Positions 1-33,509 of a stretch of DNA of 33,509 nt are shown here, in pieces. Under the pieces are notes generated by a model that worked only from the letters and a program-made list of their open reading frames with translations, ran no database searches and was not told the origin of the DNA. Source of the DNA: Flavobacteriales bacterium (GTDB lineage Bacteria > Bacteroidota > Bacteroidia > Flavobacteriales_F > PHOS-HE28). Positions within the stretch are counted from its first letter, which is position 1. Each line of letters opens with the position of its first letter. Both the position numbers and the translations under genes were made by a program. The stretch covers positions 1 to 33,509 of the forward strand of contig JAIOIH010000019.1 in the NCBI GenBank assembly GCA_019912395.1. The letters are read 5' to 3'.

Positions 1-1
1 G

Positions 2-289
2 AGCGCCCCCGCCAAGGAGGACGTGCAGGAGCAGCGCTTGGTGATCCATCCCAATCCATTCACGGACCACACCACCTTGAGCTACTACGTGCCCCAGGCG
101 GGCAAGGTGAGCCTGCAGGTGAGCACCAGCGATGGCAAACCACTTGGTAACTTGCGCGAGGAACAGGCAGAGGCCGGTGCGTTCACTTACGAGTGGAACA
201 CAAGCAAGTTGGCCTCGGGTACCTACTTCTGCACCTTCATGCTGGATGGCAATTTGGTGGTGAAGCGCGCGGTAAGGGTGGCACGGTGA
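2..289 (+). CDS. C-terminal part of a secreted protein with a T9SS type A sorting domain (partial)
   Basis: The frame is open from the left edge, so only the last 95 or so residues are present. It contains the start of a type A sorting domain, IHPNPFTDHTTLSYYVP, then alternating beta-strand segments, and closes with SGTYFCTFMLDGNLVVKRAV and a short basic end. This is the 'PNPF...GxY' pattern of the TIGR04183 family, which directs cargo through the type IX secretion system to the cell surface. The functional domain lies outside the window and cannot be identified. A strong hairpin follows the stop codon directly, so this is probably the last gene of its transcript. Confidence 0.85.
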   Translation, partial: SAPAKEDVQEQRLVIHPNPFTDHTTLSYYVPQAGKVSLQVSTSDGKPLGNLREEQAEAGAFTYEWNTSKLASGTYFCTFMLDGNLVVKRAVRVAR

Positions 290-310
290 GATCGTATACC
301 ACAAACGCTG

Positions 311-350
311 AACGGCCCGGAGCCTGCAAACGGTTCCGGGCCGTTCCTTT
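311..350 (+). terminator. Rho-independent terminator after the T9SS cargo gene
   Basis: A 14-bp stem (311-324 with 332-345, one G-T pair) has a 7-nt loop and is followed by CCTTT. The T-run is short but the stem is very GC rich. It separates the T9SS cargo gene from the glycosyltransferase pair, whose first possible start codon (GTG 351) lies immediately after it. Confidence 0.75.
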
Positions 351-356
351 GTGCGC

Positions 357-1469
357 ATGAAGGCGGCCCTTGTGAGCGTGACCAACGATCTGGCCACGGA
401 CAACCGCGTGCGGCGCACGTGCGATGTGCTTTCCGGCTTGGGGTATGAGGTGCTGTTGGTAGGGCGAAAGCTCCCCGGAAGCCTGCCGCTGGACCGACCC
501 TATCGCACCAAGCGCATGCGCCTGCTCTTCAACAAGGGGCCGCTTTTCTACGCGGAGTACAACCTGCGATTGTTCATCCTGCTCCTCTTCAGCCGGGCCA
601 CGCTCTTCTTCAGTAACGACCTGGACACCATGCTGCCGAACTACCTCGCGGCGCGGATCCGCGGGAAGAAGCTTGTGTACGACACGCACGAGTTCTACAC
701 CGAGGTACCGGAACTGGTGGACCGACCCAAGGTGCGCGCCGTGTGGCTCGCGGTCGAGCGACGGATCTTCCCCAAGCTGCATACCGTGATCACCGTGAAC
801 GGGAGCATCGCTGCGGCCTATGCGGAGCGCTATGGCAACAACGTCCATGTGGTGCGCAACATTCCTCCGGCACGCGACCTCGGACCGTTGCCTTCCCGCG
901 AAGCGCTTGGCCTTCCGCTTGGGAAGCGCATCCTCCTGATGCAAGGGGCGGGGATCAATGTGCAACGCGGGGCGGAAGAAGCGGTGCTGGCCATGCGCGA
1001 GCTGCCGGAATGCTTGCTGCTGATCATCGGTGGGGGAGATGCCTGGCCGGTACTGGAGAAGCTGGTACAAGAACACGGCTTGCAGGACCGCGTGCGGCTG
1101 CTGGGGAAGATGCCCTACGAGCGCATGATGGCCTACACGCGCAACGCCGATCTGGGCCTGACATTGGACAAGGACACCAATCTCAACTACCGCTTCAGCC
1201 TGCCCAACAAGCTCTTCGATTACCTGCACGCCGGCATCCCGGTGCTGGCCACGGACCTGCCGGAGGTGGCGGGCATTGTGCGGGAGTTCGATTGCGGCGT
1301 GGTACTGGCCCGTGCCGAGCCGGGAACGATCGCCCGGGCCGTACAGGAACTCTTCATGGATCGGGACCGCTACCGCGCCTTGCGCGAGAACGCTACATTC
1401 GCGGCCCGAAAGCTGGACGGTGGCGCTGAAGCCGCGAAGCTTCGATCCATACTGCAGGCCCTTGGCTGA
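357..1469 (+). CDS. GT4-type glycosyltransferase
   Basis: A protein of about 370 residues with a GT-B fold signature. The N-terminal acceptor half starts MKAALVSVTNDLATDNRVRR and contains the YDTHEFYTE segment typical of GT4 enzymes. The C-terminal donor half carries LLIIGGGDAWPVLEKLV, a strand-helix nucleotide-sugar motif, and FSLPNKLFDYLHAGIPVLAT, the usual GT4 donor-binding region. It probably transfers a sugar from a nucleotide-sugar donor in the cytoplasm for cell-surface polysaccharide or glycolipid; donor and acceptor cannot be read from sequence. ATG 357 is preferred over the in-frame GTG 351, which abuts the terminator hairpin. Its stop overlaps the start of the next glycosyltransferase by 8 nt, so the two are probably co-translated. 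Confidence 0.85.
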   Translation: MKAALVSVTNDLATDNRVRRTCDVLSGLGYEVLLVGRKLPGSLPLDRPYRTKRMRLLFNKGPLFYAEYNLRLFILLLFSRATLFFSNDLDTMLPNYLAARIRGKKLVYDTHEFYTEVPELVDRPKVRAVWLAVERRIFPKLHTVITVNGSIAAAYAERYGNNVHVVRNIPPARDLGPLPSREALGLPLGKRILLMQGAGINVQRGAEEAVLAMRELPECLLLIIGGGDAWPVLEKLVQEHGLQDRVRLLGKMPYERMMAYTRNADLGLTLDKDTNLNYRFSLPNKLFDYLHAGIPVLATDLPEVAGIVREFDCGVVLARAEPGTIARAVQELFMDRDRYRALRENATFAARKLDGGAEAAKLRSILQALG

Positions 1470-2580
1470 AACCCATCTGCATATCGTCAGTTTTGATGTC
1501 CCGTGGCCGGCGGACTACGGTGGAGTGATCGATGTGTACTACAAGGTGAAGGCCTTGGCTGAACTCGGTGTCCGCGTACACCTGCACTGCTTTGAGTATG
1601 GCCGGGGAGAAGCCCCGGAGCTGGCCGCGATCTGCGAAAGCGTCCACTACTACAAGCGCGACACCGGCAAGCACCAATTGTTGAACAGCCTGCCCTATGT
1701 GGTGCTCAGTCGGCGCAGTGAGCAACTGGTGGACCACCTGTGCAAGGACGATCACCCCATTCTTTTCGAGGGGCTGCACTCCTGCTATCATCTCGGTGAT
1801 CACCGGCTGCATGGCCGCAGGCGCCTGGTGCGCACACACAACGTGGAGCACGATTATTACGCGGCGCTTGCCCTGGCGGAACGCGGAACCTTCAAGCGGA
1901 CCTATTTCGTCCAGGAGGCCCGGAAGCTGCGGAAGTTCGAGACGGTGCTGAGCGAAGCTGACATGATCCTGGCCATTTCACCGAACGACCAGCGCCACTT
2001 CTCCAGCCATTTCAACAACGTGCGGCATGTGCCGGCGTTCCACCCCAGCGCCCAAGTGGACGTACCGGAGGGATTGGGCGATTTCTGCCTCTACCACGGC
2101 GCGCTCAGTGTCCCGGAGAACGACAAGGCGGCGCTCTACTTGGTGAACGAAGTATTCCGCGGGCTACCCGTCCCGCTGGTGATCGCCGGGCGCGGCGCCA
2201 GCCCCGAACTGCGCGCGGCCGCGGGCCGGGCCAACAATGTGAAGCTGCGGCAGAACATCCCCACGGACGAGATCACCGCGCTGGTGAGGGCGGCCCAGGT
2301 GAACGTGCTCCCGACCTTCCAAGCCACCGGTATCAAATTGAAACTGCTGCTCTGCCTCTTTATCGGAAGGCACGTGGTGTGCAACACCCCGATGGTGCAG
2401 GACACCGGGCTGGAAGAGCTGTGCAGGGTACACGATGATCCCGGGACCATGCGCCTCAGCATTCAGGCCTGCATGGCCCAGCCCGCTGGCGGGGCGGCGT
2501 TGGAGAACCGCGTGCGCGTGCTGGAGCAGCGCTTCTGCAACAAGCGGAACGCGGAGGCGATCGTGCGGTTCCTTGCTTAA
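1462..2580 (+). CDS. Second glycosyltransferase (GT-B fold, group 1-like)
   Basis: About 372 residues from TTG 1462, which overlaps the previous stop. The reading frame is open further upstream, but that stretch is antiparallel coding noise inside the first gene, and recognisable homology starts at HLHIVSFDVPWPADYGG. This N-terminus with a PxxGG motif is common in family 4-like transferases. Later segments include RLVRTHNVEHDYY, LAISPNDQRHF and LVIAGRGASPEL, matching the acceptor loop, the linker ('is it a serpent/sensor' type Asp-rich linker is absent) and the donor strand. The region TGIKLKLLLCLFIGRHVVCN replaces the usual 'K..E..a.G.PVV' motif. The partner gene suggests joint action in surface glycan assembly. 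The start codon is the least certain point; no Shine-Dalgarno is visible. Confidence 0.78.
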   Translation: MAETHLHIVSFDVPWPADYGGVIDVYYKVKALAELGVRVHLHCFEYGRGEAPELAAICESVHYYKRDTGKHQLLNSLPYVVLSRRSEQLVDHLCKDDHPILFEGLHSCYHLGDHRLHGRRRLVRTHNVEHDYYAALALAERGTFKRTYFVQEARKLRKFETVLSEADMILAISPNDQRHFSSHFNNVRHVPAFHPSAQVDVPEGLGDFCLYHGALSVPENDKAALYLVNEVFRGLPVPLVIAGRGASPELRAAAGRANNVKLRQNIPTDEITALVRAAQVNVLPTFQATGIKLKLLLCLFIGRHVVCNTPMVQDTGLEELCRVHDDPGTMRLSIQACMAQPAGGAALENRVRVLEQRFCNKRNAEAIVRFLA

Positions 2581-2607
2581 GAACCTGTTCAGGATCTAAG
2601 GAGTGGT

Positions 2608-2655
2608 CGTCGGCAGGGCCGACGGAATAGGAAGCGCTCGGCTGGGGCCGAGCGC
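2608..2655. terminator. Two tandem hairpins between convergent genes
   Basis: Two perfect hairpins lie in the convergent gap: a 7-bp stem (2608-2614 with 2618-2624, loop AGG) and a 9-bp stem (2634-2642 with 2647-2655, loop TGGG). Neither is followed by a clear T-run on either strand. They could end transcripts of both flanking genes or be a small palindromic repeat; the sequence alone does not decide. Confidence 0.4.
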
Positions 2656-2695
2656 CAGCCGGTCAATGCGAGATCCCATCGGCGAAAGGTAGTGG

Positions 2696-2730
2696 CATCA
2701 TCTGATCATCTGATTTTCTGATCGTCTGAT
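2696..2730. repeat. Degenerate ATCTGAT tandem repeat
   Basis: Five imperfect copies of a heptamer/octamer close to 'TCTGATCA' follow one another directly before the end of the minus-strand ftsE gene. A comparable AT-rich repeat (AATTAGCAAATTAGCAA) precedes allB at 16623-16640. Such strings are simple-sequence intergenic filler; no function is evident. Confidence 0.6.
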
Positions 2731-2735
2731 CCGTA

Positions 2736-3428
2736 CTACACCGCTGCTGCGGCGCTCACCTCCAGCAGCTTCCCGTCCTCGCACCGCACCACCCGTGCGT
2801 TCACCTTCTTGATGTGCGTATAGTCGTGGGTGGCCATGATCACGCAGCGGCCTCCGTGGCTGATGGTGTACAGCAGTTCCACGATCTCCGCCGTGGTATC
2901 GGGGTCCAGGTTGCCGGTGGGCTCGTCGGCCAGCACCAGTTCGGGGTCGTTCACCAAGGCCCGCGCAATGCTCACCCTCTGTTGCTCACCGCCGCTCAGC
3001 TCGTGCGGCATCTTGTAGCCCTTGTTGCCCAGGCCCACTTTCTCCAGCACCTCCTGCACTTTTCCCTCCATCGCTTTCTTGTCCTTCCAGCCCGTGCTGC
3101 GCATCACGAAGGTGAGGTTCTCGTTCACCGTGCGGTCGCCCAGCAACTGGAAATCCTGGAAGACGATGCCGATCTTCCGGCGGAGGAAGGGCACTTGCCT
3201 GCGCTTCAGCTTCCGCAGGTCGAAGCCGGCCACATGGCCTTCTCCCTCTTGGAAGGGCAGGTCGCCGTAGAGGGTGCGCATCAGGCTGCTCTTGCCACTG
3301 CCGGTGCGGCCCACCAGGTAGATGAACTCGCCGGCATGTACCGTAAGGTCCACGTGGTTCAGCACCAGGTTCTCGCGCTGGAAAATGCGCGCGTCGTGCA
3401 GTTCAATGATGGGGGAAGTAGTGGACAT
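2736..3428 (-). CDS. ftsE: FtsE-like ABC transporter ATP-binding protein
   Basis: 230 residues from the ATG whose complement is at 3426-3428. Walker [10 protein letters not shown] is at residues 40-48, a Q-loop with FQDFQLL at about 90-95, the signature LSGGEQQR at 144-151, and Walker [11 protein letters not shown] at 164-173. The length and motif spacing match FtsE, the cytoplasmic ATPase that with FtsX controls peptidoglycan hydrolases at the division site. No ftsX lies next to it, so a generic LolD/MacB-type exporter ATPase cannot be excluded, but the short form with an isolated gene context is typical of FtsE in Bacteroidota. The frame remains open upstream of 3428 but without family similarity. 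It is transcribed divergently from the TPR gene across a 198-bp gap. Confidence 0.8.
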
Positions 3429-3626
3429 CGGGTAACGGTTCTGTCCACCTCGGAAGGGGGACGGTTGACGAAGGAACGCCCAAAGGAAGAAAATTCCGGA
3501 CCACGTTCCCACGTTACCCTTTCCGATGATCCCACAACGGCCCGGTGGAGGTGAACACGCAGGCGTGGATAATTCAAGCCTGCCGACCCGGCCTGCGGGC
3601 GCATCCCCCGGACCTTTGCACCGCTG

Positions 3627-6600
3627 ATGAAGAACCTTCTCCGTCCCCATCTGCTGCGGCTTTGGTTGCCGATCGCCCTCCTCGGCCTATGCTTCGCCGC
3701 CCAGGCCCAGCGACCTGCACACTACGAGCATCCCGGTGCCGGGCTCGCGCACGGCATGGAGCTCTTCGACAAGGCCAAGTACGGCGCGGCGCTGTATGAG
3801 TTCGATCGCATAGCGGCGCAGACCCGCGATGAGCAGGCCGACCTGCGGATCGAGGCGGAGTTCTGGGGAGCGCTCAGTTCCGTCCGCCTGTTCCACGGCG
3901 ATGCCAGCAACAGGCTCCTGGCGTTCATCACTGCACATCCGGAGAGTTTCCATGTGGCTGCCATCCAAGTGGAACTGTTCCGCCACTACTTCAACGGCAG
4001 GCGCTGGCAGGATGCGTTGGCGTGGGCAACGAAAGTGGATGAGACCGCGCTCGGCGAAAGTGATCGCACCGAGTTCACCTTCAAGAAGGGGTACGCCCTG
4101 TTCATGGACGGCCAGATGGACAAGGCCCAGGTGGAGTTCGCCAAAGTGAAGGACGCATCGAGCCTCTATGCCGCACCGGCCACCTACTACAATGCGCACA
4201 TCAACTACACCAAGCGCAACTACGCCGCAGCGCTGGAGGATTTCGACAAGCTGAAGGAAGACCCCAACTTCGGTCGCGTGGTGCCCTACTACATTGCGCA
4301 GATCAAATTCCTGCAAGGCCACTACGAGGCGCTGCTGGAATATGCCCAGCCCTTGCTCGCGGACCCGGAAGGGGCGAAACGCACCGGCGACATCAACAGG
4401 TTGGCGGGGGAGGCGTACTACCGCACCGGGCAATACAAGGAGGCACTGCCGTACATCGAGAAAAGCCTGCAGCGCACCGGCGTGGAGCGCGGCGATCGCT
4501 ACATCGCGGGCTACACCTTCTACAAGAACGAGCAATACCAGAAGGCGATCACGCAGTTCACGCAGGTGATCAACAACAGCGCCGACAGCCTGGCCCAGCT
4601 TTCCGCCTACCACATGGCCGACTGCTACCTGAAGCTGGACCAGAAGAACTACGCCCGCAATGCGTTCAAGAAGGCCTACGACCTGGGCAACGACCCCAAG
4701 GTGACCGAGGATGCCCTGTTCAACTATGCCAAACTGGCCTATGAGCTTTCCTTCGACCCGTACAATGAGGCCATCATCGCCTTGCGCGATTACATGGCCA
4801 AGTATCCGGGCTCGATCCGGCACGATGAGGCGCAGGAGTTCCTGCTGGACGTGTACCTGAAGACCAAGAACTACGAGGCCGCTCTCGGGGCATTGGATGC
4901 GATCAAGAACAAGGACCTGCGGCTGAAGGAAGCCTACCAGAAGCTGGCCTTCGACCGGGGCGTGGAGCTCTACGAAGGCCGCAAGTTCTCCGATGCCCGC
5001 GTCTTCTTCAACAAGGCGCTCACCTACCCCGTGGACCCGCAGGTCACCGTGCAGGCGCACTACTGGGCCGGGGAATCCAGCTATGCCATGGGCGACTATG
5101 ACGGAGCACTGGCGAAGTACGACGATGTGCGCAACACCGGTGGAGCGTACGCCACTGCGCTCTTCGAGCAAGCGGGCTACAGCATGGGCTACGCCTTCTT
5201 CAAACAGAAGCAGTACGGCGAGGCGGCCACCTCCTTCCGCCGCGCCATCGACAATGCCGAACTGCCCAAGGCCCAGCGCAACGACGCCATGATCCGCACG
5301 GGCGATTGCTACTATGTGACCAAGGACAACGCCACGGCGATCACGTGGTACGACAAGGCCATCAACAACGGGGCGACCGCCCGCGACTATGCCCAGTACC
5401 AGAAAGGCGTGTGCCAAGGGCTGGAGAAGAAGTACGACCAGAAGATCGCCACCTTGAAGCAATTGCTGCGCGAAAAGCCCAACAGCCAATATGCCGCCGA
5501 TGCCAAATTCCAGCTGGGGGAAACCTACCTCGGACTGGAGCGGGATCCCGAGGCACTGGAGTTCTACCAGCAGGTGGTAACGCAGCACGCCAACTCGCCC
5601 CACGTGAGGCAGAGCATGCTGCAGAGCGCGCTCATCGACAAGCGTCAAGGGCGCACGGCCAAGGCGCTGGACGGCTTCAAGGCCGTGGTGGCGAAATATC
5701 CCACCATGGACGGTTCCCGCGATGCCTTGGCAGGGATCGAGAGCATCTACTCGCAGCAGGGCAACGTGGCCGCGTACGAGGAATATGTGAAGTCGCTTTC
5801 CTTCGTGGATCCCGCCTCGCTGGACCTGGATGAGAAATACTTCCGCAGTGCGGAGCAGCTCTACTTCGCCGAGAAATGCGACCAGGCGGTGGGGGCCTTC
5901 CGGGATTACCTCGCCAAGTATCCCAGCGGGGCCTATGCGGTGAATGCGGAGTTCTACGCCTCGGATTGCCTCCATCGCTCCGGGAAGCAGGAAGAGTCCT
6001 TGCCCGGTTTCGAGAAAGTGATCACTGCGGGGGAAGGGCAATTCCTGGAACCCTCCCTGGCCGCAGCCAGCCAGATCCTCTTCCGGAACGAGCGCTGGGC
6101 GGCCGCATTGGACTACTTCACCCAATTGGCACGGACCGCGGCGCTGCCCGTGAACGTGCTGGCGGGCCAAGTGGGCCGCATGCGCTGCCTCAACGAGTTG
6201 GGGCGTGCACAGGAAGCTGCCGAAGCGGCGAAGAAGGTGATCGCCAATGAGGATGCCACTGCGGACCTGAAAGCAGAAGCGGGGCTGGCCATCGGTCAGG
6301 GGGCGATCAACGACAACGACCTTGATGCAGCCTATACCCGCTACAAGGGCATTGCGTCCTCCTCCAACAATGCGTTCGGGGCCGAGGCCGCCTACCGGAT
6401 GGCCTACGTGCGCTACCTCCAAAAGCGCTACAAGGACGCGGAGAAGGAAGTGTTCAGCATGGTGAAGAAGTTCCCCAGCTACGACCACTGGAAGGCCAAG
6501 GCGTTCATCCTGCTCGGGGACATCTACGTGGGCATGGACGACCTCTTCCAAGCCAAGGCCACCCTGCAGAGCGTGATCGACCATTGCGCCGAACCGGAGC

Positions 6601-6713
6601 TGGTTACGGAGGCTTCCGAGCGGCTGGCGAACATCACCGAGGCCGCTGAACCCACGGGGACCGGGACCGTCCCGGACGAGGAGAACACCGTACCCATGCC
6701 GGGCAACCAATGA
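3627..6713 (+). CDS. Large periplasmic tetratricopeptide-repeat protein
   Basis: 1028 residues. A signal peptide with a hydrophobic core (LPIALLGLCFAAQAQ) ends near residue 28. Nearly the whole mature part consists of TPR/Sel1-like 34-residue helical pairs; examples are AATYYNAHINYTKRNYAAAL, AGYTFYKNEQYQKAITQF and AYRMAYVRYLQKRYKDAEKE. The C-terminal 25 residues are Pro/Thr/Glu rich and probably disordered. There is no enzymatic motif. The stop codon overlaps the next gene's ATG (ATGA, 6710-6713), so the protein is made together with an outer-membrane barrel and may act as its periplasmic partner or scaffold. A long open frame on the opposite strand is a codon-bias shadow. Upstream, GACCTTTG at 3611-3618 resembles a Bacteroidota -7 element, but no matching -33 was found. 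Confidence 0.88.
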   Translation: MKNLLRPHLLRLWLPIALLGLCFAAQAQRPAHYEHPGAGLAHGMELFDKAKYGAALYEFDRIAAQTRDEQADLRIEAEFWGALSSVRLFHGDASNRLLAFITAHPESFHVAAIQVELFRHYFNGRRWQDALAWATKVDETALGESDRTEFTFKKGYALFMDGQMDKAQVEFAKVKDASSLYAAPATYYNAHINYTKRNYAAALEDFDKLKEDPNFGRVVPYYIAQIKFLQGHYEALLEYAQPLLADPEGAKRTGDINRLAGEAYYRTGQYKEALPYIEKSLQRTGVERGDRYIAGYTFYKNEQYQKAITQFTQVINNSADSLAQLSAYHMADCYLKLDQKNYARNAFKKAYDLGNDPKVTEDALFNYAKLAYELSFDPYNEAIIALRDYMAKYPGSIRHDEAQEFLLDVYLKTKNYEAALGALDAIKNKDLRLKEAYQKLAFDRGVELYEGRKFSDARVFFNKALTYPVDPQVTVQAHYWAGESSYAMGDYDGALAKYDDVRNTGGAYATALFEQAGYSMGYAFFKQKQYGEAATSFRRAIDNAELPKAQRNDAMIRTGDCYYVTKDNATAITWYDKAINNGATARDYAQYQKGVCQGLEKKYDQKIATLKQLLREKPNSQYAADAKFQLGETYLGLERDPEALEFYQQVVTQHANSPHVRQSMLQSALIDKRQGRTAKALDGFKAVVAKYPTMDGSRDALAGIESIYSQQGNVAAYEEYVKSLSFVDPASLDLDEKYFRSAEQLYFAEKCDQAVGAFRDYLAKYPSGAYAVNAEFYASDCLHRSGKQEESLPGFEKVITAGEGQFLEPSLAAASQILFRNERWAAALDYFTQLARTAALPVNVLAGQVGRMRCLNELGRAQEAAEAAKKVIANEDATADLKAEAGLAIGQGAINDNDLDAAYTRYKGIASSSNNAFGAEAAYRMAYVRYLQKRYKDAEKEVFSMVKKFPSYDHWKAKAFILLGDIYVGMDDLFQAKATLQSVIDHCAEPELVTEASERLANITEAAEPTGTGTVPDEENTVPMPGNQ

Positions 6714-8437
6714 GAACGATGACCATGCACACCTTCCTCCGAAGCGGCGTGATGGCCTTCGCCATGCTCGCAGCCGTTCTGCTCCTGGCCCAATCCGGCG
6801 AGGAGTACTACTTCAACGGGATCTACAATCCCACCTTGGCGGACGTCCATAAGATCGACCTGCGTCCCGTGGCCTACGACACGATCCTGCCTGAAAAGAA
6901 CATCACTTATGAGATGCTCAGCGTGAAGGGTGACGTGCCGGCACACGTGGAAAGCATCGAAGCGGCACGGCTCAACATTCAATTGGCCCAGGAGAAGCTG
7001 TACAAGGGCTTCGTGAAGGCGGGCTTCGGGCTGTACACCACCCCACTGGTCGAGGTCTTTTACGACCAGACCCGCTCCAAGAAGAACGGGTACGGCCTGC
7101 ACTACAAGCACATGAGCAGCAATGGAGGGGTCGGCGACCGCGGGCCGAGCGACTACAGTTTCAACAACCTCGATGCGTACTACAATGCGTACCTGCGCCA
7201 CCATGCGGTGGAAGGCCGGTTGATCTACGACCGCAGGCGGGTGAGCTACTACGGGTACAACAGCACGGACAGCTTGGAGAACCTGCACATCCTGTCACCC
7301 GCCCCGCCGGAGGACGCGACGAAACAGGTGTACAACGATATCGGTTTCGCCATGCGCGTGAAGAGCCTGTTCAAGGACAGCGCCAAGCTGGCGCATGATG
7401 TGGGGCTGGAGGTACACAACTACACCAACCTGAGCAAGAGCAGGGAGCTGAACGTGAAGCTGGACGGCCGCTTCTCCATGGAGCAGGGTGCGGAGACGTA
7501 CGGGGGCGAGTTATTGATCGACAACAACTCCTATCGCGGGGAACGGGACAGTCTTCCGGAACTGCGCCAGAGCGGAACGATGGTGGGCATTTCACCCTTC
7601 GTGAGCACCACCAACGACAAGTACCTGGTACGCGTGGGTGCCGGGATCTACGTGGACGCCATGGGCAAGACCACCTTCCACTTCTACCCACAGGCATACG
7701 CCCAGTACCGCCTCTTCGATGACATCCTGGTGCCCTACGCCGGGGTGGATGGCCACCGAATGCGGAACAGCTTCCGGAGCCTCACGCGGGAGAACCCCTT
7801 CCTGCAAGGCGCTCCATCGTTGGAGAATTCCAGCCTGCTGTACGATGTGTACGGCGGGCTTCGGGGTAGCCTCAGTCGCGATGTGGGCTTCGATGTGCGC
7901 ATCAGCAGGAGCCGCATCAAGGACAGGCCACTGTTCTTGGGCGTGGAGAACGACCACAAGGGCGTGCGTTACGGGGATCGGTTCATACCGGTGTACGACC
8001 GCGTGGACCAGCTGGACATCGGCGGGGAACTGCGCTACAGCCACGATGAGCACATCAACGTCCACGGCGGCCTGCACCTCTTCAGCTACGACACCAAGGA
8101 ACAGGCGGAAGCGTGGAACCTGCCCACCTACACCATCAATCTTGGCGCTGTTTATGATTTTCAGGACAAGCTGCTGCTGAAGGTGGAAGCACAGTTCCTG
8201 GGCAGGCGGGAGATGCCGCTTACGGTCCCGGCGGGCTGGAACGACCTGTCACCAGCGCCCACGGCCACCAATGCGAGCGGTTACGTGGACTTCTACCTTG
8301 GCTTGGAGTACCGCTACACCAAGCGGCTCAGCGTGTTCCTGGACGTGAGCAACCTGAGCGCCAGCAAATACGAGCGCTGGTACAATTATCCGGTGCAGCG
8401 CACGCTGGTGCTTGGCGGCGCAACGTTCGCCTTCTGA
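6710..8437 (+). CDS. Outer-membrane beta-barrel protein (TonB-dependent-receptor-like barrel, no plug)
   Basis: 575 residues. After a signal sequence (GVMAFAMLAAVLLLAQS) come about 60 residues with no clear domain, then alternating amphipathic strands rich in Tyr and Gly to the C-terminus. The protein ends RTLVLGGATFAF, with a terminal Phe as expected for insertion by the BAM complex. The last third, including LGLEYRYTKRLSVFLDVSN and the closing strand, looks like the end of a TonB-dependent receptor barrel, but no plug domain or TonB box is visible and it is shorter than a receptor. It overlaps the TPR gene by 4 nt. ATG 6719 and ATG 6725 are alternative starts. A decayed copy of its 3' end lies at 11178-11400. 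Confidence 0.8.
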   Translation: MRTMTMHTFLRSGVMAFAMLAAVLLLAQSGEEYYFNGIYNPTLADVHKIDLRPVAYDTILPEKNITYEMLSVKGDVPAHVESIEAARLNIQLAQEKLYKGFVKAGFGLYTTPLVEVFYDQTRSKKNGYGLHYKHMSSNGGVGDRGPSDYSFNNLDAYYNAYLRHHAVEGRLIYDRRRVSYYGYNSTDSLENLHILSPAPPEDATKQVYNDIGFAMRVKSLFKDSAKLAHDVGLEVHNYTNLSKSRELNVKLDGRFSMEQGAETYGGELLIDNNSYRGERDSLPELRQSGTMVGISPFVSTTNDKYLVRVGAGIYVDAMGKTTFHFYPQAYAQYRLFDDILVPYAGVDGHRMRNSFRSLTRENPFLQGAPSLENSSLLYDVYGGLRGSLSRDVGFDVRISRSRIKDRPLFLGVENDHKGVRYGDRFIPVYDRVDQLDIGGELRYSHDEHINVHGGLHLFSYDTKEQAEAWNLPTYTINLGAVYDFQDKLLLKVEAQFLGRREMPLTVPAGWNDLSPAPTATNASGYVDFYLGLEYRYTKRLSVFLDVSNLSASKYERWYNYPVQRTLVLGGATFAF

Positions 8438-8461
8438 CGACCATGCCCCAGAGTGGGACGC

Positions 8462-8483
8462 CAATCCCCTTAATTGGGGATTG
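8462..8483. terminator. Hairpin after the barrel gene
   Basis: A perfect 8-bp stem (8462-8469 with 8476-8483) encloses the loop TTAATT, 24 nt after the barrel gene's stop codon. There is no T-run, so it may be a transcript-stabilising hairpin or a weak terminator ending the TPR-barrel operon. The remaining sequence to 8654 holds no gene that I can support. Confidence 0.45.
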
Positions 8484-8654
8484 AACGATCCAGCGTTGTG
8501 GGTTTGATTTGCAACATGGTCGATCCAACTCTTTTCTTCCGTGTGCGCGGATCCGCACTACCTGGGCTGGTGATCATTTGTGGTGGTCAAGGAACTACCG
8601 TACAGCTTGGTCACATTTTGTTGTCCTGGCCGATGTAAGATCAACTATTTTCCC

Positions 8655-11165
8655 ATGCGACATTTTCAACTCCTTCGTGACCTTTCATGGCGATCCCTGC
8701 TATTGTCGGCGCCGATGGCTGCACTCTTCGGTCTGGTCTCCACAGCACAAACAGTGAACACCGATTGGTGGCACATATCGAGCGGACAAGTCAACGCCAT
8801 GGTGCCGAGTGCCGATGGTGAGGTGGTGTACATGGGCGGGAGTTTCAACTACGTCGGCCCTGTTATCACGTATGGTGCCTTGTTGGATCTGAACTTGGGG
8901 CAACCAGCTGAGGGCTTGCCGATGCCTGACAACACCGTTCGTTGTTCGGTTGCGGATGGTGCTGGTGGATGGTACATCGGTGGCGAGTTCTCTCAAGTGG
9001 GCGGTGAAGCCCGCGGTCAGGTCGCACATATCAATGCGGATGGTTCACTGAACGCTTGGCAGGTGGACGTTCAAGGAGGAAGGGTGTACTCGCTTTTGCT
9101 GGACGGATCGACCTTGTACATAGGCGGCACCTTCCTCACGGTGGGGGGAGAATCACGTGCAGGCGTGGCTGCCGTGGATGCGAACACGGGTTCGTTGTTA
9201 CCCTTCGCTCCGGTGCTCGGTAATGCGTTGTTTCCTCGTGCCGAGGCCATGGTAGCAGTAGGGACCAAGTTGATCATTGGTGGCGATTTCGAATCGATCA
9301 ATGGCACCGGGCGCAGGTTCCTTGGGGCTGTGGACAAGTTGACCGGTGAACTCCAGTCATGGAATCCGGATCCCAGTAGTCGGGTTTTTTCGGTGGTCCT
9401 TTCCGAGGATGGATCAACGGTATATGTCGGTGGTAGCTTCACCTCGATCGCCGGACAATCGCGCACCCGGACCGCTGCATTCAACACAGCGACACTTGCG
9501 CTCTTGCCTTGGACCGTTTCCGCCACGGATGCCGTGTTGGCCATGGGCATTGAGGGTAGCGTGATGGTCCTGGGGGGTGAGTTTGAAACCTTGGGGGGAC
9601 AAGCACGTGAACACCTTGGTGCAGTTGACGTTTCCACGGCGGCCGTGCTCGACTGGGTGGCTGATACGGATGATGATGTGTTCACGATGGCACTGTACAA
9701 TGGAATCGTTCATGTCGGTGGCCGGTTCAGGGAGGTCGGTGGCGAAGTGCGCAGGTATGTCGCAGCCGTGGATCTGGCCACAGCGGCGATCACGGATTGG
9801 GACCCGGTGGCTGGGAGCAACGTGTACACCTTGTCCGTCGGTGGTGACAAGGTCTTCGCTGGTGGTTGGTTCACCAGCATTGGAGGCAAGGTCCGGAACC
9901 ACCTGATGGCCATGGATCTTGCAACAGGGCGCCCAACGGACTGGGATGCACACGCGGAGCGCGACTATGGAAGCATTTCCAGCTTGTGCTTGAGCCCCGA
10001 CGGGCAGGTCCTCTATGCAGCAGGATCTTTCGTAGAGACGATCGGGGGGCAAGCCCGGAAGCATATGGTGGCCTTGGATGTGAATACCGGTCTGGCACGC
10101 CCTTGGGCTCCGGAGCCGGATGCGCAGGTAAGCAGTATCGTTTTATCACCTAACGGTGGAACCCTTTATGCAGCAGGCTTCTTCGTGAATGTGGACGGGG
10201 TGCAGCGCCGCCGGTTGGCCGCCTTCAATGCGGACCCTCAACAGACCGAATTGCTGCCATGGGACCCCCATTGTTCTGCGGGTGTGGTGCAGTCCTTGGC
10301 CCTATCCTCGGATGGTTCGACCCTCTATGCGGGTGGCTCGTTCAGTGCGAGTGGGGGAACCATTGGCGGGCAGCCGCGCGATCGCTTGGTAGCATTGACC
10401 ACAACCGAGAATACCAACAACGCCACCGCGTGGTCCGGGGCAGTGAACGGCCCCAACTCGATCGGATCCTTGGCAACGACCGTGCATACGCTATTGATCG
10501 AACCCTCAAGTGGAGCTCTGTACATCGGTGGTCTGTTCAATGGATCCGCTGGACATACGATATCGGGAGCGGCGCGGGATAACATCGCGGCACTATCCAT
10601 TGCAACCGGAGAAGTGCTACCGTGGGATCCCGGAGCGAATGACCGGGTCACCAGCCTCGGTTGGAGCCGTGACGGGGAGTTGATGGTATGCGGCACCTTC
10701 GATGGTGCGGATGCTATCGGTGGTGCCGAACGGCAGGGCTTCGCCGTTGTTGACCCCATCTCCGGCGCTGTCGATCCATGGTCGGTGAGCTTCAACTCCG
10801 GAGGTTATGGGGTACGGGCCATCGAGGTCGGTGACCACCGCATCCTTAGCGGATTCTTCGCCGAAGTGAATGGCCAGGATCGCCTTGGCCTCGTCGCCTT
10901 TGATCTTTCTCCCGCGTCGATCAGTGAAAACCCGGGAGGTGGATCGCTCCAAGTCTATCCTAACCCTACTGAGGATGATGTGCGCTTACCGCTCCTGCTC
11001 GAAGCCCGCACTATTGATGTTTTCGATATCACGGGTCGCTCGGCACTTCGCGTTGACTATTCGCGCAGTATCGCTTTGCAAGGTCTCACACGTGGGGTGT
11101 ACATCCTGGTGGTACGCGATGGGATGGGGAAGGAGCTTGGACGCGCACGAGTGATCCGGGATTAG
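8655..11165 (+). CDS. Secreted delta-60/propeller-like repeat protein with T9SS type A sorting domain
   Basis: 836 residues from ATG 8655, chosen because it is followed by a signal peptide (LLLSAPMAALFGLVSTAQ); the frame is open 25 codons further up but without leader character. The body is about a dozen repeats of roughly 50 residues with the pattern 'STVYVGGSFTSIAGQSR...AAFNTATLALLPW', recalling delta-60 repeats and related beta-propeller families. The C-terminus is a type A T9SS sorting domain: LQVYPNPTEDDVRLPLL, then DVFDITGR and LTRGVYILVVRDG. It is therefore expected to be exported by Sec, passed through the T9SS and anchored to or released from the surface. No catalytic residues are recognisable; substrate or binding role is unknown. 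The gene stands alone between two intergenic gaps. Confidence 0.85.
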   Translation: MRHFQLLRDLSWRSLLLSAPMAALFGLVSTAQTVNTDWWHISSGQVNAMVPSADGEVVYMGGSFNYVGPVITYGALLDLNLGQPAEGLPMPDNTVRCSVADGAGGWYIGGEFSQVGGEARGQVAHINADGSLNAWQVDVQGGRVYSLLLDGSTLYIGGTFLTVGGESRAGVAAVDANTGSLLPFAPVLGNALFPRAEAMVAVGTKLIIGGDFESINGTGRRFLGAVDKLTGELQSWNPDPSSRVFSVVLSEDGSTVYVGGSFTSIAGQSRTRTAAFNTATLALLPWTVSATDAVLAMGIEGSVMVLGGEFETLGGQAREHLGAVDVSTAAVLDWVADTDDDVFTMALYNGIVHVGGRFREVGGEVRRYVAAVDLATAAITDWDPVAGSNVYTLSVGGDKVFAGGWFTSIGGKVRNHLMAMDLATGRPTDWDAHAERDYGSISSLCLSPDGQVLYAAGSFVETIGGQARKHMVALDVNTGLARPWAPEPDAQVSSIVLSPNGGTLYAAGFFVNVDGVQRRRLAAFNADPQQTELLPWDPHCSAGVVQSLALSSDGSTLYAGGSFSASGGTIGGQPRDRLVALTTTENTNNATAWSGAVNGPNSIGSLATTVHTLLIEPSSGALYIGGLFNGSAGHTISGAARDNIAALSIATGEVLPWDPGANDRVTSLGWSRDGELMVCGTFDGADAIGGAERQGFAVVDPISGAVDPWSVSFNSGGYGVRAIEVGDHRILSGFFAEVNGQDRLGLVAFDLSPASISENPGGGSLQVYPNPTEDDVRLPLLLEARTIDVFDITGRSALRVDYSRSIALQGLTRGVYILVVRDGMGKELGRARVIRD

Positions 11166-11177
11166 GGTTCGTTCGGT

Positions 11178-11400
11178 GACCCCGCCCTGCTGGAATGGTC
11201 TGGCACCCGTGGCCGCTTCAGTGGATACGAACGTCCAGGAGGATATCCACCGGGGACCAGCGTACCCCTGCACCAAGCGGCTCAGCGTATTCTAGGTTGT
11301 CAGCAACCTCAGCGTCAGCAAAGACGAGCGCTGGTCCAATTATTCGGTGCAGCGCACGCTCCTCCTCGGCGGCGCGACCTATTCATTCTGGCGATCTTAG
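11178..11400 (+). pseudogene. Decayed 3' fragment of the outer-membrane barrel gene
   Basis: Aligning this stretch with the 3' end of the barrel gene (about 8226-8437) gives a near-continuous match: ACCAAGCGGCTCAGCGT and GTGCAGCGCACGCT occur in both. The fragment reads RLSVF, an in-frame TAG, then VVSNLSVSKDERW and RTLLLGGATYSFW; the original stop has become Trp and the frame now ends at TAG 11398-11400. The first 80 bp are more diverged, with about a 1-nt length change. It has no start codon or signal peptide. It is either a partial duplication of the neighbouring gene or the last remains of a paralogue that once stood here. Confidence 0.75.
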
Positions 11401-11521
11401 TGCCTGACCATCAGGCGATTGTGGAATTGTGCTGCCAAGCTGCTGAGAATGTGTGCCCAAGGTTTTCAACAAGCCGGGCCATCCTGTTGGTAAAAAGAGC
11501 CAATTGCCCCGCCCGCATTGA

Positions 11522-13576
<2,055 letters not shown>

Positions 13577-13613
13577 GAGCTGTCTTGTGCAGGACTGTCT
13601 TATGTCCTATGCG

Positions 13614-13640
13614 AAAGCCTCGGAGATCCCGGGGCTTTTT
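13614..13640 (+). terminator. Rho-independent terminator of gyrB
   Basis: A 10-bp stem (13614-13623 with 13629-13638, one G-T pair) has the loop AGATC and runs into five Ts, 38 nt after the gyrB stop codon. Confidence 0.8.
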
Positions 13641-13653
13641 GCATGTTGGGTTT

Positions 13654-13744
13654 AGTTGTCAGTTGTTAGCTGTCAGTTGTCAGGGGCGCTTTTGGCCAGC
13701 GGATGCGCTACATGCGCACGCGCTCGGCTTTTTGCCGAGTGCGT
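13654..13744. repeat. Intergenic simple repeat and 11-bp hairpin between gyrB and xdhC
   Basis: The convergent gap 13641-13892 holds no supportable gene. At 13654-13683 there are imperfect copies of TTGTCAG/GCTGTCAG. At 13718-13744 an 11-bp stem (13718-13728 with 13734-13744, one G-T pair) closes on TTTTT; it could end xdhC or gyrB transcripts or be a palindromic repeat. The remaining 150 bp shows no structure that I can name. Confidence 0.5.
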
Positions 13745-13892
13745 TCTACTTAGGGCCTCCCGGCCCGCCTCCATGCTGTAGCATCAGGGACTTGCGGATA
13801 AGCCACAACGCGCGAAAGCCCGTGCCCAGCGCGCCGTCGCTGAAGCGATGGTGCACGCGGCCTTACGACTTTCAACCGACAACTGCCTGTGC

Positions 13893-14936
13893 TCAACCGT
13901 TCTTCACCAAAACGATCTCCGCCGCAATGCTCACCGCGATCTCCTCCGGGGTCTTGCTGTTGATGGGCAGCCCGATCGGTGTCCGGATCCGCGCCAATTC
14001 CTCTTCGGAGAAGCCATCCTTCCGCATATCCGCCAAGAGCTTCCTGATCTTCTCCACGCTGCCCATCATGCCGAGGTATTTGAAGCGCTTCCGGACCAGT
14101 TGCCGAACGAGGACGTCATCCGTGCGATAGCCGAAGGAGACGAGCACTACGTAGAGTTCCGGGTCCGCCGTGATCACATCACCAATGTGTTCATAGTCCA
14201 CTACGCTGCGGGTATGCGCCCATTGGTTTGCGGCCATGGTGTTCAGGTCGGCGCGGTCATCCATCAGGTGGACGTGGAAGCCGAGCTGGTTCATGGTGCG
14301 GCTCAACGCCAAGCCCACGTGGCCCGCGCCGAGGATGATGATGCGCGGCATGCTCCCGAGCCGCTCGCGGTAGTGCCAATGTTCCGGATCTTGCTTGTGC
14401 AGGACCTTATCGTCGGCTGCTCGCGGAAGATCACCGGTGCGGATGCCTTCGTTGCCGAGTAAAAGTCCGATGGTTCGACCATGTTGCAGCCCGTCCGAAA
14501 CCTCGCGAACGAGCTTCACCTCTTTCTTTCCTAGCTGGAAGAACGCCACGGTCTGTTCGCCGGAACAGATCATGCCGGAACGGTCGGTGGGTTCCTCGGC
14601 CCGGTGGATCTGGCGTTTGAGCATCGGAAGTATCGTAGCCGCAGGGTCCCGAGGCGGAGACCCCACAGCTCCCTCAGGGTCTCCACCAATAGCTCCCTCA
14701 GGGTCTCCGCCTCGGGACCCTGAGGCCAATCGTCTCCGCGCCAATTCAACTAGTTTGTGCTCCATGCTTCCCCCGCCGATGGATCCATGCAGCTCCCCGC
14801 CGGAGGTCACCAGTGCCTTGAAGCCCGCACGCCCCGGACTGCTGCCGATGCTTTCCACCACCAGCAGCAGCACGCAACGCTCCCCGCGACCAATGGCCGC
14901 AAGCGCGTGTTGCCAAAGTTCAAGCTCCTTGTTCAC
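13893..14936 (-). CDS. xdhC: XdhC-family molybdenum cofactor insertion/maturation protein
   Basis: 347 residues from GTG (complement at 14934-14936). XdhC binds molybdenum cofactor, supports its sulfuration, and hands it to xanthine dehydrogenase; it is not part of the final enzyme. The N-terminal CoxI-like domain has VLLLVVESIGSSPGR and GSIGGGSMEHKLVELA; the C-terminal Rossmann domain has IIILGAGHVGLALSR and DDRADL, followed by FGYRTDDVLVRQL and KYLGMMGSVEKIRKL. The frame is open for 53 more codons upstream but that would overlap puuD, and family similarity begins at KELELWQHALA. Residues 72-98, which join the two halves, are encoded by an 81-bp palindromic element and look like an insertion. 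It faces away from puuD, 70 bp apart, and its partners xdhA and xdhB lie 11 kb away. Confidence 0.9.
   Translation of the reverse strand: MNKELELWQHALAAIGRGERCVLLLVVESIGSSPGRAGFKALVTSGGELHGSIGGGSMEHKLVELARRRLASGSRGGDPEGAIGGDPEGAVGSPPRDPAATILPMLKRQIHRAEEPTDRSGMICSGEQTVAFFQLGKKEVKLVREVSDGLQHGRTIGLLLGNEGIRTGDLPRAADDKVLHKQDPEHWHYRERLGSMPRIIILGAGHVGLALSRTMNQLGFHVHLMDDRADLNTMAANQWAHTRSVVDYEHIGDVITADPELYVVLVSFGYRTDDVLVRQLVRKRFKYLGMMGSVEKIRKLLADMRKDGFSEEELARIRTPIGLPINSKTPEEIAVSIAAEIVLVKNG
14642..14722. repeat. Palindromic element inside xdhC with internal tandem repeat
   Basis: Perfect 22-bp inverted arms (14642-14663 and 14701-14722) enclose 37 bp. Within and overlapping this are two copies of AGCTCCCTCAGGGTCTCC at 14667-14684 and 14691-14708, a 24-nt direct period. 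The element is 81 bp, a multiple of three, and is read in xdhC as a Gly/Asp/Pro/Glu-rich linker with two GGDPEGA copies. The perfect arms and unusual composition mark it as an inserted mobile palindrome rather than protein-driven sequence. Confidence 0.9.
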
Positions 14937-15006
14937 GATTGGGCGTTCAAAGTACAGCGTTCCCGTAGTGTGCTGAAAAGTGCTGGAATGTACCAACTTC
15001 GCCACC

Positions 15007-16608
15007 GTGACCCGCTTGTTCAAATACGTCCTCATCCTCACCGGACTGCACGTTGCGGCCCATGCTTTTCCGCAGGCCACAACGATGGACAGCACCGTTG
15101 TGGATTCCGTTGCGACCGTGACCGCTCTTGCTCCGGAGGCATCTGCACACGTCCCAACCTACTTGGAGAAACTCGTGGCGGCTCCGTACACGTTGATCGT
15201 CGCGGCCATTGTGCTGCTGCTGTTCTTCCTTTTCATCTGGTTCCGCCGCTTGGCGAAGCAGGTCAACGAACAGCTCGCCGAGCCCGGCATTTCCGAATGT
15301 GTCCGCTTCGACTTGGAGCAGGCGCGCTCCACCGCCATCGCATCGCGCCAAGCCTCGAAATTCTTCGGACTGTTGCTGTTCGGCGGCTACCTCGCGTACA
15401 TCGCCGCTCAGGGCACACCGATGCAGGGTTACGCAATGGAATGGGTCAATCTGGCCGTGCGCTGGGTCCATGTGATCGCCGGCATCATGTGGATCGGCGC
15501 TTCGTTCTACTTCATCTTTTTGGAGAACAACCTCAACCGCACCGAGGGTCTGCGCGATGAGCTTGCCGGCAACCTCTGGGCGATCCACGGCGGCGGCTTT
15601 TACTACGTGGAGAAATACCAAGTGGCGCCGAAAGTGATCCCCAAACACCTGCACTGGTTCAAGTACGAGGCCTACTTCACCTGGCTCAGTGGTTTCTCGC
15701 TGCTGTTCATCGTGTACTACGCCGATGCGCGGTCCTTCATGATCGATCCCACGGTGGCGGCGCTTTCCACATCGGAGGCCTTGGGGATCGGCATCGGTTC
15801 CATGGTCCTGGGCTGGCTGATCTACGACGTGATGAGCAAATCGCGGCTCGTGCTGCGACAGGATCTTTTCGCCCTGGTGGGCGTGCTGGTGCTGGGGGTG
15901 ATCACCTACGCGCTCACGCACCTGCTCAGCGGCCGTGCGGCGTACATCCATGTGGGTGCTTTGCTCGGGACGATCATGGCGGGCAATGTGTTCTTCACCA
16001 TCATCCCCAGCCAAAAAGCCTTGGTGCGCGCCGCGAAAACGGGCCAGCCGCTGGATGCAACGCTCGGCAAGAAGGCCGGACAGCGCAGCCTGCACAACAA
16101 CTACATCACGCTGCCGGTGGTCTTCATCATGCTCAGCAATCACTTCCCGAGCACCTTCGGCCACAGTGGCAATTGGCTCATCCTCATGGTGATCATGGTG
16201 GCCAGCGCGGGCATCAAGCACTACTGGAATTTATTGGAACGTGGCATCAAACGCACCTGGGTCCTGGTGGTCAGCATCCTTGCGCTGGTGGTGTTGAGCA
16301 TGGCGATCTCCCCTGCCTTCGAGGAAAGCCTGGACGAGGCGATACCAGTCAGCTTCGAAGAGGCCAACGCTGTGATCCAAGCCCGTTGCGTGCAATGCCA
16401 CAGCGCCAACCCCACTGACGAACAATGGCCTTCCGCACCCAACGGCGTGATGTACGATACCCCCGAGCAGATCCAGGGCATGGCCGATAAGATCATGACC
16501 CGCGCGGTACGAACGCACACCATGCCCCAAGGCAACAAGACAGGGATGACGGAGGGGGAGCGGGCAATCTTGAAGCGATGGATACTGCAAGGAGCCAAGA
16601 TCGATTAG
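15007..16608 (+). CDS. puuD: PuuD-type membrane urate oxidase with C-terminal cytochrome c domain
   Basis: 533 residues from GTG 15007. It oxidises urate to 5-hydroxyisourate and, unlike soluble uricase, passes electrons to the respiratory chain through its own heme c. A leader (RLFKYVLILTGLHVAAHAF) is followed by an extended loop, then about eight membrane segments, e.g. LIVAAIVLLLFFLFIWF and HVIAGIMWIGASFYFIFLEN, of the urate oxidase N-terminal family. The C-terminal domain has the heme motif CVQCH at residues 461-465 and a likely axial Met in THTMPQGN. GTG 14980 is an alternative start, but the later one places a leader at the N-terminus. Gene order puuD-allB-alc-uraD-uraH on one strand supports the role. 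The 33-bp gap to allB holds an AATTAGC-type repeat. Confidence 0.92.
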   Translation: MTRLFKYVLILTGLHVAAHAFPQATTMDSTVVDSVATVTALAPEASAHVPTYLEKLVAAPYTLIVAAIVLLLFFLFIWFRRLAKQVNEQLAEPGISECVRFDLEQARSTAIASRQASKFFGLLLFGGYLAYIAAQGTPMQGYAMEWVNLAVRWVHVIAGIMWIGASFYFIFLENNLNRTEGLRDELAGNLWAIHGGGFYYVEKYQVAPKVIPKHLHWFKYEAYFTWLSGFSLLFIVYYADARSFMIDPTVAALSTSEALGIGIGSMVLGWLIYDVMSKSRLVLRQDLFALVGVLVLGVITYALTHLLSGRAAYIHVGALLGTIMAGNVFFTIIPSQKALVRAAKTGQPLDATLGKKAGQRSLHNNYITLPVVFIMLSNHFPSTFGHSGNWLILMVIMVASAGIKHYWNLLERGIKRTWVLVVSILALVVLSMAISPAFEESLDEAIPVSFEEANAVIQARCVQCHSANPTDEQWPSAPNGVMYDTPEQIQGMADKIMTRAVRTHTMPQGNKTGMTEGERAILKRWILQGAKID

Positions 16609-16641
16609 CTGATTTCTGATTCATCAATTAGCAAATTAGCA

Positions 16642-18006
16642 ATGCCGAAGGCGATCCATAGCACCCGCATCATCACCCCGACAGGTGTAGTAGAAGCCAC
16701 GCTCATATTAGCCGATGGCAAGATCAAGGAAGTCATCTCCGGCAAAGTCCAGCGTGAAGGCATCCCCTTCGAAAGCGTCGGCGACAAAGTGATCATGCCC
16801 GGTGTGATCGACGCGCACGTCCACATCAACGAGCCGGGGCGCACGGAGTGGGAAGGCTTCGAGACCGCCACGAAAGCCGCTGCCGCCGGAGGCATCACCA
16901 CGCTGATCGAAATGCCGCTGAACGCGAGCCCGGTGACCACCACTGCTGCTGCGCTGTGGGTGAAGCTGGAAGCCGCGATGGGAAAGCTGCACGTGAACGT
17001 CGGGTTCTACGGCGGTGTGATCCCCGGCAACATCGACGACCTCGATGAACTGCTGGGCGCTGGCGTCTTCGGCATCAAGGCCTTCCTCACGCACTCCGGC
17101 ATCGACGAGTTCCCGAACGTCACCGAAGCGGATCTGCGGAAGGCGTTGCCGATCCTAAAACGGCACGATGCAAGGCTGTTGGTCCACTGCGAGCTGGAGG
17201 CAGCGGCGGGTGTGGTAAGGACGATGCATGCATCGTCCCATACCAACACCAGCCCCGACGAGCGCAGCTATGCCAACTATCTAGCAAGCCGTCCGAGTGG
17301 CTGGGAAACCGACGCCATCGCCCTCATGATCCGCCTCAGCGAAGCGTTCGATGTCCACGCCCACATCGTACACGTATCCGCAGCGGAAGCATTGCCGTTG
17401 ATCCGTGATGCCCAAAAGCGCGGACTACGCATCACCGCCGAGACCTGCCCGCATTACCTCGTCTTCTGCGCGGAGGACATCCCCGACGGTGCCACGGAAT
17501 ACAAATGCGCACCACCGATCCGCGAACGCGCCAACAACGAGCTGCTCTGGGAAGCGCTGAAGGACGGCACGCTCGACTTCGTGGCTACCGACCACTCACC
17601 TGCGCCGCCGGATATCAAGGAGCAACAGAGCGGTGACTTCATGAAAGCGTGGGGCGGGATCGCGGGGCTGCAGTTCCTGTTGCCTGCGTTCTGGACCGGT
17701 GCGAAGGAGCGCGGGTTCTCGTATGAAGATGTCGCGCGGCTGTTGTGTGAGCATCCTGCGCAGTTCCTTGGTTTGAATCAAAAAGGCCGCATTGCTCCCG
17801 GCTGTGATGCCGACCTGGTGATCTGGGATCCGGAGGCGAGCTTTGTGGTGAAGGAGGAGGACATCCAGCACCGGCACAAGCTCACGCCGTATGCGGGGCG
17901 GAGGTTGTTTGGGGTGGTGGAGCGGACGGAATTGGCGGGGCGAACAGTCTTCGATAAGGGTAGAATCAGCGCCGAGCTTAAGGGCATGGTGATCAAGAAT
18001 AGTTGA
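16642..18006 (+). CDS. allB: Allantoinase
   Basis: 454 residues. It hydrolyses allantoin to allantoate in the cytoplasm. It is an amidohydrolase-fold enzyme with the two-metal set complete: H59 and H61 in DAHVHINEPG, the carbamylated K146 in GIKAFLTHSG, H182 in LLVHCE, H244 in HIVHVS and D317 in VATDHSP. The NEPGRTEWEGF and CAPPIR segments are typical of allantoinase rather than dihydropyrimidinase. Residues 191-201 (VVRTMHASSHT) are encoded by a REP palindrome, located on the loop after H182 and before YANYLASRPSGWE, leaving all metal ligands intact. Start ATG 16642; no Shine-Dalgarno. The stop codon is one base from the alc ATG. Confidence 0.95.
   Translation: MPKAIHSTRIITPTGVVEATLILADGKIKEVISGKVQREGIPFESVGDKVIMPGVIDAHVHINEPGRTEWEGFETATKAAAAGGITTLIEMPLNASPVTTTAAALWVKLEAAMGKLHVNVGFYGGVIPGNIDDLDELLGAGVFGIKAFLTHSGIDEFPNVTEADLRKALPILKRHDARLLVHCELEAAAGVVRTMHASSHTNTSPDERSYANYLASRPSGWETDAIALMIRLSEAFDVHAHIVHVSAAEALPLIRDAQKRGLRITAETCPHYLVFCAEDIPDGATEYKCAPPIRERANNELLWEALKDGTLDFVATDHSPAPPDIKEQQSGDFMKAWGGIAGLQFLLPAFWTGAKERGFSYEDVARLLCEHPAQFLGLNQKGRIAPGCDADLVIWDPEASFVVKEEDIQHRHKLTPYAGRRLFGVVERTELAGRTVFDKGRISAELKGMVIKNS
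17213..17245. repeat. REP palindrome inserted in frame in allB
   Basis: Inner stem GGACGATGC/GCATCGTCC (17219-17227 with 17230-17238) and outer stem TGGTA/TACCA (17213-17217 with 17241-17245). It has the same architecture and core as the palindromes flanking the RAYT gene at 23670-23699 and 24307-24348, so it is likely a member of the same family. Confidence 0.88.
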
Positions 18007-18007
18007 G

Positions 18008-19045
18008 ATGCAGAAAGAAAACAGCGCTCCCGCTTTCACCCACCTCATCAACCTCGCCGCCGAGCGCTTCGGAGCCAAGGTGCTCTGGTGTACCGATGAT
18101 TTCTTCGCCGAGAAGGAGAACCTGATCAAACCAGAGAAGCCCATCTTCATCGCGGAAAAATTCACCGAGCACGGCAAGTGGATGGACGGCTGGGAAAGCC
18201 GCCGCAAGCGCACCGAGGGGCACGACATCGTCGTCATCCAGCTTGGCGCGGCGGGCATCATCAAGGGATTCGATGTGGACACCTCGCACTTCCTGGGCAA
18301 CCAACCGGAGTACTGCACCATCGAAGCGTGCTACGCACCTAATGGCGATTGGGAGAATGCCTCATGGGTCGAGGTGCTTGGCAAGACCATGCTGAAGCCG
18401 GGCAGTCAGCATTTTGTGGATGCCAACCCGCAACCCGCAACCCGTCAACTCGCAACCCATGTTAGGCTCCACATCCATCCCGACGGAGGAGTAGCAAGGC
18501 TCCGAGTCTACGGCGAAGTACAACGGGATTGGAAAACGGTGAAGCCGGATGAGCTGGTGGACCTCGCATCCGCCCAGAACGGTGCCCTCGCCATCCAGTG
18601 CAACGACATGTTCTTCAGCCACATGAACAACCTGCTGATGCCCGGTCGCGGCGTGAACATGGGCGATGGCTGGGAGACCAAGCGCAACCGCACGCCCAAC
18701 AACTGCGACTGGGTGATCGTACGCCTCGCGCACAAGGGCATCCTGAAGAAAGCACTGATCGACACTGCCCACTTCAAGGGCAACTACCCGGACAGTTTCA
18801 CCCTGGAAGGTTGTTCCATCGAAACTACTGCAGCGTCGACCCACCGGGTCGACCCGCAAGCTGAGGCTGCGGCACTAGCCAACGCCAAGTGGCGCACCCT
18901 GATCAAGCGCACCAAGCTGCAGGCCCACCACGAGCACCTGTATGAAAAGGAGCTGGTTTGCAAGGAAGCCGTGTCGCACGTACGTTTGAATATCTTTCCC
19001 GACGGTGGCGTGAGCCGGATCCGGCTGTGGGGAACCATCGTTTGA
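18008..19045 (+). CDS. alc: Allantoicase
   Basis: 345 residues. It cleaves allantoate to ureidoglycolate and urea. The family is a tandem of two related beta-sandwich domains, visible here as two copies of one pattern: KWMDGWESRRKR...FDVDTSHFLGNQPE in the first half and MGDGWETKRNR...ALIDTAHFKGNYPD in the second, each ending with 'VRLxIxPDGGVxRxRxxG' (HVRLHIHPDGGVARLRVYG, HVRLNIFPDGGVSRIRLWG). Length is close to the usual 330-350 residues. Two low-complexity interruptions are present: residues about 139-151 (NPQPATRQLATH, from a CAACCCG-rich repeat at 18423-18459) and 276-282 (a small palindrome). Start ATG 18008 follows the allB stop after one base, so coupled translation is likely. Confidence 0.94.
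   Translation: MQKENSAPAFTHLINLAAERFGAKVLWCTDDFFAEKENLIKPEKPIFIAEKFTEHGKWMDGWESRRKRTEGHDIVVIQLGAAGIIKGFDVDTSHFLGNQPEYCTIEACYAPNGDWENASWVEVLGKTMLKPGSQHFVDANPQPATRQLATHVRLHIHPDGGVARLRVYGEVQRDWKTVKPDELVDLASAQNGALAIQCNDMFFSHMNNLLMPGRGVNMGDGWETKRNRTPNNCDWVIVRLAHKGILKKALIDTAHFKGNYPDSFTLEGCSIETTAASTHRVDPQAEAAALANAKWRTLIKRTKLQAHHEHLYEKELVCKEAVSHVRLNIFPDGGVSRIRLWGTIV
18835..18853. repeat. Small palindrome inside alc
   Basis: A perfect 8-bp stem, GTCGACCC (18835-18842) with GGGTCGAC (18846-18853), has a 3-nt loop. It encodes part of TAASTHRVDPQAEAAA, a linker between the second-domain strand and the WRTLIKRTKL segment. It lacks the GATGCATGCATC core, so it is not of the RAYT-linked family. Confidence 0.6.
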
Positions 19046-19049
19046 TTGA

Positions 19050-19212
19050 ACCACGGAGACACAGAGACACGGAGAAATGCAGATCTCGATGGGATGGTAT
19101 TGGGTACAGAGTACGGAGTACAGGGTACAATGCCGCGCGCCGCGTCGGGTACCAGGTACTCGGTACTCAATACCCTGTACTCCACGACAAATTACATCTT
19201 TGCCTCTGTGGT
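19050..19212. repeat. Interspersed 'CACAGAG' element, copy 1, before uraD
   Basis: The element opens with ACCACGGAGACACAGAGAC, continues GGAGAAATGCAGA and closes with TGCCTCTGTGGT. Its middle contains two opposed GTAC-rich blocks (about 19097-19132 and 19147-19185), each built of near-copies of GTACAGAGTAC/GGTACTCGGTACTC, giving an imperfect long hairpin. The same opening and closing blocks occur in the uraD-uraH gap, so the two are copies of one element. A CATCTTTG just inside its right end (19195-19202) resembles a -7 promoter element for uraD. Confidence 0.75.
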
Positions 19213-19225
19213 GAACCTTTCTTCT

Positions 19226-19729
19226 ATGAACATCGACCAACTGAACCGTCTCTCCGAAGCCGATGCCACCACGGCTTTCGAGCAATGCTGTGGCAGCGCC
19301 GAATGGGTGGAGCGCATGGTGTATTCCCGACCTTTCGAAAGCCTCGGCGAAGTGCTGGAGACCAGCGACACCATCTGGGAGGAATGCGATGTGGACGACT
19401 ACGAAGAAGCCTTCAGCCATCACCCGAAGATCGGCGATGTTGAGAGCCTCTCGAAGAAGTACGCAAACACAAAGACCTGGGCGGTCGGTGAGCAAAAGGG
19501 CATGGAAAGTGCCGACCGTGCCGTGATCGAAAAGCTCGCCGAGGGCAATGCCGCGTACGAGGAGAAGTACGGTTACATCTTCATTGTGAACGCCACGGGA
19601 AAGAGCGCGGCCGAAATGCTCGCACTACTGGAAGCCCGCATGAAGAACGACCCGAAGGACGAGATCCACATCGCGGCAGGGGAGCAGAACAAGATCACGA
19701 AGCTGCGGTTGAAGAAGTTGCTGGCGTAG
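19226..19729 (+). CDS. uraD: 2-oxo-4-hydroxy-4-carboxy-5-ureidoimidazoline (OHCU) decarboxylase
   Basis: 167 residues, all-helical. It decarboxylates OHCU stereospecifically to S-allantoin, the step after UraH. The catalytic signature SHHPKIGD is at residues 64-71 (H66 the likely catalytic His, with neighbouring Glu E60/E61), and the segment AYEEKYGYIFIVNATGKSA is the conserved substrate-binding region. The C-terminus AAGEQNKITKLRLKKLL matches the usual end of the family. ATG 19226 is chosen because everything upstream in the open frame is the CACAGAG repeat element. The repeat separates it from alc by 180 bp, and another copy separates it from uraH. Confidence 0.94.
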   Translation: MNIDQLNRLSEADATTAFEQCCGSAEWVERMVYSRPFESLGEVLETSDTIWEECDVDDYEEAFSHHPKIGDVESLSKKYANTKTWAVGEQKGMESADRAVIEKLAEGNAAYEEKYGYIFIVNATGKSAAEMLALLEARMKNDPKDEIHIAAGEQNKITKLRLKKLLA

Positions 19730-19733
19730 TTTC

Positions 19734-19842
19734 ACCACAGAGGCACAGAGAGCACAGAGAAATGCAGAATTTAAAGGAAGGGTACTCTGTACAAAACGGA
19801 TAACTCCCGTGTGCCCCTCTGTGTCCTCCGTGCCTCTGTGGT
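19734..19842. repeat. Interspersed 'CACAGAG' element, copy 2, between uraD and uraH
   Basis: Inverted ends ACCACAGAGGCACAGAG (19734-19750) and CTCCGTGCCTCTGTGGT (19826-19842) pair with one mismatch. The inner left part GAGAAATGCAGAAT repeats the inner left part of copy 1. No transposase is encoded, so it is a non-autonomous, MITE-like or structural repeat. The right end lies 13 nt before the uraH ATG. Confidence 0.78.
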
Positions 19843-19855
19843 AAAAAAGGAACTC

Positions 19856-20197
19856 ATGTCCACCATCTCAACCCACATCCTCGACACCGCCCGCGGCAAA
19901 CCTGCTCGTGGCATCCGGATCACCCTGCAACGCTCCACGGCTGCGCATGAATGGGAGGATATCGCCATGGGCAGCACCAATGCAGATGGTCGCGTACCGG
20001 ATCTTCTTCCCAAGGACACCAAGCTCGCCGAAGGCATTTATCGCATCCGCTTCGATGTCTCAGCCTACTTCAGCGAGCACAAGACGAAGAGCTTCTATCC
20101 GTATATCGAGGTGGTGTTCGAACTCGGTGCCGATGGACATTACCATGTGCCGTTGTTGTTGAGCCCGTGGGGGTATTCGACTTATCGGGGGAGTTGA
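19856..20197 (+). CDS. uraH: 5-hydroxyisourate hydrolase (transthyretin-like)
   Basis: 113 residues, the usual length for a cytoplasmic HIUase. It hydrolyses the PuuD product 5-hydroxyisourate to OHCU. The active-site set is complete: H7 in STHILDTARGKPA, R46 in NADGRV, H97 in HYHVPLLLSP and the C-terminal YRGS tetrapeptide. It has no signal peptide. ATG 19856 gives the family N-terminus; 15 codons further upstream fall in the CACAGAG element. It is the last of the plus-strand purine genes before the tandem hairpins at 20205-20315. Confidence 0.96.
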   Translation: MSTISTHILDTARGKPARGIRITLQRSTAAHEWEDIAMGSTNADGRVPDLLPKDTKLAEGIYRIRFDVSAYFSEHKTKSFYPYIEVVFELGADGHYHVPLLLSPWGYSTYRGS

Positions 20198-20204
20198 AAA
20201 AGCA

Positions 20205-20315
20205 AAAGGAGGGGTACAATTTGTACACCCCCTTTGCGCTTGAAAAAAGGGGGTGGCAATTTGCACCCACCCTTTGCGAATCAAAGGGGGTGGGAGTATT
20301 TCCCCCACCCTTCGG
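20205..20315. repeat. Three tandem hairpin units after uraH
   Basis: Three units of about 38-41 nt follow the uraH stop. Stems are GGGGTAC/GTAC(A)CCCC (20211-20217 with 20223-20231), GGGTGG/CCACCC (20251-20256 with 20267-20272) and GGGTGGG/CCCACCC (20288-20294 with 20304-20310). The stem sequences differ but pairing is kept, loops are A/T-rich in each (AATTT or TATTT), and the spacers after units 1 and 2 share CCTTTGCG. They could act as terminators or protect the 3' end of the uraH message, or be a repeat family of unknown origin. From here to 20439 I see no gene. Confidence 0.7.
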
Positions 20316-20439
20316 TTTAAAGGCAGTGGTGTCGGGAGGTTCTGTAGGTCTACTGACCGATACCACTGAGCAGTTCCAGTAGTTCCTCCTGGGTAAAACT
20401 TGCTTGTATCGGCGCTTGAAGAAGGCCGTAACGACGACC

Positions 20440-20658
20440 TCAACCTTGCTTCAGAAAGCAGCGAGCACTTTGTAGTTTCTTCTCGCCGCGCTCGTCGGCC
20501 TTGGCTTCCAGCAGCGCTTCAACCAGTTCGTTGGCGAAGGCCACTTTTCGTCCGTCACGGATTACGCTGGTCACTTTAACGAAGTCCAACTCAGCCAGCA
20601 GGTCCATGAGCAGGCGGCGCTTCCGCGAGTTCTTGAGTTGAAGGACGATCTGTTCCAT
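20440..20658 (-). CDS. Small antitoxin-like protein, probably truncated
   Basis: 72 residues: MEQIVLQLKNSRKRRLLMDL then LAELDFVKV, the N-terminal pattern of a group of short Bacteroidota proteins often encoded before toxin genes. No DNA-binding motif can be named. After the TGA at 20440-20442 the same frame runs on without interruption to a TAG near 20380 and contains an amphipathic stretch, IQASFTQEELLELLSGIGQ, that looks like a genuine C-terminus. The gene may therefore be a longer reading frame broken by one stop codon. No toxin gene follows. It sits 8 nt beyond the GIY-YIG gene and could share its transcript. Its identity as an antitoxin is only a resemblance. Confidence 0.5.
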   Translation of the reverse strand: MEQIVLQLKNSRKRRLLMDLLAELDFVKVTSVIRDGRKVAFANELVEALLEAKADERGEKKLQSARCFLKQG

Positions 20659-20665
20659 GACAGTG

Positions 20666-21202
20666 CTACATTATGCCAGGAGGGGACGTTGAGCTTGTGG
20701 CTTCGACGTAGAGCTTCCACCCTTTCTCAAGCTTCTTCCAGAAATCACTTTCAGTGTAGAGTGTGGATACTACAGCGGGTAATCGATTACGACGACCGAA
20801 GTTCAAGACGATGGTATTCTTGCCTTCTCCAATCGAGTTGATGTTTTGTGAATTGTAAGGAGGGGAGCAGGAGTATATCAATAGCTTCTCGGCGCAATCA
20901 ATCTCCTCAGACCAAGAGGCATCATCGGTTGGTTGCTGAGTACCTCCGAGGCGCCCAACGTAAATCCGCAAATCCGACGGCTCGTTCTGAAACCAACCTA
21001 TATGCTGAGAAAATCTTGTCCCGAAGAATTGCTGCGCAGCTTTTCCGATGTACAGCAGAGTATCCGGCCCGAAAACACTATGAGTCCCGTAAATTTGATA
21101 GAGGCCATAGTCTGATGCATCGAAGAGTGTTGAAATTTGTTCCACGCTGCTTGGGCCATCCCATTCTAGTTCGATGACTCTAACGCCGTTTTTCTCGGTC
21201 AT
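20666..21202 (-). CDS. GIY-YIG nuclease-domain protein
   Basis: 178 residues. The domain core is recognisable: GLYQIYG at residues 33-39 (the GIY strand), LLYIGKAAQ at 49-57 (the YIG strand), R63 and H67 in GTRFSQHIG, then the metal-binding Glu (E105) in CAEKLLIYSCSPPYN with N117. This order of Tyr, Arg, Glu and Asn is that of an intact GIY-YIG active site, so single-strand DNA cleavage is a reasonable expectation. The rest of the protein (residues 125-178) is not recognised. It overlaps the upstream membrane-protein gene by 4 nt (ATGA at the 21199-21202 complement), so the pair forms an operon. The block has distinctly lower GC than the purine genes, suggesting acquisition by transfer. Confidence 0.7.
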   Translation of the reverse strand: MTEKNGVRVIELEWDGPSSVEQISTLFDASDYGLYQIYGTHSVFGPDTLLYIGKAAQQFFGTRFSQHIGWFQNEPSDLRIYVGRLGGTQQPTDDASWSEEIDCAEKLLIYSCSPPYNSQNINSIGEGKNTIVLNFGRRNRLPAVVSTLYTESDFWKKLEKGWKLYVEATSSTSPPGIM

Positions 21203-22002
21203 CGCTTACGGATGTCTTCGAGTTCGACGTAGAGCACGATGGAATAGTTCAAACCAGTCGCTTCAGAATTCTCTTCAACATGGACGACCTTAGCAGTCAA
21301 GATCACATCGTCGTTCGGCTTTAGCGCTTTGACAGTGTCGTACAAACTTCCCTTGCGAATGAGGCCCTTTGTTCCGATTGATTTGAGGGTGGCCTGTATC
21401 GCTTCGACAGTGATTCGGCAATCCATTGTTTTGCCTCCGACGGTCTTAGAACCAACCCTTGTTTCAGGGTGCAGGGATAAGCTGATATCGCACTCCTTCG
21501 CTTGGTCCATGTCTACATCGATAACTCGTGCCGACCATTTGACAAGCTGGTTGTTCCTCTCTTTCAGAAAACTCTTCGTCGCCTTGATAGATTCCGTTTT
21601 GAAAGATGCGATTGTCCCACTCCGCTTTTCAATGACCGGTTCGCTGTGTATGTAGTCTGCAAATAGGCGGATCTTCGTGTCCATAAAGTCTTCTTGGTCA
21701 GTCTCGACGGGTTCGGCAACCGCGACAACAGAGGTGTCTACCTGTGGAACAGTTGCATCAGGTTGTAGGGTGTCTGAATGAATTTCAGCAGACTTCGATT
21801 CCTTGAACTCAGGTTTCTTGACATCCCTGTTGGCCGCAACGATTACGAGAACGGCGACTGCGATTGTGCCCCCGATCTTCCATCCTGAACTGCGCAACGA
21901 CGACTTCCAGAGTGCATAGAGCCCAACTGGGAAGAAGACGAAGCAGAGTACTGCGACAAGCGCATTATTATCGTACCACTTTTTGGCGTTTGGTTGTTCC
22001 AT
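21199..22002 (-). CDS. Hypothetical single- or two-pass membrane protein
   Basis: 267 residues, not recognised. Near the N-terminus two hydrophobic segments, NALVAVLCFVFFPVGLYALW (about residues 13-32) and IGGTIAVAVLVIVAA (about 43-57), form a hairpin-like membrane anchor; the first resembles the short 'FFPVGLYALWK' motif seen in small Bacteroidota membrane proteins. A Ser/Thr/Val-rich linker leads to a soluble domain of about 170 residues with no named motif, ending LNYSIVLYVELEDIRKR. It is coupled to the GIY-YIG gene downstream. A plausible promoter precedes it at 22022-22051. Lower GC than its surroundings. Confidence 0.65.
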   Translation of the reverse strand: MEQPNAKKWYDNNALVAVLCFVFFPVGLYALWKSSLRSSGWKIGGTIAVAVLVIVAANRDVKKPEFKESKSAEIHSDTLQPDATVPQVDTSVVAVAEPVETDQEDFMDTKIRLFADYIHSEPVIEKRSGTIASFKTESIKATKSFLKERNNQLVKWSARVIDVDMDQAKECDISLSLHPETRVGSKTVGGKTMDCRITVEAIQATLKSIGTKGLIRKGSLYDTVKALKPNDDVILTAKVVHVEENSEATGLNYSIVLYVELEDIRKR

Positions 22003-22021
22003 GGGTTCAAATAGCTGGTCA

Positions 22022-22051
22022 CAAAGATGTCCCTTGTTTTGGAATGTCCAA
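22022..22051 (-). promoter_or_regulatory. Candidate promoter of the membrane protein/GIY-YIG operon
   Basis: Read on the minus strand, TTG (complement of 22049-22051) is followed after 19 nt by CATCTTTG (complement of 22022-22029), one mismatch from the Bacteroidota -7 consensus TAnnTTTG and at the expected distance. The start codon lies about 20 nt further on. Confidence 0.45.
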
Positions 22052-22089
22052 GAAGTACATGAACTTCAGGATTGATCTGCATTCCGCGT

Positions 22090-22147
22090 GAGCGATTGAA
22101 GCGGAAAGCCCACAGCGAGGAACGAGCGAGGACTTGCAGCGGAAAGC
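22090..22147. repeat. Pair of GAGCGA...AGCGGAAAGC repeats
   Basis: Two imperfect copies, GAGCGATTGAAGCGGAAAGC (22090-22109) and GAGCGAGGACTTGCAGCGGAAAGC (22124-22147 as two joined blocks), lie in the divergent gap before the DUF6986 gene. A 6-bp hairpin (22152-22157 with 22165-22170) follows. It may be an interspersed repeat; only the internal duplication is visible here. No gene is present in 22003-22243. Confidence 0.45.
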
Positions 22148-22243
22148 GCGACGGTGTGCATTTAACACCGGCACGCCCAAACCACCACAACCGCATTTCA
22201 ACCAACCACCCCGATCTTCACGCCCTATTTCATTTTCCAGCGC

Positions 22244-23674
22244 ATGAACACCAGCATCAAGACCAAGGACAGATCCCGCATCCTCGCCACCCTCGGCAAG
22301 GCGAACAATGCGTTCCAAGTCATCTATCCCGGCGACCGGCCCGACCGCCAGCCCGTGCATACCGTGTATGGCGGCGCCGACCTCTTCACTGCGGAGACCG
22401 CGCAGAAGATGGCCAACGCCGCGCTGAAAACGTTGACCGAGAACGCCGCCGATTTCACCGAATTCGCTCGTGCCTTGGAACTGCCCGGTTACGATAAACT
22501 GCCGAAGAAAGCAGCCGATATTGCCAAGCTGGTGAAGCGTTTCGACAAGCTCACTCCTGCCAAGCGCAAGGAGGAGACTGGCTGGCTCGCCTACGCCACC
22601 TACAACAAGGTGATCCACAAGCTGCGCACCGAAGCGCTGGAGGATTTTCGCATCGATTTCGAGGACGGCTTCGGGAACCGGAGCTGGGAAGAGGAGGACG
22701 CCACCGCCGAGAAGGCCGCGCTGGAAGTGGCCAAGGGCATGAAGGCGAAGTCGCTGCCGCCCTTCATCGGCATCCGCATCAAGCCCTTCACCGAGGACCT
22801 GAAGGAACGCGGCGCGCGCACGCTAGACATCTTCCTCACCACGCTCTCGAGCAAGACCAACGGCAAGCTGCCCGACAATTTCGTGGTGATGCTGCCCAAG
22901 GTTTCCATCCCGGAACAGGTCACCGCGCTGGTGCAGCTTTTCGAGGCGATCGAGTCCAGCACCAAGATCGCCAAGGGCGCGCTGAAAATGGAGATGATGG
23001 TGGAGACCACGCAATCCGTGATCGCCGCCGACGGTACCAATCCTTTGCGCAAATACGTGCTCGCCAGCAAAGGCCGCATGATCGCCACGGCCTTCGGCAC
23101 CTACGATTACACGGCCGCCAACAACATCACCGCGAAGTACCAGGACATGGGCCACGCTGTCTGCGATTTCGCGCACATGATGATGAAGGTCGCGCTCGGC
23201 GCCACCGGCATCTGGCTAAGCGATGGTGCCACCAACGTGATGCCGATCGGCCCACATCGCGGCAAGAAGCTCACGCCAAAACAACGCGCCGAGAACAAGG
23301 CCGTGGTACACCGCAACTGGAAGAAGGCGTACGACCACACGCGCTACTCGCTTTGGAAAGGCCTCTACCAAGGCTGGGACCTCAACCCCGCGCAATTCCC
23401 CATGCGCTACGCCGCCGTCTACAGCTTCTTCCTGGAGAGCTACGACGATGCCGCCGCGCGCCTCAAGGCCTTCGTGGAACGCGCCGCCCGCGCCACGCTC
23501 ACCAGCGATGTCTTCGACGATGCCGCCACCGGTCAGGGCCTGCTGAACTATTTCCTGCGCGGGCTGAACTGCGGTGCGATCAGCGAGGAGGAGGCACTGG
23601 CCACGGGGCTGTCGCTGGCGGAGATCCGGACGCGGTCGTTCTTGAAGATCTTGGAGGGACGGAGGGGACGGTAA
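22244..23674 (+). CDS. DUF6986-type aldolase/citrate-lyase superfamily protein
   Basis: 476 residues. The fold family (HpcH/HpaI aldolase, citrate lyase beta, malyl-CoA lyase) is indicated by DFRIDFEDGFGNRSWEEED (acidic metal-binding loop), VVMLPKVSIPEQV and LKMEMMVETTQSVI (metal-ligand Glu on a barrel strand) and IATAFGTYDYTAANNI. The C-terminal WDLNPAQFPMRYAAVYSFFL is typical of the DUF6986 group, close to malate-synthase-like enzymes. The reaction is not established. Members of this superfamily join or split glyoxylate-type acceptors, and its position between the ureide genes and xdhAB suggests it handles the C2 unit of ureidoglycolate; this is inference. Its last codons run into a REP palindrome that provides the TAA stop, so the end of the protein may have been altered by insertion. 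Confidence 0.8.
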   Translation: MNTSIKTKDRSRILATLGKANNAFQVIYPGDRPDRQPVHTVYGGADLFTAETAQKMANAALKTLTENAADFTEFARALELPGYDKLPKKAADIAKLVKRFDKLTPAKRKEETGWLAYATYNKVIHKLRTEALEDFRIDFEDGFGNRSWEEEDATAEKAALEVAKGMKAKSLPPFIGIRIKPFTEDLKERGARTLDIFLTTLSSKTNGKLPDNFVVMLPKVSIPEQVTALVQLFEAIESSTKIAKGALKMEMMVETTQSVIAADGTNPLRKYVLASKGRMIATAFGTYDYTAANNITAKYQDMGHAVCDFAHMMMKVALGATGIWLSDGATNVMPIGPHRGKKLTPKQRAENKAVVHRNWKKAYDHTRYSLWKGLYQGWDLNPAQFPMRYAAVYSFFLESYDDAAARLKAFVERAARATLTSDVFDDAATGQGLLNYFLRGLNCGAISEEEALATGLSLAEIRTRSFLKILEGRRGR

Positions 23675-23699
23675 GGACGATGCACGCATCGTCCTTACC
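23670..23699. repeat. REP palindrome, left flank of the RAYT gene
   Basis: A perfect 14-bp stem (23670-23683 with 23686-23699) with a 2-nt centre, containing GGACGATGC/GCATCGTCC. It includes the TAA stop of the upstream gene and ends 15 nt before the RAYT start codon. A GTAG tetranucleotide, a hallmark of many REP elements, is at 23704-23707. Confidence 0.9.
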
Positions 23700-23714
23700 C
23701 GACGTAGAGCACAC

Positions 23715-24278
23715 ATGTCCTCATCCTACGGCCACCGACGATCCATCCGCCTGCGCGGGTACGACTACACGCGAGTAGGGGCCTACTTTATCACGATACT
23801 TACACATCAGCGAGAGCACAGGCTGTGCAGCATCTCCGCAGGTCCTCAGGGCGAAGCGTACGTCTCGCTGACAGACATAGGCATGATCGCACAGCGTTGC
23901 TGGGATGAAATACCAGCACACTTCCCGCATGTGGAGATCGACACGTTCCAGATCATGCCGGATCATCTGCACGGCATCATCATCATCGCATCGCCACCTC
24001 CACCTCCGGATCCTGATGAGGAGCGCCGCTACGGCACGCATCCGGATGGCCGATTGATGCCCACAGGTCGCGTCCCTGGCTCTGTCGGTGCGGTAGTTTC
24101 CTCGTACAAGAGCGCAGTCACCCGCCTGGCCAACATCGCAGATGGTACCCCGGGCTCCAGTCGCTGGCACCGAGGCTACTACGAGGTCATCATCAGGCAT
24201 CCGGCACAGCACCACCGTATATCGGACTACATCGAGCGCAACCCCGCTGAGTGGCTGCGCCAGCAGCGTGGCACGTAG
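23715..24278 (+). CDS. REP-associated tyrosine transposase (RAYT, IS200/Y1 family)
   Basis: 187 residues. It is an HUH-type Y1 transposase domain: the HxH motif is in MPDHLHGIIII (H84, H86) and the nucleophile Tyr is in SRWHRGYYEVIIRH (Y155/Y156), followed by ISDYIERNPAEWLR, the conserved RAYT end. The N-terminus RRSIRLRGYDYTRVGAYFIT is the usual Bacteroidota RAYT opening. RAYTs are single-copy domesticated relatives of IS200 transposases that bind and nick REP hairpins in single-stranded DNA. Here the gene is bracketed by REP palindromes 15 nt upstream and 28 nt downstream, and more copies occur in the surrounding purine genes. A proline run (ASPPPPPDPDEE, about 92-103) sits between HUH and Tyr motifs. 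It appears intact. Confidence 0.92.
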   Translation: MSSSYGHRRSIRLRGYDYTRVGAYFITILTHQREHRLCSISAGPQGEAYVSLTDIGMIAQRCWDEIPAHFPHVEIDTFQIMPDHLHGIIIIASPPPPPDPDEERRYGTHPDGRLMPTGRVPGSVGAVVSSYKSAVTRLANIADGTPGSSRWHRGYYEVIIRHPAQHHRISDYIERNPAEWLRQQRGT

Positions 24279-24306
24279 CCAGACCCAGAGCACTGCGGAG
24301 CCGCGA

Positions 24307-24348
24307 TGGCCGGTAAGGGCGATGCATGCATCGCCCCACTACCGGCCA
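24307..24348. repeat. REP palindrome, right flank of the RAYT gene
   Basis: Inner 9-bp stem GGGCGATGC/GCATCGCCC (24317-24325 with 24328-24336) and outer 9-bp stem TGGCCGGTA/TACCGGCCA (24307-24315 with 24340-24348). This is the GCCC subtype of the core found at 24517, and at 28641 in xdhA. Confidence 0.9.
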
Positions 24349-24516
24349 GCACGGAGCAGCCCAGCGCGTGTCGGCGAGTGTAAGTAGGCCATGCGTGTAG
24401 CCGCTCAGCGCGTGTCGTCCCCCGCGTGCGTGTCACCCTCCTAGGCGCGCGTCGCTCAGCGTACGTGTGTCGCCCAGAGGGGGCGAAGTCCAGCTCTCTC
24501 TGCCTCCGTAGTCCGC

Positions 24517-24545
24517 CGCGTGGGGCGATGCATCGCCCATACGCG
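24517..24545. repeat. Third REP palindrome downstream of the RAYT gene
   Basis: Inner stem GGGCGATG/CATCGCCC (24523-24530 with 24531-24538) with no spare centre, and outer stem CGCGT/ACGCG (24517-24521 with 24541-24545). Between this and the right flank, 24349-24516 is GC-rich with three near-copies of CAGCGCGTGTCG (24362, 24406, and diverged at 24457) and no gene; 24546-24620 also holds nothing that I can name. Confidence 0.85.
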
Positions 24546-24621
24546 TCGTCCGCAGGGCGTCCGTGCGTCTTTGCACTTGTGCGCTTGCCTACTCAAAGCC
24601 GGCCTACAAAAACACACCGAA

Positions 24622-24679
24622 CTAACCCTCCCCGTACAACCCCATCAACACCTTCTCCGGTGTGAACGGCACATCAGCC
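24622..24679 (-). pseudogene. Decayed second copy of the xdhB 3' end
   Basis: Positions 24635-24676 match 25488-25529, the last codons of xdhB, over 42 nt with 2 differences. Read on the minus strand it gives ADVPFTPEKVLMGLYGEG and a TAG, against DAPFTPEKVLMGLYRE in xdhB. Upstream similarity stops at once. The toxin-antitoxin pair lies between this fragment and the real gene end. Confidence 0.85.
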
Positions 24680-24713
24680 TACAGCTGAAATTGTAAGTAT
24701 GTACACACGATCA

Positions 24714-25142
24714 TCACTTATTCAGGTACCCTTTACGGAAAGCCAAGGGTTTGATGATCGCGGCCTTGCCGTGCTTCTTCAAGATCAGTAGGTCCATGTC
24801 GCCTGTGATCAGAATGTCCGCCTTGCCGGTTTTTGCAAGCGCAAGCAAGTAGTCATCCTTCGTATCCCGGCAGATGGGTGGGAACGGTGGATCGGCATCC
24901 ACATGTTCTGAAAGCCCGATCAACCGTCGTTGCGCACGAGCCGCTTCTTCCTTGGTGAAATACTTGCGCATCCTCAACCGTTCGGTCACGCGTTGGAATT
25001 CGTCCAGGAGGGTATTCGATACAAGTACCGTGTATTTCTGTTTATTGAAAAGGCCGCGCACAAAACCCGTATCCGCGCTGATGAGCTCACTCACGAGCAC
25101 ATTCACGTCAACGACGACCCGCGTGCGCTTTCTGGCGGGCAT
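24714..25142 (-). CDS. PIN-domain toxin of a toxin-antitoxin pair
   Basis: 142 residues from the ATG at 25142. PIN domain of the COG1569/TIGR00305 'putative toxin-antitoxin toxin component' type: acidic first strand RVVVDVNVLVSEL (D12), internal SNTLLDEFQRV (Glu), CRDTKDDYLLALA (Asp pair) and ITGDMDLL (last Asp), the four-site metal centre of a PIN RNase. Such toxins cut RNA in the cytoplasm when antitoxin is lost. The frame stays open to 25190, but the shorter start gives the family N-terminus. It overlaps the antitoxin gene by 35 nt in a different frame, so translation is coupled and the antitoxin comes first, as is normal for this class. Confidence 0.88.
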   Translation of the reverse strand: MPARKRTRVVVDVNVLVSELISADTGFVRGLFNKQKYTVLVSNTLLDEFQRVTERLRMRKYFTKEEAARAQRRLIGLSEHVDADPPFPPICRDTKDDYLLALAKTGKADILITGDMDLLILKKHGKAAIIKPLAFRKGYLNK

Positions 25143-25359
25143 GGACCTGGGTTCGTTCTTCCTCCACGATCGCAGAAACCGCTTTTGCACTCAACTTCAC
25201 CTTGCTGAAAATCGTGACCAAGTCGTCGATCGCTTCGTTGCGCTCTTTCTCCTGCATGCGCTTGGCCACCTTCAGTTTGTCAGCGGTGGAGAGTTGGTCA
25301 ACGATCTCCAATACCTGGTCCAAGGTGAGCGATACTGATGGTTTGTTCGTGAACGACAT
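25108..25359 (-). CDS. Antitoxin of the PIN toxin pair
   Basis: 83 residues: MSFTNKPSVSLTLDQVLEIV, then DQLSTADKLKVAKRMQEKE, a helical N-terminal half with the 'LTLDQVLxxVxQLsxxdKlkLxk' pattern typical of antitoxins encoded before COG1569 toxins, and a basic C-terminus expected to wrap the toxin. No separate DNA-binding fold can be named. It precedes and overlaps the toxin gene. The pair lies between xdhB and its decayed duplicate end, about 120 bp after the xdhB stop in sequence terms. Confidence 0.8.
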   Translation of the reverse strand: MSFTNKPSVSLTLDQVLEIVDQLSTADKLKVAKRMQEKERNEAIDDLVTIFSKVKLSAKAVSAIVEEERTQVHARQKAHAGRR

Positions 25360-25477
25360 GGTTCTTCAAAGATATGATGGAACGTTGACGACGGGGATGG
25401 TTATGATCAGCGCGGATCTGAGTTTCGTTTGACGGCCTTTATCCGCGTGGATCCGCTCGATCTGCGTCATCAGCGTT

Positions 25478-27841
25478 CTATTCCCTATACAACCCCATCA
25501 AGACCTTCTCCGGTGTGAACGGCGCATCATACTTCGGCACGTACTTTGGGTTGAACGCCAGCACCGCGTTCTCGATCGCGAAGTACACCCCGATGCCGTA
25601 CATTAACGGTGGCTCTCCGGTTGCTTTGCCACGACGGATCGCCATCGGGTGACCGTCCGTCGGTAACGACTCGATGCGGAGCTCCTTCGGAACACTGTGG
25701 ATGTCCGGGACCTTGTACGTGCTCAGCGCGTTGCTCAGCAAGCGGCCCTTGTCGTTGTAGACGATCTCCTCCATCGTCATCCAGCCCAGGCCCTGCACCA
25801 CCCCGCCTTCGATCTGGCCGATGTCCACCGCGTCGTTGATGCGCTTGCCGAAGTCGTGGACGAGCTTCACCGCGTCCACCACATAGGTGCCACGGATGCA
25901 GTCCACCGTGACCAGCACGGCCGCTGTGCCATAGACGTGATATGAGAACGGATGGCCTTTCTCTTTCGCCTTATCGAAGTGGATCTCCGGCGTGGCGTAG
26001 TGGCCGCTTTCGCTCAGGTTCACGCGGTCCCAGCGGCAGGCGAAGACCAGCTTGTCCCAGTCCAATTCGGTGGCTTGGCCGTCGTTGAGCACTTGCTCGT
26101 TCTCAATGGTGATCGCATCGGTGTGTCCCGGGCTTGACCCGGGATTCAGCATGCGTGATGCCTTCTCCTTGATGCGCTCCAGAATGGCGTTGCAGGCGAT
26201 CTCCAGTGCCTTGCCGTTGAGGTCGGCGGTGGCGCTGGCGGCGCTGGGGCTGGTGTTCGCCACACGCGTGGTGTTGGTGCTTTCGATCTTGATGCGCTCC
26301 ACGCCGATCCCGAACGTGGCCGCGGCCACCTGCACCATCTTGGTGTTGAGTCCTTGGCCCATTTCCACGCCGCCGGTGCTCACGCCCACGCTGCCGTCCT
26401 GGTACACATGCACCAAGGCGCGCGCATTGTTCATCGGCGTGTTGGTGAAGGAGATCCCGAAGGTGATCGGCATGATCGCCATGCCTTTTTTGTGCGTCGT
26501 GCTCTTTGTGTTGAACGCATCGATCTCCGCCTGCTGCTTATCGAAGTCGAAGGTCTTGTCGGCCAGCTCCCAGGTTTCATCCGCCAGCACGCGGTCGGCG
26601 ATCTGGCCGTAGGGGAACTCGCTTCCTTCCTTCAGCAGGTTGCGCTTTTGGATCTCCCGTGCGCTCACGCCGAGTGCCTGCGCGGCTTTCGCGATGGCGG
26701 CCTCGATCACGAACATGCCCTGTGGCCCGCCGAAACCGCGGAAGGCCGTGTTGGGCGGGAGGTGCGTGCGGCAGCAATAGGCCGTCACGTCCACGGTCGG
26801 GATGAAGTAGCTATTGGTGGCGTGGAAGAGCGTGCGCTCCATCACGGCGGGGGAGAGGTCCGCAGAGGCGCCGGCGTTCTGGTGGAAAGTGGCTTCGTAG
26901 GCCACGATCTTCAGGTCCTTGTCGAAACCGATCTTGAAGTCGCTGCTGTACGGATGCCGCTTGCCGGTCATGCGCATGTCGTCCATTCGATGCATGCTGA
27001 ATTTCACGGGCCTCTTCAACACGAACGCGGCCAAGCCCACCAAGGCCGCCCATGCGGAAGCCTGGTCCTCCTTTCCGCCAAAGCCGCCGCCCAAGCGCGT
27101 GACGTCCACTTCCACCTTGTGCATGGGAATGCCCAGCACGCGCGCCACTGCAATTTGCACAGCATTGGGTCCTTGCGTGCTGCTGCTTACGCGAAGGCAG
27201 CCGTGCTCGGTGATGCGGGCATACGCGCCCTGTGTCTCGATGTAAAGATGCTCCTGCCCGTTGGTGTCGGCGCGACCTTCGAAGACGTGCGCGCATGCGT
27301 CCCAAGCCTTGTTGGTGTCGCCCATTCGGAAGCGGCGCGGCGGGATGATGAGTTCGCCTTTCTCGCGTGCTTCGCGGGGATCGGTGATCACGGGAAGCTC
27401 TTCCAACTTTACGTTGATCAGCTTCCGTGCCTGTCGTGCCGCATCTTCCGAGATCGCGACGATCAGCGCCATCGGCATGCCCCAGAAGTGGATCTCGTTC
27501 TCCACCAAGAGCGGTTCATCCTCAATGACACTGCCGATCTGGTTCTCGCCGGGAATGTCCTTGTACGTAAGGATCCGCACCACGCCTGGAACTGCCGACG
27601 CCTTTGAAATATCGAGCTTTTTGACGTGCGCGTGGGCCGAAGGCGCATCAAAAGGCAATGCGTACAGCGTGCCTTGTTCCACGGGAATATCATCCAAATA
27701 GATCGATCGCCCAGTGACGTGGAACGCGCTGTCCACGTTCTTCATGCCGGCCGTGGAACTGCCGTTGACACTGCCTTTCACCGCTGCGGCCTCCATGTTG
27801 GGGATCGCGCTGGACGTACCTTTTCTGTTGCTCGCTTTCAT
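25478..27841 (-). CDS. xdhB: Xanthine dehydrogenase, molybdenum-binding subunit
   Basis: 787 residues, the usual length of a separate XdhB. With XdhA it oxidises hypoxanthine and xanthine to urate at a Mo-pterin centre. Cofactor and active-site segments: RLGGGFGGKEDQAS, TAFRGFGGPQGMF (substrate-binding Arg), GGVEMGQGLNTKM and the catalytic Glu in GEPPLMYG (E743). A short palindrome encodes RMLNPGSSPGHTDA around residue 566-572, an apparent insertion between a helix and the following strand. Its ATG overlaps the xdhA stop (ATGA, 27838-27841), so the two subunits are translationally coupled, with xdhA first. The gap to the antitoxin (25360-25477) contains a GATCAGCGCGGATC/ATCCGCG-type imperfect palindromic stretch and no gene. 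Confidence 0.96.
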   Translation of the reverse strand: MKASNRKGTSSAIPNMEAAAVKGSVNGSSTAGMKNVDSAFHVTGRSIYLDDIPVEQGTLYALPFDAPSAHAHVKKLDISKASAVPGVVRILTYKDIPGENQIGSVIEDEPLLVENEIHFWGMPMALIVAISEDAARQARKLINVKLEELPVITDPREAREKGELIIPPRRFRMGDTNKAWDACAHVFEGRADTNGQEHLYIETQGAYARITEHGCLRVSSSTQGPNAVQIAVARVLGIPMHKVEVDVTRLGGGFGGKEDQASAWAALVGLAAFVLKRPVKFSMHRMDDMRMTGKRHPYSSDFKIGFDKDLKIVAYEATFHQNAGASADLSPAVMERTLFHATNSYFIPTVDVTAYCCRTHLPPNTAFRGFGGPQGMFVIEAAIAKAAQALGVSAREIQKRNLLKEGSEFPYGQIADRVLADETWELADKTFDFDKQQAEIDAFNTKSTTHKKGMAIMPITFGISFTNTPMNNARALVHVYQDGSVGVSTGGVEMGQGLNTKMVQVAAATFGIGVERIKIESTNTTRVANTSPSAASATADLNGKALEIACNAILERIKEKASRMLNPGSSPGHTDAITIENEQVLNDGQATELDWDKLVFACRWDRVNLSESGHYATPEIHFDKAKEKGHPFSYHVYGTAAVLVTVDCIRGTYVVDAVKLVHDFGKRINDAVDIGQIEGGVVQGLGWMTMEEIVYNDKGRLLSNALSTYKVPDIHSVPKELRIESLPTDGHPMAIRRGKATGEPPLMYGIGVYFAIENAVLAFNPKYVPKYDAPFTPEKVLMGLYRE
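26126..26144. repeat. Small palindrome inside xdhB
   Basis: TCCCGGG (26126-26132) and CCCGGGA (26138-26144) pair perfectly around CTTGA. It encodes part of LNPGSSPGHT, which interrupts an otherwise normal XdhB region. CCCGGGTCAAGCCCGGG-like hairpins are widespread as short repeats in many bacteria; the family here is not determined. Confidence 0.7.
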
Positions 27842-29298
27842 ACCAGTTCCTTCAATTTGAAACGCTCCGGGAACAGCTCCATGAAATGGGCGAAGAGCAG
27901 TTGCCGCAGCAGCAAGCGCTTATAATCAGCCGAGCCGCGCGCATCGCTGATCGGCGCGATCTCCTCGTTCATCACGGCCACGGCGTTCCGTACGGTTTCC
28001 GGTGTGGCTTCTTTTCCCACGAGGAAGACCGCGGTGTTCGCGAGGAACTTCGGCACGGGCGCCACGCCACCAGCACTTATGAACGCTTCGCGAATGGTGC
28101 TGCCTCCCGCAGAATTGCGGGACATCTCCAAACGGATCGCAGTGTTCACGCTGGCGATGTCCAGATAGGTGCGCTTGCTCACTTTCTCGAAGTTGAAGCG
28201 CGTGTTCTTCGTCGGTAGTTTGAAGCGCACGTTGGTGAGTATCTCCTCCGGCGATCTATCGAGATCCTTGTAGCCTTTGTAAAGGTCCTTCAACTTCACC
28301 TGGCGCTCTTCGCCGGATGATGCGCGAAGCGTGATCGTACTGTCCAGCGCGATGAAGAAGGCTGTGAGGTCGCCGATGGGAGAGGCGTTCACGAAGTTGC
28401 CGGCCAGCGTGCCCATGTTGCGGATCGGCGTGGAGCTCACGAGCAGCAGGTGCTTTTCCAGGTTCGGGAAATGCGAATGCAATTCCTTTGATGCCAGCAG
28501 GTCGTTCGCAACGGTGGCCCCACCGATAATACATGTATCGCCTTCGATGCGGATGCCTTTCAACGTAGTGTCGTTGAACACGGTGCGTATCGGTGCATGG
28601 TGCATGGTGTCGTGTTTTTGCACGTAGAGGTCTGTGCCGCCCGCCAATGGCGGCATGGGCGATGCATGCATCGCCCCGCTGGCGGCTACCTTACCCAGGG
28701 GCTGGATGCTGCGCAACCGTTCTTCAATATCCGAGAAGTACGCCGGAACGAACCCGTTCTTCACGCTCCATGCCACAGGGTACTGTATGTCCTTTTTCTC
28801 CAGCGCCCGCGCAACATCCGCGGCAGCGCGCTCAATGCTTTTGTAGCCCGTACACCGGCAGATGTTTCCATCGATCGTGCGGATCGCAAGGTTTTCTGTC
28901 ACTGCTTCATGCGAGAGGCAACAACCGCTCAACGACACCACGAAGCCCGGCGTACAGATGCCGCATTGCGTGGCGCCTTGGTTCACCAGGGCTTGTTGCA
29001 CCATGCTGAGATCCTCTACGCCAGCGCCATGTTGCAAGGGGTCGGTGAGCCCCTCAACTGTTACGATGTGCTTTCCATGGACGTTTGCCAAGGCCAACAG
29101 GCACGAGGTCATGGAGCGGTAGTCCATGCGGTCGTTCTTCAGCTCGCCGACAAGCACGGTACAAGCTCCGCAATCCCCTTCGCGGCAGCCGATCTTGGTG
29201 CCGGGTAAATGTTCGTGGTATCGGATCACGTCCAACAACGTGGTGCCGGGTTCGGCGTCGCTGCGGATCGTGCGGTCGTTCAGGATGAACTCGGTCAT
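27838..29298 (-). CDS. xdhA: Xanthine dehydrogenase, 2Fe-2S and FAD-binding subunit
   Basis: 486 residues, the two-domain XdhA form. N-terminal plant-type 2Fe-2S ligands: C38, C43, C46 and C66 (GCREGDCGACTVL ... SC); second cluster ligands C112, C115, C147, C149 (QCGICTPG, ICRCTGY). The FAD domain has PPLAGGTDLY (about 216-225), IRNMGTLAGNFVNASPIGD and FEKVSKRTYLDIASVN. Electrons pass from the Mo centre in XdhB through the clusters to FAD and then NAD+. A REP palindrome encodes AASGAMHASPM at about 205-215, immediately before the FAD-binding GGTDL loop, leaving that motif intact. ATG has its complement at 29296-29298. A TAAATTG on the minus strand 30 nt before the start could be part of a promoter, but it is weak. 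Confidence 0.96.
   Translation of the reverse strand: MTEFILNDRTIRSDAEPGTTLLDVIRYHEHLPGTKIGCREGDCGACTVLVGELKNDRMDYRSMTSCLLALANVHGKHIVTVEGLTDPLQHGAGVEDLSMVQQALVNQGATQCGICTPGFVVSLSGCCLSHEAVTENLAIRTIDGNICRCTGYKSIERAAADVARALEKKDIQYPVAWSVKNGFVPAYFSDIEERLRSIQPLGKVAASGAMHASPMPPLAGGTDLYVQKHDTMHHAPIRTVFNDTTLKGIRIEGDTCIIGGATVANDLLASKELHSHFPNLEKHLLLVSSTPIRNMGTLAGNFVNASPIGDLTAFFIALDSTITLRASSGEERQVKLKDLYKGYKDLDRSPEEILTNVRFKLPTKNTRFNFEKVSKRTYLDIASVNTAIRLEMSRNSAGGSTIREAFISAGGVAPVPKFLANTAVFLVGKEATPETVRNAVAVMNEEIAPISDARGSADYKRLLLRQLLFAHFMELFPERFKLKELV
28641..28685. repeat. REP palindrome inserted in frame in xdhA
   Basis: Core GGGCGATGC/GCATCGCCC at 28657-28665 and 28668-28676, with outer arms CCGCCA (28641-28646) and TGGCGG (28680-28685). 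The left side carries 8 extra bases relative to a symmetrical palindrome. It has the same core subtype as the REP at 24307-24348 beside the RAYT gene. Confidence 0.85.
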
Positions 29299-29386
29299 CT
29301 ATGGTCCTTGCGTTCTTTCTGACCCGCAATTTAGGTCGCCGAAACAGGAAGGCGCGTCGCTGTTGAGCGAATTGGCGAAGTGAAGA

Positions 29387-32300
29387 TCACTTCAGAAGGG
29401 TCACGTGCCCCGTTGCCTCGAAGGGTTCGATGGTGTTGAAGAAGAAGGCGGTCACCTTCCAGACGTACACGTCCTCCTTCACCACCGAGCCGTTCTGTTT
29501 GCCGTCCCAACTGGCCGTGGGGTCGGTGGTATCGAAGATCTTCTCGCCCCAACGGTTGAAGATCATGAAGCTGAAACCGTGGGCAATGATACCGTTGCCT
29601 TGGACGCTGAACACATCGTTCCGGCCATCCCCATCGGGAGTGAACGCATTGGGAATGAATATCGATGGCAGTTCGAGGATCGGAAGCGGTACGCAATAGG
29701 TGTCCGGGCAGCCGTTGTCGGTCATCGCCGTTAGGCAGACCTCGTATACTTCAGCAATACCCATCGGGAAGTCGTGCTCCGGGTTGATCGCAGTGCTGGT
29801 CCCACCGTCCCCGAAATTCCAGAGGAACTGGGTAGCGTTCGCGCTGGATGTATTGGTGAACGCGGCGGTCGGGTCATTGATGAAGAGCGTGTCCGGATGC
29901 ACGGAGAAGCCGGCTCTCACAGGTTCCGGGCTGCCGACGATGGCCGTGCCGGTGGCGCTGCAGCCATTGGAGTCCAACATGATCACGGTGTAGGATCCCG
30001 GACAGATGCCGGTAAAGAGGTCTGCGTTCTGGAAGGTGGTTCCATTGTCAATGCTGAAATCCGTTCCCTCAGGATCGGTGATCAGGATGGTCCCGTCGCA
30101 GCTGTTGGGGCACAAGGCATCCGTGGAGGTGATCAGGTCGATCACCAGTGGTTCGGGTTCAACAATGATGAAGTTGGTGGAGGCTGCGCAGCCGTTGGTG
30201 TCCAGTACTGTAACCGAGTATGAGCCCGCGCAGAAACCCGTGGCCGTGGAGGAGTTTCCGCCGGTGCCTGCAGACCATTGGAAGCTGTATCCGGTGCTGT
30301 CCACGTTACCTCCGACGGCCGTGGCGCTCGAGGTCCCATCGCACGAGCCGTGGCACAGCGTTCCGGTGACGGTCACGGAAGGCGTGATCGCGTCAGTGAA
30401 GGTGATCGTCACCGTGTCCGCGTTGGCGCATCCCTCGGCACTCACCGTGTTCCAGATGAAAGCGTAAGCTCCGCCAGCGTTGGCTGATACTGCGGAAGAA
30501 GCCGAGTCCGGATCAGTGATCGTTGTTCCGGTAGGCCCGGTCCAATGCCCGGTGCTCCAGATGCCCGTGGCGTTCAATGCGTCGCCCAAGGTGCAGCTCA
30601 CCGCATCGTTGCCGGCATTGGGGGCGGGTACCAGGAAGATGTGGACCGTGGAAGTGGAATTGTCGTTGGGGCAGGGGGCTGTGCCGAACACGGTATAGGT
30701 GTATGCGCCTTGCGGATCCGTGGCCGGGTCGAACTGGTTGCCATGGGCCGCACCGCCCGGAGCCGTCCACGTTCCTCCTTGGTCCGGCGTTCCGCCGAGC
30801 AATGCGAAGAGGTCCACGGCAGCGGCTTCCGGACAAATGCTGATCGTCCCGTCCGTTCCCGCATCCGGCATGCGGTTCAATGCAATGGTGACGGTGGCGG
30901 TAGCATTGGGACATGGTGCTGTGCCTTGAACGGTATACGTGTAATTTCCGGGTGTTCCGGATGATGGATGGAAGGCCTGACTACTTGTTCCTCCCGGACC
31001 GCTCCAGGTACCGCCCTCGTCCGGTGAGCCGCCCAATTGGCCCAGCAGGTCGATCGGGGGGTTGCTCGTACACAGGGTGATGCTGGTGTCGATACCCGCG
31101 TCCACGGCAAGTGTCACATCCACCTGCACTTGGGCCGTGTCGTTCACGCAGGGTAGTGGCACAGCCACTACATAGGTGTACGTTCCAGCAGCATCCAACA
31201 AGGCGTTGAATGTACCGCCGAACGGGCTGCCGTCCGGCGCGAGCCAATCTCCACCCGTATCCGGAGTGCCCAGCAACCGTGAGAACAAGGAGATTTCATC
31301 CGCTGATGAACAGAGTGCGATGGAGCCGTCCTCGCCCGCATCCGCGTTGCTCACAACGTTCACCGTGATAACCGCGCTGACGGATGGGCAAGGGGCGACA
31401 CCCTGAATGGTGTAGGTGTAGTTGCCGGCAGCGGATGTGCCGGGAATGAAGTTCCCATTGAAGGAGCTACCGGAAGGGCCTGTCCAACTTCCGCCAACGT
31501 CGGCTCCGCCGAGCGCCGGGAAAAGCTCCAATGGATCACCGGATGCACAGAGGTTGAGGATGTTGTCCTCGCCGGGGTTCGGTTCAGTTGAAACGGCCAC
31601 CGTTATTACTGCTTGATCGGCCGGGCAAGGAGAAGTTCCGGCGACAGTGTAGGTGTACTCGCCTGCGTTCATCGTGGCTGGATCGAAGGAACCTCCGCTA
31701 ATGGCGCTTGGTCCGCTCCACGTTCCACCTGCATCCGGGCTTCCACCCAATACTGCGAAGAGGTCACTTGTGGGGCTGCTGATGCAGAGCGTGAGCGCGG
31801 CATCATTACCTGCGTTTGGCGGTGCTTGCACGATCACGGTGACGGTGCTGGACACGTTCACGCACGGCGGCGGCACGGTGATGGTGTAGGTGTATTCCCC
31901 GGCCGCCATCGTTCCGGGATCGAACTGCCCGCCGACAACGGTGCTGGGTCCTGCCCATGCGCCACCGGCATCCGGTGTTCCGCCGAGCTGATCGAAGAGA
32001 TCGATCGCGACATCGGAAGCACAGAGCGTGATGCTTCCCGGAGTTCCTGCATCGGGTGCAGCCAATACGCTTACGCTCACCATCGCCGCATCAGCGGGAC
32101 ACGGCGAAGTTCCTGCCACGGTGTACGTGTAGTCACCAGGGTTCATGGTGGCGGGGTTGAAGGAACCTCCGCTAATGGCGCTTGGTCCACTCCAGGTTCC
32201 TCCCGCATCCGGGCTTCCGCCCAAGGCAGCGAAGAGATCACTGGCCGGGCTGCTGATGCAGAGCGTGAGCGATCCATCACTGCCCGCATCCGGCGGCGCT

Positions 32301-33509
32301 TGCACGGCGACAGTGACGGTGCTCGTGGCATCCACGCAGGGTGGCGGTACGCTGATGGTGTAGGTGTACACGCCCGCGCTCATGGTCGCGGGATCGAAGG
32401 AACCACCTGTCACGGCGCTGGGCCCTGCCCATGCGCCACCGGCATCCGGTGTTCCGCCGAGCTGATCGAAGAGATCGATCGGTGCATCGGATGCACACAG
32501 CGTGATGCTTCCCGGAGTTCCTGCATCCGGGGCGGCCACCACGTTCACGCTCACTGTCGCCGCGTCGGCGGGGCAGGGTGAAGTTCCTGCCACGGTGTAG
32601 GTGTAGTCACCCGCGTTCATGGTGGCGGGGTTGAAGGAACCTCCGCTAATGGCGCTTGGTCCGCTCCAGGTTCCTCCCGCATGAGGGCTTCCGCCCAAGG
32701 CAGCGAAGAGATCACTGGCCGGGCTGCTGATGCAAAGCGTGAGCGCCGAATTATCCCCGGCATCAGCAGGCTGCACCAAGTTGATGGTGACCGTTGAGCT
32801 GACACTTGAACAAGGCGGCGGAACGGCGATCGTATACGTGTACATACCGGCGAGCATGTTCGCGGGATCGAACTGCCCACCGACCACGGCACTGGGTCCG
32901 GTCCAGGACCCACCTGGATCCGGTGTGCCACCCAGCTCGTCGAAGAGATCGAAGCTGGTATCGGAAGCACAACGGGTCAAGGTGGTGGGTGTTCCCGGGT
33001 CCGGATCTGTAACCACGTTTACGGTCACCACGGCACTGGAGGACGGGCAAGGGGCGGTTCCGGTCACCGTGTAGGTGTAGTCGCCGATCGCCATGGTCGC
33101 GGGATCGAACTGGCCAGCGACAACGGGGCTCGGGCCGCTCCACGTTCCTCCCGCATCAGGCGAGCCGTTCAGTTCCGGGAACAAGGCGATCGCCGGACTT
33201 GAAATGCACAACGCGATCGATCCATCCGTCCCGGCATTCGGTTGCGCATTGATCGTGACGTTTACCGTCGAGGTCTCTACCGGGCAGGGTGCCGTGCCGC
33301 TCACGGTGTAGACATAAGCTCCGGCGCTCATCGTGGCGGGATCGATTATTCCACCGACCACCGCGCTCGGTCCGCTCCATGTGCCACCGACATCGGGCGT
33401 TCCACCGAGCTGCGCGAAGAGACTCGCCGCCGCATCGGTGGAGCAAAGGGTGATCGCCCCATCCGTCCCAGCGTCCGGCGGCGTGTTGATGGTGACGGTG
33501 ACCGTAGCG
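29387..33509 (-). CDS. Giant repetitive surface protein with T9SS type B sorting domain (N-terminus outside window)
   Basis: The frame is open across the right edge; about 1374 residues are visible. From the N-terminal side: at least twelve repeats of about 79 residues (30620-33475), each with 'DAGTDGSITLC...LGGTPDAGGTWSGPS...GGxFDPATMxAGxYTYTVxGTAPCP' and two conserved Cys (near unit positions 11 and 64); then one diverged Ig-like unit, an SprB-like repeat (CHGSCDGTSSATAVGG ... YSVTVLDTNGCAAS), a second one, a PKD-type domain (FLWNFGDGGTSTAINPEHDF), and the gliding-motility-associated C-terminal domain FIPNAFTPDGDGRNDVF ... FNRWGEKIFDT ... VWKVTAFF. It is a type B T9SS cargo likely to be displayed at the surface as an adhesin or filament; the 5' part is needed to say more. 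Separated from xdhA by 88 bp and transcribed toward it from the right. Confidence 0.92.
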   Translation of the reverse strand, partial: ATVTVTINTPPDAGTDGAITLCSTDAAASLFAQLGGTPDVGGTWSGPSAVVGGIIDPATMSAGAYVYTVSGTAPCPVETSTVNVTINAQPNAGTDGSIALCISSPAIALFPELNGSPDAGGTWSGPSPVVAGQFDPATMAIGDYTYTVTGTAPCPSSSAVVTVNVVTDPDPGTPTTLTRCASDTSFDLFDELGGTPDPGGSWTGPSAVVGGQFDPANMLAGMYTYTIAVPPPCSSVSSTVTINLVQPADAGDNSALTLCISSPASDLFAALGGSPHAGGTWSGPSAISGGSFNPATMNAGDYTYTVAGTSPCPADAATVSVNVVAAPDAGTPGSITLCASDAPIDLFDQLGGTPDAGGAWAGPSAVTGGSFDPATMSAGVYTYTISVPPPCVDATSTVTVAVQAPPDAGSDGSLTLCISSPASDLFAALGGSPDAGGTWSGPSAISGGSFNPATMNPGDYTYTVAGTSPCPADAAMVSVSVLAAPDAGTPGSITLCASDVAIDLFDQLGGTPDAGGAWAGPSTVVGGQFDPGTMAAGEYTYTITVPPPCVNVSSTVTVIVQAPPNAGNDAALTLCISSPTSDLFAVLGGSPDAGGTWSGPSAISGGSFDPATMNAGEYTYTVAGTSPCPADQAVITVAVSTEPNPGEDNILNLCASGDPLELFPALGGADVGGSWTGPSGSSFNGNFIPGTSAAGNYTYTIQGVAPCPSVSAVITVNVVSNADAGEDGSIALCSSADEISLFSRLLGTPDTGGDWLAPDGSPFGGTFNALLDAAGTYTYVVAVPLPCVNDTAQVQVDVTLAVDAGIDTSITLCTSNPPIDLLGQLGGSPDEGGTWSGPGGTSSQAFHPSSGTPGNYTYTVQGTAPCPNATATVTIALNRMPDAGTDGTISICPEAAAVDLFALLGGTPDQGGTWTAPGGAAHGNQFDPATDPQGAYTYTVFGTAPCPNDNSTSTVHIFLVPAPNAGNDAVSCTLGDALNATGIWSTGHWTGPTGTTITDPDSASSAVSANAGGAYAFIWNTVSAEGCANADTVTITFTDAITPSVTVTGTLCHGSCDGTSSATAVGGNVDSTGYSFQWSAGTGGNSSTATGFCAGSYSVTVLDTNGCAASTNFIIVEPEPLVIDLITSTDALCPNSCDGTILITDPEGTDFSIDNGTTFQNADLFTGICPGSYTVIMLDSNGCSATGTAIVGSPEPVRAGFSVHPDTLFINDPTAAFTNTSSANATQFLWNFGDGGTSTAINPEHDFPMGIAEVYEVCLTAMTDNGCPDTYCVPLPILELPSIFIPNAFTPDGDGRNDVFSVQGNGIIAHGFSFMIFNRWGEKIFDTTDPTASWDGKQNGSVVKEDVYVWKVTAFFFNTIEPFEATGHVTLLK
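30620..33475 (-). repeat. Tandem protein-coding repeat array with a 474-bp higher-order period
   Basis: Twelve full units, ten of them exactly 237 bp (79 codons), one of 240 and one of 246. Units 3-6 alternate strictly between type A (LCISSPASDLFAALGGSP) and type B (LCASDxxIDLFDQLGGTP), with near-identical A units. ACCTCCGCTAATGGCGCTTG recurs at 31691, 32165 and 32639, exactly 474 bp apart. The pattern points to recent amplification of a two-unit block; units 8-11 nearer the C-terminus are older and diverged. Confidence 0.9.

Follow-up and report, generated by a model that had tools for sequence, protein, structure and literature searches.

A RAYT gene flanked by GATGC palindromes, and several palindrome families within enzyme genes, in a little-studied genus of Flavobacteriales

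The question raised by this locus is whether an intact RAYT gene with a GATGC palindrome on either side has been the source of further copies of that palindrome, including those that lie within neighboring enzyme genes. The window, that is, the whole stretch of DNA that was analyzed, is contig C73 in its full length of 33,509 bases, from a source genome (G000) of 4.13 Mb in 87 contigs. Genus-wide searches covered 45 genomes unless stated otherwise, and these are given G numbers; loci from a scan of a genome collection are given L numbers, and the protein of the window RAYT is labeled P0001. The nearest named relative at the locus is the Flavobacteriales MAG ACE_BAC32 (JAHBUL01; L026), which matches G023 in sequence. 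The features of the window are as follows.

17210-17249, no strand: intragenic REP in allB (allantoinase, 16642-18006, + strand), in frame, encoding RTMHASSH
18833-18855 (core 18835-18853), no strand: REP of a second family, GTCGACCC-ACC-GGGTCGAC, in frame in an allantoicase-like gene (18008-19045, + strand), encoding ASTHRVDP
23670-23699, no strand: 5' REP of the RAYT gene, double foot GTAA..TTAC, core GGACGATGCACGCATCGTCC
23715-24278, + strand: RAYT/TnpAREP-type HUH-Y1 transposase gene, intact ORF of 187 aa, HUH formed by H84-L85-H86, presumed catalytic Tyr Y172
24308-24347, no strand: 3' REP of the RAYT gene, outer arms GGCCGGTA/TACCGGCC, core GGGCGATGCATGCATCGCCC
24523-24538, no strand: shortened core GGGCGATGCATCGCCC, with a weak fold
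28657-28676, no strand: intragenic REP core in xdhA (xanthine dehydrogenase small subunit, 27838-29298, - strand), in frame, encoding GAMHASPM, with no GTAR foot left

The ORF at 18008-19045 is one that we take to be allantoicase-like (alc) on the look of its sequence rather than on a profile match. We consider it probable (about 0.82) that the locus is a REP/RAYT system, REPtron-like, in which the RAYT acts on the GATGC hairpins and has spread copies over evolutionary time. The RAYT would recognize single-stranded hairpins of GATGC palindromes with a GTAA or GTAG foot (GTAA-GGRCGATGCATGCATCGYCC, GTAA-GGACGATGCATGCATCGTCC), and its HUH/Tyr site would cut and then rejoin them, which would spread copies over time. 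These copies would settle chiefly between genes, several just past stop codons, where the GTAG/GTAA foot may itself be the stop, and copies inside genes would survive only if the frame is kept and the position is a loop or linker. We infer REP binding and cleavage by the RAYT, and likewise the neutrality of the inserted peptides. The system is of an ordinary kind, found in a little-studied genus; RAYT/REP systems and intragenic GTAG REPs in loops are already known, and what is less usual here is the allB loop and the alc site.

The RAYT gene and its protein

The intact HUH/Y1 transposase gene described at 23715-24278 by an earlier note on this DNA was borne out by the 187-aa ORF. Residues H84, H86, Y172, I173, and N176 were invariant in all 22 aligned RAYT sequences, and within the YIxxNP context the P of NP was replaced by V in three Bacteroidales sequences. 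The NCBIfam model NF047646 (REP_Tyr_transpos) matched P0001 with 37.1 bits (E 2.7e-9), below its cut-off of 80, a score that we read as probable divergence and that does not lead us to claim the curated equivalog; no Pfam family matched at E 0.001. A search of solved structures with P0001 as a single sequence returned no relative, and a profile built from the 22 RAYTs reached E. coli TnpAREP (4er8) at E 3.4e-6. In Foldseek, the AlphaFold model of P0001 (pLDDT 85.3, pTM 0.80) matched 4er8, the TnpAREP bound to REP (E 3.3e-6, rmsd 3.7, TMq 0.55), as well as IS200/IS605 TnpA (2xm3, 2vjv; E 2.5e-6).

The window RAYT is like E. coli TnpAREP, as the latter appears in 4er8 and in the available text of PMC8266576, in its fold, its HUH/Tyr arrangement, and its GTAG-type foot, GTAG being the guide for cleavage by the E. 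coli enzyme (PMC8266576). In the profile alignment, W151, E157, and R161 of P0001 correspond to the W, E, and R of the GTAG-reading segment, whereas the equivalents of Q95 and H101 are H and V, respectively. E. coli REPs occur in hundreds of copies, in contrast to 13 here, and their core and perfect symmetry differ from those of the GATGC palindromes. The Y1 HUH fold is shared with IS200/IS605 TnpA, but unlike IS200/IS605 the window RAYT is a single-copy gene at a conserved place. The window ORF list contained no ORF of tnpB size between the RAYT gene and position 25478. A phage origin for the RAYT was considered and rejected on the basis of a PHROGs search in which P0001 and three other RAYTs all went unmatched.

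Among the TnpAREP subclasses, P0001 resembles class 2, subclass 2.4, as given in the available text of Quentin et al. 2018 (PMC6006769), in its HUH, the single Tyr in a YIxxNP-like motif, and its occurrence in Bacteroidetes, and also in the GTAR-footed REPs that flank the gene and the double-foot palindromes. That text reports double-foot REPs, with a foot of the GT[AG]G type on each strand for subclass 2.4, and in-frame REPs within subclass 2.4 tnpA genes (PMC6006769). Related RAYT genes in our scan likewise hold in-frame palindromes, whereas P0001 is without an internal REP and in this respect differs from subclass 2.4 as described there. A palindrome was present in the matched span at 18 of 30 RAYT loci, 16 of which were REP-like by eye (without a shuffled control), and the GATGC core itself lies inside the RAYT ORF in two distant Bacteroidales loci, L060 and L075; other related RAYTs carry other palindromes within their own ORF. 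The motifs of P0001 are DHLH, WH, and YIERNP, versus NH[IFV]H, WQ, and YIxNNP in the subclass 2.4 table (PMC6006769), and paralogs in the genus vary, some matching the subclass 2.4 motifs exactly (e.g., L142 with NHIH, WQ, and YIRNNP).

Genes like P0001 were found in 27 of the 45 genomes (E 1e-5), and a syntenic RAYT ortholog was found in only three of them, G000, G023, and G007. The position beside xdhA is the same in G023 and G007, and a GATGC palindrome lies 5' of the gene in all three. The RAYTs of G000 and G007 are 67% identical, with a dN/dS of 0.21 that points to purifying selection between them, the synonymous sites being near saturation (dS 1.2). The RAYT of G023 reads as frameshifted, although this genome is a MAG, in which the frameshift could be an error of assembly. 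P0001 is single copy within its own genome, where its other matches were only 41-49% identical; PF01797 matched seven times elsewhere in the genome, with a profile that does not detect P0001 itself.

GATGC palindromes in the window and across the genome

The core GGNCGATGCATGCATCGNCC matched the window four times at up to three mismatches, with 0.05 expected and none of 100 shuffles reaching four. The matches lie in allB (17219-17238), on the 5' side of the RAYT (23675-23694, one mismatch), on its 3' side (24317-24336), and in xdhA (28657-28676). Several descriptions in the earlier note held, namely that GATGC-core palindromes bracket the RAYT, that the RAYT is accompanied by REPs of which two are inside enzyme genes, and that two subtypes (GGA/GGG) exist, both of which are real. 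The copies that it placed inside xdhA (28641) and allB (17213) are also real and in frame, reading GAMHAS and RTMHAS, but these coordinates are those of the outer arms rather than the core, and its third copy at 24517 is a palindrome with the shortened core at 24523-24538. Both copies that flank the RAYT have double feet, with GTAA on both strands at 23670-23699 and with GTAA and GTAG at the 3' copy, and the upstream ORF (22244-23674) ends in a TAA stop that is part of the GTAA foot of the 5' REP. The DNA folding z-scores were -4.6 for allB, -5.9 for RAYT 5', -4.8 for RAYT 3', -2.5 for xdhA, and -2.8 for the shortened core.

Across the 4.13-Mb genome, a search that the earlier note had proposed, the core recurred in 13 copies at up to two mismatches and in 23 at up to three, with none for a control pattern read backwards; several of the 3-mismatch matches look like chance, and these matches were not counted in site tallies. 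By our own reading of ORF context, 11 of the 13 copies are intergenic and two, in allB and xdhA, are intragenic, a deficit of intragenic copies with p 5e-8 against an assumed coding density of 85%. One of the 11 (C9:167) is close to the end of its contig, and several others occupy an open frame immediately before a probable start, where an earlier start would make them N-terminal coding. The expectation that REPs are normally intergenic is thus upheld as a tendency, but not as a rule, given that intragenic REPs are described in the available texts of PMC3733652 and PMC6006769. Of the 13 copies, 8 carry a GTAA or GTAG foot on one side or both, versus 4% at random positions; the feet are mostly GTAA and less often GTAG, and a GTAR foot is absent from the xdhA copy and four others. 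The TAG/TAA stop is itself formed by the foot downstream of mreB, ahead of the ORF at C31:64574, and at the copy 5' of the RAYT.

Stop codons were examined further behind mreB and nusG, at 59 of 60 loci (one nusG locus was not found). A palindrome abutted the stop in 13 of 36 cases with TAG or TAA versus 2 of 23 with TGA (Fisher p 0.03, kinship ignored), in a tally whose detector missed an abutting palindrome in G043 and one a few bases further in G042. A rewriting of stop codons by abutting palindromes is suggestive only; the supply of TAG stops by a GTAG foot is described in Di Nocera et al. 2013 (PMC3733652, available text).

The outer arms pair inside a copy yet differ from copy to copy. 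Among the 118 cross-phylum copies listed, pairing was 2.10 at positions 0-4 (maximum of 1000 permutations, 1.93) and 1.38 at positions 4-8 (maximum, 1.28), with no excess at positions 8-16 (2.14 versus a permutation mean of 2.03). An outer paired run of at least 6 occurred in 8 of these 118 copies (200 permutations: mean 1.6, maximum 6). The arms as a separate signal, through in-place extension of the palindrome, were considered and not built on, the pairing effect being real but modest. This lengthening of some stems, together with the location of several intergenic copies immediately past stop codons, would also fit selected terminators or mRNA 3'-end hairpins that are not mobile elements. 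We consider this improbable, given that the identical 20-nt core is found at unrelated places and within genes, that the window copies have no downstream T-tract in their sequence, and that orthologous sites in relatives are empty or hold other cores; the palindromes may nevertheless have an additional terminator role.

Copies in genomes with and without the RAYT

Of the 13 copies in G000, seven lie at six sites that also hold a copy in G023, the C79 site having two copies in G000 and one in G023. One further copy matched over only 84 bases, three were absent from G023 (allB, mreB, and RAYT 3'), and two had no clear outcome; the RAYT 3' REP is missing together with a surrounding segment of ~277 bases. 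The six common sites are old, and they are shared with a genome whose RAYT reads as frameshifted, so the earlier view of an active or recently active unit is not established. Turnover has occurred, given that close relatives do not agree at the sites in allB, upstream of allB, and behind mreB. Upstream of allB, in the 10 genomes read, GATGC was present in G023 and G020, and a different AT-rich repeat was recognized in G000, G007, G008, G014, and G029, an assignment that stays by-eye because a strict pattern matched one context only. Behind mreB, in the 30 genomes read of 44 with a match, GATGC was present in G000, G018, G042, and G007, other palindromes were present in several genomes, and G023 had none. 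On the mreB tree, in which 6 of 27 inner branches are well supported, the GATGC label needs four changes, at least two of them forced by well-supported branches. Other cores occupy the same place behind nusG in different species (29 of 30 loci read).

The three genomes with the syntenic RAYT hold 13 (G000), 9 (G023), and 2 (G007) copies. At up to two mismatches, copies were also found in genomes without an ortholog, with 11 in G004, 9 in G016, 7 in G008, 6 in G003, and 5 in G020, of which 4, 5, 1, 0, and 2, respectively, have the exact core. Five genomes lacked both a P0001-like gene and a PF01797 match, and these (G011, G012, G019, G029, and G035) hold 1, 3, 0, 0, and 0 copies, respectively. 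A similar density in RAYT-less genomes, which the earlier note would have held against its reading, was not seen, but these counts hardly decide the matter; four of the five genomes are <90% complete, and the G012 copies are 2-mismatch variants. In a species-level genome collection, the exact core was found in at least 115 stretches, including Bacteroidales, Anaerolineales, other Chloroflexota, and Acidimicrobiia. The matches listed often have the form GTAG-core-CTAC, and some footless ones may be chance. BLAST detected a RAYT in 5 of the 115 stretches listed (up to 8 kb), two of these five being from this genus.

Because 5-11 copies are present in each of five genomes of the genus that have no ortholog, the pairing of the GATGC palindromes with the window RAYT rests on adjacency and conservation, and it is in this sense that we infer the window RAYT to be their mover; no product of an excision or insertion was visible. 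It could instead be that the copies were spread by another RAYT, lost or unrelated, or by a set of RAYTs with this core in common, and that the window RAYT merely adjoins an old one. The many copies in G004, G016, G008, G003, and G020, the exact core in Bacteroidales, Chloroflexota, and other groups, and the six sites common to G023 with its seemingly broken RAYT all fit this alternative. However, the palindrome adjoins the RAYT in three species even though the G000 and G007 proteins have diverged to 67% identity, and the RAYT appears to be kept by selection (dN/dS 0.21). We therefore regard the alternative as rather unlikely and favor a RAYT that acts on the palindromes beside it.

Palindromes of different families in enzyme loops

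The under-appreciated feature of this genus is that one and the same protein loop is occupied by different palindromic families from species to species. Orthologs of allB were found in 13 and of xdhA in 14 of the 45 genomes. Palindromic or inverted-repeat sequence of four kinds occupies the loop from HCE to LASRP in 10 of the 13 allB orthologs. The GATGC core is present in G000 only, a GTAG-type palindrome with a different core in G042, GTCATTCCGGnCTTGAnCCGGAAT-like palindromes in G003, G014, and G022, and CAGTTGTC..GACAACTG-type inverted repeats, by eye, in G023, G020, G029, and G038, with a more degenerate one in G004; nothing clear was seen in this loop in G040, G008, and G007. Three of the four kinds recur elsewhere, and the G042 core was seen once among the loci examined. 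The CAGTTGTC 15-mer was found in 20 of 44 genomes (control 0), with 32 matches in G023, where tandem ones overlap. The CATTCCGG type occurred at five of the loci examined, in two allB loops and three xdhA genes, and its reversed control at none. In xdhA, the GATGC copy is common to G000 and G023 only and is absent in 12 of 14 orthologs, and a second loop holds a CATTCCGG-type insert (AIPGQARND) in G040, G022, and G026, 3 of the 13 genomes reaching the site.

An intragenic palindrome that the earlier note had not listed was found in alc, where a palindrome scan of the window showed GTCGACCCACCGGGTCGAC at 18835 (general pattern GTCGACCC-N3-GGGTCGAC). The scan gave 8 palindromes, and given that five shuffled controls gave 3-8, only repeated ones were counted. 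This second-family pattern has 8 copies in the genome at up to one mismatch (control 0), of which 5 are intragenic and 3 intergenic (by probable start codons), compared to 2 of 13 intragenic for GATGC. One copy is within the C31 RAYT (164705-165214). Another is in an E2 acyltransferase, with the lipoyl domain on one side and the E3-binding domain on the other; a further copy falls between the two stretches of MazG that matched, and in a NuoF-like ORF a copy precedes the FMN domain. The clustering of intragenic REPs in the window (3 of 7, from two families) is post hoc, the window having been chosen on that account. Four genomes, G000, G023, G040, and G008, carry the alc insert, whereas the site is cleanly empty in G004, G003, G014, and G029, where the gene is 14 aa shorter and 72-77% identical; the comparison leaves out G007, G020, and G042, whose sequence ends before the site, and G022 and G038, where alc is outside the stretch.

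The available text of Di Nocera et al. 2013 (PMC3733652) describes REPs inside ORFs, proposed to lie in linkers or loops, covers intragenic GTAG and CGTC REPs, including Rickettsia palindromic elements, and reports that two Xanthomonas species carry different REPs at nearly the same position in recB. Compared to the cases in that text, the genus studied here has four palindromic kinds at one loop over 13 genomes and a second site with filled and empty orthologs in the same genus. Among titles and abstract openings, with few subscription journals, we found no report of several repeat families at one enzyme loop or of the core GATGCATGCATC, for which an exact lookup gave an unrelated match.

Selection of the insertions for peptides that alter the enzymes would account for an allB loop filled in 10 of 13 genomes by four kinds and for the same reading frame in both GATGC copies, but it is the least probable of the alternatives, given that the peptides encoded at the allB loop are unrelated (MHAS, VIPxLxRN-like, and SVVGSQL..TTDN), that alc is kept without the insert in four genomes, and that the frame agreement of two copies is weak, since a GTAG-footed GATGC element can, by arithmetic, be read without a stop in two of its three frames.

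We tentatively suggest, as a possibility and not as our expectation, that such loops are recurrent landing pads at which several independent palindrome families, served by different RAYTs or by none, come, go, and displace one another time and again at the same codons. If so, RAYT/REP traffic would continually supply metabolic enzymes with in-frame variation in loops and linkers, and RAYTs with a cognate palindrome inside their ORF would be a ready-made specificity table. The many RAYTs paired with palindromes that they carry are raw material for a specificity code. The filled and empty orthologous sites, which involve several families of intragenic REPs in one genus, are a natural experiment in the accommodation of mobile palindromes by protein loops, and they make it testable whether REPs are mobilized by RAYTs and how a protein is affected by an in-frame REP. 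The landing-pad reading covers the allB loop, the two xdhA loops, and alc, and the sites behind mreB and nusG are similar.

A second REP family within genes

A second REP family is represented in the window by one copy, which lies in frame within the allantoicase-like gene that we call alc.

Window 18835-18853: second REP family, GTCGACCC-N3-GGGTCGAC, in frame within alc

An identical core is contained in another RAYT gene of the same genome (G000), on contig C31, and further copies were found in an E2 acyltransferase linker, a MazG linker, and a NuoF-like ORF (loci L261, L266, and L268; contigs C20, C9, and C85). Five of the eight copies in G000 are intragenic, with those in alc and the C31 RAYT counted in. 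RAYT paralogues across the genus (L142-L166) carry varied palindrome cores within the ORF, including GGCGGCGAATTCGCC, GTCGACGGATCCGTCGAC, GGCCGATCATGATCGGCC, and others, and these internal cores could possibly represent a specificity table.

Palindromes in allB and xdhA loops

Heptamer-type inverted repeats, CAGTTGTC/GACAACTG, occur within coding loops of allB (L169, L171, L175, L176, and L179), and this family is dispersed, with 36 15-mer matches counted in the single genome G033. The xdhA genes of G040, G022, and G026 (L185, L187, and L193) carry an in-frame CATTCCGG-type palindrome that encodes AIPGQARND and sits in a second loop, at approximately residue 325 of P0003; this insert was not found in the 10 other genomes whose sequence reaches that loop.

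The RAYT flank and other GATGC arrangements

The RAYT orthologue of the closest relative, G023 (L026/L139), is frameshifted by a 2-base duplication, possibly an assembly error, and an ~277-base segment that includes the 3' REP copy and the RAYT stop codon is absent. The interval that separates the 3' REP from the shortened core (window 24350-24520) is GTGTCG rich, and G023 is without this stretch.

Elsewhere, a GATGC core behind mreB in G007 (L260) centers a perfect 50-base palindrome with 25-base arms, and in an Ardenticatenales locus (L101, 5819-5962) the exact GATGC core occurs four times, with successive copies spaced 46, 39, and 39 bases apart.
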